Assembly: GCF_052857255.1 (NCBI RefSeq)
Contig: NC_135500.1
Coordinates: 53,283,272 to 53,347,271, forward strand
Origin: Amblyomma americanum
Taxonomy: Eukaryota > Arthropoda > Arachnida > Ixodida > Ixodidae
Length of the DNA stretch: 64,000 nucleotides
Reading direction: 5' to 3'
The position numbers and the translations under genes were made by a program. Below the pieces are notes generated by a model. It was not told the DNA's origin, searched no databases, and was given only the letters and a program-made list of their open reading frames with translations. Positions 1 to 64,000 of the stretch are shown here, in pieces (position 1 is the first letter of the stretch; the number at the start of each line of letters is the position of its first letter).

Positions 1-1774
1 TACCCACCTGATGCACCTCTGGTAAGCTCGCCGCAGCCTCATTAAGCGATGGCGGCGGCAGAAACACTATCGTACGCTCCGTACTCGCATCTCTGACCTC
101 ACCCAGCAAGCTGCCGAGTATGCTGCCCAGCTCGCTGACAATGAGTGGGTAGATAGATGCCAGAGGGCAGCAAGACAGATGTCGAGCCGCAACATTTGGC
201 GGCTATTTCAGAGTCTCATAGAACCTACACAAATGCGCTCGGGAGCGCAGAAATACCTCATTCGCGCGATACACAATTTTCAAGGAAACACAAAGCAGCT
301 AGCGAATGTATTACGCTCACAATACCTCAATCAGGATCAAGATCCGTGCGGTCAGGATTATTCCTATGCAGGCAGCGATAATCTGGAACTGGGTCAGCCT
401 TTCCAACTTAACGACCTTCGCACGGCTCTTGCCAAAATGCACGGCGCTTGCCAAAATGCGCAGGAGGACGGAGCCCGGGAGGGATAAGGTCACAGTCAAA
501 CTGTTGGCAAACCTTCCCGATCGGGCGTACGAAAACCTACTTGAATATATCAACGTAATTTAGACCGCGGACACTTTGTTGCCACCCGATTGGAAGACAT
601 CATGGTAAACTTTATCGCGAAAGCGGGAAAACCTGCAAACACAGACAACCTCCGGCCCATGTCCCTCACTTCATGCGTAGGGAGACTGATGGAAACGATG
701 GCCCGTGACCGCCTCTCGGAATATCTCGAGAGCAAGCTCACCTTCGCCGAAACCATCTTCGGCTTCCGACCTCATTAGTCCGCCCAAGACATACTTTTAC
801 AGCTTCATCGCGAGGTTCTCGGACCCATAGAACACCCACACATTGACAAGATAGTACTAGCACTCGATCGGAAGGGTGCATTTGACAATGTTAAACACGC
901 CGTCATGTTAAAACATTTCAGTGAGACCAACTGTGGTCCACATACATTCAACTACATCAAACATTTCTTAAAAGACCGCTCGGCTTATATACGCATACAA
1001 GTGACTGGTTACGGCCCGTTTGAGATGGGATCGCGGGACATACCGCAAGGCGAAGTGTTTTCCCCGCTTCCCTTTATTATTTCCATCATGCACCTCCCGG
1101 CACAGCTCGCGGGTGTCGGCGGTGCTCAGCATGCACTGTACGCCGATGACATCACCATCTGGGCTACTAAGGGAAACATAGGAGAGATGAAGGAATGCCT
1201 GCTAGCAGCGGCGATTACAGCAGAACACTATGCTACGTACTGCGGCGTCCAGTACTCTCCGTACAAGTCTGAATTTGTGCATATTCGACATTCTCCGAAA
1301 TGCAAAATTTCCGTTCAGCTCTCTCTCGCCAGCGGCCCTATCCGTGAAGCGCAGGAGCTGCGAATACTCGGTCTCTTCATTAATTAGCATCGCAAGGCAG
1401 ACACGACCCTTGCTAAACTCCGCAAAGTACGCGACCAGGTAGGCCGAAAGGTTCGTCGCGTTTCCAACAAGCGAGGAGGGTTGCGAGGTAAGGATGCAGT
1501 GCGGCTCGCCCATGTCTTCGTAACAAGTCGTGTACTGTACTCGACTCCTTACCTCCGCTTACAGAAACATGACGAAGATTGATTGGAGGTTGTACCCCGC
1601 AAAATTTTCAAGAGAGCCCTCGACCTCACGATGTCCACTTCCAACGCGCGACTGCTCGCCTTGGGGATGGTGAACACCTATCGGGAACTTCGCGAGGCGC
1701 ATTTCGTTAACCAATACACGCGTCTCGCTCATAACGTGTCCTGTGGCAGCGTTTTGGGCCGGTTACATATATAG
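1..1774 (+). pseudogene. LINE ORF2 reverse transcriptase, broken
   Basis: Reverse transcriptase remnant for target-primed retrotransposition. Visible motifs are LRPMSLTSCVGRLME (about 650-690), FGFRP (about 760), LDRKGAFDNV (about 865-895), an IPQGE block (about 1040) and the catalytic box YADDITIWA (about 1140). The fragment at 905-1387 stays open for 160 codons. Upstream, 136-540 reads as the linker between endonuclease and RT, and 1390-1774 as the thumb and connection region. There are stops at about 776 and 1387 and several frame changes. The A to R change in LDRKGAF, where the family has A, also argues for decay. Confidence 0.8.
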
Positions 1775-1879
1775 CATGGCCACCATACGGTGGAACGGGC
1801 TCAAGTGCCTGAACTGTGGAGACGCACCCTCTATGGTCGACCTTTTCCGGCTAACATGAACAAGTAGGACCATAATGGC

Positions 1880-3079
1880 TGGCGCCAGGCACAGGTGGAT
1901 GCTTTGCACCACCACTATGGCTCAAAGAAACACGTCTTCTACGGTGACATTACAGGCCCGTACCAATCCAGGGGGAAATTGTGCGCAGCTTGAGTCATGC
2001 ACTAGGGAAAACAGGTGGACGGGCTCTCGTTCAGAGCGCCCAGCTCAAATCATGCGGAGGAGGTAGCGATCACCCTCGCAACCTCTAATAATAATAATAA
2101 TAATTGGTTTTTGGGGAAAGGAAATGGCGCAGTATCTGTCTCATATCGTTGGACACCTTAACCGCGCCGTAAGGGAAGGGATAAAGGAGGGCGTGAAAGA
2201 AGAAAGGAAGAATAGGTGCCGTAGTGGAGGGCTCCGGAATAATTTCGACCACCTGGGGATCTTTAACGTGCACTGACATCGCACAGCACACGGGCGCCTT
2301 AGCGTTTTTCCTCCATAAAAACGCAGCCGCCGCGGTCGGGTTCGAACCCGGGAACTCCGGATCAGTAGTCGAGCGCACTAACCACTGAGCCACCGCGGCG
2401 GGGCTACTCATCCCGACTCTAAATTCATCCTCACAGACTCTCCCGGAGCCTGTCGCAACTTTGAGTTCAGTTGGATTACTCCGATTGCTTAACAAATAAT
2501 TCACCAGAGCACTCGCGACTACGATCCAGCTCTTCGCTGAGTCATATGGGTCCCCGGCCACCATGGCATGCCAGGTAACGAAGCCGCCCATGAGGCAGCC
2601 CGCGCACCCACCGGCCACCAGGCATTTCTTGGGCGGACGTTAACCCATATCACAGTCCTCTTCTTTCTTTTAAAGACATTACTTAGCACTATCGTGCCGA
2701 ACACCGGCGCTAACCGGTTCCTATGAAGGAACTGGGTAAAGCTGGCGAACGAACTCTCCTTAGGCTCTTTACAAACACCCTGCTGCGCCCGGCGGTTTTC
2801 AAGCAATTTGACTCTTCTTTTGACAGCGGCTGCTCATTCTGTGGGCAGGCAGCCGACACCTTTCACATGATTTGGACATGCAGGCCAAATCTTTCTCTCC
2901 CCCAACACCCCTTCCCCTACCTGAGAGGACAGGGAGGCGGCTCTGCTCGGCTGCCAGGAACTATCGGCCCAACAGGTCCTGGTTCTGCGGACCTGCGCCG
3001 AGGTCAGGACCAACGGGGTACAGGAATGAGGGCGAGACCCACTAGTGGCCTCTCCACGAGAACCTCTCTGTACGTATAG
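1880..3079 (+). pseudogene. LINE ORF2 RNase H and C-terminal Cys motif, split by SINE
   Basis: The RNase H start is visible as FYGDITGPYQS (about 1940-1970), a degenerate form of the YTD-type active-site strand. EEVAITLAT (about 2055-2080) follows, then after the SINE come FILTDSPGACRNF (about 2415-2460) and PGHHGMPGNEAAHEAA (about 2555-2600). The frame ends in a C-x2-C zinc motif, GCSFCGQAADTFHMIWTC (about 2827-2880), typical of the C-terminus of arthropod LINEs of this group. Removing the SINE restores a sensible order. Several stops remain, so it is not functional. Confidence 0.75.
2085..2403 (-). mobile_element. tRNA-derived tick SINE (Ruka-like), full length
   Basis: Read on the minus strand it starts with a tRNA-like head: CGCGGTGGCTCAGTGGTTAG (A-box region), then GGTTCGAACCC, a perfect pol III B box. 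A conserved body follows (GTCAGTGCACGTTAAAGATC, CCAGGTGGTCGAAATTATTC) and a tail ending in GAGACAGATACTGCGCCATT and repeated TTA triplets. It sits inside the LINE RNase H region. The same family recurs at least seven times in the window. Confidence 0.9.
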
Positions 3080-3105
3080 ATTAATAAATGCATTTCACCA
3101 CCACC

Positions 3106-3483
3106 ACCTTGACAATACTTAATGATGTTCAAATAAAATACTTGTGCTTCTACAGAAGCAGAAATGAAAAGTACATCCTTTTTAAAATTCTTTCCGATAG
3201 AATGGCTGTTCATAATAAAAAAATTCCAGCTTTAAAGTAGTTCTACATCAATATTTACTAAATCCCTAACGATGAAAAAATTTGTTTTGAGCGCACATGT
3301 TTCAACTTTCCGTAAATGCTTACAATGCAGTATATTTCCGTCAGAAATAATTATTATCTACACAAGGAGGAGTACTTATGAAGTCAAATATGTGCGCTTC
3401 AATAACGTGAGGGCAGTAAGATTTTCAGAAAGTCACCTGTTTCGCCACGCGCTGGCATACACATTTTCGCTACTACAAAATTA
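3106..3483. other. no gene seen
   Basis: AT-rich sequence between the end of the LINE and a SINE. No coding frame with a recognisable motif and no clear repeat was seen. Short open frames exist, but their composition is ordinary. Confidence 0.5.
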
Positions 3484-3790
3484 TGGCCCCGCCGCGCTGG
3501 CTCAGGGGTCAGGGCGCTCGACTACTGATTTGGAGTTTCCGGGTTTGAACCCGACCGCGACGGCCGCATTTAAATGGAGGCGAAACAGTTTGGCGTGTGC
3601 TGTGCGATGTTAGTGCACGTTAAAAATCCCCAGGTGGTCGAAGTTATTCCGCAGCCTACCACTGCGGCACCTATTTCCTCCTTTCTTCTTTAAATCTCTC
3701 CTTTATCTCTTTCCTTACGTCGAAGTTCAGGTGTCTGCCGAAATATGAGACAGATACTGCGCCACTTCTTTGTCCTAACCAATTTTCAAT
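3484..3790 (+). mobile_element. tRNA-derived SINE, full length, diverged
   Basis: The head matches the family (CCGCGCTGGCTCAGGGGTCA) but the B box is altered to GGTTTGAACCC. Body and tail agree with the other copies: a GTTAGTGCACGTTAAAAATC block, CCCAGGTGGTCGAAGTTATT, and a GAGACAGATACTGCGCCACT tail. It ends in a weak A/T-rich tail near 3790. Confidence 0.85.
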
Positions 3791-3842
3791 TTTCAAAGTT
3801 AAGGCATCTCTCGCGGAACAAATTTTTCGTTTCTGCGACAAA

Positions 3843-3915
3843 GTTTACAAGTTTAGGTGTCCACCGATATGTGAGACAGATACTGTGCCATTTCCTTTCC
3901 CTAAAAACCAATTTT
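3843..3915 (+). mobile_element. SINE 3' tail fragment
   Basis: About 70 bp match only the 3' tail of the SINE family (GGTGTCCACCGATATGTGAG, then CAGATACTGTGCCATTTCC and an ACCAATTTT end). No head or body is present. It lies 50 bp downstream of a complete copy, so it may be a second 5'-truncated insertion or a partial tandem duplication. Confidence 0.7.
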
Positions 3916-4738
3916 ATTCATATATCGCGTAAAAACGTTTGCCATCTTTTCACAGAAGAAGTGCAGTAGAATGAGACAGAGTGAGCGAGTGCTTACGCGT
4001 CCGATCCAGTGTACTTGCCAAGGCAGCTGATGAATGTTCCGGGAATTATTTGCGCCAGGTTCGGGATTTCGTGAATAGGCTAAAGAAAGAGAGGATGAGG
4101 CAAGCACTTGTTTAGTATTGTTGGTCAAGGTGGCGCATGGAAGTTAAGTTGTCATTGAATAAAAACCTTTGAGCGCGCGGCGGCGACCCGCACTGGAGCA
4201 ACAAAAGCATGTTTGTAGAAGTAGCAGTAATAGTAGTGGTTTGTTAAAATAATCGTAAAAAGTAAGAATAACATTTCTAATTTCCTCGGCATCTGCCATC
4301 GACACTAGAGCACCTGAGCTGGGGCAACAGAAATAAAGGATAGCAGGTCCGAAATTGAAATCTCGCAAATGTCTGATACAAGTCTTCTATCACGTAGTTT
4401 TTAATTTTTTTTTAACTTCAACTCATGCAATCTGTAAAAATTCGTTTCTGCAAATAATATTGTCATGTTCCTTTGGTATGAGGTCTTTACTTTGTCAATG
4501 AACTTCAGCGTGATCTCATCACTTAGTCACGTGACAACGATTTTTTAGTCATCTTGTCACGTGACTTTGGTATGACGTCATTATTTGACAATTGAACTAC
4601 AAATTTTTGCATCATCGTGTCACCTGATTTTAGTATGACGACATCGCTTATCCTCATTATCATCGTTTCCATCATTGTTACATTCCTAAATCTCGTTTGC
4701 ATTAATTGATTTCTGGTAATTGTCGTATATATATATAG
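3916..4738. other. no gene seen; imperfect spaced repeat near 4469-4650
   Basis: No coding motif was recognised. Three imperfect copies of a TTGGTATGAC-type motif occur near 4473, 4567 and 4632. Two of them lie close to TCACGTGAC palindromes (about 4528 and 4557), and one contains TGACGTCA. The spacing is uneven, so this is not a clean tandem array. Confidence 0.4.
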
Positions 4739-4915
4739 ATTTAAGAGAAGTGGGCACTTCTACAGACACATTTATTTATCAGCGTTTCGACCGCGGTGCG
4801 GTCTTCTTCACGGCTGTAGTAGTCTCGACGACTACTACAGTCCTGAAGAAGACAGCACCGCGGTCGAAACGTTGATAAATAATGTGTCTTTGTAGAAGTG
4901 CCCACTTCTCTTAAA
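4739..4915. repeat. near-perfect hairpin (foldback) with Penelope-type terminal motif
   Basis: Arms of about 70 bp (4739-4809 and 4844-4915) are reverse complements around a short palindromic centre (4816-4839). Each arm contains the GTTTCGACCGCGGTGC / GAAACG motif that also appears, in another version, in the Penelope-like terminal repeats at 21.6, 29.2 and 33.4 kb. The hairpin is followed by a TA tract. It may be an end fragment of a Penelope-like element in inverted arrangement, or a small non-autonomous element built from it. Confidence 0.8.
4840..4876 (+). ncRNA. hammerhead ribozyme-like core
   Basis: The order of parts matches a minimal hammerhead: a short helix I strand (GTC, 4840-4842), CTGAAGA (4843-4849, fits CUGANGA), a helix II (GAC with GTC, 4851-4853 and 4863-4865), GAAA (4866-4869), then CGTT and GAT, which can pair with the first GTC as helix I. 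Helix III would be only ACG/GTT, so activity would need a dimer, as reported for hammerheads of Penelope-like elements. The other arm has the same layout on the minus strand but with changed core bases. This is read by eye; no folding was computed. Confidence 0.55.
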
Positions 4916-4951
4916 CCTTTATTCTGCGGAGCCAATGGAACCTACATTCGT

Positions 4952-5361
<410 letters not shown>

Positions 5362-6185
5362 TGTCGCATATGATAGGGAGTCTGAAATAGAAGTATGAAC
5401 GAAAAAGGTTTGAAGAAGACGGCGATGATGGCGATAACGATGACGTGGATTAACCGAACAATAATGAAGATGAAGTATTCGGTGAGGTGGGAAGAGATGA
5501 TTGGTGGAGAAGAGAAGAGGACGACGACAAGGATTGCGTGAACTAACGCCAAGGCTATAAAAGCGCGAGGGAGAGCGAGGCACGGGGGGGAGGGGGAGGG
5601 TAAACACAGATGTGGAGGCTCCGGCGAGTCAGGCACATTTTGGCTGGGTGAGGGACGCCGGCTACTTCCCCGGTGAGCTTGAGTTATACGACTTCGCACC
5701 GTGGACTTCCTGCCGTTCGTGAGCCCGTTCAGGGGAGTCAACGAAAGATGCTACCGCCTGCTACGGCCAGGGATGTCTTCAGTGTTGTTGCCACACATCC
5801 GGGTGGTGCTCCCCACGCCAAAATCACCGGCATCCCCTCCACGGGCGCATGGACCGGGAGCTTGTACGACGCAGCCAACACGCCGCCAGCGACGCCAGCC
5901 TGAGCGCGTCGAACACCACCTCGACGCCGGCTACTGTACCCATGCAACGCCGCATCCGCACTGATCCAACAGTGAGCACGAACGCCGACCGATAACAGTA
6001 GAACGCTAGTAGTAGACGCTAATAGCACTGTTCCCGGGTCACGTGTACTGATAGTCTTTGTTTAGTGTTTTGTTTTGTGTGCTGGTCTTTGTGCCACGTA
6101 GCGTGTACTAAATGTTCGTCTGTGCGGGTACACCTGTCGCCTAGTCGATTCTTTCGGTCCGAGTGTTCTCCGGGGAGATCCGTTC
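5362..6185 (+). repeat. 5' LTR of the RT-less element
   Basis: It begins TGTCGCATATGATAGG and matches 8968-9774 along its length, including the segment around the TATA box, the CCAAGGCTATAAAAG block and the end GAGTGTTCTCCGGGG. The end is set by comparison with the other LTRs, which finish near GATCCGTGACA. The boundary is accurate to within about 10 bp. An extra G-rich and polypurine stretch occurs near 5583-5600. Confidence 0.8.
5556..5563 (+). promoter_or_regulatory. TATA box of the 5' LTR
   Basis: TATAAAAG is preceded by AACTAACGCCAAGGC and followed by a G/A-rich stretch. The same block is at the equivalent place in the 3' LTR (9162-9169), as expected for the pol II promoter in U3/R. Confidence 0.7.
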
Positions 6186-6344
6186 TTGATCACAGTTTTG
6201 AAGCGGTGCGTGACAATATTGTGACAGAGCAGTTTTGAGTAAGTTGCAGTCCAACGCTGGCGCTATTCCTGAAAGAAAGTTGAGTTCATTGGAAGAGTTT
6301 GCCACACTGCAGACCAATTCCTCGAGGCTCAAGGGCTGAGAAAT

Positions 6345-7275
6345 ATGAGTAAGGCAAAGGAGGAAATACAAAAGGTCCTAGCGACAGGTGCGAAAAAAGC
6401 AAGAGCCTATGGCGGTGCATCTAAGGCGCCAGTAATGTTTCCTCTGAGACAAGGTGGGACACCGTGCAGATGACTGTCGGAATAGTAGCGTTGCCCAAAA
6501 GACACAGGTTGTGTTCCAAGGTTGTAAGAGGAGAGGACACACTGCAAATGAGTGCCGATATAGAACGCAGGACCAAGCTACATGCGTCGTCGACTCTCTT
6601 CCAGAACATGCCACAAAACCTGAAGTTCCACAGTTAAAAGGAGAGCAAACACCGCTGAAAAATGAGGCGGTGACTGAAACACCCAATTCGAAAGCAGCAA
6701 TGCCGGTGGTGATTGGGCAAATAGGGTACCGCCCTATATTGGTGCTTAGAGGCAGCAGAGACAACAGAGTAATGGTTCGGAAAAGCCTGGTGAAGGACGA
6801 GGATCTAACAGGGGAAGCGTCGGCCGTCACTCTTGTAGATAGGTCAGTAAGGTACCTTCCTGAAGCCAGGATTCTAGTGCCCACGCCATTTTATACATCG
6901 CAGGTAGTGAAAAAATGTGCAGAGCATCCCATCTACCATCTTATCTCGGGAAACATTACGTGTGCAAGAAGTGCAGAAGACCCCGATCCCGAGTGGAGGA
7001 TGTTCGACGTTGAAGAACACCGAAAGGAGGAAATGCCCACGACAGCTCAAGCGGGTGATGGGGAAGTCAGTTTCTCGTCTGCAGTGGAGACAAGAGCTCA
7101 GGCGACAGTCCGAGCAACGCAGCGTCCGCTCTCTACTCCAGTTACGATGTGTCTGAGCGTAACACCGGGCGAAATTGCAATTAGGCAAAGAGAAGACCCG
7201 AGCTTGAAAGCCTCCTTCGAAAGAGCCGAGGAAAAAGGGAAAAGAAAGAGGAGTCGTACATTATTCGAATATTAG
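6345..7275 (+). pseudogene. gag zinc-finger and protease region of LTR element, broken
   Basis: MGHRADDC at 6454 is the second half of a CCHC zinc knuckle. GCKRRGHTANEC (about 6520-6555) is a second knuckle that has lost one Cys. The rest of the frame at 6454-7275 (273 codons) would be the protease region and the linker to integrase (IAIRQREDPSLKASFERA near its end), but no D[ST]G protease triad could be found. A start at 6345 precedes it in another frame. It lacks the N-terminal gag helices. RT is absent between this and the integrase. Confidence 0.7.
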
Positions 7276-7338
7276 TTGGTAAACGGTCTTCTGCACAGGG
7301 AATGCATATTTAGCCCTTGAAGATGGGTCCAACAGCTG

Positions 7339-8385
7339 GTGTTACCGAAAGATATGAGAGAGACAGTGTTACGCTTAGGACATGCTGTCATTACGGCCGG
7401 ACACCCGGGTGTTCAGAAAACGGTGTCCAGGACCACCGAGTCCTTCTGGCCAAGTGTCCTGAGTGACGGTAAATGCTTTGTTCGCTCATGTGACGTGTGC
7501 CTGCGCACAGTTCCGAAGGGTAGAGTTGGCCCCGTGCCTCTGGGCAAGATGCCAGCCATCAACGTACCGTTTCAAAGAGTGGCTATTGACATTGTGGGGC
7601 GAATATTTCCAGTATCCGCCAGAGGCAATGGATATGTGCTTAATATGATTGACGTGGCCACTCGTTATCTTCACGCTATTCCATTCAAGACAATTGACAG
7701 TGTCCAAGTGGCGGTGGGTCTTGTGGAGATGTTCTCGCGTTATGGGTTCGCGAGGGAAATTTTCATTGACCGGGCCTCGAACTTCACGTCGGTGCTAATA
7801 AAGGAGGTTAACCGCCATTTGTCAGTAAGGCAGTTACTAGCAGCGGCATATCATCCCATGTCTAATGGGCTTGCAGAGCGGGTCAACGGCGCCCTCAAAA
7901 ATATGATCAAGAAAATGCGCCAGGAGAGGCCTACTGATTGGGATAGGTATCTGCCAGTTCTTTTGTTCGCTTACGGCGAAGTGACGCAAATCAGTCTTGG
8001 GTTCTCGCCCTTCGAGATGTTGTATGGAGGAACCGTTAGAGGCTCACTTATAATACTCAAGGAGCTGTGGACCAATAAAGAGGTTGCGTCAGATCTCAAG
8101 ACAACATACACATGCCTTCTTGAGTGGCGGGACAAGTTGGAGGAAATATGCAGGCTTGTACACCATGGCCTGCAAAGGGCGCACGAATGCTATAAGGGCT
8201 ACTATGACACGAAAGCCACTCACAGAAATCTGAATCCGGGCGACAGGGTTCTCATCCTGCTACCCACGGATCATAATAAGTTACTGATGCATTGTAAGGG
8301 CCCTTACCTTGTGACGCAGCAGAAAAATGACATGGATATTGAGTTATTGATACATGAAAAAAGGAAGGTTTTTCATGTATGTTGA
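7339..8385 (+). CDS. retrotransposon integrase (Ty3/gypsy type)
   Basis: A 348-codon open frame. In order it has an HHCC zinc domain (H-x3-H in GHAVITAGHPGVQ, then CDVC about 50 residues later) and a DDE core: AIDIVGRIF (first Asp), IDRASNF (second Asp), then PMSNGLAERVNG (Glu). The second block is normally TDRG or SDRG; here G is replaced by A. The C-terminal part (NPGDRVLILLP, about residue 300) is the usual chromodomain-less end domain. It would insert element cDNA into host DNA. The frame is open, but the element lacks RT, so it is probably not active by itself. Confidence 0.85.
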   Translation: MLPKDMRETVLRLGHAVITAGHPGVQKTVSRTTESFWPSVLSDGKCFVRSCDVCLRTVPKGRVGPVPLGKMPAINVPFQRVAIDIVGRIFPVSARGNGYVLNMIDVATRYLHAIPFKTIDSVQVAVGLVEMFSRYGFAREIFIDRASNFTSVLIKEVNRHLSVRQLLAAAYHPMSNGLAERVNGALKNMIKKMRQERPTDWDRYLPVLLFAYGEVTQISLGFSPFEMLYGGTVRGSLIILKELWTNKEVASDLKTTYTCLLEWRDKLEEICRLVHHGLQRAHECYKGYYDTKATHRNLNPGDRVLILLPTDHNKLLMHCKGPYLVTQQKNDMDIELLIHEKRKVFHVC

Positions 8386-8645
8386 AGAAATACGAAAAAA
8401 GAGGTCCCGTACGGCAGTACGCCCCCAATTTAGCGCTCGATAGTGCCGGAGGAGACAGGTGATGTTGCCGAGGCGCCCACTTCCAGTGTGAAGAAAATTG
8501 TAGGATGGGATAAGGAACTAATGAACCCCAATTTGAATGTAGACAGACGATCACAGCTCTACTCCGAATCAAGGGGGATGTGCTTTCAGATGCTCCACAC
8601 AAAACGAAGGTCATATGCTGCAAAATTAGCTCTGTACAGATAGAG
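8386..8645 (+). pseudogene. linker before reverse transcriptase (DAPHKT motif)
   Basis: Directly after integrase the sequence reads, with one frame change, as the region that normally precedes RT in gypsy pol: WDKELMNPNLNVDRRSQL and then VLSDAPHKTKVICC, close to the family motif FxDVFSDxPGKT. It ends after EPTKR at about 8645, where RT should follow. Position downstream of integrase supports a Gmr1-like pol order with RT and RNase H deleted. Confidence 0.6.
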
Positions 8646-8967
8646 CCAACTAAACGTCTGTAGCCACCTTTGGGATGTATCTTATTTTTGTTGTGGGTGT
8701 GGTGCGCTTATACAAGGAATTGTGTTGTAGACATTGGCATGTTTATTAAGGACATCGTACCGACAACGCTAGTGGTGTGTTAATGTTGCGAAAATGCTAT
8801 TTGGTGTGCTGTGTCAGTGTTGTGCTTTTGGCGAGTGATTTACTTCTGCGGTATGTTGTGTGCTGGTTCCAGAATCGACACAGAAGATAGTCGATTGGCT
8901 GGAAGGTGCGAAGATGAGGATGCTGTGAGCAGTTCTTCATGGAAGAACTCTTGAGAGAGTGGGGCCC

Positions 8968-9774
8968 TGGTCACATGTGATAGAGAGTTTGAAATAAAAG
9001 TACGAACAAAAAAGGCTTGATGAAGGCGACGAGGATGGCGATAAGGATGTTGGGGATTAACCGAAGTATAAAGATGAAGCATTCGGTGAGGTAGGAAGAC
9101 ATGATTCGTGGAGAAGAGAGGAAGAGAACGACAACAAGAATACGTGAACTAACTCCAAGGCTATAAAAGTGCGAGGGAGAGCGAGGCACTTGGGAGAACA
9201 AAGAAACGGAGGCTCGGTGGGTCAGGGACGCTTCGGCTGGAAGAGAGCGACGCCGGCTACTGCTCCGCTGAGCTTGGGTTCTATACCTTCGCACCGTGTT
9301 CTTCCTGCCATTCCTGAGCCCTTTCTGACGATTCAATGGAGGACGCTACCACCAGCTACGACCCGGGGTGTCTCTAGTGCTTTTGCCGTCCATCCGAGTG
9401 GGGCCCCCAACGCCGACAACACCGGCATCACTTCCACGGGCGCTTGGACCGGGAGCCTGTACGACGCACCCAGCGACGCCAGCCGCAGCACCTCGAATGC
9501 CATCTCGACGCCACTACTAGAGCCATACAGCGCCGCATCCGCACCGATCCAACAGTAAGTACGAACGCCGACCGCTAACAGTAGAACGCTAGTAGTAGAC
9601 CCTAGTAGGTGTGTTCCCGGGTCGTGTTTATTGATAGTCTGTGTTTTGTGTTAGTTTTGTTAGTTTTGTGTGCTAGTGTTTGTGTCACGTAGCGTGTATT
9701 AATCGTGAGTCTGTGTGGGTACACCTGTCACCTAGTCTTTTCGGTCTGAGTGTTCTCCGGGTTGATCCGTGATA
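8968..9774 (+). repeat. 3' LTR of the RT-less element
   Basis: It starts TGGTCACATGTGATAG and aligns with the 5' LTR to GTGTTCTCCGGGTTGATCC. A TATAAAAG box is at 9162-9169. The two LTRs differ at many positions and by small indels, so the insertion is not recent. The region 8646-8967 between the RT lead-in and this LTR holds no coding motif but is shared with the second element (revcomp at about 44460-44680). Confidence 0.8.
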
Positions 9775-10019
9775 CCATGTCGCATCGAGATGGTAAATAA
9801 ACCTTTTCAAACTATCCCCTCTCGGTACCCAATCATCCCATTTATCGGTGGCGGGAACCTACTGGGAGCATGGGGGATAGTGGCGCAGTGAAAAAAGTGA
9901 TGCTCCTGTCTTCGCTGAAAAGGTCTATGCAGCGCGGATTAATGCAGGATTCCCTATAAGTGCGCAGCTAGTCATTGGTCCCCACTATTCTCCACCTACA
10001 AGTCAAGGTATATAAAACA
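9775..10019. other. no gene seen; AATAAA-containing flank
   Basis: After the LTR the sequence has AAATAAACC and CTATCCCC blocks that look like the end of another LTR or LINE, but no partner was found in the window. Confidence 0.4.
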
Positions 10020-11545
10020 CCGACGCTCACATTTGCCCTTGGAGGGGGGTGGTTTTCTGGCCCTATGGAGCTGGGATCTAGGAGCCCTCACCAGTGAGGC
10101 GAGGGCTTCTGTGCGGGGGGCATTGGTGAGCGCGGTGCCCCACAGCCAGACAACGTGTGCATGTGGGAGGCTTGGGTTTATGGGGCGACATCGGAAGGCA
10201 AGGCGTTTAATGTATACAAAATGGGGAGGACTATGCCAGCGGAATTTATGAGTAGCGACTGAGTGGTGCCCACCATTTGAGCAGCAAGAATGTCTTTGGA
10301 GAAAGATTCAATATCGTGCATCAAGTCAGCAGTGGTGAAGTGGCCATCAATGTTATGAATGACGCTGAGGCATGAGATGGAAGGGGGGCATATGTTTTTA
10401 TTTTGGTGGGCCTACAGTGAAGCTGAAGATGCGTGAGGGAAAATAGGAGGTGGGTAGTGAGAGGAGAATTTTCTAAAATATAAGGCTTTGCGCTGGCTTG
10501 GCCCGAAGGGTTATCTGTGCGCTGGTCTTGGGGGAGAGATATGCTGCAGAGATGCTGACGGCGAGCAAGTCGTAGAGAGCAGCTTGGGAGTCAGGGTGCC
10601 AGGGGAAGTTGGATGCCAACAGTGATGAGCTCGGCGCGGGTTGGGTCGGGTGGCGGAGGCAGACTTGCGGCTGTCACCGATGGTGCTCCAGCCGTTTTCT
10701 GAGGTTGGAGTAATGTGGTCGTCTTCTGGAGGCAGCGTGAGGTCCATGTCTTTCAACGAGTCGTCAGCCTGGGACGCAGTGGGCAGAGAGGTGGAGACGG
10801 GGGGAACATAGTTCGGTGGACTGTAAAAATACTTGGCGGACATAAAATTTGCACTGGCTGGCACGAGCGAAATCCTAGATCCAGTAGGAGCGGCAGCATA
10901 AAAAGCGGCGAGCTGCGACGCGCGTGCCGGACTGCAGATCTTGGCATAAAAGCAAAATGTGATTGGAGTAGGCATGGAGGAATTAGCAGCGGTGACGAAC
11001 GCAGCCGGCTGCGACGCGTCAATGGCCCCAAAGCTCTTGGCGTGGCTTCCAGCGTGGAGTTTGGTAGCAGTGGACGCTGCGGCGGCGACGAACCCAGCCG
11101 GCTGCGCCGCGGCTGTCGACCTCGAGCTCTCAGCGTCGATCGCAACGTTGAATGCGACATGAATGTGCGCGGTGGCATGGGCGGCGCTGAACGCAGCCGG
11201 TTGAGACGTGGCTGCCAGCCTGGGAGTTGGCGTCGCTGCATTGACCGTGATCGGTGCAGGCACAGTGGCGTCGAAGTCGGAAGAGGCGGGCGGCGAGGCA
11301 TCGGTTGTTTTCGGCTGCAGGGGCTTGGTGAGCCGCTGCATTCCAGGGGTGCAGGCGCGCCGCGTTAGGTTTAGCCAGGCGCCGCGTCGCTTCAGAGTTT
11401 TGGAGGCGCTTCGAAGGCCAGCTTGGCGTTGGACCGTGATGCCAATGATGTCCACGTGCCTCGGAGTCTGTGAAACGATGGAGAGTAAATACAAAGGCGC
11501 GCGAGGCCCTGGACCAGATAAAGGGCAGGTGAAAGCATAGCACGT
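10020..11545 (-). pseudogene. LINE ORF1 (gag-like) with CCHC knuckle and alanine-rich repeats
   Basis: On the minus strand the frame at 11494-10511 (327 codons) is rich in Ala, Pro, Ser and Thr and holds three to four imperfect repeats around SQPAAFVAAA, then GWSTIGDSRKSAS, a block typical of arthropod LINE ORF1. Further down, another frame reads AQMVGTTQSLLINSAG and then CTRCLAVGHRAHQCP (10162-10118), a perfect C-x2-C-x4-H-x4-C knuckle. Frameshifts separate the parts. The matching ORF2 is not adjacent. The plus-strand open frames here are overlaps. Confidence 0.7.
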
Positions 11546-11776
11546 AATTCAGCCAGCTAACCAGGGCGCTGCCACCTAGAGAAATCTGTATTATACTTAC
11601 TCTATGTTGTTTAACTTACCGTTGTGAATGCGCCTCCGAATTCGTTGCTAACATGGATAGAGATTAAGGTGTAGCTGCTGTTGTTGGTGGATGCGTGCAT
11701 GTCGAAGGCACCTGGCAGTGGGATAGCACGCAGAAATACGTTAGAAACGCAAGAGGATCTTATAGAATTCACCAAA

Positions 11777-11793
11777 ACACACGCACACACACA

Positions 11794-11887
<94 letters not shown>
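11777..11887. repeat. CA dinucleotide microsatellite
   Basis: About 55 CA units with two GC interruptions near the left end. Open frames encoding Thr-His or Cys-Val runs here are artefacts of the repeat. Confidence 0.98.
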
Positions 11888-11890
<3 letters not shown>

Positions 11891-13015
11891 CCTTTCCTAT
11901 CATTAAAATTCCTTTCTCTCGCCTTCAAAACTTTTTAAAATATGCTATTCGAGAAAAAAGCTCTCTTCAGAAGGCAACTCTTAGTTGCGGCGGAGGTCAT
12001 TAAGTGTGTAAGATGTGCTTATTACTTTTTTGGCTAATTAAAATTTACTAAGTTCTTATTTAGCGAAGTTTAGCGGCTTTTGTCAATGGCGAGTTTGTAG
12101 CCGCAGAGACGACAATGCCAAATCTGATTTTAAAGCGAAGAAAAAGTCATTTTCTAAAGCCCTAGAGCCCACAACAATGTACTGTCGTTTTCCACATGAA
12201 ACTGAAACTCGGCGCCCAAGCTACTCTGTAAACCTAGTGCAAGTGCTACGTCCTCTGAAGACGCGCTGCAATCACTGCGGCGACCAATTCGAACTGCCTT
12301 TGGTTGTTTCCCTGCCGCTCAGTTTGGACCGTGGCCGGCCTTATGTTTTTCTTCATCGCTGGGCGCAAGAAAGAGGCGAGTCATTGTCAAACCTTGCGGC
12401 CGCCGGTTTTGAGAGACGTGGTAGGTGCTGCCGGCCTTTTTGGTTCTTTCTTGTTCTTTACATTTCTTTTTGCTAACTGAATGGGCTGAACCAAACTGAA
12501 GAATTGGTTTTTGCCCCATGGCTGACAAGACCAACAAAGGTCACCCATCTTGAAACAAAGAGGCAATTATAAAAATCTAAAAAAACCAGTTATTTGGCAG
12601 TTCATGCGTCAAAGTTAATGGTGATAAGCACTCTGAGGAAATCACCAAAACCTCAACGAATTCAACTTGCGAGGTAACTTGATTGCAATAAAGAAGCACA
12701 AGATAGTCATCTACAAAACAAAATTGTTTTTTTTCACATTTGTGCCCTCAAAACAACTCTTCACTAATTTGTCTAGTTTAGCCAAATACAAGTCTCTTAA
12801 TACCAGGGCAATTACAGAACCAATGTGGATTCCTTGCTTTTGGAGTAAAATATTATCATCTCATGTTGAAAAAGTTGATTTTAGATAAGCTGCTAAAAGA
12901 TGCAGGAAACCTTCTACTGGAACGCCACTGTCATTTTGAAGACACTGGACCAAATTTGTCAGAGCATTCGTTGATGCGTTTCAGTAGGTCGCCATGAGGA
13001 ATGAAATAATGTCTT
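11888..13015. other. no recognisable gene; possible upstream part of a Penelope-like fossil
   Basis: Two open frames of about 100 and 73 codons occur (12177-12476 and 12667-12888, plus) but show no motif I can name. Because a Penelope-like GIY-YIG end follows at 13.1 kb in the same direction, part of this stretch may be its decayed RT. Confidence 0.35.
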
Positions 13016-14245
13016 TTACGTCGACTGAAAATCCTAAAATCGTTCTATTGTGCAGTAGGTTTAAAAAGTCAACTACTTGACCAGCATGCTTGACTAAATA
13101 TTGGCTAACACAATGGAGGTAGCCGTTATGCCCCACTTGCATCGCATTTCACACGATATGAAAAAAGTTGAAAAACGAGTTGGCGTTGACGTCGTCTTCA
13201 GCTCCTGAGAGACTTTCCCAGCGTTGGAAAAGGGTCAATGAACGACAGAAAAAGACCAGTAAATTCAAAATTAGGTACCAACAGAGTTTCGTGCAGTGCA
13301 CAGATTCAGTTCTCGATTCTATTCCTTTGTCTTGTAATGAGAAATATACTTGTAAGACAGGACGTTGCCCACATGAAAGACAAAAAGAGCATGAATAAAA
13401 CGTTGGTGTTCAAAAGTGCTGCCACATTGGTATTCATTGTCGGGGCTGTGAAGCTGTGGAAACAGCAAAACGTTCATTTGGGCGAGTTGGTAGATATTCA
13501 TGATTAGAACAGCGCGAACTACAAGGGACAAGAAAAGAAGAGAAACGGGAAACAGGCTGGAAACAGCCCTGGAAACAGGCTGGAAACAGGCTGTTTGCCT
13601 CACTTTGAAGAAACTAGTAATAGCAAGCAACAGAAACAAGATGTCCCGTGAGATCATTGAAGCAGTGAATATACTATCGGTGAAGAACAACTGCATAATG
13701 AATGCTTCTGTTTGACTATCAGAAAAAGAACTTGCCTATCTGACACGAATTCGAGGCATTAGCAGTGCAACCCTCCCACCATGTGTACTGTTTTAAAGCA
13801 CTTTCATCACCTTTGAGCAAATCCTATAGATGGTCTGTATGTATATCTTGGTCTTAATCTTTTTGCCGCGTTTCTTGCGAACTTTTAACTCGTTATACTT
13901 TTTATACTTTTTATCGTTTTTAGCTATCAAGACCATGCTTATATCACCGCTTGTTTATCGCTTGTTCCTTGCTGGCCATCAATCTTCACATTCCTTTATT
14001 TTTTCCCTTGATACGATATAGTAAAGAGCTGTGTTGTTGCTTGCTTGTTAACACCGCCACTTCATTTAGATCCTGAGTCATTGTCCTATAAAAGAATTGT
14101 TTTGCTCTGCTTCTGCGTCATTGCCTCTTACATGAGACGGTATAAATACGTTGCAATATTTTTTTTCCCGAAATAAATTTGAAAGTTCAGCGCTTCTGTC
14201 CGTGTCGTCCTCCTTGCTTCTTGTCCGTTGTTCCTTCTTGCGCTG
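13016..14245 (+). mobile_element. Penelope-like element fossil, 3' part with GIY-YIG domain
   Basis: The plus strand reads MPHLHRISHDMKKVEKRVG near 13127, a conserved connection between RT and endonuclease in Penelope-like proteins. It then reads SIPLSCNEKYTCKTGRC and ERQKEH (about 13320-13395), the GIY-YIG endonuclease core in decayed form, and HIGIHCRGCE (about 13425). About 100 bp of foreign sequence interrupts it near 13485-13610. SREIIEA (about 13640) and LSEKELAYL (about 13720) then continue the C-terminus. The sequence CAGCGCTTCTGTCCGTGTCG near 14187 may be its 3' end. This lineage differs from the pair at 21-33 kb. Confidence 0.65.
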
Positions 14246-14261
14246 GCTTCTCTTAGATCAT

Positions 14262-15262
14262 GGAATACCAAGTAGCCCAAGTTTTCCTGAGACCAAACGA
14301 CTTTCATAAACGCCTCGATATTTGCAACTGGTTGATCATTCAATGCGGCGAAGATCCTAGATTTCTCAACAAAGTGCTTTGTACCGACGAGGCCCACTTT
14401 TTCAGGGATTCAAAAGTCAGTTTGCACAACAGACATTATTGGTTCAACAACAACCCCCACTCCCATCGTGAGCATAAGCACCAAGCAAGGTGGTCAGCGA
14501 ACATTTGGTGTGACATCTGTAACGTGTGCATTGTTGGTAATAATTACTTCAGAGATGGAAACCTTGTCTCAAAGAAGTACACAGACTAAACAAGAAAGTT
14601 GGGCTAGTTGGTACTGGGACGCTGGCTGCTTTATGTTAGCTAGCGTGAATAAAACAGCAGACAAACAGACGGAACACACGCTAGACATGCATGATGTCAC
14701 CAGTTGATGTCCAGCGTATGTCCCGTCTGTTTCTCTGTCTCTGTCTGCTGTTTTACTCACGCTAGCTTACATGTCGCAGGAACTACACAGAAAGCGTTTT
14801 AAAGGGCGTCGTCTAAGAGTTTGTTTCAGAGTTGCCGCTGTCTGTGCTGAAAACAACTGTTGTCCAAGCATGACGGATTTTGCCGCATTTTTCTTCACTG
14901 GCGAGGCAATTCATCGACAAGTTCTTTCCAAAACAATAGAGTGGGCATTGCGGGAACTACATCCTGGCCTCCCAGGTCACCCGATTTGTCCCTATTAGAA
15001 TTCTTCCTCTGTGGAACGGTTAAAAGTGAAGTTCTCAAGACGGAACCACCCAACGCCGATGATATAAAGTAATGTGTAAGAATGACGCTAGTAAACATGC
15101 TCAGACATATGCTTTTATCTGCTATGAACGCCAAGAAACAGCGTCTTCATCTGTGCATCCCAATGGACGGAAATCAATTTGAGCACATCACGGAGAAATT
15201 GTATCTTGTCGTCAGAAATGCCACATCTTTCGTGGAGTGCTCGAAGAGGGCAGCAACAAACT
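14262..15262 (+). pseudogene. mariner-type transposase, interrupted and frameshifted
   Basis: DDE transposase remnant. RLDICNWLIIQ, VLCTDEAHFFRD (first catalytic Asp in TDEAHF) and HNRHYWFNNNPH (14262-14590) are typical of mariner-like transposases in arthropods. After a 198-bp insertion, KHDGF (about 14868; family HDGAPAHF, second Asp) and WPPRSPDLSLLEFFL (about 14968-15010, with the third acidic residue region) follow in another frame. A stop (TAA at about 14813) and frame changes make it non-functional. The N-terminal helix-turn-helix part is missing and TIRs were not identified. Confidence 0.8.
14586..14783. mobile_element. 198-bp insertion with 8-bp target duplication
   Basis: TACACAGA is present at 14578-14585 and again at 14784-14791, and removing the insert rejoins the transposase frame as KKYTESVLKG. 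The insert contains a hairpin: GCTAGCGTGAATAAAACAGC near 14641 and its complement near 14743. An 8-bp duplication fits hAT-type non-autonomous elements, but the ends show no clear TIR, so a LINE- or SINE-related origin stays possible. Confidence 0.75.
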
Positions 15263-16686
15263 GAAACTTTGAAATATACTATTTTAGTTCATTGATGTTA
15301 GCTATGTGACTTAAAACCGCTAAAGATCAGTCGTTGTGCTATTATTCTTAGGCTACCACTTCCTAAAAAGCCTGTACAAAGCAACGTCGCGCTACAACGC
15401 ATTTATTTTGGTTGTTAAACGGATGCCAGTTTAAAAAAAAAGCTCTTCAGAGTTGCATGTCATGATGCCGGCAGCGCTAAGCAAAACTCTTATGAGAGAA
15501 AAACTTTTATTTAGTCTTTGAAGTTTAATCAGTTGGTTCGCCCAAATCTGAGACTTCAGCGTGGAAGGCTGCTCTCCAGGCTTGGCCCATCAGCTGTCGC
15601 TGACGGGGAAGACCTGTTTGGGCCAACCTCTCCTCCCGTTCTGCATGGCTTATTTCTGCATCTTAATACCCTTCCAGGTGTTCGCCGCAGTTACAAAAGC
15701 GACAAGTGCACAGCGTGTGGAGAGGTCTTCGATCTGCTACACTGCCGCAGAAGCATGGTTTATTCTTTCAACGAACCTAGCGTGATAAAAAATTAGCAGC
15801 GGCTTAAATCGGCTACGCCAAGATATACGTGCCGTGAGCTACGCTGAGCCGCTGAGCATCAATTGCCTCTGAGAAGCAATTTCGCTCACCTTCTCCATGG
15901 CTATACCACACTGGCAAACGGCCCGCTGTATGTATACCCCCACTGATACCTCTCCTTATGCGCACAAAATGAGAGGCGCTATCAAGCGGTGCCAACGCAG
16001 CGTCAGGCTTGGCTACTGCGTAACGAGGCGCATGGCTGGGCACGCGCTGGCGCCGGTGCGTCTGCCGCGGCTATGACGGCACTCCTCTGGAATGCGCGGG
16101 CTTGCGAGGGGCTCGCGGCAGCGGCTCCGGCGCGCCAGCTTTGCGCGTGTGACGTCACTGCTCCTCGCGCATGCGCCGCACGGCTCTCCAGGAGCCACGC
16201 GAAACTGCTCAACCTCGGCCTGTGTAGCTCACGCCAAAGAAAGAAAAGGAAATAAATGGCAGTGGCTATGATCGGCCATGCCAGGATATACGTAGCGAGA
16301 GGTACGTTTCCCTGGCTGAGCTTGTTTCTCGGAAACTCGAATGGTGTGATCAGTCACACGGCGGGCCTTCACATCCTCTTCTGTTGGTTCCCGTTGACTG
16401 ACGCCTGCCATAGTCTCCATTTCGGCAGCTATGCGCCGTGTATTACGCTCGGCGGTCTGGCATCTCCGTATGGCAAGTCGTTCGTCTCACTATTCGGGCG
16501 CCTCCACTGCTCTCTTTGCCTTCTGACGCTCATTCTCTCTTTGTTGAGTAGCCAACTGCCAGGCGACAACCTTAGGATCGCAAAAGTTAATATTCTGTTC
16601 TCTATACCGCCGTTTAGCAGCAGCTCAACTCTCCTCCTCTGCATACATGTCAAACGTTGTAATACATACGCCCATTACATCTCCAG
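15263..16686. other. no gene recognised; GC-rich island at 16000-16230
   Basis: The frame at 15518-15796 (92 codons) has a CTACGEVFDLLHC segment that could be a zinc-finger remnant, but it matches no family I know. At 16000-16230 the sequence turns strongly GC- and CpG-rich with GCGCATGCGC-like blocks. It is flanked by two copies of a motif like CAGGATATACGTAGCGAGAG (about 15812 and 16276), which suggests a repeat unit of about 460 bp. No coding function is proposed. Confidence 0.4.
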
Positions 16687-16920
16687 AGCCGCCGCAGCGG
16701 CTGAGTAGTTACGGCGCTCGGCTGCTGGCCCGAAAGACGCGGGTTCGATCCCGGCCGCGGCGGTCAAATTTCGATGGAGGCGAAATTCCAGAGGCCCGTG
16801 TACTGTGCGATGCCAGTGCACGTTAAAGAACCCCAGGTGGTCGCAATTTCCGGAGCCCTTCACTACGGCGTCTCTCATAGCCTGAGTCGTTTTGGGACGT
16901 TAAAACCCCAATAAACCAAT
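16687..16920 (+). mobile_element. tRNA-derived SINE, short-tail subfamily
   Basis: Head CCGCAGCGGCTGAGTAGTTA and B box GGTTCGATCCC are followed by the family body (CCAGTGCACGTTAAAGAACC). Its 3' end differs from the long-tail copies: GAGTCGTTTTGGGACGTTAA, then CCCAATAAACC. The copy split by the LTR element at 44.2/47.3 kb has the same end. Confidence 0.88.
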
Positions 16921-17734
16921 AAACTAAAGCATTGCATCTCCGCCTTTTATACGAATCTCCCAAGGTGGTCTAAATTTGTAATAAGGATGTAATTACTCAT
17001 TGCCACGCACCCAAGTGCTGCCATATGGCTACAAGAGGAAGCTATACAGCTTTCTCAGAAACTTCTTAGTTATAGAAAAGTTAGTCCTACTCTACTCTAC
17101 TTGCCCGATGCACCACAGCTTTCGCTATCTAACCAGATTCAGCAGTAGTTAAACCGCAGCAATTTTTTTCTCTCTAATGGCCTATTTTCAAGAATTTATG
17201 AAACTTTTTGTCTGAAACACCCAGTATATGGTACAGCAACGTATGCTAAATTTCGGCGGTAGAGTATTCGGATCTTACCAGCGCCATGCGGTTGTTTTTC
17301 CGTATTAATTGTAATCAGTTATCTTCGAGATATGAAATAAGTACACTGTTAATTTCTCATTGATTATCACCGCCGAAAAAAAAACAATAACGGAGTTAGT
17401 ATACGCCTTTTTTTTTCTTGGTTGCGCTGCTTGTTCTTTTCCTTTTTTTGTATAATTCAGGAATGCCCGACACTAAATTTTGCTATCAGAAATAGGCTGC
17501 TTGAGTTATGAATAAGGCTTATTCTGCAAAACAATACCTGCGTCAGCGAACATCAGAAACCAGCTGAATAAAGTTAACTAGTAGGATCATGACCAATTTC
17601 TGATATTTCACTATCACTGTTGGGCAAGTGGTTGCAATTAGAAGCCTGTAGCCGGTTGTCAATACGAGCTAAGCAAGTTTTCAGAATTTCAAAAACGCGA
17701 TTACCCTAGTCTCTGTGGCCATACAGATTTTGGC
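16921..17734. other. no gene; DNA-transposon-like terminal repeat fragments
   Basis: Around 17190-17230 the sequence GAATTTATGAAACTTTTTGT then CTGAAACACCCAGT is an inverted relative of the terminus at 35218 (GTGTTTCACCTAAGAAG). Segments at 17640-17735 resemble 35360-35450. These look like pieces of the same foldback family. No coding motif was found. Confidence 0.45.
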
Positions 17735-18490
17735 TACATCGTGCTAAATGCATAAACAACTCAAGTATAGAGACAGCTGAAGAAGCCGCCATTGCTCTGG
17801 CAATATCGCACGGCAACACAACAGGACAAAACCTCACTATAATAACGGACTCCAAGCAAGCGTGCTGAAACTCCACTAGAGGCAGGATCGACAGCATCGC
17901 CAATCATATTCTGCACACGACGAGAAGGCACATGAACACTAAACATGGACAGTATGGCTTCTGGGACACAGAGGGGATGAGGGGCAACGCGGCAGCAGAC
18001 GAGCTAATTCCAGGGTACGTCAACCGAGCAGACTCAACACTTTGCACCACGGGCACCTTTGACCCTGTTACCCCCACGTACTCAGCGGAAACGCTACCCA
18101 GCCCCACACAAAAGGCTGTGGAAAGAGGAGGCGGTAGACTGGCGCAGACTACAAAACGGTACCTACCCGCACCTGTACAGACTACACAAGATTTTCCGTA
18201 CACAGTATGTAGACGAATGTCCGTGGTGCCAGGGAAAACATACACTAAATTATGTAACATGCACCTGACCTAAGCCACACTTAGAGCCTAGAATGGACCA
18301 CCCGTGTGTGACGCAGTGCGAGCACTTACCGGCCAGCCAGGACGAGTAAGCGCAACGATTTCTCGTACGCTGAGCTACAATGGCAGCTGTCAAGTGCAGC
18401 ATACTGGACCAAGGATTGACCACGGCGCCCAGTGACCCGTAAGGGTCAAGACAACATTAAATTCGTCCCAAATAAAGTTTTTTCCATCCA
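17735..18490 (+). pseudogene. LINE 3' fragment: RNase H remnant and 3' end
   Basis: EEAAIALAIS (about 17780), NLTIITDSKQAC (about 17833-17868; TDS carries the second catalytic Asp of RNase H) and GNAAADELIPGYVNRAD (about 17983-18034) define the end of an I-type RNase H. QLSSAAYWTKD (about 18381) and an AATAAAGTTTTTTCC end near 18470 mark the 3' end. The copy is 5'-truncated, with stops and frame changes. Confidence 0.7.
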
Positions 18491-18667
18491 TGCGCTTTCG
18501 AAAAGGATGCAGGCAAAGCAAACACCCTTCAGTTGCTATCGAAGGTCGAAATAGCCCAATTTTGCTGACGCACAGCGCCTACGGTAATCGCGTTTTCGAA
18601 ATCCTAAAACTGGTGAGGCTATTACTAACGACCGGCAAGAAATCACTAATTGCAGCCACTTGCGTAT

Positions 18668-18968
18668 CAGCCGCGGTGGCTGAGTGGTTAGGGCGCTCGG
18701 CTACTGATCAGGAGTACTTGGGTTCGAACCCGGCCGCGGCGGCCAGGTTTCGATGGAGGCAAAACGCAAAGGTGCCCGTGTGCTGTGCGATGCGATCTCA
18801 GTGCACGTTGAAGATCCCAGATGGTTGCAATTCTTCAGGAGCTCTTCAATATGGCGCCGCTTTCTTCCGTCCTTTATTCCTTCTCTTACAGCGCGGTTCA
18901 GATGTCTGCCGAGGAGTGAGACAGCTACTGTGCCATTGCCTTTCCCCAACAACCAAATTTCAATTTCG
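18668..18968 (+). mobile_element. tRNA-derived SINE, full length, good pol III boxes
   Basis: Head CAGCCGCGGTGGCTGAGTGG contains an A box, and GGTTCGAACCC (18721-18731) is a perfect B box. Body blocks CAGTGCACGTTGAAGATCCC and GAGACAGCTACTGTGCCATT follow. It ends in an ACCAAATTTCAATTT tail. Of all copies here it looks the best preserved at the promoter. Confidence 0.92.
18721..18731 (+). promoter_or_regulatory. pol III B box in SINE
   Basis: GGTTCGAACCC fits the consensus GGTTCGANNCC exactly, about 45 bp after the A-box-like TGGCTGAGTGG, the spacing of a tRNA gene. Confidence 0.75.
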
Positions 18969-18984
18969 GTGAGTGCTTTTCAAG

Positions 18985-20785
18985 CAGATTAGTGGCCGAT
19001 TAACGCCTCCTCACTCCTCTCCCATCTCACTAGAGAGCATACCAACCCTGCTTGAGTCCTTCGCTGCTCGCTTTGAGGCAAACGTTCAGGGCGCTATAAG
19101 TCACATCAAACAGTAATGCGCAACCCTCAAAGACGGGGTAATCCGCATAACTGAAGATAATGCTATTCTTAACAACCGATTCGACGGAGTAAACGAAGGT
19201 TTCTCTGACCACTATAACAATCTTGAATCCCGGCTCAGCACTTACGAAACCAGCCTCTCAAAACCCGACCCCACCTCAAACAGACGCAAGAAACCCAAAG
19301 CTCCCGAACGACCGGACAGTCCTATCCCTGCTATAGCTCAGGCGCCCCCCCCCCCAACCCCCACCCCACGCCCTCGTACAGCTTGGGCTTGTTATTTAGT
19401 CCCATGGCGCGCACGGAGAAGTAATAAAGACACTCCAAACACACGGTCAACCGACCACCCGACTGATTCGCCGCATAGCGAACCACCGGGATCGCGTCCG
19501 CGACACACGACTCGCTTCACCCAGGCTTACGTCATAAGCCGCACCACATTTGCCCTTCTCTACCTACCCCTCAAACAGAAGAAGAGAGGCCGGGTAAATG
19601 CGCTCCTACGAAGTTGCACGAAAACGGCTCTACGTCTTCCCCCAGCACATCAAATGAGCTTCAAACTCGCTGGCCACAACACCTTTGAGGAACTCACAGA
19701 AGCTACCTTTACGACACAGATATTCCGTCTATTCAATTCAGAGGCTGGCCGCACTTTGTTATCCTAATTAAACCTCACCCCAACTACACACCCTACCGAG
19801 GGGGTCCCCCTTTCTCCTATCGTCCGCTCTAACCTCAAAATACCTCCCGTCGCCAAGAACATGAGCCCTGAGCGGGACATTTAGCGCAGAGTAGCAAGGG
19901 CTCGGGTCCTCCTCCAACAATATGGCGATAACCATGAGGTGGTCTACGTAGACGCAGCGGAGTACACGTCAGGCTCCCGTATGGCCCTTGCGGCAGCCGA
20001 CAATCAAGCAAAGCTTCTGACCTCCAGCTCAATCATCACCACTTCTATCACAGAGGCAGAAGAGGAAGCCAACGCGCTTGATCTCATTTCTATATCTGCT
20101 ACAAAAATTATCTCTGACTAAATCTGCCGTTCTCAACTATGCCAATGACTACATATCCCGCACTGCTGCTCGTTTACAACGCTTCTGGCAGCCCTGCGCT
20201 CTATAACCCTCATCTGGACGCTAGCACATGCCGGCCTCCCTGGCAACGAGGAGGCTCATTCCTTAGCCCAAGGTCTCACATTCCGGGTGGGAGTCGAGCC
20301 CCTTCTACGGGCCGAGGAGCGCCTCCTCTCCTTCCGTGATATTCTCTCGTACAACCGGGAACAACGAACGAAATACGCACCGCCAGCCCCATCGCTCACC
20401 ATAGCGCAGGCAGCCCACTGGCGACAGCTACAACCTCGGACTGCACCATACCCCATACTACTACATGCCCGATACCCAGACGAATTCCCCTCGTCATGCA
20501 AACTTTGCGGAAAACCAGGAGACTTTCTACCCGCCCTGCTAACATGCCCCACCTTTCCTCATCCCCCATCACCGACGGTGGTGGAGTCTTACGGGGGAGA
20601 CTCTTATGACCGAAACTTTTCCTCAAGACCAGCGCCGGCTCATCTCCAGCGCTCTGAGCAGGATTGCTCTCCAAGGGCTATCCTTCGCTTTGTAGGGCTG
20701 CCTCCTCAAAGTGAGGGAGCATCCAAGTGCCAAGTAGGGGGCTCCGCCCCCACAATTTACATCTTTGGCAATAAAGGTTTCCACC
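18985..20785 (+). pseudogene. LINE fragment: ORF1 coiled coil joined to ORF2 RNase H end
   Basis: From about 19030 a frame reads LLESFAARFEANVQG and IRITEDNAILNNRFDGVNEG, a coiled-coil ORF1 segment also found at 39.3 kb. At about 19420 it jumps to the ORF2 end: thumb region, then VYVDAAEYTSG (about 19942, RNase H first Asp), TEAEEEANAL (about 20055), HAGLPGNEEAHSLAQGL (about 20228-20280) and CKLCGKPGDFLPALLTC (20500-20550, C-terminal zinc motif). A large internal deletion removed endonuclease and RT. The 3' end is GCAATAAAGGTTTCCACCCC. Confidence 0.75.
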
Positions 20786-20797
20786 CCCACCACCAAA

Positions 20798-20945
20798 ATT
20801 ATTCCAGAGCCCTCCACAACAACATCTCGTTCTCTCTTCTTTCACTCTCACCGTCATTCCTACCCTTACGGCGGTGTTCAGGTGTCCACCGAGGTATGTG
20901 AGATAGTTCCTGGGTCATTTCCTTTCCTCAAAGCAATTTTAATCT
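20798..20945 (+). mobile_element. SINE 3' half, 5'-truncated
   Basis: It starts at ATTATTCCAGAGCCCTCCAC and continues to TGTGAGATAGTTCCTGGGTC and a final CAATTTT. No tRNA-like head is present. It lies immediately after the CACC-rich LINE end, which may have been its insertion site. Confidence 0.75.
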
Positions 20946-21138
20946 TTCACTTGTTTAGCTGTGATAATAAAAAGATGATCAAAATAAGTCATCAGGGTAA
21001 GTAACTACCATTAGTCCCCAGTTTTCTCCCGTCCCCCGACACTGGTATAAATTCTGCCACTGAAGCCGCCCTAATAAATCTAAAAGCGTATTCTTAAAAT
21101 TTAGTGACAGTCTGTCCTTGAACACCTGGTGTGTACAA

Positions 21139-21211
<73 letters not shown>
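21139..21211. repeat. TA microsatellite
   Basis: About 36 TA units preceding the foldback hairpin. Confidence 0.98.
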
Positions 21212-21214
<3 letters not shown>

Positions 21215-21245
21215 AAAGATAAACGTATTTGGTTGCTAAAGGCAA

Positions 21246-21406
21246 AATGCAAAGTTGAAAACGTTTTATTTAGCCATAGACTTATTTTGAGTCGACGTTT
21301 CGGACAGAGCCTGTCCTTTCTCAAGACTCTGTCAAGAAAGGACAGGCTCTGTCCGAAACGTCGACTCAAAATAAATCTATGGCTAAATGGAACGTTTTCC
21401 ACTTTG
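21246..21406. repeat. near-perfect hairpin with Penelope-type motif
   Basis: Arms of about 72 bp (about 21248-21319 and 21334-21405) are reverse complements. Each holds a GACGTTTCGGACAGAGCC / GAAACGTCGAC core. The stem GGACAG-GCT-CTGTCC followed by GAAACGTC has the layout of hammerhead helix II and the GAAA core, but the expected CUGANGA reads AAGAAA, so the core is degenerate. TA tracts lie on both sides. Confidence 0.8.
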
Positions 21407-21410
21407 CATA

Positions 21411-21419
21411 TATATATAT

Positions 21420-21494
<75 letters not shown>
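21411..21494. repeat. TA microsatellite
   Basis: About 40 TA units with one GA interruption, ending where the minus-strand Penelope terminal repeat begins. Confidence 0.97.
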
Positions 21495-21497
<3 letters not shown>

Positions 21498-21576
21498 GCG
21501 AAAACTTGAGGTACTTGAATGATTAAAATATTATACATCGAAGTATACACTTCATTTAAAGAAATATTTTTATTTT

Positions 21577-21616
21577 ACTCCACGTTTCGATCGGAGGACC
21601 GATCTTTTTCAAGAGT
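21577..21616 (-). ncRNA. hammerhead-like motif in pseudo-LTR (degenerate)
   Basis: The minus strand reads ACTC, then CTTGAAAAA, then the perfect stem GATCGG-TCCT-CCGATC, GAAACGTG and GAGT. ACTC and GAGT pair as helix I. In this copy GTC after GAAAC is GTG, and the CUGANGA core is UUGAAAA, so cleavage is doubtful. The same layout is in the pseudo-LTRs at 29226 and 33363. Confidence 0.45.
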
Positions 21617-21807
21617 GGCCATACAGTGCATGGGCGCCTGTTCTTATAGCATGGGACTTGACACACAGAAGGTTGAAAAGAAAAATAAATAAAGAAAAGT
21701 AAAGAAAAAAAAGGGGGAGGGGGCGGCCGGGAGAACGGAACACAACAGACACCTATGGCATATTAGGGAAGCCAAGGTGGCGCGTCGCGTACCCGTGAAC
21801 TCACTGC

Positions 21808-21986
<179 letters not shown>

Positions 21987-22110
21987 ACGAAAGAGGGAGG
22001 CCGGGCTGGGTGCGCACGCGGTTACTGCGACAAGAAAAAAGAAAAAAGAAAAATAGAGAGAGAAGCAAAAGCAGAGAAAAAGGGGAAAGCAAAGAGAGAG
22101 AGAGTAAACT

Positions 22111-23049
22111 TTATTGTTCCAATTGAGAGGTTTCATTGGTTCGCTTCGTTTTCAAGAGTATCTTTAGTGCTTTCTTATTGATTCTTCCTGCCATGTAGCA
22201 TCTGCACGCTTCCTGGGAGTCAGTTAAGATTGTGAGAGATTGGTTGGTGCAATAGCCCTCGGCTGCCGCTAGGGCTACGGATATCTCCTCTGCCTCAGCT
22301 ATCGTTCCATCTCTCGTGGATGCACCGCTGATGAGGTCACCTTCCTTCGTTGTTACAACCGAAACTGTTTTCTTGATGCTTTGGCTGCGACCCCATGGAT
22401 ACAGTGTGGCGTCAGTGTACACTACTCGATCTTGTGTGGCTATCTTCGTTTCTACATATTTAGCCCTTCCTGTTGTCGAGTTCCTTAGCCTTTGTATTTG
22501 CGACTTGAATTGTGCCTTACTAAGCACATGAAAAGTGTTGTGCAGCCCCAGTTCTGCCAGCTTGTCGTTTGACGTGTTTCTTGGTAAGTTCAGAGCGGTT
22601 TTGTAGGCTGCTTTGATTAGAACCTCCGTCTGATTTTCCTCGCTTTTGAGCATGTTGTGGTATGGTAGTGAGTAGATTAATCTGCTGATGACTAGGCTGT
22701 TCACTAGTTTCAGCGTGTCACACTCCTTCATGCCGTATCTTCTGGATGATACTCTGGTTATCATGCGGCAAACTTGTTCCGTTGATTTTTTAAGGAGGTT
22801 TATCGTGTGGTTGCATTTGTCGTTGCTCTGTAGCCACATGCCTAAAATTCGAATAGTCTCCTTTTCCGGGATGGTGTTGTCCTCGAGCTTTATTACTAGT
22901 CTTGCATCCGTTGGTTTCTTTCCTATCCTAAGGATTTCCGATTTTTCGGTTGAGCAGGTTAAACCCCTCGTTTTGGTGTATTGCTCAATGCAGGTTGCTG
23001 CCTCTTGCAGTTGGTGTTCCGTCTGCCCCAGTGATCCTGGTTCGACCAT
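22111..23049 (-). pseudogene. LINE ORF2 connection and partial RNase H
   Basis: A 312-codon open frame continues the RT after a frameshift near 23045. LKLVNSLVISRLIYSLPY marks the end of the RT thumb region. VVYTDATLYPWGRS (first Asp of RNase H), TIAEAEEISVALAAAEG (Glu) and LTILTDSQEACRCY (second Asp) follow. The frame then ends in the 3' end of the element. The last RNase H block and the zinc motif found in relatives are missing, an internal deletion. Confidence 0.8.
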
Positions 23050-23963
23050 ATAGATATATCGTCCGCATATATGGCGTGTCCTATGCCCGGGATGTTTTCA
23101 AGTTTCCTTGCCAGACCGATCATGCTTAGGTTAAAAAGGATTGGCGATATAACCGATCCCGGCGGTGTGCCTTTATTTGGTGTGTCTATGGTACCGCTTC
23201 CTATATCTCCTAATCCTACTGTGGCCGTTCTTTCTGTCAGGAAAGATCTTACATAGTCGTGGATTCTCCTTCCGCAGTTGGTATTGTTGATGCCTTCCAT
23301 TATAGCCGCGTGGCTAACTTTGTCGAAGGCCCCTTGGATGTCAATTGCCATAATTATGTTTTCTCCTTGCTGCGGGGAATTGGCAATTACCTCATGTTTG
23401 AGTTGTAGCAGGATGTCTTGCGTTGCCAGGTTTGCCCTGAACCCAAACATGCTATGGGGATACAACTCATTGTCCTCTAGGTAGTTTTGAATTCTTTTGG
23501 TTATAATTCTTTCATAGAGCTTGCCGAGGCAAGATGTGAGTGAAATGGGCCTCAGGTTTTCTATGTGTAGTTTCTTTCCGGGTTTGGGGATCATTACAAC
23601 CATAGAGTGCTTCCATTCCTTGGGCACCAGTCCTGCCTCCCATTGTTTGTTTAGGTAGGTAGTGAGCTGTTCGACTGCCTCGTCACCCAGGTTGCGGATT
23701 AGGGAATTCCTAATTTTCTCTTCTCCAGCTGCTGTGTTTCTTTTGACGGACCTAATTGCAGCGTAGACCTCATCTCTGGAGATCGGTTTGTCTAGCTCCG
23801 GGTTTTCTCTGCCTTTGTACTTTTTTTGATAGGCCGTGGGTTTGTCCTGGCCGTAGCATTTGATGCTGACTGCTTTAAGTAGCTCCTCATCGGTTCCTTC
23901 ATGGTGGTGAACAAGGCGGTGGATGGACTTGTTGCATTCCGTCTTTGTTTTGGTAGGATCCAT
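22959..23963 (-). pseudogene. LINE ORF2 reverse transcriptase
   Basis: A 334-codon frame. Motifs in order: MVVMIPKPGKK, NLRPISLTSCLGKLYERI, MFGFRANLATQD, IMAIDIQGAFDKVSHAA (Asp of the first catalytic block), GTPPGSVISPILFNL and IYADDISIW (catalytic YADD). All catalytic residues are intact. A frameshift after ISIWSN separates it from the rest. The upstream frame at 23982-24461 holds the linker region and RKKRT-type basic segments. Confidence 0.88.
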
Positions 23964-23981
23964 TAGTCTCTTTAAAATCCT

Positions 23982-24461
23982 TCATGTTTTAGTTGTGCTC
24001 AGCGTGCCGTTAAGTGAGTTGCTGAACTGTTCCCAGTTTTGCCTTGCTAACTGCATCGCGTATTCCTCCGCCGTTGCCGTAATTTCGGCGATTCTTTTCT
24101 TTAACTTTCCGTTCCACTTTTGCTTTTTCCATCTTTTCACGAGGCCTCGTCTTGCCTCCCACATCCTGATTAGTCTCGAGTCTATCTCTGGTGTAATCTC
24201 AGTTCTATCTATTTCCTTTGTATACAGCTCTTGTGCTTGACTTAGCTGCTGGGTCCACTCCTCGACTGAGGAGATCTCCCCTTTTATCTGTTTACATTTC
24301 CTGCGGAAGTTATCCCAATCCGTAATTTTGGCCGCACCTATTTTTTTTTTACATATTTGGTCTCTATCGCGGTTCTGATTATGTAGTGGTCGCTTCCTAG
24401 GTTCTCTAATAGATTTGTCCACTCTGCCTGTGCTCCTTTTACGAAGGTTAGGTCTAGGCAT
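23982..24461 (-). pseudogene. LINE ORF2 endonuclease end and linker
   Basis: In a second frame LDLTFVKGAQAEWTNL and NLGSDHYIIRTAI (about 24455-24370) form the last blocks of an apurinic-type endonuclease, including the conserved SDH. The open frame then reads ITDWDNFRRKC and the helical linker to RT. The N-terminal endonuclease is missing because the element is 5'-truncated just beyond the MITE. Confidence 0.75.
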
Positions 24462-24464
24462 GTA

Positions 24465-25188
24465 CAGTATTGTGCGTTTTTATCGCTGACACTTTCAAAT
24501 ATTTCCCCGCCTCACCCGCTGGCTCGTTTGCGGTGAAACTGCACACAGAGCTTGCGTATTATGGTAACTTTTGTACCGTAGCAAGATTGACAATGGTACT
24601 TACTTAGTTCAGGCGCACATGATGCGAAAACGTAAGCGTCTACAAGAGATCGGCGAGCCAAAACCCGCAGACGACGCTTTTTCGCTGAAGACCGGCGGTT
24701 TCGCCATCTGTTTTCGGCAGCGGAAAGCGTCCTAATTAGGCCGCCGAGGCGAGCGTTGCAAGGAGCGCGGGCCCTTTGAATATGCCGATCGGCATTTGCG
24801 TCTGCTTCAACTGAAGGGCTTACAACATTTTCGGCTAATTGAGCGGAAAAATATCAAAACAACTGCTTTAAAGAGGCGAGCCCGCGCTCCTTGCAACGCT
24901 CGCCTCGGCGGCCTGGTCGTAACGTTTTCCGCTGCCGAAAACAGATGGCGCCACTGCCGGTTCTCAGCGAAAAAGCGTCGTCTGCGGGTTTTGGCTCGCC
25001 GATCTCTCGTAGACGCTTACGTTTTCGCATCATGTGCGCCTGAACTAAGTAAGTACCATTGTCAAACTTGCTACGACACAAAAGTTACCATAATACGCAA
25101 GCTCTGTGTGCAGTTTCACCGCAAACGAGCCAGCGGTTGAGGCGGGGAAATTTTTGAAAGTGTCAGCCATAAAAACGCACAATACTGT
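24465..25188. mobile_element. TA-flanked MITE with about 300-bp inverted arms
   Basis: Starts CAGTATTGTGCGTTTTTA and ends with its complement; TA dinucleotides flank it (24463-24464 and 25189-25190). Arms of about 300 bp (24465-24775 and about 24875-25188) are strongly similar around a centre of about 95 bp. TA duplication and CAGT ends point to the Tc1/mariner superfamily. It encodes no transposase. Its removal rejoins the LINE endonuclease frame (VDTCLDLTFVKG). Confidence 0.88.
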
Positions 25189-25474
25189 ATCTACGCTGAC
25201 GCTAAAAGCAAAAAAGAAACGTGGTGGGGCTTAACAAAAGAAGGGATGCGTTTGCCAATTGTGGGTTTCGGCATGCCTCTGGCCGCGTATGTGCGGCCCC
25301 GTGCGACTCCGAAAGATGGCCCGGACGAGGCGGAACAGGTTGAGACCGCCCAAAGTGGCTCCACATGGTGATACGCGAGCCGCTAAAACCAGATGAGCTT
25401 CCCATAGGAGGACCAGATGGAAAGGCTTGTTGACAGGAATGCGAAAAAACAAGAGATATAGCACAGAGAAATTT

Positions 25475-25480
<6 letters not shown>

Positions 25481-25515
<35 letters not shown>
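25481..25515. repeat. short TA tract in Penelope-like 3' region
   Basis: About 17 TA units; the plus copy has a shorter tract here (about 32717). Confidence 0.9.
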
Positions 25516-25517
<2 letters not shown>

Positions 25518-25635
25518 GACAAAAAAAGAAGAAAGAGAAGGGGACATATGGCCCTCGCGGGACCACAGGATGAGTTAAACGGCAGATGGAAACAAGCCGA
25601 AACTGACATGCAACAGGGGTATGACCTCAGACGAC

Positions 25636-26730
25636 TCAGTCAGTGGTGGTACTTTGTCCATTAGGGTTGAAATTTTCTTTGGTTTCTGCCATCGAAAGAG
25701 ACGATAGGGTGTTATGGTTTTCATTGATGCCCTTTAGCACTGTGTTAAATTTGAAAAAAAAGTATGATACGCGTTGTTCGCGCTCCCGGGTGTTTTTAAA
25801 GCTACTCTGCAATATCGTTACTCTAAGTTTATCAAACTCGTGGCCTTTTTCGCGGAGGTGTCTCGAAAGTGGGAGGCCAGGGAGAGATTTAGTATGTGAG
25901 CGGTGGTTATTAAATCTTAATCGGAAGGAATTGTCTGTTTGGCCAGTGTATTGCATCTGACATTCGCCACACTCGAGTATGTAAACAACGTTACTGGAAT
26001 CGCAGTTTAAGTCCTCTCGGATAACATGTTTGAAATCTGAATGGGTACTTTTAGTCAGTGCTGCGGTTTGCATGTGTTTGCAAACTTGGCATCTGCTCTT
26101 TCCGCAAGGTGTGCAACCCACCGGCCTCGGTTTATTAACCGTTGAGTGCACAAGGTGATTTTGTAATTTTTTTGGCCTTCTGTATGTTACCTGGGGGACC
26201 AATGGAAATATTTTTGAGAGCCGCTCACTTTGTTCTATGATATTGAAGTGTTTTTGAAGGATTTTTTTAATATCCGGTAGGTTGTCTGTGAATGTCAGTA
26301 CTAGATTAGAGCGATGCGGTGTTGGCGGGGATTCCGCAGGGATGTGATTACGGTTAGTAAATTCCGCCCTTTTAATGGCATTATCAATTATTGAAGGCGG
26401 GTAGCCCTGCTTCTTTAGAATTTCGCCCATGTGTTTAGCATTATTTTTAAAATCTTCTGATCGAGAGCAAATGCGTTTGCATCGGATAGCCTGTGAGTAC
26501 GGAATTGAAGTTTTGCCATGGCATGGGTGGCAACTGTTGAAATGAAGATATTGTTGTCTGTCTGTGGGTTTTTTATAAACGCTAGTGATTAATGCACCCC
26601 TGTCCACACGAACAAGCACGTCAAGGAAGTTAATGCTATTAGTTGAGTACGCGTGTGAGAAAGAGATATTTGGATGTATGTTGCTGAATGAGGTGATAAA
26701 CGGAATTTGTTTTTCCTCTGTTTCTGCCAA
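25636..26730 (-). CDS. Penelope-like RT end plus GIY-YIG endonuclease
   Basis: A 364-codon open frame. It starts inside the RT thumb (SINFLDVLVRVDRG, then SVYKKPTDRQQYLHF, the block typical of Penelope-like RTs) and continues through the connection (CKHMQTAALTKS with Cys pairs GCTPCGKSRCQVC). It ends in the GIY-YIG nuclease: VVYILECGECQMQYTGQT, then RLRFNNHRS and SRHLREKGHEFD. This domain gives the nick used for insertion. The plus copy has lost it. A stop separates the frame from the RT core upstream. Confidence 0.88.
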   Translation of the reverse strand: MAETEEKQIPFITSFSNIHPNISFSHAYSTNSINFLDVLVRVDRGALITSVYKKPTDRQQYLHFNSCHPCHGKTSIPYSQAIRCKRICSRSEDFKNNAKHMGEILKKQGYPPSIIDNAIKRAEFTNRNHIPAESPPTPHRSNLVLTFTDNLPDIKKILQKHFNIIEQSERLSKIFPLVPQVTYRRPKKLQNHLVHSTVNKPRPVGCTPCGKSRCQVCKHMQTAALTKSTHSDFKHVIREDLNCDSSNVVYILECGECQMQYTGQTDNSFRLRFNNHRSHTKSLPGLPLSRHLREKGHEFDKLRVTILQSSFKNTREREQRVSYFFFKFNTVLKGINENHNTLSSLSMAETKENFNPNGQSTTTD

Positions 26731-26739
26731 ATTATGAAT

Positions 26740-27451
26740 ATGTCATCAAGACAACGTTTCTAAAAAGCCGGTTTTGTTGAATATGAGGAAAGGAAGTCTG
26801 ATTCAATTTTGTTCATAAATATGTTGGCGTAATTTGGTGCCATTTTTGTGCCCATAGCCGTACCACTCGTTTGAAGATAATATGAGTTATTGAATTCGAT
26901 AGTGTTAAGTTTAAGGACCAAACTTGCAAGCGTCTGGATGGCACTTGGACTGGGACAGTCTAGGATGCTGTGTTCTTTATAGGCTCCGACCATGGCCTGT
27001 ATTCCGACGTCATGGGGGATGTTAGTGTAGAGTGACACCACGTCCAGGGTAACTAGGAAAGCGCCATGAGGGAAGGTGACATCGGATAATTCTCTCAGGA
27101 AGTGGTTAGTATCTCGTATGTCAGATGGATGTTTCGGAAATATATGTTTGATGAGGGAATCGATGTAATCAGAGATCGGTTCTGTCAGTGTGCCGACACC
27201 AGAACCAGTCGGTCGCTCGGATGGTCATATTTGTGTAATTTCGGAAGCATGTAAAAGCGCCCCGTGGAGGCATTTTTTGACGTCAGCGCCTTACATATTC
27301 GCCATAGTAATTCACCTTCATCGGTTAGCTTATTCAGAGTTCTTGCTGTGATTCCCTGGTGTTCAGAGGTGGGGTCTGATGATAGTTTCTTATAGAATTT
27401 TGAGTAGTTGAGTTGGCGGTTGGCCTCCTGAATATAATCATCTTTGTCCAA
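26740..27451 (-). pseudogene. Penelope-like reverse transcriptase core, broken
   Basis: Open pieces at 27451-27185 and 27041-26760. STGRFYMLPKLHK (RT block 2), VVSLYTNIPHD (block A, with Asp replaced or shifted), TSGTAMGTKMAPNYANIFM (block B) and CLDDIFIIW (block C) can be read. Block C has LDD where relatives have YIDD or YVDD. A stop in AF-KR just before block C and frameshifts between blocks show that it is dead. Confidence 0.82.
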
Positions 27452-27687
27452 ATTAACTATACCTCAACCCTTGTCGGCGGGCTTAATGACGATGTCGGTT
27501 CGTTTCCTGAGTGAGTCTAAAGCGTTACGTTGTTTTTTTGTGAGGTTGGGTGGGCCAGATTTTCGTGTCCCGAAGGCCTGCAATATGTCCTTCTGTACCG
27601 CTTTAATATATAGATCTAGATATTTATCTCTGCCAGTTTTGGGTGTCCACTGTTCCTGAGATTTCGGGCACCAAGCATTATTTTGGC

Positions 27688-28260
27688 TTATTTTGTCGAA
27701 AAATGTTCCCGTAGTCTAAGTGTCCGGGCAAAGTCATCCAGATCCTTGAGTAATTGGTATTCATTATACTGCCCATTATTCGGGCAGAATTTTAGGCCGT
27801 GTGATTTAACGGACTTTTCGTCGGGAGTGAGTTGCGAGCTTGATAGGTTGATTATATTTTCCGGAAGGTGTGGCTCCCCAGGTGTTCGGACTAATGTGGT
27901 TGTATGTTCGTTTATCGTTTCGTTGTTATTGTCGGGTCGGGATATGTGCGTTGCCAGTTGCAATACCATTGTGCACTCCATACCTGACTCAACAACAATG
28001 CCATCACGAGAGAATTTTTTAAGTTTCTTTGTCCAAATCTGCTTAATTTTGCTCAACTGAAAGACCTCAAGCTCATTTGTCTCGGATGCTGAAAGTACCA
28101 TGCTGTGACGCGCCCGCCTCTCCTCGAGCACTTTAGACAGATGTTAGATCTGTCTAAAGTGCTCAATCGTTATTTTCAGGAGGTTTAAAGAAGCCTTAAT
28201 TAGTTGTTTGCTCCATGCTTCTCGATGGGATTCTGAAAGGTTATTCATGGATGGCGATAG
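27688..28260 (-). pseudogene. Penelope-like RT N-terminal region
   Basis: The frame at 28131-27688 (147 codons) reads TNELEVFQLSKIKQIWTK and HGLKFCPNNGQYNEYQLL, with matching text in the plus copy at 30893-31339. It ends at a TAA that the plus copy shares. The N-terminal part (about 28260-28131) has a small deletion relative to the plus copy around ASIILEER. Confidence 0.75.
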
Positions 28261-28434
28261 GGATACGAGAAGTCCCTTCGGTACAGTTTCTGATTTAAGA
28301 TATATTTGAAGAGATTTTATGTGGAGCTCGTGCCTGATTAGCTTGTCAGTAATACTTCTTAATTTTAAAAAATTCCTAGAGCGAGTGACATTAGCAGAAG
28401 GAGAAATGGTGGACGCGTGAGCCTGGTCAGCCTG

Positions 28435-29064
28435 TCAGTTTTGCTTTAACTTCAGCCGTTGGGCTGAGCCACAGCGTCGTCTGAGGTCATACCTTTGTTT
28501 CGGCGTGGCGACCTCGTGGCCGAAGTTCTGCACGGTTACGGAAGCTTGTTGGGAGCCCAGAGTTGGTTCTGTTGCTGTTGATATGGGAATCCTCCGTGAT
28601 TCTGGGCTTGTCGGAGTGGCAACCGGTGACGTATCGCCCACCACAGCAGGTGTCGGGTGGTTTGGTGCTGAGTATGGGTTCCTGGTGGTAGTGTCTGGTG
28701 CCCGAACTCTTGATGGTTCGGTGGAGCTTGCAGACATGGTGCAGTGCGGTGCTCTGTGTGATGGCGTGGGTAGAAGTGCTTGGTAAGTGGTCGTATTTTC
28801 CTTCGTGCGTCCGGCGTCACTTAAAATTCTTGACGTGTTTTTCGGGTGACACTTCTGACGGCGGCCCTGCAACCCAGCTATCCGTTTATTTTTAATTATC
28901 TGTTCAGCTTCCCCAATGGTCAGGAAATCCGCTGTTGTGGGTGCCCCGGATTCTTCATTGGTTTTGCTTGTGACCTCAAAATAGCTGGCAGCTATTCGGG
29001 TGCTGTGCTCTATGGTGGGTCGATGAATCTTCTCTGATGGTAGGTGATCTTGCCATGGGGCCAA
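28435..29064 (-). CDS. C-terminal part of SGNH-linked ORF, basic and Pro/Thr-rich
   Basis: A 209-codon open frame whose N-terminus (MAPWQDHLPSEKIH) corresponds to the end of the SGNH domain in the plus copy. The rest reads LTIGEAEQIIKNKRIAG, GRRQKCHPKNTSR, a Pro/Ser/Thr-rich linker, and an Arg-rich end (YDLRRRCGSAQ) before a TGA. The segment ITSKTNE reads through where the plus copy has a TAG. The TGA is shared, and the RT region continues in the same frame beyond it. Confidence 0.7.
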   Translation of the reverse strand: MAPWQDHLPSEKIHRPTIEHSTRIAASYFEVTSKTNEESGAPTTADFLTIGEAEQIIKNKRIAGLQGRRQKCHPKNTSRILSDAGRTKENTTTYQALLPTPSHRAPHCTMSASSTEPSRVRAPDTTTRNPYSAPNHPTPAVVGDTSPVATPTSPESRRIPISTATEPTLGSQQASVTVQNFGHEVATPKQRYDLRRRCGSAQRLKLKQN

Positions 29065-29088
29065 GTATTGCCGGCGAGCACTGAGGAT

Positions 29089-29350
29089 AGGTGTCTGTTG
29101 TGTTCCGTTCTCCAGGCCACCCCCTCCCGCTTTTTTTCTTTACTTTTCTTTATTTATTTTCTTTTTCAACCTTCTGTGTGTCAAGTCCCATGCTATAAGA
29201 ACAGGCGCCCATGCACTGTATGGCCACTCTTGAAAAAGATCGGTCCTCCGATCGAAACGTCGAGTAAAATAAAAATGTTTCCCTAAATGAAGCGTATACT
29301 TCGATGTATATTATTTTAAGCAGTCAAGTACCTCATGTCTTCGCAACTAC
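29089..29350 (+). repeat. 5' pseudo-LTR, plus copy
   Basis: Direct match of 33227-33440 (GTGTCTGTTGTGTTCCGTTC, GTGTCAAGTCCCATGCTATA, GATCGGTCCTCCGATCGAAA, AAATGAAGCGTATACTTCGA), continued by a segment ending CGCAACTAC that is also at the end of the minus 3' copy (21494). It ends just before the start codon at 29360. Confidence 0.82.
29226..29265 (+). ncRNA. hammerhead-like motif, 5' pseudo-LTR
   Basis: ACTC (helix I), CTTGAAAAA in place of CUGANGA, helix II GATCGG-TCCT-CCGATC (6 bp), GAAAC, GTC (expected cleavage site) and GAGT (helix I partner). Only the 5' core deviates. Helix III would be ACG/CGT-like and intermolecular. Confidence 0.5.
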
Positions 29351-29359
29351 TTTTCTTCA

Positions 29360-30055
29360 ATGGCTGCCAATAACGCTTCAAGGAACGTTTTCTGGAAATT
29401 TCCCCTCGACGCGCCAACATGGGCCCTGATTGGAGACTCCCAGACGAAACACATATACCACCACTTCGACGCATCTAGCCTGTGTGCCCCAGCCTTCATC
29501 TCGCAACTCGGAGCCGAAATCATTGACGTGGGGAACCTCCTGGACTTCGTGCCTCCCAGTGTAAGAGGACTGATTCTTCATTTGGGAACGAACGACATCT
29601 ACAGAACAAGCATTGAGGCTGCCCTCAGTCGTTACGAAGAAGCACTCAAGATCATCCGCACAGCACGGCCTGATATCGAGGTGATATACGCCACATTAGT
29701 TCTGCCGCGGGCCCCTAAACGCAGACATGGTTCCAGAAATTGGCGAATGGTGGACAAATTCAATCAGTGCGCCACCACCAGGTTCAACAGCAGACTTATA
29801 GAATTGTGTGCTCAGAACCAAAATGTGTTCTACATCTTTCACTCGCTGGAGGCACTCCCCGCTACCAGGGTCCGAGCTGCTGATGGCGTGCACTTAAGTT
29901 TCGGGGGGGTTTCGTTGCTCGCCTGGAATGTCTTCAACATTATCCTCAGTGCTCGCCGGCAATACTTGGCCCCATGGCAAGATCACCTACCATTAGGGAA
30001 GATTCACCGACCCACCATAGAGCACAGCACCCGAATAGCTGACAGCTATTTTTAG
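29360..30055 (+). CDS. SGNH/GDSL hydrolase-like N-terminal domain of Penelope-like element
   Basis: A 231-codon frame from ATG at 29360 to a TAG. It has the SGNH blocks in order: WALIGDSQTKH with Ser27 (codon 29438-29440), GAEIIDVGN with Gly near 51-58, LILHLGTNDIY with Asn78, and AADGVHLSFGG with Asp175 and His178. No signal peptide was seen. Such esterase folds are known in ORF1 of CR1/L2-type LINEs; here it sits in front of a Penelope-type RT. The TAG replaces GAG of the minus copy, so the stop is a recent nonsense change. A catalytic role is inferred from motifs only. Confidence 0.75.
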   Translation: MAANNASRNVFWKFPLDAPTWALIGDSQTKHIYHHFDASSLCAPAFISQLGAEIIDVGNLLDFVPPSVRGLILHLGTNDIYRTSIEAALSRYEEALKIIRTARPDIEVIYATLVLPRAPKRRHGSRNWRMVDKFNQCATTRFNSRLIELCAQNQNVFYIFHSLEALPATRVRAADGVHLSFGGVSLLAWNVFNIILSARRQYLAPWQDHLPLGKIHRPTIEHSTRIADSYF

Positions 30056-30595
30056 GTCACAAGCAAAACCAATGAACAAGCCGGGGCACCCACAACAGCG
30101 GATTTCCCGACCATTGCGGAAGCTGAACAGATAATTAAAAATAAACGGATAGCTGGGTTGCAGGGCCGCCGTCAGAAGTGTCACCCGAAAAACACGTCAA
30201 GAATTTTAAGTGACGCCGGACGCACGAAGGAAAATACGACCACTTACCAAGCACTTCTACCCACGCCATCACACAGAGCACCGCACTGCACCATGTCTGC
30301 AAGCTCCACCGAACCATCAAGAGTTCGGGCACCAGACACTACCACCAGGAACCCATACTCAGCACCAAACCACCCGACACCTGCTGTGGTGGGCGATACG
30401 TCACCGGTTGCCACTCCGACAAGCCCAGAATCACGGAGGATTCCCATATCAACAGCAACAGAACCAACTCTGGGCTCCCAACAAGCTTCCGTAACCGTGC
30501 AGAACTTCGGCCACGAGGTCGCCACGCCGAAACAAAGGTATGACCTCAGACGACGCTGTGGCTCAGCCCAACGGCTGAAGTTAAAGCAAAACTGA
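30056..30595 (+). pseudogene. linker region of the SGNH-RT frame
   Basis: In the same frame as the SGNH domain after the TAG. It reads ITSKTNE-like text, KRIAGLQGRRQKCHPK, a Pro/Thr/Ser-rich stretch and YDLRRRCGSAQRLKLKQN before TGA (30593-30595). Beyond the TGA the frame stays open into the RT. It may be one long polyprotein with a mutated codon, or a stop that is read through; the minus copy has the same TGA. Confidence 0.65.
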
Positions 30596-31339
30596 CAGGC
30601 TGACCAGGCTCACGCGTCCACCATTTCTCCTTCTGCTAATGTCACTCGCTCTAGGAATTTTTTAAAATTAAGAAGTATTACTGACAAGCTAATCAGGCAC
30701 GAGCTCCACATAAAATCTCTTCAAATATATCTTAAATCAGAAACTGTACCGAAGGGACTTCTCGTATCCCTATCGCCATCCATGAATAACCTTTCAGAAT
30801 CCCATCGAGAAGCATGGAGCAAACAACTAATTAAGGCTTCTTTAAACCTCCTGAAAATAACGATTGAGCACTTTAGACAGATGTTAGCATCAATAATACT
30901 CGAGGAGAGGCGGGCGCGTCACAGCATGGTACTTTCAGCATCCGAGACAAATGAGCTTGAGGTCTTTCAGTTGAGCAAAATTAAGCAGATTTGGACAAAG
31001 AAACTTAAAAAATTCTCTCGTGATGGCATTGTTGTTGAGTCAGGTATGGAGTGCACAATGGTATTGCAACTGGCAACGCACATATCCCGACCCGACAATA
31101 ACAACGAAACGATAAACGAACATACAACCACATTAGTCCGAACACCTGGGGAGCCACACCTTCCGGAAAATATAATCAACCTATCAAGCTCGCAACTCAC
31201 TCCCGACGAAAAGTCCGTTAAATCACACGGCCTAAAATTCTGCCCGAATAATGGGCAGTATAATGAATACCAATTACTCAAGGATCTGGATGACTTTGCC
31301 CGGACACTTAGACTACGGGAACATTTTTCGACAAAATAA
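30596..31339 (+). pseudogene. Penelope-like RT N-terminal region, plus copy
   Basis: Continues in phase after the TGA: FLKLRSITDKLIRHELHI, then NLSESHREAWSKQLIKASL (the helical N-terminal block of Penelope-like proteins), TNELEVFQLSKIKQIWTK and GLKFCPNNGQYNEYQLL. A TAA at 31337-31339 ends the phase and the following text (NNAWCPKSQEQWTP) is in another phase. The minus copy shows the same break. Confidence 0.75.
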
Positions 31340-32834
31340 GCCAAAATAATGCTTGGTGCCCGAAATCTCAGGAACAGTGGACACCCAAAACTGGCAGAGA
31401 TAAATATCTAGATGTATATATTAAAGCGGTACAGAAGGACATATTGCAGGCCTTCGGGACACGAAAATCTGGCCCACCCAACCTCACAAAAAAACAACGT
31501 AACGCTTTAGACTCACTCAGGAAACGAACCGACATCGTCATTAAGCCCGCCGACAAGGGTTGAGGTATAGTTAATTTGGACAAAGATGATTATATTCAGG
31601 AGGCCAACCGCCAACTCAACTACTCAAAATTCTATAAGAAACTATCATCAGACCCCACCTCTGAACACCAGAGGATCATAGCAAGAACTCTGCATAAATT
31701 AACCGATGAAGGTGAATTACCATGGCGAATAAGTAAGGCGCTGACGTCAAAAAATGCCTCCACGGGGCGCTTTTACATGCTTCCGAAATTACACAAATAT
31801 GACCATCCGAGCGACCGACTGTTTCTGGTGTCGGCACACTGACAGAACCGATCTCCGATTACGTCGATTCCCTCATCCAAAATATACCTCCGAAACATCC
31901 ATCTGACATACGAGATACTAACCACTTCCTGAGAGAATTATCTGATGTCACCTTCCCTCATGGCGCTTTCCTAGTTACCGTGGTCGTGGTGTCACTCTAC
32001 ACTAACATACCCCATGACGACGGAAGACAGGCCATGGTCGGAGCCTATAAAGAACACAGAATCTTAGACTCTACCAGTCGAAGTGCCATCGAGACGCTTG
32101 CAAGTTTGGTCCTTAAGCTTAACGCTTTCGAATTCAATAAATCATATTATCTTCAAACGAGTGGCACGGCTATGGGCACAAAAATGGCACCAAATTACGC
32201 CAACATATTTATGAACAAAATTGAATCAGACTTCCTTTCCTCATATCATACCAAACCGGATATTTACAAACGTGTTCTTGATGACATATTCATAATTTTG
32301 GCAGAAACAGTGGAAAAACTAATTCAGTTTATCACGTCATTCAGCAACATACATCCAAATATCTCTTTCTCACACGCGTACTCATCTAATAGCATTAACT
32401 TCCTTGATGTGCTTGTTCGTGTTGACAGGGGCTTATTAATCACTAGCGTTTATCAAAAACCCACAGACAGACAACAATATCTTCATTTCAACAGTTGCCA
32501 CCCATGCCATTGCGAAACTTCAATTCCGTACTCACAGGCTATCCAATTCAAACGCATTTGCTCTCGATCAGAAGATTTTCAAAAAAATGCTAAACACATG
32601 GGCGAAATTCTAAAGAAACAGCGCTACCCACCTTCAATCATCGACGATGCCATTAAAAGGGCGGAAGTTACTAACCGTAATCACATCCCTTCTCTTTCTT
32701 CTTTTTTGTCATTGTATATATATATATATATTTTTTTTTTTGAAATTTCTCTGTGCTATATCTCTTGTTTTTTCGCATTCCTGTCAACAAGCCTTTCCAT
32801 CTGGTCCTCCTATGGGAAGCTCATCTGGTTTTAG
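31340..32834 (+). pseudogene. Penelope-like RT core, plus copy, GIY-YIG deleted
   Basis: Pieces: TKKQRNALDSLRKRTDIVIK and PADKG followed by TGA (31340-31563), KDDYIQEANRQLNYSKFYK and STGRFYMLPKLHK (31576-31842), then 31980-32690 with VVVSLYTNIPHD, TSGTAMGTKMAPNYANIF, VLDDIFIIL (LDD at 32277-32285), NFLDVLVRVDRG and YQKPTDRQQYLHF. At about 32688, after NRNHIP, the sequence jumps to the 3' region, losing the GIY-YIG domain present in the minus copy. The PADKG-TGA is in both copies. Confidence 0.8.
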
Positions 32835-32989
32835 CGGCTCGCGTGTCACCATGTGGAGCCACTTTTGGCGGTCCAAACCTGTTCCGCCTCGTCCGGGCCA
32901 TCTTTCAGAGTCGCACGGGTCCTCACATACGCGGCCAGAGGCATGCCGAAACCCACAATTGGCGGACGCATCCTTTCTTTTGTTAAGCC

Positions 32990-33440
32990 CTCCACGTTTC
33001 TTCTTTGCTTTTCCCTTTTTCGCTGCTTTTGTTTCTCTCTCTCTTTTTTCTTTTTTCTTGTCGCAGTAGCCGCGTGCGCACCCAGCCCGGCCTCCCTCTT
33101 TCGCCTCGTGTGTGCGTGTGTGTGTGTGTGTGTATGTGTGCGTGTGTGCGTGTGTGTGTGTGTGTGTGTGCAGTGAGTTCACGGGTACGCGACGCGCCAC
33201 CTTTGCTTCCCTAATATGTCATAGGTGTCTGTTGTGTTCCGTTCTCCGGGCCGCCCCCTCCCCCTTTTTCTTTTCTTTACTTTTCTTTATTTATTTTCTT
33301 TTTCAACCTTCTGTGTGTCAAGTCCCATGCTATAAGAAGAGGCGCCCATACACTGTATGGCCACTCTTGAAAAAGATCGGTCCTCCGATCGAAACGTCGA
33401 GTAAAATAAAAATGTTTCCTTAAATGAAGCGTATACTTCG
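32990..33440 (+). repeat. 3' pseudo-LTR, plus copy
   Basis: Begins near TTTGCTTTTCCC, contains an interrupted TG tract (33112-33171), GTTCACGGGTACGCGACGCG, and the section shared with the 5' pseudo-LTR, and stops at ACTTCGATATATATATG, where a long TG tract replaces the last about 70 bp seen at the other ends. Confidence 0.82.
33363..33402 (+). ncRNA. hammerhead-like motif, 3' pseudo-LTR
   Basis: Same sequence as at 29226-29265: helix I ACTC/GAGT, degenerate 5' core, 6-bp helix II, GAAAC, GTC. Confidence 0.5.
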
Positions 33441-33666
<226 letters not shown>

Positions 33667-33751
33667 ACGAGGATGGCACAGGTGAACACTCTCAAGTTTC
33701 GCTTACTCGCAATAAACGTAAATACCCACGAGAGCAGCAGATTGGACAGCC

Positions 33752-33823
33752 GTCGCCGTAGCTCAGTTGGTAGAGCGCCGGACGCGATATTCGGAGGTCA
33801 TGAGTTCGGATCCCCCCGCGGCA
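33752..33823 (+). tRNA. tRNA-like sequence A (decayed)
   Basis: GTCGCCGTAGCTCAGTTGGT head with A box, but the T arm is altered (GAGTTCGGATCCC) and the acceptor 3' strand reads CGCGGCA. One base is missing in the D loop relative to the other copies. Confidence 0.4.
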
Positions 33824-33827
33824 TGCT

Positions 33828-33938
<111 letters not shown>

Positions 33939-34103
33939 GAGACAAACAAATGAAATGAGGGGCTCGTTTGACAAACATATGAAGGAAACCAAGTCACCGA
34001 AAACCCAGGTGCATAGGGGAATTTTTTCTATTTTTTTCATTTCTAGTGCCAATCAATTGCCTTTAAAGAAAATTACTTATAAAGCAGCAGAAAAAACAGC
34101 CAT

Positions 34104-34176
34104 GTCGCCGGTGGGATTTGAACCCACGACCTCCGAATATCGCGTCCGGTGCTCTTACCAACTGAGCTACGGCGAC
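34104..34176 (-). tRNA. tRNA-like sequence B (best folded)
   Basis: The minus strand folds as a cloverleaf: acceptor GTCGCCG with CGGCGAC (7 pairs), D arm GCTC/GAGC, anticodon stem CCGGA/TTCGG, T arm GTGGG/CCCAC with loop TTCAAAT. B box GGTTCAAATCC is good. The anticodon loop CGCGATA has G instead of the invariant U33, so a working decoding tRNA is unlikely. It may serve only as a pol III promoter. Confidence 0.5.
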
Positions 34177-34285
34177 GGCTGTCCAATCTGCTGCCCTTGT
34201 CCATAGCGGTGGTGCTGGTGAACACTCTCAAGGTTCGCTTACACGCAAAACATAAATACCCACGAAAGCAGCAGATTGGACAGCC

Positions 34286-34359
34286 GTCGCCGTAGCTCAG
34301 TTGGTAAGAGCACCGGACGCGATATTCGGAGGTCGTGGGTTCGGATCCCACCGGCGGCA
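34286..34359 (+). tRNA. tRNA-like sequence C
   Basis: Same cloverleaf as B with acceptor CGGCGGC (one G-T pair) and B box GGTTCGGATCC. Same anticodon loop CGCGATA. It points away from B. Confidence 0.45.
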
Positions 34360-34477
34360 TGGTTGTTTTTTCTGCTGCTTTATAATTTTCTTAAAAGGCA
34401 ATTGATTGGCACTATAAATTTTAAGAAAATTGAAAAAAATTCCCCTATGCACCTGGGTTTTCGGTGACTGTTGGTTT

Positions 34478-34480
<3 letters not shown>

Positions 34481-34562
<82 letters not shown>
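34481..34562. repeat. TA microsatellite at palindrome junction
   Basis: About 40 TA units between two inverted arm ends, so the junction itself is palindromic. Confidence 0.98.
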
Positions 34563-34565
<3 letters not shown>

Positions 34566-34686
34566 GAAACCAACAGTCACCGAAAACGCAGGTGCATAGG
34601 GGAATTTTTTCTATTTTTTTTCATTTCTAGTGCCAATCAATTGCCTTTAAAGAAAATTACTTATAAAGCAGCAGAAAAAACAGCCA

Positions 34687-34760
34687 TGTCGCCGGTGGGA
34701 TCCGAACCCACGACCTCCGATTATCGCGTCCGGTGCTCTTACCAACTGAGCTACGGCGAC
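34687..34760 (-). tRNA. tRNA-like sequence D
   Basis: As B, with acceptor GTCGCCG/CGGCGAC, B box GGTTCGGATCC and a one-base change in the anticodon loop (CGCGATA to CGCGATAA context). Confidence 0.45.
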
Positions 34761-34869
34761 GGCGGTCCAATCTGCTGCCCTTGTCCATAGCGGTGGTGCT
34801 GGTGAACACTCTCAAGGTTCGCTTACACGCAAAACATAAATACCCACGAAAGCAGCAGATTGGACAGCC

Positions 34870-34943
34870 GTCGCCGTAGCTCAGTTGGTAAGAGCACCGG
34901 ACGCGATATTCCGAGGTCGTGGGTTCGGATCCCACCGGCGGCA
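34870..34943 (+). tRNA. tRNA-like sequence E
   Basis: As C, with one change in the anticodon stem (TTCCG for TTCGG). It points away from D. Confidence 0.45.
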
Positions 34944-35062
34944 TGGTTGTTTTTTCTGCTGCTTTATAATTTTCTTAAAAGGCAATTGATTGGCACTATA
35001 AATTTTAAAAAAATTGAAAAAAATTCCCCTATGCACCTGGGTTTTCGGTGACTGTTGGTTTC

Positions 35063-35166
<104 letters not shown>

Positions 35167-35217
35167 GAAACCAACAGTCACCGAAAATATATATACATAT
35201 ATATATATATATATGCA

Positions 35218-35825
35218 GGGTGTTTCACCTAAGAAGTTCGCAAATTTTTGAAAATAGGCTCTTTGAGTTAGATGAGCGCTCTTTTCGCCAGGTCCTTGTC
35301 AGCGATGTGATATATCTGAATACAGTTAAGACGTGCTAGCTGGCAGGTAGCCCATCGTTAGTAATATTCTTATCAGATTTTAGAATTTCGAAAACATGGT
35401 TACCCTCGGCGCTGTGGCCTAACAACATTTGGCTATATTGAGCCCAAACACAAGCTCTCTCGAGAAGCTTGCAGGCAAAGCAACCTCTCCAGTGCACGTA
35501 ACTCGTTGAAATAGACAAAATTTGTCTATTTCCACGAGTTCTGAGGGTTCAACGAGGACTGAGGGCAACCGCGTTTTCGGAAATCTTAATAACGATATAG
35601 ATAATACTTACGGCTTGCTGCACGCCTCTCAATAATTGAAGAGCCTTAGAATAACAGTTAAAAAGTTACCTTTTCAGTTTTAGTCAACCATCCAGCTAGT
35701 TAGCACATCTTACATGTAATCTGTTTTACCACACCGCTGATAAGGCTATACCGACAAGGCGCGCTTCCAATTCAAAAAGTATTTTTAAAAATTGCAGTAC
35801 ATCTTTGGTGAAACCACTGTATATG
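35218..35825. mobile_element. foldback element with perfect central palindrome
   Basis: Ends are inverted relatives: GTGTTTCACCTAAGAAGTTC with CAAATTTTTGAAAATAGG at the left, and the complement of GTGGTTTCACCAAAGATG with CAATTTTTAAAAATAC at the right. Inner parts are also inverted (TTTCGAAAACATGGTTACCC at about 35386 and GGCAACCGCGTTTTCGGAAA near 35565). The centre, 35508-35532, is a perfect 25-base palindrome around AAATTT. No coding frame. Related pieces are near 17190-17735 and 18490-18660. Confidence 0.65.
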
Positions 35826-35835
35826 TACAGGTGTC

Positions 35836-37137
35836 GCACAGGGTGTCCCAGATATTTTTAGCCATGGATTAAAAAAATGCCGTGGCACACGGAGATGATG
35901 CGACCGAGAGAATGTTGCTGGCTATTGTATGGAGGAGTCACATTATTTCTTGTATTGCGCTTAATTGCGTACTTAGACAAAATTTATTAACCAATTTCGT
36001 AAGCAATGTAGGTAGGCGAGGAATTCGAAAAAGGAAGTTGTAGAACGGTCCGCAAAACGTCCGATTAAACAGGCTCTACCCGCAGCAGTGGCTCAGTGGT
36101 TATGGCACTCGGCTACTGAGCCGCAGTACCCGGGTATCACAGGATAGGATATGAAAACTTTTATTGTCCAACAGAAAGAGCTCGAACCCGACAGTGGCGG
36201 CCGCGCTTCGATGGAAGCGAAACGCTAAAGGCGCTGTGTGCAGTGCGATTTCAGTGCACGTTTAAGATCCCTAGGTGGTCAAGTTATTCCGGAGCCCTCC
36301 ACTACAGAACCTCCTTGGTCTTTTCTTTTTTCACCCCATCCTGTATCCCTTCCTTATGGTGTGGTTCGGGTGTCCACTGATATATAAGACATTTACTGCG
36401 CTATTTCCTTACAGAAAAGAAATTTTCAAATTTCAAGCTGGTTATAGCTTCCATCTGTTACGAATTCACGTTTTTGCTGTCTATGCGTATGGGCGCGAAA
36501 TAAAAAAAATGCCACATGGCATGTGCGCTTGCGCGCCACGATTGCAGTTATCTAAAGCTTTCCGACTACAAACGAACAACTAATTTAGCCGCGTGTGTTG
36601 CCGCTTGAAAAGAGACAGCGCGAACAGGCAGGCGCTGGCTATGCGATTTGCACCAGCGAAAACGATAAGGGCTGTGGCTGCTTATCGCTATCATGAATTT
36701 CCGCGTATAAAGCAAACCGATGGCGTCAATCACACAGCCAACCGCTGTGTCGCTGCCCTAACGTCTCGGCTAAATGATCTGTTCGTTCCTACGCAGAGCG
36801 CTTGGCAGCAGCGCACTTGCATGTCAATTGTAATTTTTTTGCATTCCGTGGTCATCTGCAGTGAGCGAAAAGAAGATAAAACATAATAGATGGAATGTTA
36901 GAAAGTGTTCAATCGGACGTTTTGCCGACCGTTCTAAATCTTCTCATTAGAATTTTTCACCAATCTCCTTTGGTAGCGAAGTTGGTTATTACTCTCTACT
37001 ATTTCGCAGTTAAGAGCAATGCGAAAAATAGCGCGACTTCCTCCACACAATAGCCAGGAACATACATTTGGTCGCGTCGTCGTAGATTGGAGCGGCATAT
37101 CTTTAAACTCTGGCTAAAGTTAGCTGGGACGCCCGGT
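35836..37137. mobile_element. long-TIR foldback element hosting a SINE
   Basis: Left end GGGTGTCCCAGATATTTTTA and right end the complement of GGGCGTCCCAGCTAACTTTA. Similarity continues inward for about 230 bp on each side (for example GGCTATTGTATGGAGGAGTC against GGCTATTGTGTGGAGGAAGT, and AAAACGTCCGATTAAAC against AAAACGTCCGATTGAAC). The middle holds a SINE and about 450 bp of unknown sequence. No transposase frame was seen. Confidence 0.7.
36078..36430 (+). mobile_element. SINE with a micro-insertion in its B box
   Basis: Head CCGCAGCAGTGGCTCAGTGG and body TTCAGTGCACGTTTAAGATC agree with the family, but the B box is split: ACCCGGG, about 45 foreign bases (36135-36179), then CTCGAACCCGAC. 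It sits between the long inverted arms. Confidence 0.82.
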
Positions 37138-37379
37138 ATACTATATTGTAAACAGTCAAATCAAAGAATGTGAACGGCCACAATATTTGCTAAAATGGCG
37201 CTCCTCAGTAGTGATGATGATGATGATGATGATGTCATCAGGCTCAATGGCACGTCCTCAGTAGTACAGAATTCCTGAGCGCAAACCTGAGCTTTGTCTG
37301 CTTCGTCTTCGTTCTGCTGATCCTGCTTCCTTTGCGCCGGCCGCTGGTGGGTCAAGTGCCAAGTGTTTTTTTTTACAAT
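37138..37379. other. no gene; short GAT-repeat
   Basis: A run of seven to eight GAT/ATG units at about 37211-37234 and sequence that may be the LTR of the minus-strand gypsy fossil that follows. No partner LTR was found. Confidence 0.4.
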
Positions 37380-38880
37380 ACTCTCGGGTGAAAGGCCCTG
37401 GTGGCCTAAGGGCACCTCACAATATCGGTGTCATAGTAGGGTGTCAGATAATTGAAGTAAACAATCTCACAGCTGCGGCATCTTTGATCAGGGGAACCTC
37501 ATAGGGGCACGACGAGATAAGTGATTGGGAATGTTTGATGAAGAACATGATAGGAGTCATCGTATTTGCTCAACAGTTTGGAAGACTGGCCGGGTTGGAG
37601 GAGGGTACCCGAATCCAAGCTGATGAGTCGGGACAATAAGAAGGCGCCATGCACGCAGAAGCGGTGCGGGTCCTTTTCTGATGGAGCTGGTGGCGAGATG
37701 TGAAGGAACTGGAGCGTTGACAGCATTCTAAAGAATGTGGTTGTGCTTTCGGAGGCATCTGGTCGGTAAGACAGTGTGGTGTCCATGATGCCGACATAGA
37801 GAAGAAAATACGAGAAGAAACCAGTGGTCGCTAATGTTGGAAGCGTAAGTAGCGAAAGGTAAAACTTGGTCTTAGTTTGAGTGATGGGAAGAAGCACGCT
37901 TGGCCATCCGGCTGCCGAGGGTTCGGTTAAAGTGCTCTGTCATTCACTTGGTCTGCGGATGGTACAAGGACGTTCTACGGTGAACGATATGACACTCCAG
38001 AAGGAGAGATCCCATGAGGCAGGACAAGAAGACGCGATCCCGATCGCTGAGCAATTTTTCAGGCGCACTGTGACGAAGAAGGATGTTCCCAAGTATGAAA
38101 TCGGGAACGTCACATGGCGTCCAAAGCCTCAACGAGGCAGTGTCCGCATAGCACGTGAGATGATCAATGAAACATGTTCCCAGCAACTCCCTGCGGAAGT
38201 TCTGGGAAGAGGGCCATAAAGGTTGGACAAGGTAAAGGCTGCAGAGGAGCAGATGAGTGCGGTGGTGGATTCTTGTGACGTTGGCATTAGAGACAAGAGC
38301 AGGCGTAATGGCTGAGAAAATGACACGTGTCCCGCCAGTAGTACCGAATAAGCAGGTGGGTAAACGTTTTCAGCAGGATCAATGGCCGCAGTGCGGGTCG
38401 TCGTGATAACTCGCGCAAATGATTGAGCGGAGATGACGTGGAATTGTGAGCAGCCATTTTTGACTATCTGCTAGGTAATTCCTATGGCACGCAGCTGGTC
38501 ACGTGCGACAAAATGGTGGGTTTCACGATGGAGCTCTCTAGGAAGTGCGCTGAGCGGTTGAATAAGAAATTCAGAACTGAAGCAACTCAAAGATCTTTTT
38601 GCTGCTCAGAAGCCATAGCAATGGTGTCAAGGAAAAACTTCTGAAGCCGGAGACAGAGTTTGGCTCAGGATCAGAGGACACAGGGAAGCGTGAGATGGCG
38701 TCGACATCCAAATTCTTATGACAGGAGCGATAAATAACCGGAATGTTGTCAAACGATTCGTCGTTTCTTGCAGCAGCAAGAACCGGTGCCACCCAGGGCC
38801 AATTCTCCCCAGTTGTACCACCCAGGGACAATTTTCCCAGTTGTCGTTCGGACTTACACAGCCCAACAAATATAAACAAG
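37380..38880 (-). pseudogene. Ty3/gypsy integrase and RNase H end, decayed
   Basis: Minus-strand pieces: SCHKNLDVDAISRFPVS (about 38720-38670, the usual end of RNase H before integrase, family H-x-x-ADALSR), CFIDHLTCYADTASL (about 38170, first integrase Asp region), LLSDRDRVFLS (second Asp), and TSLYHPQTK (about 37950). It then runs into the C-terminal region (37897-37499). Related in motif to the integrase at 51669-52571. Many stops and frame changes. Confidence 0.72.
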
Positions 38881-38929
38881 CGTGAACAGTTCCGTTGAAA
38901 CCAGTCTGGGGCACACCCTCCTCACAAAA

Positions 38930-39470
38930 GACATGACATCGATGATAGCAACTCAAAATATACAACATGCCCTGGCGAAATCTCAGGAGGAGGAGGAAGC
39001 GGCGACCAAAGAGGCTACAAAAGCCTGAGCGGAAATCGCCGCCATTCGTCAACACATTGCCAGAATGGAAGCGCAGATAAGTGTTGTTGCACTGGGTCTC
39101 CCATTGCACATGCCCCCGGTCCTACCGCATCCAAAACTTCTCCTCCCTCCCTCCCGACCCACCCACCGCGCGCACTTCACCAGCCACTCCAACCCTACTT
39201 GCTCTGATTGATTAGCAATGTAGGCTAGAACGGAGTCCTCTGCAAATTCAACTCCGTGCACAACGTCCCCTCCCTCCACACCTATCTCACTAGACGGCAT
39301 AGCAACCCTGCTTGAGTTCTTTGCTGCCCTCTTTAAGGCAAAACACCAGGATGCTGTCACTCAGATCAAGAAAGCATGCGCAACCCTCAAAGACAAAGTA
39401 ATCCGCATAACACAAGACAATACTGTACTTAATCACCGATTTGACGTGCTAACTCTATGATTCTTTGACT
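38930..39470 (+). pseudogene. LINE ORF1 coiled-coil remnant
   Basis: Reads LAKSQEEEEAATKEATKA and IAAIRQHIARMEAQI (heptad-like, about 38970-39080), a Pro-rich linker, then TLLEFFAALFKAKHQD and KVIRITQDNTVLNHRFD (about 39310-39450). The second block matches 19030-19200. No zinc knuckle is seen in this copy. Confidence 0.65.
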
Positions 39471-39919
39471 CCTATAACAGTCTTGCGTGCAGGCTCAACT
39501 ACCACAAACCCGCCTGCTAAAGCGGGAGCCCACTCCAGCCAGACACAAGAAGCCCAAAGCAATGTTAGGACAGGACACCCTATCCCTTCCATAGATCACG
39601 TTTCCTACTCCCCTCCCCCCCTATTATGACTACACCTTTGTAGACTCCCATGATGCAGCTCCAAGCCGTAATCTTCAACTCTAGCAGTGGAATGATAGCA
39701 GCTTTGTTTAGAATCCTCATGTGGCCCACCAACTGCTGTCCAGCGCTATGGGACACGAATTCCTTGCCCTCCAGGAACCATCCAACCCGCACGGCTTCAG
39801 GTAGCTTTTCTAGTTAGCAGTCGCTCAATAACCTAAATGTATATAACTGCCCTAAATGCCTCCAAAGCAACTTCGAAAGCCTATTCGCACCTGCTAAACG
39901 CATTGCAAACAATTGCACC

Positions 39920-40170
39920 TAACTCGTTAGAGCAGACTTCAACGCCACACACATGGTCTGGCGTTAGACGCATGACACACCTAAGGGACGTAGGGGTTGG
40001 TTAGCGTCACAACAAGCAGGCCTCTCCCAGATCACCGACCCTACGTCTGCTACACGTGCTGGAACCAGCGCCTGTAAAGACACTACACCAGACACGTTCT
40101 CCCACGCCACATGGTGCCACACGCAAGAGAATCTCGGTAGCGATCACTGCATCATTCCAATCTTTTAAAC
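39920..40170 (+). pseudogene. LINE ORF2 endonuclease remnant
   Basis: RADFNATHMVWR (about 39930; family GDFNAHH), THDTPKGRRGWLASQQAGL, LSQITDPTSATRAG and ENLGSDHCIIPIF (about 40125-40165; SDH active-site block) follow each other with few frame changes. Confidence 0.7.
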
Positions 40171-40739
40171 ATTTAGCTACCTCACAGGCCTCCCACAGGC
40201 TTTTATTTCAAGGGGTTTAACTTTTTCCGCTCATGTCAGGCATCCCGCGCCTTCGTCCCTATTACGGACATCACCGAATGGCGCAAGCAACTGCAAAACA
40301 ATGTCCTTAACTCAAGCCTTACCAGAGGGCTGGCCATACGAAACAGTCTCCTACATTTATGAGAAGCTAATGCCTAGAACTACGCTGGTAAAGGCAGAGT
40401 TGAACCCAAACACTTAGACGCCGCCTTGTCCGTCTTAACATTGATACAAACGCACGCAGTGACTGTCACGTAAAAACTGGTAATCACTATACGAGAAGCT
40501 AGACGGATATAAGCGTACCTGAGACGTATAACCTCTTTAGACACTTAATATACTCCACTCATTCTAAGACTACCCGCAGACATAACCTCGCCAAAGTTAT
40601 ATTTCCGATACACCTCCACCGGAACTCGTACAAAATCTACGTAATCAATATTTCTCCGCATACGCTCATGCAACACGCCCTAACTGTTCAGGGCCTCTAA
40701 CAACCTCCTCGACCAACCCATTAGAGAAGCAGAGGTCCA

Positions 40740-40935
40740 GGGTGAACTCCAGAGACAACAGGATCGCAGCCCCTGGCCCAGACGGGGTACATAACAAGGA
40801 ACTCCGGAATCTCGACGCCCAATCCATTGTCGCCCTTACTGAATACTTTGACGACTGCTGGCAATATTGCACCCTGCCACCGCAATAGAAAGAGGCCAAA
40901 GTGGCGTTCATACCCAAACCTGGGAAGCCCATTGT
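40740..40935 (+). pseudogene. LINE reverse transcriptase, first part
   Basis: NRIAAPGPDGVHNKELRNL, IVALTEYFDDCWQ and KVAFIPKPGKP are RT blocks 1 and 2. The frame ends where the gypsy fossil starts, and the next RT block (FNLRPISLI) is at about 43560. Confidence 0.75.
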
Positions 40936-40942
40936 CACCTCT

Positions 40943-43545
40943 TCGCGCTCTTTAGCTTTATTTACGCTGTGCGCTGGCCGGATTGCTTCCGTGGTGCTCC
41001 GTTTTTTTCGAATATGCTCCGAATTTTATCAGACGATTGCAGGTTTGAGTCCTGTCGCGTACGCCAGAATATCTCACCTGTTCCCGCACTTTAGCGTGCG
41101 CTCCCAGACACCTTTAGGGCGTGTGCAGGTAGCGGTCTCGGTCACAAAAGAGATGCCCTCAACTCGGTGCGGCAATCTCAGTCGGAGAGCAGCTACCAAG
41201 TGACAAGATGGGTGGTCATTTGGTGCCCAGCCAAAGGTTCACAAACAAAACAAAGTTTATCCAGCAAAGAGACGATAGAGAGGAGTTCACAATCACTCAT
41301 TCGAGCACATACAAGCGATTTACAAATACAATGCAACTCGTGCAAAGTAACTACCGAGAGAGATTACAATTCAACAAAATCTTTGCACCTAATGTGCACT
41401 AACACAGAGAGAGACAAACAAACAAAACACAACTTGTTGACAGGGCACTGCGATAGTCCAACCACCTGAGGATCACGACGGAGTCGTCCCGCAGGTTGGC
41501 GCACTTTTCCTCGCCGTCCGTGGCTGGGCGAGTGGTGTTCTCCCGAGAGTCGAGCGGGCGCGCTTTTCTCAGAAGCTTAGACGGCGGCTCGGGCTGGCAG
41601 ACAGCGGTCAACGCCCCACATTTAGAGGGCGCGGTCCGCGTCTCTTCGTTCTTTGCCCCAAGGCACGTGAACACATACACGCAGTATCAACTGCGCCGTT
41701 CCGGCGAGTAGGATTCGGATTTCTCTGTCTCGTGGCTACTTTCTGGACCCTTTGGAAATTTTGCCCCCTTTGTGTTGCCCATTATGAGGCCGTATATGGA
41801 GCGCTCCATGGAGAGTGCAGTCAGTTTCCCGCTGTCATACGGAGTCTGCACTCGCACTTTAGCTTCCGGCAAGCCCTGAACGCAGTATCCGCACAAGGCT
41901 CTTCGTTCTAGTGAGATTGTTATCTATCACTAAGCTTCGTTTCATGATTGCAGCGCTGCTTCCCGTGTCTCGCAACACTGCGATTGTTCTTTTTCTCACC
42001 TTCCCTTTCAGGACAGGCATTCTGTTCATTTCGGCTTCGGGCCGGGCATCCACTACTGCGTTCACGACTGGAACCTTCTTGCCGTTCTTTGGTTCGACAA
42101 ACCCATTTTCATCTTCCTCGAGGTGGTCACCTGAGGGGATCCGAAAGCATAATACCTGAGGAACGAACTTGCCTGCGTTCGGACAAGCCGCGGCTTTGTG
42201 TCCCTTCTGGCCACGCTTAAAACAATCTGTTGGGCAACTCTTCGCAGCACTGTTGCGGCAATTGGACGCGTTGTGGCCTGACTTGTTGCAGAAGCAGCAT
42301 TTCGGTAGTAGCTTTTTGCCGATTTGGTTGCCTTGCTCTTAAGATTTTCCGCCGTTTTTCAAAATTGTTTTTCTTAATTTTGATCAGATTTGCTCTTCCC
42401 TGAGCTTCCATAAATCGGTCTGCCAGTTCCAACATTTCAGAAAGGGTCTTCGCATTTTTCTCGTTTAGGCACAGCCACCAGATCGGGTGACAGCTACTCA
42501 GGAATGGCTCCTTGAGCAGCAGCTCGCGAAGTGCACTCTACTATTTGTGCGATTTTCAAAAGTTCCGTGTGCCGATCAAAGTAGTGACCTAATCCCGCCA
42601 CATATTTCGTTGCCGTTTCGCCGTCTTTGGTCTTCCCTGTTCTGAATTTATCTCAAAATCTTTCAATGGTGAGTCGGAATCGCTTAAGCATCTTCAGGAG
42701 ACAGTCGCCTGAATACACTTAGAGCTTCACCGATCAGGCACGTGCTAAGAGCATCATAGCATTCACCGTCTGACCAATTCTGACTTCCCGCGATCCCTTC
42801 GAATCGCCTGAGTAACGTGTCGAGATCGTCCCTTTTTTCATCAAAACTGTGAAGTACCATGCTGGCATCTATCCGCAGGACGCTACATTCTGCTATAGGG
42901 CTATGAACTTCCGCTGAGTGGTTAGCACCACGTTGAAGTTCAATCTTCATAACAAGCAGTTGCTTTTCGCGTTCAAATTTCCTTTCTATTTCTTTTTCAG
43001 CTCCTTCTCGAGCCTCCTGTCTCTCCTAATCAGCCCTCTTAATTTCCTTCTCGGCTTCTTCTCGAGCCTCCTGTCTTTCTTTTTCTGCCTTCTCTTTCTC
43101 CTTTTCGGCTTCTTCTCGAACATTCTGCCTCTCCTTTTCAACCATCTCTCCTTTTCGGGTTCTTCTCGAGCCTCTTTTTCTCCCTGCTTCGCCCATTTCC
43201 GCAGTCCAGCCCCGTACAACTACATCTAGATGCCAACCTATACTAGTTACTTGAAGTTCATATTCCGATACTGAACTCCTAAAGGCAAGATTACCTCTAC
43301 TCGGTGAACCTCCCTAACCGATTCAGTGCGGCACCTCACAATATGGCCTAGCTGCTAAACCGTCGCTTGCGACCACATCGTAATCTCCGTCCGACTCTTT
43401 CTACGTTCTTCGCTCTTGCAAAATAACAAATGTCCTATTCGTGGACGCCAGAATACGTCACCTCCTCGCACACTAGTTTTATTTACGCTGTACGCGGGTG
43501 CGATTGCTTCCGCGCTGCCCGTTATTTTTCGAATATGCGTCGAAT
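40943..43545 (-). mobile_element. Ty3/gypsy gag-protease fossil inside a LINE
   Basis: A minus-strand element with gag and protease but no RT or integrase. Short direct repeats occur near both ends: TTTATTTACGCTGT, GATTGCTTCCG and TTTTTCGAATATGC at 40964-41030 and 43465-43545, and CGCCAGAATA near 41064 and 43445. These look like LTR remnants. It splits the LINE RT between PKPGKP and NLRPISL. Confidence 0.65.
41690..42950 (-). pseudogene. gypsy gag and aspartic protease remnant
   Basis: The 5' part (42950-42684) reads SFDEKRDDLDTLLRRFEGIA and CLIGEALSVFRRL, a retrotransposon gag core. ELADRFMEAQGRANLI (about 42430) follows. Then comes a Cys/His region (CFKRGQKGHKAAACP, about 42225-42180) in which one position of the knuckle is changed. 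AVLRDTGSSAAIMKR (about 41980-41940) holds the protease DTG. Upstream at 43219-42986 lies a Lys/Glu/Arg-rich helical repeat. Frame breaks separate the parts. Confidence 0.7.
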
Positions 43546-44194
43546 TTTGTTACCCCTTTGCTCAGCTTTAACCTCAGACCCATATCCCTCATCACTTTTG
43601 TCAGAAAAACTCAAGGAATATATATTCGATACCAGGCTCTCCTAGTACCTAGAAGGTAACTACCTCAAGACCGCTTGCGTGTTTGGATTTCATCCTGGCC
43701 GTTCCACAGAGGACGTGTTGCCTAAAGCTAAAACAAAATTCTCTATTTTCAACCCACAGACACCAGAGCTTTTCTAGGTGTGGACCTCACTAAGGCATTT
43801 GATAACGTTGCACACTCACCTAAGCTACAGAACCCTAATACCCTGGGGGTCTGTGCCAGGATGTACAATTATATCTTACTTCGTCAGCCTCCGAACAGCT
43901 ACGCTAAACATCGGCGACCACCACCTCCAAGGCATGACGCTGGGATCACGAGGTATGTGCGCTCCAGTAAGCCGTCATCTCCCTATTCTTATTCAACATG
44001 GCCCTTCTTCAGCTACCCCAACAATTAGCACAAATCCGTGAAATCTATTTCAGCCTCTACGCCGACGACATTACTGTCTGCGCAAACCGTGGCAGTGACA
44101 CCGAAACAGCAGAGCACCTGCAATTGGCTCTAACGACCATCGATACATATTCACGAGAGAGTGGCCGCATCACCATTTCGTCCGTCTTTTCGTC
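43546..44194 (+). pseudogene. LINE reverse transcriptase, second part
   Basis: FNLRPISLI, VFGFHPGRSTEDVL, FLGVDLTKAFDNVAHS (43775-43825) and SLYADDITVCANRG (about 44053-44095, catalytic YADD intact) are readable across three frames. It stops at 44194 where a SINE is inserted. Confidence 0.78.
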
Positions 44195-44338
44195 AACGTT
44201 TAGTTTATTCGGGTTTAACGTCCCAAAGCGACTCAGGCAGTGACGGACGCCGTAGTGAAGGACTCCGGAAATTTCGACGATCTGGGGTTCTTTAACGTGC
44301 ACTGACATCACTCAGCACACGGGTCTCTAGAATTTTAC
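44195..44338 (-). mobile_element. SINE, 3' half (split by LTR element)
   Basis: The minus strand reads GTGTGCTGAGTGATGTCAGT, CGTTAAAGAACCCCAGATCG and the short-tail end GAGTCGCTTTGGGACGTTAA. The matching head is at 47200-47300, with the LTR element exactly between them. Confidence 0.82.
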
Positions 44339-44460
44339 TGTCACGGATCACCGGAGCATACTCGGTTCAAAAGAATGGACTAGGCAACAGGTGTACCCAC
44401 ACAGATGCGCATTTAATACACCTTACGTGACACAAACACTAGCACGCAAAAATAACTAAA
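44339..44460 (-). repeat. 3' LTR, internally deleted
   Basis: The minus strand has the last about 120 bp of the LTR (TGTGTGGGTACACCTGT-like block, GAGTATGCTCCGGTGATCC) but nothing of its first part. It joins directly to the pre-LTR region matching 8650-8890. Confidence 0.7.
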
Positions 44461-44689
44461 AAACATCATCATCCCCATCTTCCAGCCTTTCAGCCAACCG
44501 ACTATCTTCTTTGGCGATTCTGGACTCAGCACACAACGCACTGCAGATGTCAAACACACACCAAAAACACACCACTAATAGAGCACACCAAATTGCATTT
44601 ACGGAACATTAACACACCACTGCAGTTGTCCGTACGGTGTCCTTAATAAACATGTTAATGTTCTCAACACAATAACAACAAAATCAAAA

Positions 44690-45765
44690 TGATGCATCCC
44701 AGAGATAGCAAAAGCTGTTTAGTTGGCTCCAGTCATGAAGTCTGCTGCAACGTTATCTCTGCCTTGTCTGTGATCTTCTGTCTTCATTCAAATTGGGGTT
44801 TACTAGTACCTTATCCCCTCATGCACTTTTCTTCCCACTGCACGTGGGCACCTCGGCAACATCATCTCTCTCTGCCACTACCAAGCATGCTACCTTGGGG
44901 GCGTACCGTACGGGAACTCTTTCTTTATATTTTTCAACATATATGCAGGGAAAACCTTTGTAATCTTAGTTATCAATAATTCATAATCCATGTCATTTTT
45001 CATCTACGTCACAAGGTAAGCGCCCTTCCATAGCATCAGTAACTTATTGTGATCCGTGGGTAGCAGAATGGGAATCCTTTCTCGTGGATTCAGATTTCTG
45101 TGAGTGGCTTTCTTTTCATAGTAGCCCTTATAGCGCTCGCGCGCCCTTTCCAGGCCTTGATGTGCAAGCCTGCATGTTTCTTCCAGCTTGTCCCGCTACT
45201 CAAGAACGTATGTGTATGTTGTTCTGAGATCTGACGCAATGTCTTTATTGGCCCACAGCTCCTTGAGTATTGCAAATGGACCTCTAACGGTTCTCCCATA
45301 CAACATCTCGAAGGGCGAGAAACCAAGACTCATTTGCGGTACTTCGCGGTACGCGAACAAAAGAGCGGGGAGGTATCTATCCCTGTCAGCAGGTCTCTCC
45401 TGGTACATTCTCTTGATAATTTGTTTTAAGTGTGCCTTTTCACCGGTCTACAAGCCTACCACACGTGGCATGATATGACGTTGTAAGTAACTGCGTCACT
45501 GAAAAAAATTTTTAACCTCCTTCATTAGATCCGACGTGAATTACGAGCGCCGGTCACTAAAAATTTCCCTCGGGAACACATAACCCGAGAACATCACCGC
45601 AAGACCCTCCGCCACTTGCATACTGTAAATAGTCCTCAGTAGAATAGAGTCAGGATAACGAGTGCCCACGTCGACCAGGGTAAGCACATATCTATTGCCT
45701 CTGGTGGATACTGGAGGGATTGGCCCCAAAAGTGATAGCCATTCTTTGCAACGGTAAGTTTAAGA
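44690..45765 (-). pseudogene. integrase and RT lead-in, decayed
   Basis: GPIPPVSTRGNRYVLTLVD, VFPREIFSDRRS (second Asp), RYLPALLFAYREVPQMSLG, SPFEMLYGRTVRG and KELWANKDIASDLRT are nearly the same as the integrase at 7339-8385. It has several stops. A segment with NPNLNEDRRSQ-like text at about 44800 is the RT lead-in. Confidence 0.75.
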
Positions 45766-45829
45766 CTGTCATCTTGCCCAGAGGTACGGGACCAACTACT
45801 TCGTTTGGAAATGTTTGGAACCCTCTGCC

Positions 45830-46300
45830 GCAAGCCTGAATTTTTGGAGGAATGCCTTCTTGACTGTCTCGCAGTCCATGGAATCAGCAGCAGGCATCCT
45901 CCCAAACACAATCAGCCCCTCCCAGACTGAACACATGCTCAATGCTATGGCCAATTCACTGCGCTTCGAGCCTTGCCCCTAAGCTATTCGCTCCAATCGT
46001 TCCAGATATGCGTCGAAATCATGTCTTTTGTCATCAAAAGGAGCCGTCAACTCTCTTGGACAAACTCTGGCCGGTCTAGGAAATTCTCTACCCGCTAAGG
46101 AACGCTGATCATCGTCCGTGATCATCTCATATCCTCCCGCAACATGCACCTGTTGCCACAAAAGAAACTCCTTTTCCCGTTCTATCCTTAATTCTCCCAT
46201 TTTTCTCTTTTAGCCTCCCGCTCTTTTGCCTCGAGAGCGTCTTCGCGTGCTTGCGCCCTTTTCTCTTTTTTCTTGCTTTACCCTAGCTTGAGAGCCTGTT
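45830..46300 (-). pseudogene. gag remnant of second LTR element
   Basis: GELRIEREKEFLLWQQV, LTAPFDDKRHDFDAYLERL (about 46050-45990) and LIVFGRMPAADSMDCETVK (about 45915-45860) form a gag core. It then runs into the integrase region without a zinc knuckle. Confidence 0.65.
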
Positions 46301-46431
46301 CAAACGTTTTCGCCAAATCCATACTTTCTGCCGTTGGACGATCAGAAAGATTCGAGACAAAACAAAGAGAAACATTTAAATGAATCCTAGCACAGGCTCG
46401 CCACTTATCTTTGTCGTGAATCCCCGGAGAA

Positions 46432-47199
46432 CACTCGGGATAAAAGAATGGGCTAGGCGACATGTGTACCCACACAAAGGCACATTTAATACACTCTACA
46501 TGACACATACACTAGCACCCGAAACTAAATAACAAACCTAACGTAAAACACAAAGGCTACATATACACACTACCCGTGAACACCCATTCTACTAGCGTTC
46601 GGCGTTCGTGCTCACGTTTCGGTGATGATGAAGCGTTGCGTGGGTCCAGTAGCCGGCGTCGAAGTGGCGTCCCAAGTGCCCAGGCTGGCGACGCTGGCGG
46701 CGTCATACGATCTCCGGGTACAAGTGCCCGTGGAGGTGATGCTGGTGATGTCGTTATGTTCACAATCCGGAGGAGTAGCAACCACGCTGGAGGCACCCTT
46801 GGCCGTTTCAGGTGGTTGCGTCGTGCAATGACTCCACGGAACAGGCTCAGGAATGACAGGAAATTCACAGTGCCACGCCGTAGAACTCGAAATCATCGGA
46901 GCAGTAGCCGGCGTTACTCTCTTCCATCCGAGGTGTTTTTCACCCGCCTGAACCTCCCCGTCTCTATACTTCTCCACCGTGCCTTGCTCTCACTCGCGCT
47001 TTTGTAACCTTGGCGTTGGTACACGTAACCCTTGACGTCTTCTCTCTTCCACCAATCAACTGTTTTCACCTCTCCAAATACTTCATCTTCTCATCTTCTT
47101 TATTCTTTGGTTAATAGACACCATGCTTATCGTCATCCTCGTCTTCTACAAACCTCTTTATTTCGCACTTCTATTTCAAACTTCCTATTATATGTGACA
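46432..47199 (-). repeat. 5' LTR of second RT-less element
   Basis: On the minus strand it begins TGTCACATATAATAGGAAGT and ends GAGTGTTCTCCGGGGATTCA. It is the same family as the LTRs at 5362 and 8968. The GGCTATAAAAG block is replaced by less conserved text here. Confidence 0.78.
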
Positions 47200-47300
47200 T
47201 TCATCTCCACCGAAATTCGACCTCCGCGGTCGAGATCGAATCCGTGTTGTTCGGGTCAGCAGCCTAGCGCCATAACTACTGAGCCACTGGGGCGGTTAAC
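47200..47300 (-). mobile_element. SINE, head part (split by LTR element)
   Basis: The minus strand reads CGCCCCAGTGGCTCAGTAGT, a B box with one change (GATTCGATCTC), and GGTCGAATTTCGGTGGAGAT, then stops at the LTR. It completes the SINE at 44195-44338. Confidence 0.8.
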
Positions 47301-47443
47301 GATCTGGACGGTGGCTAATCGCCCTGGATAGTGTTACGAACACGACGATGCTGCGAATGACGCGGTACGGAGTGCTCCCGCTAGGCGAGCGTCCACCGAA
47401 TCATGTCTCTGCCAACGTTCATCACGCCTCTTTCTTTGGCTGG

Positions 47444-47728
<285 letters not shown>

Positions 47729-47756
47729 CGACGACGACGAAAGCGCATGTAGTGCT

Positions 47757-47990
<234 letters not shown>

Positions 47991-48152
47991 GCTGGAGGTG
48001 CTCCTTGGATCCCCCGTATCCTCTTTCCCCGCTTCTCGCTGGAGCAGCGTTCCGGTCGTCGCTTGTGCACTCTCGTCGTCATGCCTCAAGAGTAGAACGC
48101 CGACGGCCCGGGTTCCTCCCGCTCGCCCTCTGCTGCCCCCGCAACTTGGACA

Positions 48153-49330
48153 GTGAGCAGCCGTCAACGCGACCCCCATATGTTTGCCGGCCTCCGCGGC
48201 GACGACGTGGATGACTGGCTTGACCACTACGACCGCGTGAGTTCCTTCAACCGCTGGGACGATTCCCTTAAACTCTTGAATGTGTCCTTTTATTTAACTG
48301 ACGTTGCACGGACATGGTTTTTAAATCATGAGACGGATATACACGACTGGATAAGTTTCAAGCAGCAGTTGCGAGATTTTTGGCTCTCCGGCTATTCGAC
48401 CTGAAGTCGCTAAGAAGAAGCTTGCTGACCGCATCCAGCGCCCTGCCGAGTCGTACACTCCCTATATTGATGATGTACTTGATCTCTGCCGCCGTGTCAA
48501 TGACACCATGACCGAGGCTGACCGTGTTCGCCACGTCCTGAAGGGTATCGGCTCTCTGGCGTTCAATGCCCTTGCCGTCCAAAACCCTACTACCGTCGAT
48601 GATTTCATCGCGACCTGTCAACGTCTCGATCAGCTGCAATATATCCGTTTACAACCTGACCCGGCTGCCTCCTTTTTGCCGACCGACTCCGACCTACGTG
48701 CCCTCATTCGTGAGGAACTTCTCGCTCACGGTTCTCCGTGCCTCACCGTACCTGCGCCTTCTGCTCCGTCCTCTACTGGTGCTGGCATTCGCAGCATCAT
48801 CAAAAAAGAGTTGGCCTCAGTAGCCTGCTCTCTGGCACCGGACACCCCTGCTATTCGCCCTCCACCCACGTACGCTCAGGTCGCTGCCATGCCACCTGTC
48901 TTTGGTCCGCCTCCAACGCCAGCGCCGCCCCGCGACCGTGTCACCGCTTTAGCACATCAAGCCTCAACGCCAGCGTTCTCCACGCCCTGGCGCCTCAGCC
49001 GCCCGATTGTTTTTATTGCGGCTTCTGGGGCCATATTTCCCGCTTCTGCCGCCGGCACCTTCAAGACGAACGTCGCGGGCATGCGGCCTTTGAAAGCGGC
49101 TACTCTACTCGTGCGCCCTCTCCTCAACGCTGACTCTTTGGGACGTTCTTCTTCACCTCCCCCACCTCTGCTCGCCCTCGTGGTTATCGGCCCACCAGAG
49201 CTCGGTCCCCTTCGCCGTTCCGCCGCTCTTCTCCGCTTCAGCCGGCTTCTGCGGCGCCTGACCTGCGCTCGGAAAACTAGCTGCTGCAGCTTTTGGAGGG
49301 AAAGCTGCATGCTCCAGACACCGACAAATA
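48153..49330 (+). pseudogene. gypsy gag with CCHC knuckle, frameshifted
   Basis: Capsid-type core in frame at 48153-48404 (VDDWLDHYDRVSSFNRW, SFYLTDVARTWFLNH, WISFKQQLRDFW), a frameshift near 48400, then 48420-48960 (LADRIQRPAESYTPYI, VLDLCRRVNDTMTEADRV, HVLKGIGSLAFNAL). A Pro-rich linker follows and, in another frame, the knuckle DCFYCGFWGHISRFC (C-x2-C-x4-H-x4-C, about 49004-49045). Two frameshifts make it inactive as a single protein. Confidence 0.85.
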
Positions 49331-49351
49331 CCTTCGGAGCACCCGTCTAAT

Positions 49352-49454
49352 ATGGTTTCAGTGTGGGTTGAAGGTTTACAGATAGCGGCGTTGATTGACA
49401 CGGGTGCTGCAGTTTCTGTTATTCACGCAGACTTGTGTTCTCGCTTAGGGAGGT
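49352..49454 (+). pseudogene. gypsy aspartic protease N-part
   Basis: MVSVWVEGLQIAALIDTGAA then [14 protein letters not shown] and a TGA. DTG is the catalytic triad of retropepsins. The rest of the protease continues in the next frame from 49435 ([15 protein letters not shown] and [11 protein letters not shown], the flap and second conserved region). Confidence 0.8.
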
Positions 49455-51219
49455 GAAAACGCTGTACGATGGGCCTTCCCTGCGTGGAGCTAACGACGTC
49501 ATCATTCGCCCATCCGCTAAGTGCACTGTTCGGGTTTATATTGACGGTGTCCGTCACCACGTACAATTTGCTGTGCTTTCTACGTGCGCTTACCTTATGA
49601 TTTTTGGTTGGGATTTCTTGTCTTCTGTCAGTGCTTTTATTTCATGCCATGACCGCATCGTGCATATGACCGAGAGCGACCCATCATCTGAAGTCCTCGA
49701 GCCCTGCCATCGCGTAATTGCCGCTGATGATACGGTTTTGCCCGCTGGGGGTCAGGATCTTGTACGACTTACTTCTGATACCATCGTTCATGGGGATATC
49801 TTTATCGCGCCTTCTGCTCGACATCTGATCAGGAGCCTTGCCTTGCCGCCTAGCCTGATTCGGATTGAAAATGAGTCGGCCGTCGTCGCTGCCTTGAAAA
49901 CTTCTCGTGAACCTCTAGTATTACCCAAAGGCACTTCTTTTTCCTGCACATTGGACATGCACCCGGCTTCCTTCGTCGTAAATACCGCACAATCCTCCTC
50001 GTCGCCTCCCTCCGCGGATGTTTCTCTCTCCGTCCTCTCTGCCAGCATCAATCCAGATCTCCCAGCGTCGCAACGGCAAGAGTTACTAGACTTGCTTCTC
50101 AAGCACCAGGGATCTTTTGATGTGGCTTCCTCTACCCTGGGCAAGACTTCTGTGGCAGAGCACCGCATCGTGACCGAGGGTACCTCAGTTGTTCGCCATC
50201 GACCGTACCGCGTTTCCTTACCTGAACGCAAAGTCATCGAGGACAATGTCAGTGATATGCTTCGCCGAGGCATTATTCACCCTTCCGCCAGTCTCTGGTC
50301 TTCCCCGGTGGTTTTGGTGAAGAAGGATGGGTCAGTGCGCTTTTGTGTTGATTACCGTGCCCTCAACAAAATCACTCGTAAAGACGTTTACCCTATGCCC
50401 CGGATTGATGACTCCCTTGACTCTCCTAAAGGAGCTGAATACTTTTCGACCCTAGATATCCGTTCTGGTTATTGGCAGATCCCCATGCATGAAGATGACC
50501 AGGAAAAAACCGCGTTCGCTACTCCTGACGGCCTTTACGAATTTAATGTTATGCCTTTTGGACTGTGTAACGCTGCTGCTACTTTTGAACGCATGATTGA
50601 TACCGTCCTTCGTGGCCTGAAATGGAAAACCTGCTTATGCTATTTGAACGATATTGTTATCTTCTCTTCAACTTTTCGAGAACACTTCGGCCGCCTCGAT
50701 GAAGTGCTCACTTGCCTCGCTCCTGCTGGCCTTCAACTAAATACGAAAAAGTGCCATTTCGCCAGGAAGGAAATCACCATTTTAGGCCACCTCATCAGCC
50801 GGGACGGCATTCGACCCGACCCTGACAAGTTTGCCGCTGTCCTGAACTTTGCCCGTCCCCAGCACACTAAAGAAGTGCGCAGTTTCCTTGGTCTGTCCTC
50901 TTATTTTCGGCGCTTTATACGAAATTTTGCGACCATTGCCGCGCCATTGCATCAGCTCCTCGCTGCTCATAGTGCTTTCGTTTGGACTGAGCAATGCGAA
51001 AGTGCTTTTCAAGCCTTAAAGCAAGCTCCCACCTCCGACCCTGTCCTTGGCCATTTCGACGATGCTGCTCCAACCATTCTACACACTGACGCTAGCGGCC
51101 ATGGCCTTGGTGCTGTTCTTCTGCAGCGTGATACTACTTCTAGCGAAAGAGTTATCGCGTTCGCCAGCCGCACTCTGACACCTGCCACTATGACTCTCTA
51201 TGCCACTATGACACTCTGA
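49435..51219 (+). CDS. gypsy RT and RNase H polyprotein, RT active site mutated
   Basis: A 594-codon open frame. Protease end (residues 1-70), a linker with [21 protein letters not shown] with [59 protein letters not shown] and YLNDIVIFS (50641-50667). The thumb ([14 protein letters not shown]) follows, then the start of RNase H ([15 protein letters not shown]). The YLDD box reads YLND: Asp to Asn at codon 50647-50649, expected to abolish polymerisation. The frame ends after a short duplication ([11 protein letters not shown]). Confidence 0.9.
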
Positions 51220-51668
51220 CACTATCACTGAGCAGGAATGTCTTGCCGTCGTTTGGGCAGTGCATAAATTTCGCCCCTACCTTTACGGTCGCCACTTCAC
51301 GGTCGTCACAGACCATCACGCTTTATGCTGGTTGTCTAGCCTGAAAAACTTGACTGGCCGCCTTGGCCGCTGAGTTCTTCGTCTCCAGGAATACCGTTTT
51401 GACGTCACCTACAAGTCCGGTTGAACACATCAAGACGCCGATGCTCTTTCTCGTTGCCCTCTTCAGGACTCTTCGTGTCTGTCTTCCACATCTCACAGCG
51501 CCTCCTCATCGTCGCAAGCTCTTCAGCACCTCGCCGCACTTTCATGCGTCGCATCTGACGATTTAAACGACCTTGCAATGAACCAACGAAACGATGCGTA
51601 TTGCCGCTCCCTAATCGACCGTCTCACGGGAGCTTCCTACCCTCCTACCGCTCGGTTGCGTCGGCAGC
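51220..51668 (+). pseudogene. gypsy RNase H end and link to integrase
   Basis: In the next frame: [20 protein letters not shown] (Glu), [14 protein letters not shown] (Asp), LNTHQDADALSRCPL-like text with an altered Gly (stop at KSG), then the linker. It lost phase at the ATMTL duplication near 51200. Two stops at about 51372 and 51423. Confidence 0.8.
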
Positions 51669-52571
51669 TTGGCCAGTTCTAACTCGAAAAATGATGTGTT
51701 CTGCCGCTACGTTTACTGCCCTGATGGCACCCGCTGGGTTCCCGTGGTGCCACGTACACTTCGCTCCCGTATTTTGGAGGCCCTCCACGATGACGCGACA
51801 GCCGGTCACTTAGGTCTTCACAAAACGTATGACCGCGTCAAGAGCCGTTTCTTCTTGCCTTTCCTTTCCTCCAGCGTCGCTAAATACGTCGCATCTTGCC
51901 CGCTCTGCCAGCGCCGAAAACGGGCGACTTCACCTGCCGCTGGACATCTGCAGCCTCTACCATGCCCCGCCACGCCGTTCGCCGTCGTCGGCATCGATTT
52001 GTATGGCCCGCTTCCTCGCACTACACGATGTAATCGATGGAAAATCACTGCCATCGACAATCTCACACGCTACGCTGAGACCGCAGCCTTGCCTGATGGT
52101 TCGGCACCCGAAGTTGCCTCCCTCTTTCTTCAATCCATCGTGCTCTGCCATGGCGCCCCTCAGGTGCTTCACAGTGACCGCGGCCGGACGTTCCTTTCGA
52201 CCGTTGTTGCCGAAGTTCTGCAAGCTTCTTCTACACTTCACAAGATGACGTCCAGCTACCATCCCCAGACCAATGGTCTTACAGAGCGGTTCCATCGCAC
52301 CCTCTCAGATATGATTGCTATGTACGTCGAACCTGACCACCGGAATTGGGACACAGTCCTTCCTTTCGTCACTTTTGCCTACAATTCCGCGTTGCAACGA
52401 ACCACTGGTTACTCCCCGTTTTTCATCGTGTACGGCCGTTCTCCCACTACCCTTCTCGACGCCTGCGAGCTCCTCACCGTCTCTCCCCGAGCAATTTCTC
52501 TCCCGCGTGGCCCGATGCCGCCACCTTGCTCGCCTGAACACTCACGCCTGCCAGGAGAATCGCAAGAGTAA
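51669..52571 (+). CDS. gypsy integrase
   Basis: A 300-codon open frame. HHCC domain (DATAGHLGLHKTYDRV, then CPLCQRRKR), DDE core: VGIDLYGPLPR (Asp), HSDRGRTFLS (Asp) and TNGLTERFHRT (Glu). All catalytic residues are present. Before it, SNSKNDVFCRYVYCPDG is the usual linker. It ends after GESQE with a TAA; the C-terminal domain follows in another frame. Confidence 0.9.
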   Translation: MASSNSKNDVFCRYVYCPDGTRWVPVVPRTLRSRILEALHDDATAGHLGLHKTYDRVKSRFFLPFLSSSVAKYVASCPLCQRRKRATSPAAGHLQPLPCPATPFAVVGIDLYGPLPRTTRCNRWKITAIDNLTRYAETAALPDGSAPEVASLFLQSIVLCHGAPQVLHSDRGRTFLSTVVAEVLQASSTLHKMTSSYHPQTNGLTERFHRTLSDMIAMYVEPDHRNWDTVLPFVTFAYNSALQRTTGYSPFFIVYGRSPTTLLDACELLTVSPRAISLPRGPMPPPCSPEHSRLPGESQE

Positions 52572-52578
52572 CTAGGAC

Positions 52579-52827
52579 ATGACGCATTGCGTTGTGTCAT
52601 TCAACCCTGGAGACGAAGTCGTGCTTTCTACCCCTCTCCGGACGCCGGGTCTTTGTGACAAGTTTCAGCCTCGTTTCATTAGTCCCTACTTGGTGCTGAA
52701 CCAAACTTCACCAGTGAACTACCGCGTCACCCCTGTTGATCCTCCCCCGGACCGCCGTTACCGCGGGACTGAAATTGTCCACGTCTCCTGCCTGAAGCCT
52801 TTCATTCGGCGCTTTGCATCGGACTAA
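52579..52827 (+). CDS. gypsy pol C-terminal domain
   Basis: 82 codons: FNPGDEVVLSTPLRTPG, KFQPRFISPYLVLNQTSP, VHVSCLKPFIRR. This is the end domain of gypsy integrases (GDEV and KLxPxxxGPY blocks). It follows a stop and a frame change at 52569-52578. Confidence 0.82.
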   Translation: MTHCVVSFNPGDEVVLSTPLRTPGLCDKFQPRFISPYLVLNQTSPVNYRVTPVDPPPDRRYRGTEIVHVSCLKPFIRRFASD

Positions 52828-53121
52828 TCGCGGCCAGACTGGCCGCTTCTGACCGCGCGGGTAGTTGTTGTGTTTGTTAGCCTACCAAAAGATGGCACAT
52901 ACCCACACTGGGGGATCGGCCAAGAATCGGGTGGCTATTCAACTGAACGCAGTTAACAAAAAGGAAAAGCACGTGGGAGCGCAACACCGGTGAATTTTTC
53001 GTCATGAACAGAAAAGGAATGAGAGTTTTGATTTTAAAATTTTAAGAATAATAATAGAGGGATTAAATAATAATGATTTAGTCAAAATGTAATAATTGAT
53101 AGAAAAGAAAAGTTTGAACAC

Positions 53122-53676
53122 TTAGCAGGGCAGTCGGTGAGAGTCTATCAGGAAATTTAGAACAGCGGTACAAACAGATCTGTGGCTAAACCCAAATGTG
53201 GTGGCGCCAAATGATAGCAAGAGCGGGCTGCTCAAACTAAGGCCAAGATGCTGCAAGGGCTCCTCCAGCAACCTTTTTCTCAGAGAGTTGAATCGGCGAC
53301 AATACAGCCAAAAATGTTCTATAGATTCAGGCTCACGGCAAAATGCACAAAATGGAGAGAGCGCCAAACCCGACTTGTGTAAATAGAAATTTAGACGCCA
53401 GCGCAGCCTCGTCAGTGATACTTCAAGCTGCCGAGAGCAACAAATTTTCCTGTTCCAATAATATTCAAGGTGCTCATAATCCGCCGATGTTAAAAGTGAT
53501 GTGTCTTGCGTGCTTAAAAACGCACGTCGCAGAAATCTAGATGCTGTAATATAGGCTGTAGCCGGGATGATTGGCAACACGGGGCCGCTGAGGGAAGCCT
53601 TTGCGAGATTATCAGCAATCTCATTTACTGTCACACTGCTGTGACCGGGAACCCATACTAAATGAACAAGGCTCAA
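53122..53676 (-). CDS. LINE ORF2: RNase H end and C-terminal domain
   Basis: 184 codons: HLVWVPGHSSVTVNEIADNL (last RNase H block, with HSS and NEIAD), a helical region, then FCAFCREPESIEHFWLYC (C-x2-C-x8-H-x4-C), the C-terminal motif of I/Jockey-type ORF2. It ends at HRLPC and the 3' UTR. A stop divides it from the RNase H start at 53904-53695. Confidence 0.82.
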   Translation of the reverse strand: MSLVHLVWVPGHSSVTVNEIADNLAKASLSGPVLPIIPATAYITASRFLRRAFLSTQDTSLLTSADYEHLEYYWNRKICCSRQLEVSLTRLRWRLNFYLHKSGLALSPFCAFCREPESIEHFWLYCRRFNSLRKRLLEEPLQHLGLSLSSPLLLSFGATTFGFSHRSVCTAVLNFLIDSHRLPC

Positions 53677-53694
53677 ATGCGGAGAAAGTAGGGA

Positions 53695-53904
53695 TTAGAA
53701 AGTTGTTAAAATGGGACCGTCCACATGTGCAGCGAGGGACGAACACAAAGATAAAGAATCAGAAATTACTTCAACTGCTGTAATAGAGGGGTCTAGCTTG
53801 CGTAGAGCAAGTACAACTGCTGTAAACTCTGCTTGAAAAATAGGGGTGAAATCTGGAAGGCGCAGTGAAAAAAACCAGTCTAAATGCGAGCAAAATATTC
53901 CCAC
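53695..53904 (-). pseudogene. LINE RNase H, first part
   Basis: FTPIFQAEFTAVVLALRKL (Glu) and VEVISDSLSLCSSL (Asp) are RNase H blocks. The first Asp strand, TDASQCNEKACVG (about 53935), is just upstream in the same reading. A TAA after HVDGPILTTF ends the piece. Confidence 0.78.
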
Positions 53905-54235
53905 ACATGCTTTTTCATTGCATTGCGATGCATCAGTGGCTATTGCTATATCTGTAGGTAGGGTCCTCAGATGATCTTCTAGAAGACCATTTAGAATACT
54001 CGGTGGCTAAAGTTTTGCATTCTTTGGTAATATGTCGTCGAAAACAATGTGAATAGCGGGCCCATTGCGAAAGCAGGAAGGATATCATAAATGTTTACAT
54101 CTAAAGGCTGAATAATCTTTGCACAAACACTACCTGAGAGGAATTGAAACGAGGCCAGGGGACACCAAAAAAGGAGGTCGGCTGAGAACAGAAAATGCTT
54201 TGGGAACGGTGGAAATAGGATTCATAGATCCTGAG

Positions 54236-55255
54236 CTAAGTTTGCACAGTTAAAAATTGAAGTCGTGATAAGAGAGACGTAATGCGGGCTTCAAGGTACA
54301 GCACATTGATAGCCACAAATTTTGGAAGGCCGAGGCACATGCGAAGTGCTTCCCTCTCTAAAAGGACGAGAGGGCGAAGTTTATATGTAGCCGAGCCTGA
54401 AAACAACACTGATCCAAATTCTAAAATTGGCCTGACATACACAGTGTCGATCATTAATAGCGCATCTCTGCGCATGCCGTACCGGTGATGGCATAATCTC
54501 CGTAACATGCCCACGGCACGAGCCCCTTTCGCCGCGACATGGTCAATGTGAGGTCGCCAGGTGAGCTTGTTGTCATAAATGACCCCTAGGTATTTTAGGG
54601 ATTGAACCTGTGGTGTTATTTTTAACTGGCAAGTGAGAGAGACCACTACAGGAGTGAATAGAGGGAAAACAAGAGTGGCGCACTTGCCAACATTTAACTT
54701 CAGGAGTAATGCACTCAACCAGTGCTCAAGTGCATTCCAATATGACTGCAACAGACCATACAGAGAATGTATATCCGGCGCAGCAGCAAAAAACGCAATG
54801 TCGTCCGCATAGACGTAAGTGTGTACATGGCGGTGTAGAGGAATTGAGCTCAACAGAATATTAAAGAGCACAGGAGAAAGAACAGCTCCTTGTGGTACAC
54901 CTCGCGTTTGTCTGTACCTCTCTGAATGAACACCATTATGGACGCAAAAGAATTCCCTGTTATAAAAAAATGCAGATATCCATGCAACTATATAATCTGG
55001 AAATTGAAGAGACTGTAGCCTATGTATCAGGATGGGGTGTTCTACACTGTCGTAAGCTTTGGCGACGTCTAACGTAACCAAAGCCACGACCAGGCGTTGA
55101 CGACGAGCAAGGAGAATGCTGCTCTCAAGATCAGAATGTACATTCCATATCGAACACCGTGGCCGGAAGCCGAGTTGGCACGGGCTGAGTATAGTTTTGC
55201 GGTCCACAATGGCTGACACCCGAATTAGTAACACCCTTTCTATCAACTTTACCAC
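54236..55255 (-). CDS. LINE reverse transcriptase, main part
   Basis: 339 open codons: LSPCQLGFRPRCSIWNVHS, ALVTLDVAKAYDSVEHPIL (catalytic Asp block), TRGVPQGAVLSPVLFNILL, YVYADDIAFFAAA (catalytic YADD), LKYLGVIYDNKLTW. The upstream frame (55259-56044) is in the same phase and separated only by one TAA at 55259-55261 directly after NLRPISLI. So the RT carries a single nonsense codon and is otherwise complete. Confidence 0.88.
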   Translation of the reverse strand: MVKLIERVLLIRVSAIVDRKTILSPCQLGFRPRCSIWNVHSDLESSILLARRQRLVVALVTLDVAKAYDSVEHPILIHRLQSLQFPDYIVAWISAFFYNREFFCVHNGVHSERYRQTRGVPQGAVLSPVLFNILLSSIPLHRHVHTYVYADDIAFFAAAPDIHSLYGLLQSYWNALEHWLSALLLKLNVGKCATLVFPLFTPVVVSLTCQLKITPQVQSLKYLGVIYDNKLTWRPHIDHVAAKGARAVGMLRRLCHHRYGMRRDALLMIDTVYVRPILEFGSVLFSGSATYKLRPLVLLEREALRMCLGLPKFVAINVLYLEARITSLLSRLQFLTVQT

Positions 55256-55258
55256 GTT

Positions 55259-56044
55259 TTATATTAAAGAAATTGGCCTAAGATTATCCCATTCATAGCC
55301 TCCACCCTGATTTTTAAGTAAACGGATCACCTTGGACAGCTTCCACTCAGAAGGTATCCAAGCGTGTTTGAGAGAGTAGTTTATTACGTGCAATAAGGAG
55401 TTGGGAGACTCTTCAAATGGAATCTTGAGCATCTTTGTAGTAACACCATCAGGACCAGGAGAAGCAGCTGGCAATCTCTGGACAACTTGTGAAAGCTCTT
55501 TTGGCACGACTTGTGCAAACAACAATGGGCGCAAAGGTAGTAAAGACGAGAACCGCTTTTGCAGGCCTGTGGCAATTAATTCAACCGCCTGGATAGCTTC
55601 TACAGGTGACATAACTAATGACTGAAAATTATGAGAGGACATGAGCTGTTTCCTAGACCATAGAAAACCGAATAGTGCACGTCGGTTGCCCGCCTTTGAA
55701 AAATAATCGAAGTGTTCTGAGTTATATTTTTCCTTCGCGCGAGAAACTGTGCGTTTAAAGGTGGCTGCAATAAATTTATAATCACTCCAGTTATTCAGGC
55801 ATTGGTTATGAAGAAGCTTTTTCCATCCTGCCTTCCTCCGGCTGTAATCTCTTGTACAGTCCGCATTCCACCAGTTAAAAGAATTCCCTTTTGTTGGCCT
55901 CACCAGGAACTCCGACTTTTTACGGCTTTCCTCTATAGCCAGACATATGCTTGCTGACTGGTGGACCTCGGCGATGTTAGACACTGAACCAAGGGCAGAG
56001 CGCAACGCCGTCTGAAATCTGTCATAATTTACATGTGACCGCAA
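55259..56044 (-). CDS. LINE ORF2 linker and RT start
   Basis: 261 codons: KGNSFNWWNADCTRDYSRRK (linker typical of I/Jockey elements), RALFGFLWSRKQLM, AASPGPDGVTTKML, WKLSKVIRLLKNQGG and WDNLRPISLI, i.e. RT blocks 0-2. It ends at a premature TAA. At its 5' end a frameshift near 56105 breaks the HLSDHIPIHFDI endonuclease block. Confidence 0.82.
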   Translation of the reverse strand: MRSHVNYDRFQTALRSALGSVSNIAEVHQSASICLAIEESRKKSEFLVRPTKGNSFNWWNADCTRDYSRRKAGWKKLLHNQCLNNWSDYKFIAATFKRTVSRAKEKYNSEHFDYFSKAGNRRALFGFLWSRKQLMSSHNFQSLVMSPVEAIQAVELIATGLQKRFSSLLPLRPLLFAQVVPKELSQVVQRLPAASPGPDGVTTKMLKIPFEESPNSLLHVINYSLKHAWIPSEWKLSKVIRLLKNQGGGYEWDNLRPISLI

Positions 56045-56708
56045 CTGAGAAGACGCCGGAGTAACACGACATATGATATCAAAATGAATAGGTATATGGT
56101 CACTGAGGTGCCGCTATCAACAGTCGACCAATTCGTTACGCCAATTCCAGGGCTAATGAACGTGAGATCTAAAACAGATTGAGTGTGTGAGCGAAGATAA
56201 GTGGCCGATCCTGTATTTAAGCACATCAGGTTGGGATCAGAAACCCAGTCCCAAAGGCGCTTGCCGCATGTATTAGTCCTAAAACCCCACGATACATGGT
56301 GAGAATTGAAGTCCCCAGCCACGAGAACTGGCTTTTTCAGTTAGCGAGTAACGAGTCCAGAGGTCTAACATCCTGGACTCCATTGGGGAAATAACAATTT
56401 GCATTTGAAAATGGAGAGCACCCAGGAAGTACAAAGTCTAGTGCCAAAATCTCACAGTCAGGAGACATTTGTTGAAAAGATACCATAGCCCTGTGGCAAA
56501 ATTTTGAAGAGACTAAAGTTAGTAAACCCCCGCCTCTTGACTGGCGGTCTAAACGAAATGACCGGTAATTTTTGATATGAAAATGTTTGTCGGTTGAAAG
56601 CCACGTTTCTTGCAGAATTATGACATCAGGATTAAGCTGGGTAGAAAGGCAGTGTAAATCTGTGGAAGCGGAAAGAATAGAGCGACAGTTCCACTGCAGA
56701 ACTCGCAA
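56029..56708 (-). pseudogene. LINE apurinic-type endonuclease, frameshifted
   Basis: Frame at 56708-56337: MRVLQWNCRSILSA (Asn block), DVIILQETWLS (catalytic Glu), SFRLDRQSRGGGLLTLV. Frame at 56322-56029: MAGDFNSHHVSWGFR (GDFN block), LDLTFIS, then a shift before LSDHIPIH (SDH block). Two frameshifts and a stop near 56337 divide it; all conserved blocks are still visible. Confidence 0.82.
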
Positions 56709-56713
56709 CGACG

Positions 56714-57193
56714 CTATGGCTGCGAAAGTCTAGCAGCAGCAACTGCCTGCTCCAAAATGGTATCCTTGGGTTTAGTGCCAAGCTGCTGCGTCTTTGATTT
56801 GGGCTGGGTGTCTAGAGAAGACAACGAATGAGACATGGGGGACCCGCTGCGCTTAAGAAGCCGCGCCTCAGGCTCCACCGTCTCGGAATCATAAATTATA
56901 CCAACATCCCCCGAAGTACACGAGGTAGGTACAGCGGAAGGGACAGAAGTTTGTTCCTGGGGCTGTGATGCTACTGGAATTGGAGACCGGATAAGAGGAG
57001 AGGGAATTGCTGTCGAAAGAGGTGCCAAACTGGCCTGCACGGCATGTGTAAGCTGAGTCGCTAGAACGTTTGTAAGGCACTCCGACACACTTGCGACAAT
57101 CTTTTCCACCATTTTAGACATCGAAGCCTCCACAGCAGCCGCAATTGCCTGGGACAGCGTTGAGTCTAACATGACACCTTGCCGAGCGGTCAC
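56714..57193 (-). CDS. LINE ORF1 C-terminal part
   Basis: 159 open codons with an N-terminal helical stretch (AIAAAVEASMSKMVEKIVAS) and a Pro/Ser/Gln-rich tail. It follows the zinc-knuckle frame after a stop near 57261 and a short gap, so it may be the C-terminal half of ORF1. No enzymatic motif. Confidence 0.6.
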   Translation of the reverse strand: MTARQGVMLDSTLSQAIAAAVEASMSKMVEKIVASVSECLTNVLATQLTHAVQASLAPLSTAIPSPLIRSPIPVASQPQEQTSVPSAVPTSCTSGDVGIIYDSETVEPEARLLKRSGSPMSHSLSSLDTQPKSKTQQLGTKPKDTILEQAVAAARLSQP

Positions 57194-57260
57194 ACCGGCA
57201 TAACCGTGGGCACGTTCTTTGACCTCTGTAATAGCGTCACGGCGCGAACAGCGTTTCCTG

Positions 57261-58019
57261 TCAATTATCTCCAGAATTTGGATTTACTGAGCTCGAGATG
57301 GACAATTTGAGCAGTTTGCAGAGTGAGCAACACTTCTGTTTCTTCTCAGCGCAGGTGCTCCTTGGATGAACATCCCCACAGTTGCAACACCTCAAGTTGG
57401 ATTTGCAACCGCCGGCGCTATGTCCATAGCGCCAGCAGTTGTTACACTGCAGAGGCCGAGATGATAGCGGGTCTACCCGAAAAATTAGAGGCCATGCCTT
57501 GATTTCAGAGGAGCAGGAAGTGCCGGCAAAGGTAGCAATAACTGATTCAGTGGGCATCCGCAAGTTGTTTACAACCCGGCTACAGCGGTGCACAGCAACA
57601 GCCCCTGCAGCCGACAGAAGCTCAAGAGTCTCTGCCGGAGACAGAGAATAGTCTACGCCTCGTACAATACCTTTCGTGCACACCAGATGTGAACGGATGA
57701 AGGAACTTACCCAAAGGGAGGCAAAGGATGAGGAGTTTATCAAATCTCTTACACAGGCGAGGTCTGGCGATCTGCACAGAATCCCGCCGCGTCCAAACTG
57801 GCGTACCTTTGAGACTGACTCATAATGAGAAGTCGCCGACTGGAGAGCAGCCCGAACAGCACCAGGGTTCTTCATCTTGATTGCACCACCATCTTTAGGC
57901 ACCAGGGCGACAGGGATACTGCCGACACCACTGCGTAAAAAAGCTTCCAACGGTAGGAGATCAGTGGACTGAGAAGCCGACCAGAGGGAGCTCCCCTGGC
58001 CGGGAGACTGGGTGGACAT
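57261..58019 (-). CDS. LINE ORF1 with CCHC zinc knuckles
   Basis: 252 codons from the 5' UTR side. An RNA-binding-like domain (RQFGRGGILCRSPD, VDYSLSPAETLELLSAAG) is followed by the knuckles CNNCWRYGHSAGGC (C-x2-C-x4-H-x4-C) and CCNCGDVHPRSTC, and a third Cys group (CCSLC). Such ORF1 proteins bind element RNA. The frame is intact to the TAA after NSGDN. Start at the first codon after a GC-rich 5' UTR. Confidence 0.85.
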   Translation of the reverse strand: MSTQSPGQGSSLWSASQSTDLLPLEAFLRSGVGSIPVALVPKDGGAIKMKNPGAVRAALQSATSHYESVSKVRQFGRGGILCRSPDLACVRDLINSSSFASLWVSSFIRSHLVCTKGIVRGVDYSLSPAETLELLSAAGAVAVHRCSRVVNNLRMPTESVIATFAGTSCSSEIKAWPLIFRVDPLSSRPLQCNNCWRYGHSAGGCKSNLRCCNCGDVHPRSTCAEKKQKCCSLCKLLKLSISSSVNPNSGDN

Positions 58020-58332
58020 AGCCCGGGCTTACTGCCTTACCGCGCAAAGACGCAGAGAGGAAATGCCCCAACCAGCCACCCGAAACATAGCCGATCGTTC
58101 CCAGCAGAGCAGAGCAGAGCGGCACCGCAGAGCAGAGCCGGGGCGGATGCACCGGCGACAGGCGTCAGCAGCAAAATGGCGACCGCCGACAATTTGCTCT
58201 TCTTCTATCTTCAGTCTTCTATCTTCTATCTTCTAGCTTTAATGGCGACAGCAGAACAGGCACGCGTGAAGAACAGTTAGTGTGAGCACTTTATGCGCTT
58301 TCGTCGTCGTCTCCTCTCTGGCTGCGACTTCA

Positions 58333-58441
58333 TCCTCTTTTCATGCACTGTACATTCCCATCGTCATCGCTTGGTGCTGTTCGCTGGGAGCACGTCTTTG
58401 CCAGTGGGCTGGAATAAACGTCTCTCTTGAAGTCTTCCCTT

Positions 58442-58442
<1 letters not shown>
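58333..58442 (+). repeat. gypsy 3' LTR, end part
   Basis: CCTCTTTTCATGCACTGTAC to GTCTTCCCTT matches 47877-47990. The preceding segment (about 58240-58332) with TGCGCTTTCGTCGTCGTC also belongs to the LTR. It supports insertion of the LINE into this LTR. Confidence 0.75.

Positions 58443-58445
<3 letters not shown>

Positions 58446-58528
<83 letters not shown>
58446..58528. repeat. TA microsatellite
   Basis: About 40 TA units between the gypsy LTR end and the end of the minus-strand gypsy element. Confidence 0.98.
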
Positions 58529-58531
<3 letters not shown>

Positions 58532-58676
58532 GTAACGTGCAACGCGAAGAAGGAGAACCTCCGGAGCCGAGACGGAAAACTGCTGCGGCTGTACCTAACG
58601 TGCCTGAGCGCGCGCGAGAGAGAACCATCTTCTTCCTGTACGAATGCGGGCACTTCTACTTCGACAGTGGCGCGTA

Positions 58677-59072
58677 TCACTGCCCCCCTCTTCTGGAGCA
58701 TTGCCACAATGCGGCTAGGAGGGAAATGTCAGCGAAAACACAGCCGCAGTGAACCGCTGTTCGGTCAGGTAGACTGTCGTGGTAAGGCTTCATGCGAACA
58801 ATGTGCACGACTTCAGCACGGTACGACCGGCGCAATGAGCAAGTCGCCTGGGCGGGAGAAACTGCATACCTCACATCACTAATGCGGCACTCTACTTCGT
58901 AAGAGCCGATGTATCTGCGCAGCAACTTTTCAGAAAGGCCGCGGCGATGAACAGTTGTCCAAACCCACACCAAGTCGCCAGGCGCGTAACTGACGAAGCG
59001 GCGTCCGAGGTTGTGCCTAGCGGCGCCAGTCTCCTGTTGACGGTTAATTCGCAGGCGTGTCAATCGCTGCAC
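58677..59072 (-). CDS. gypsy pol C-terminal domain (minus element)
   Basis: 131 codons: RRFVSYAPGDLVWVWTTV, GLSEKLLRRYIGSYEV, EVVHIVRMKPYHD. GDLV and KLLxRYxGPY are the end-domain blocks of gypsy integrases. The tail (CGCVFADISLLAALWQC) runs into the LTR. Confidence 0.75.
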   Translation of the reverse strand: MQRLTRLRINRQQETGAARHNLGRRFVSYAPGDLVWVWTTVHRRGLSEKLLRRYIGSYEVECRISDVRYAVSPAQATCSLRRSYRAEVVHIVRMKPYHDSLPDRTAVHCGCVFADISLLAALWQCSRRGGQ

Positions 59073-59265
59073 TTCCTCAACACGCTGAATGAAGGTGTCT
59101 ACGTCGATTTAAGCGTCAGGGTCGCAGAAGGGGTCAACAGGCAACATAGCATCCAACGGAGTGGTCACTTGATGACCGAAGACAATTAAGCTGAAAAGGA
59201 GTTCGTCGCATTGTCTCCTGCAGGGCGGTGTTGTACGCAAGCGTTACGTACGGTAGAATGGTGTC

Positions 59266-60135
59266 TCATGTTCGATGATCGACGTAAACATACGTAGAAA
59301 GCATGTCGACTATGTGCGGGTGAGTCGCTCTACCAAACCGTTTTGTCAGTGGGTGATAGGCCGTAGCATGTCGAAGGCTGGTGTGCGTCAGAGTCATCAC
59401 GGACTGGATTAAGCGGGCAGTGAAAGCAGTCCCCCTGACAGTAACAACAATGGCGGTGGCTCCATGACGCAAGACAATGTTGTGGACGAAGAACTGCGCC
59501 ACTACAGCAGCAGTGCCTTTGACAAGAGACGTGGTCTCAGCGTACCGTGTCAGGTAGTCGGTAGCAACGACGATCCAAAGTTTTCGAGACGAAGACTACA
59601 GAAAAGGACCACGGAGCTCCATGCCGACTTAATGAAAAGGTGTCTTCGGTGGATCGACGGGGTGAAGAAATCCGGCTGGTTTTAACGAAGGAGACTTCCC
59701 ACGTTGGCAGTCAGGACATGTTTTTATGCAGACTCGCCCCGATGGGAGTAACCTGGGCCAATAATAATTTTGTTTAATCCGCGCGAATGTACGACTTTCT
59801 ACGAGACGGACGGCGGAGGGTGCATCATGAGAGGCACTCAAAATCTATGGCCGAAACTGTGATGGTACGACAAGCAGGAAAGCTTTTCTGTTGCTGGAAA
59901 AGTTGCGCTTGTAGAGAACACCAGACTGTAAAGCGAAGGTGAGGAGCCCACGACGAAAACCACGCGGAATGCGAGCATTGACGCCTTCGAGGTAATCGAT
60001 GAGCGGCGCGAACTCCGTGTCCGCCCGCGTAAGCTGCACCATTTGGGTGGTACTAACAGCGCCCAGGAAAGCAAAAATCATTGGAGGGTTCTTTGGGACC
60101 GATTGGGATATGCGTGGGTGGCAAACAGTCCGCAT
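59266..60135 (-). pseudogene. gypsy integrase (minus element), frameshifted
   Basis: Pieces: VNARIPRGFRRGLLTFALQ and VLYKRNFSSNRKAFLLVVP (linker, 60135-59845), HDAPSAVRLVESRTFARI and TCPDCQRGKS (HHCC region, 59841-59629; the first His pair is partly lost), FVHNIVLRHGATAIVVTVRG (59502, where SDRG is changed to VRG) and ATAYHPLTKRFGRA (59340; family YHPQTNGLxER). The changed second Asp and frameshifts imply loss of function. Confidence 0.75.
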
Positions 60136-60149
60136 CCTGATGTTTACAG

Positions 60150-63628
<3,479 letters not shown>

Positions 63629-63639
63629 AACTTTTCTAC

Positions 63640-64000
63640 TTGGGAGTAGAAAACATGAGACGGCAGCGGTCTTTTCAGGGTCCGTGTGAACACTTTGTGC
63701 GCTAACAACGTGATCAAGAAGCGATTTGCCTCAAAGCCAAAATTTCATTTCTCGAAATACAATAGCATCGTCCAGGTACACCAGGCAGGACTGCCACTTC
63801 AAGCCGGAGGGAACGGTGTCCATCATTTCTTGGAACGTGGCCGGTGTTGAGCACCGACCAAATGGGAGCACCTTAACCTCATAGAGACCGTCGGGCGTCA
63901 CGAAAGCCGTCGTCTCTCAGTTTCTCTCGTCCACTTCGATTTGCCAGTACCCGCTTTAAAAATCTTATGACGAGAAGTGTCGGGTGTCGCGCAATCGGTC
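63640..64000 (-). pseudogene. gypsy reverse transcriptase (minus element), edge fragment
   Basis: GYWQIEVDER, TAFVTPDGLYEVKVLPFG, TPATFQEMMDTVPSGLKW and CLVYLDDAIVF (63775-63740; YLDD intact) are RT blocks 4-5. A stop lies in DER-N-ETT and another after FWL. Truncated by the window edge. Confidence 0.8.

Follow-up and report, generated by a model that had tools for sequence, protein, structure and literature searches.

The stretch of Amblyomma americanum DNA analysed here (64,000 nucleotides, hereafter the window) raises the question of whether an esterase-like domain in front of a reverse transcriptase (RT) is part of the same element, and how an RT behind a stop codon would be translated. 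An earlier note had described an SGNH hydrolase-like domain between a pseudo-LTR and a Penelope-type RT, in one phase with the RT across two stops, and had proposed that this was a new domain architecture for Penelope-like elements (PLEs). The frame is real, it lies where it was described, and it is in frame with the RT. Taken as a whole, the earlier reading is partly supported: what has to be revised are the nature of one of the two stops and the claim of novelty.

The features of the locus are listed in Table 1. The core of the 5′ pseudo-LTR recurs at 33221-33448 with 95.6% identity and, together with its tail, at 21756-21493 on the minus strand with 93.9% identity; the tail (the last ~40 bases) is present in the first and third copies only. 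An inverted copy of the element abuts the 5′ pseudo-LTR on its left and is interrupted by an insertion of ~3.1 kb (about 22096-25203). Three pseudo-LTR copies, two of them with the tail, and a partial inverted copy identify the element as a PLE, as does a GIY-YIG endonuclease domain 3′ of the RT, which was found in the inverted copy and in the related database protein P0020 and is gone from the direct copy. The GIY-YIG match of the inverted copy is below the cut-off of 22.6 bits (8.1e-4, 20.1 bits) and that of P0020 above it (6.1e-5); likewise, the window RT scores below the RVT_1 cut-off and P0020 above. At the break of the deletion in the direct copy there is a 4-nt overlap, the counterpart in the inverted copy running from 26338 to 25542. 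A similarity search with the RT returned 834 proteins at E ≤ 1e-10, and most of the 120 listed have RVT_1 and part of them GIY-YIG; the RT is assigned to PLEs by this similarity.

Table 1. Features of the Penelope-like element in the window (positions in the window; strand relative to the window).
Feature	Positions	Strand	Remarks
5′-truncated inverted copy	21493..29089	-	96.8% identity over 2754 bp to direct copy
RT end, Cys-rich linker and GIY-YIG frame of inverted copy	25636..26742	-	
5′ pseudo-LTR	29087..29351	+	core 29087-29311 plus tail of ~40 bp; ends compared
ORF1	29360..30595	+	411 codons and TGA; one internal TAG at 30053-30055
SGNH hydrolase domain	29360..29971	+	residues 1-204
Low-complexity linker	29972..30535	+	variable in homolog alignment
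RYDLR (conserved YxLR box near ORF1 end)	30536..30550	+	
Conserved in-frame TGA, ORF1/ORF2	30593..30595	+	
Spacer	30596..30658	+	21 codons, open in ORF1/ORF2 frame
Conserved ORF2 start (FLKLR..SPS)	30659..30781	+	41 codons; ATG-free in the window
ORF2 frameshift	31324..31339	+	common to inverted copy; tblastn of P0020
TGA within ORF2	31561..31563	+	also in inverted copy
Penelope-type reverse transcriptase core	31812..32684	+	77% identity to P0020
Internal deletion breakpoint, direct copy	32687..32690	+	~795 bp gone, including GIY-YIG region
3′ pseudo-LTR	33221..33448	+	repeat of 5′ core

The element in the window is a dead copy, and the tick PLE to which it belongs comprises several families. 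Beyond the lesions in Table 1, a second frameshift near 31803-31842 is common to the direct and inverted copies. As the two frameshifts and the TGA within ORF2 occur in both, these lesions either predate the pair or spread by gene conversion. The differences between the direct (29931-32690) and the inverted copy (26338-29089) are very unevenly spread: 19 differing columns in 29931-30130 (10 of these an end gap), none in 30131-30730, 12 in 30731-30930, 1 in 30931-31530 and 67 in 31531-32690. Such a pattern would fit gene conversion, or else a template that was itself a mosaic.

Several further observations concern the surroundings. The insertion that splits the inverted copy in its 3′ part contains a LINE, in which frames for an RT and an RNase H-like domain were recognized by eye (22111-24479, minus strand); beside it lies a 310-bp inverted repeat (24463-24772 / 24880-25189). 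Between 34103 and 34943, four tRNA matches on both strands sit within repeats spaced 584 bp apart, which are probably tRNA-derived SINEs. Hammerhead ribozymes are common in the pseudo-LTRs of PLEs, though absent from some; the interval 29050-29365 gave no Rfam match to a hammerhead up to E 10. A 23-base hairpin with GAAACGT is identical in the three pseudo-LTRs (29238-29260, 33375-33397, and 21582-21604 on the minus strand); by eye it resembles a hammerhead remnant and lacks the canonical CUGANGA box.

All four SGNH blocks are present in ORF1 (Ser, Gly, Asn and Asp-x-x-His), and fold searches returned the SGNH hydrolase fold. The best match to a solved structure by sequence is the esterase of ZfL2-1 ORF1 (PDB 4c1b, E 8.5e-11), which appeared in sequence searches only and was absent among the best 50 matches of each fold search. 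The transposon-specific histidine of ZfL2-1 (H191) aligns to H74, before GTND, and is kept in 15/15 sequences; S228 of ZfL2-1 aligns to A111 or T/S112, and position 112 is Thr or Ser in all 15. The SGNH frame has 17 database homologs (E-values down to 1e-59), and the 14 that are named all come from hard ticks. In ten of the 17, a YxLR/YxTR box begins 14-17 residues before the C-terminus; nine of these combine SGNH, linker and box in a single ORF of 309-397 residues, and the tenth (P0017, 242 residues) misses part of the SGNH domain. The remaining seven, truncated or differently ended, have no box near their end. A more distant ORF1 clade is P0014-like. Among the genome contigs, one bacterial relative was found (24% identity), which we took as an ordinary cellular esterase. 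Viral contigs gave 38 and 6 pattern matches, none of them related, and 0 for the pseudo-LTR pattern.

Does the SGNH domain belong to the PLE at all? It might instead have reached the place between pseudo-LTR and RT separately, by insertion of a CR1/L2-type LINE or by chance capture; ORF1 of CR1/L2 elements typically has an SGNH domain, and among solved structures the nearest relative is a CR1-clade ORF1. We searched the host genome (2.56 Gb, 429 contigs) for the SGNH region, scoring 150 out of 632 candidates, and fetched 10 kb around the copies ranked 2-21 as well as six further loci from more distant copies. The loci were thus chosen by SGNH similarity. A PLE RT ORF lies downstream on the same strand in 19 of the 20 higher-ranking stretches, some of which overlap or adjoin on contig 5 (exception L029), and in five of the six more distant loci (exception L033). 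Overall, a PLE RT is found 3′ of the SGNH domain on the same strand in 24 of 26 fetched loci. At least four families can be separated by how closely their SGNH regions match that of the window: F1, the window's own family (best other copies 82-89%), F2 (about 60%), F3 (about 49%) and F4 (L035, 55%). The arrangement is kept in families whose SGNH regions are merely 49-61% identical to the window, and ORF1 starts just 8 bases 3′ of the pseudo-LTR tail, both of which argue against an insertion. Further, a CR1/L2 LINE would have RT and an APE endonuclease in its ORF2, whereas the relatives of this ORF2 have RVT_1 and GIY-YIG. The genome copies thus refute a CR1/L2 insertion, to which we assign practically no probability. 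Two outcomes named in the earlier note as fatal to it, namely other copies without the SGNH frame and an inserted LINE as its source, did not occur; the sole LINE inspected in the window lies within the 3′ portion of the inverted copy, not next to the SGNH domain. The SGNH domain belongs to the PLE, as the first part of its ORF1.

The two stops in the SGNH-RT frame turned out to be of different kinds. Eight homologs aligned with the window (six from named ticks, two of unnamed source) all end just past the YxLR box, at a place matching the TGA at 30593; one of the stops is therefore native and one is damage. The TAG at 30053 occurs in the direct copy only, and the inverted copy has GAG there. 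Judged from these alignments, the TAG is damage of this copy, and the TGA is the conserved end of ORF1 rather than a lesion. The YxLR box is present in F1-F3 and reads YDRR in F4.

ORF2 follows the TGA in the same frame in all four families, F4 included. Measured from stop to stop, six loci consist of 448 codons, TGA and 954-955 codons (L024, L025, L026, L027) or of 386 codons, TGA and 923 codons (L031, L032); some of these six loci are close relatives or neighbours and do not represent six independent cases. Counted from its ATG, ORF1 of L026 has 435 codons. The part 3′ of the TGA holds RT and GIY-YIG, domains that were scored in the relatives P0020, P0022, P0030 and P0047. Sixteen loci were inspected at the junction, a set that leaves out L010, L014, L016 and L029; a single phase runs through the conserved block in 12 of them and in the window, and four are out of phase (L013, L015, L019, L021). 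L028 has at least one further stop downstream.

A genome census with the junction peptide (150 scored out of 796 candidates) extended this. Of 136 matches spanning the junction, counted as such when they start at query residue 38 at the latest and reach at least residue 60, 133 contain a TGA, and 99 have exactly one TGA and no further stop. Three are without TGA, two being stop-free and one having TAA only. Taking frame length to run through stops in the match, as the value for L024 implies (1404 = 448 + 1 + 955), exactly one TGA is present in 32 of 34 frames of at least 1000 codons and in every one of the 11 that reach 1300. A junction match with TAA and without TGA is seen at G000:C4:32533735-32534106, in a 1051-codon frame. 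The intact SGNH-RT-GIY-YIG frame which the earlier note had envisaged did not turn up: the longest uninterrupted frame around the SGNH domain among the 150 scored copies has 516 codons, and none of 916 candidate database proteins of 627-1995 aa contains this SGNH domain at E ≤ 0.001. An HMM of ORF1 likewise had no match in the ORF2 proteins (120 listed of 834 passing the threshold). The census, the limit on SGNH frames and the protein searches together indicate that the TGA is kept and rarely lost or exchanged. We are nearly certain of the coding layout: one frame interrupted by one conserved TGA, with SGNH, linker and YxLR box before it, RT and GIY-YIG after it, and pseudo-LTRs on both sides.

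At the beginning of the conserved ORF2 block lies a T6A4 run (30655-30668). About a dozen census matches start, and a similar number stop, at query residues 61-71, where this run is located; many copies therefore shift frame there.

How ORF2 would be translated is less obvious, as its frame in F1, F2 and F3 contains no ATG for 62-65 codons past the TGA; the first in-frame ATG of the window ORF2 is at 30782. Between FLKLR and this first Met, the 41 codons show pN of 0.20-0.27 against pS of 0.56-0.85. Differences by codon position are 11/6/25, 14/8/29 and 14/4/17 in three pairs, and dN/dS is 0.22 in one pair, dS being saturated in the other two. From this protein-like substitution, the 41 codons must be translated. 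The spacer between TGA and block measures 20, 21, 24 and 24 codons in the four families, and these 89 codons contain zero stops; it varies more than the block (dN/dS 0.50 in the single measurable pair). There are exceptions to the missing ATG. F4 has one at the eighth codon of the block, L022 (an F2 copy) has a Met codon 7 codons past the TGA, and 8 of 40 relatives have their initial Met within the block or ahead of it (P0022, P0026, P0030, P0034, P0037, P0043, P0051, P0058), so that some families may start ORF2 normally. By the alignment of their first residues, 16 of the 40 relatives begin at 30782 or beyond it and 10 at 30704-30758. The other 14 align further upstream, and five of these look like alignment artefacts (P0023, P0039, P0041, P0050, P0053). 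The leader of P0010 was rejected as a homolog of the pseudo-LTR tail, its score being reached in 1495 of 2000 shuffles. Among predicted proteins of sea turtles, P0021 combines a PLE RT with PRY/SPRY, and P0071 combines one with what we take, from the Pfam accessions, to be RING-type zinc fingers; both are either gene-model fusions or captures.

In F1-F3, ORF2 is in frame, has no ATG near its start and follows a conserved stop, which is the combination expected of readthrough; spacers of whole codons without stops and a translated block before the first ATG also fit readthrough of the TGA. It remains to weigh this against other ways of reading the same junction.

One of them is that the single frame is an ancestral accident, ORF1 and ORF2 being in phase by chance and without selection. 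Being related, the four families do not count as independent trials, and the chance of a shared phase is 1/3. Nevertheless, the three spacer lengths require at least two changes, both of whole codons, the 89 spacer codons of the four families together are stop-free, and constraint at the protein level acts on the codons that precede the first ATG. We regard an accident as rather improbable.

Equally improbable in our estimate is that ORF2 is started on its own, from a non-AUG codon or from a lost or family-specific AUG, by reinitiation or internal entry. Termination-reinitiation is described for LINE-1 and SART1 in a passage of PMC5972666, and the Met residues in or before the block in 8/40 relatives would suit such a start. 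By eye, the block has an Ile codon, ATT in F1 and F2 and ATA in F3 and F4, which offers a weak near-cognate start at the same place in each family; the codon after it is GTG in F2 and ATG in F4. However, the FLKLRK before this Ile is kept in F2-F4 with synonymous differences only, and nearly so in F1 (by eye); kept as protein, it makes translation appear to begin further upstream. An independent start would also leave the frame agreement with ORF1 without a reason.

The main rival to readthrough is alternative splicing, where the TGA would be intronic, or would be bypassed by use of a 3′ splice site within the spacer, so that spliced RNA joins ORF2 to ORF1 or to a different 5′ exon. By eye, the spacers of F1-F3 are rich in pyrimidines and have TAG or CAG a short way ahead of the block. 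Introns in PLEs have reportedly been published, going by the title of Arkhipova 2003. On the other hand, the likeliest intron in F1, from AG|GTATGA at 30538 to the TAG at 30654, was rejected, since F2 has neither of its splice sites. Moreover, the spacer is open and in frame in four families, and an intron would need neither. The lack of longer SGNH frames and proteins in the searches above also speaks against splicing, which we consider unlikely.

Readthrough of the UGA itself, as suggested by the pattern at the junction, we put at an even chance. Most ribosomes would halt at the TGA and yield the ORF1 protein, and a minority would pass the UGA and yield a fusion of SGNH, linker, RT and endonuclease. 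The RT would then enter the particle through its ORF1 part, as in gag/gag-pol, and the esterase part would serve the ribonucleoprotein in assembly and in contact with lipid membranes. The base after the TGA is C, C, T and T in F1-F4, and since it varies, no single leaky context is kept. Twelve single-sequence foldings around the TGA gave no stable RNA structure that might stimulate readthrough (z from -1.7 to +2.0). We further count against readthrough the ATG of F4, the Met of L022, the Met starts in 8/40 relatives, the 4/16 out-of-phase loci, the 3/136 junctions without TGA and the frame shift at the block in about a dozen census matches. The architecture, the proposed readthrough and the role of the esterase are together the best explanation of the locus, and we give this reading as a whole a probability of roughly 55%.

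Murine leukaemia virus has gag and pol in one frame, with a stop between them that is read through. Such gag/gag-pol comparators are LTR elements, whereas ORF1 of the tick PLE is esterase-like, not gag, and its readthrough is proposed here from sequence. In the LTR element Tca2, a stop separates the first ORF and the RT ORF as in the tick PLE, and a passage of PMC7175516 reports that this similar stop gave no readthrough when tested, which also counts against the proposal. One of the closest parallels for the esterase is ORF1p of ZfL2-1, a LINE of the CR1/L2 clade, in which SGNH is likewise part of a gag-like ORF1. In ZfL2-1 a coiled coil precedes the esterase, which is C-terminal; in the tick PLE the esterase is at the N-terminus, ahead of linker and YxLR box, and ORF2 encodes a PLE RT with GIY-YIG. 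According to part of PMC3905857, the ZfL2-1 esterase weakly hydrolyses an ester analogue and binds anionic liposomes. By analogy, the tick esterase may have a lipid role, which we consider rather doubtful.

An SGNH domain in PLEs is known, so the novelty claimed for it earlier does not hold. Schneider 2013 already noted SGNH-bearing PLEs from RepBase, with the esterase in ORF1p, the same catalytic residues and the histidine before GTND (H191), as in the tick element (text excerpts of PMC3905857). The legend in that paper names transposon esterases of chordates, cnidarians and sponges; the present case adds ticks and a conserved TGA between in-frame ORFs. Passages in PMC5408684 and PMC6431247 describe an accessory GDSL ORF, as in the tick PLE, for the Athena PLEs and Terminons of bdelloid rotifers, which are up to 40 kb long, endonuclease-deficient and telomeric, with many ORFs. 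The tick PLE differs in being compact and in having GIY-YIG and paired pseudo-LTRs. With Penelope/Poseidon it shares the tailed pseudo-LTR, inverted partial copies and RT plus GIY-YIG; those elements, as portrayed in sections of PMC3846280 and PMC11167929, have one ORF starting at the pseudo-LTR, where the tick PLE has its SGNH ORF1. The pseudo-LTR tail is optional in rotifer Penelope elements, and inverted pseudo-LTR arrangements are known for PLEs (PMC3846280, in part). The usual picture of a PLE, as given in an excerpt of PMC6431247, is a compact element whose RT and endonuclease share one ORF. Our literature search, which covered mostly openly readable papers by title or start of abstract, found, among the papers listed, no in-frame stop between ORF1 and ORF2 described for a PLE; a single frame separated by a stop was thus not found in print.

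If readthrough is true, tick PLEs would have a recoded polyprotein of a kind that we did not find described for any Penelope-like element. Tick PLEs would then follow an economy like that of gag/gag-pol, making an excess of lipid-handling SGNH ORF1 protein and a minority of SGNH-linker-RT-GIY-YIG readthrough product, a picture we hold tentatively and at slightly less than even odds. An esterase-like ORF1 in the position of gag and in frame with the RT offers a way to ask what transposon esterases do. Dozens of long open copies (34 with junction frames of at least 1000 codons) make two questions testable that the tick PLE raises: whether the RT itself must carry the esterase domain, and whether PLEs, like LTR elements, evolved recoding.
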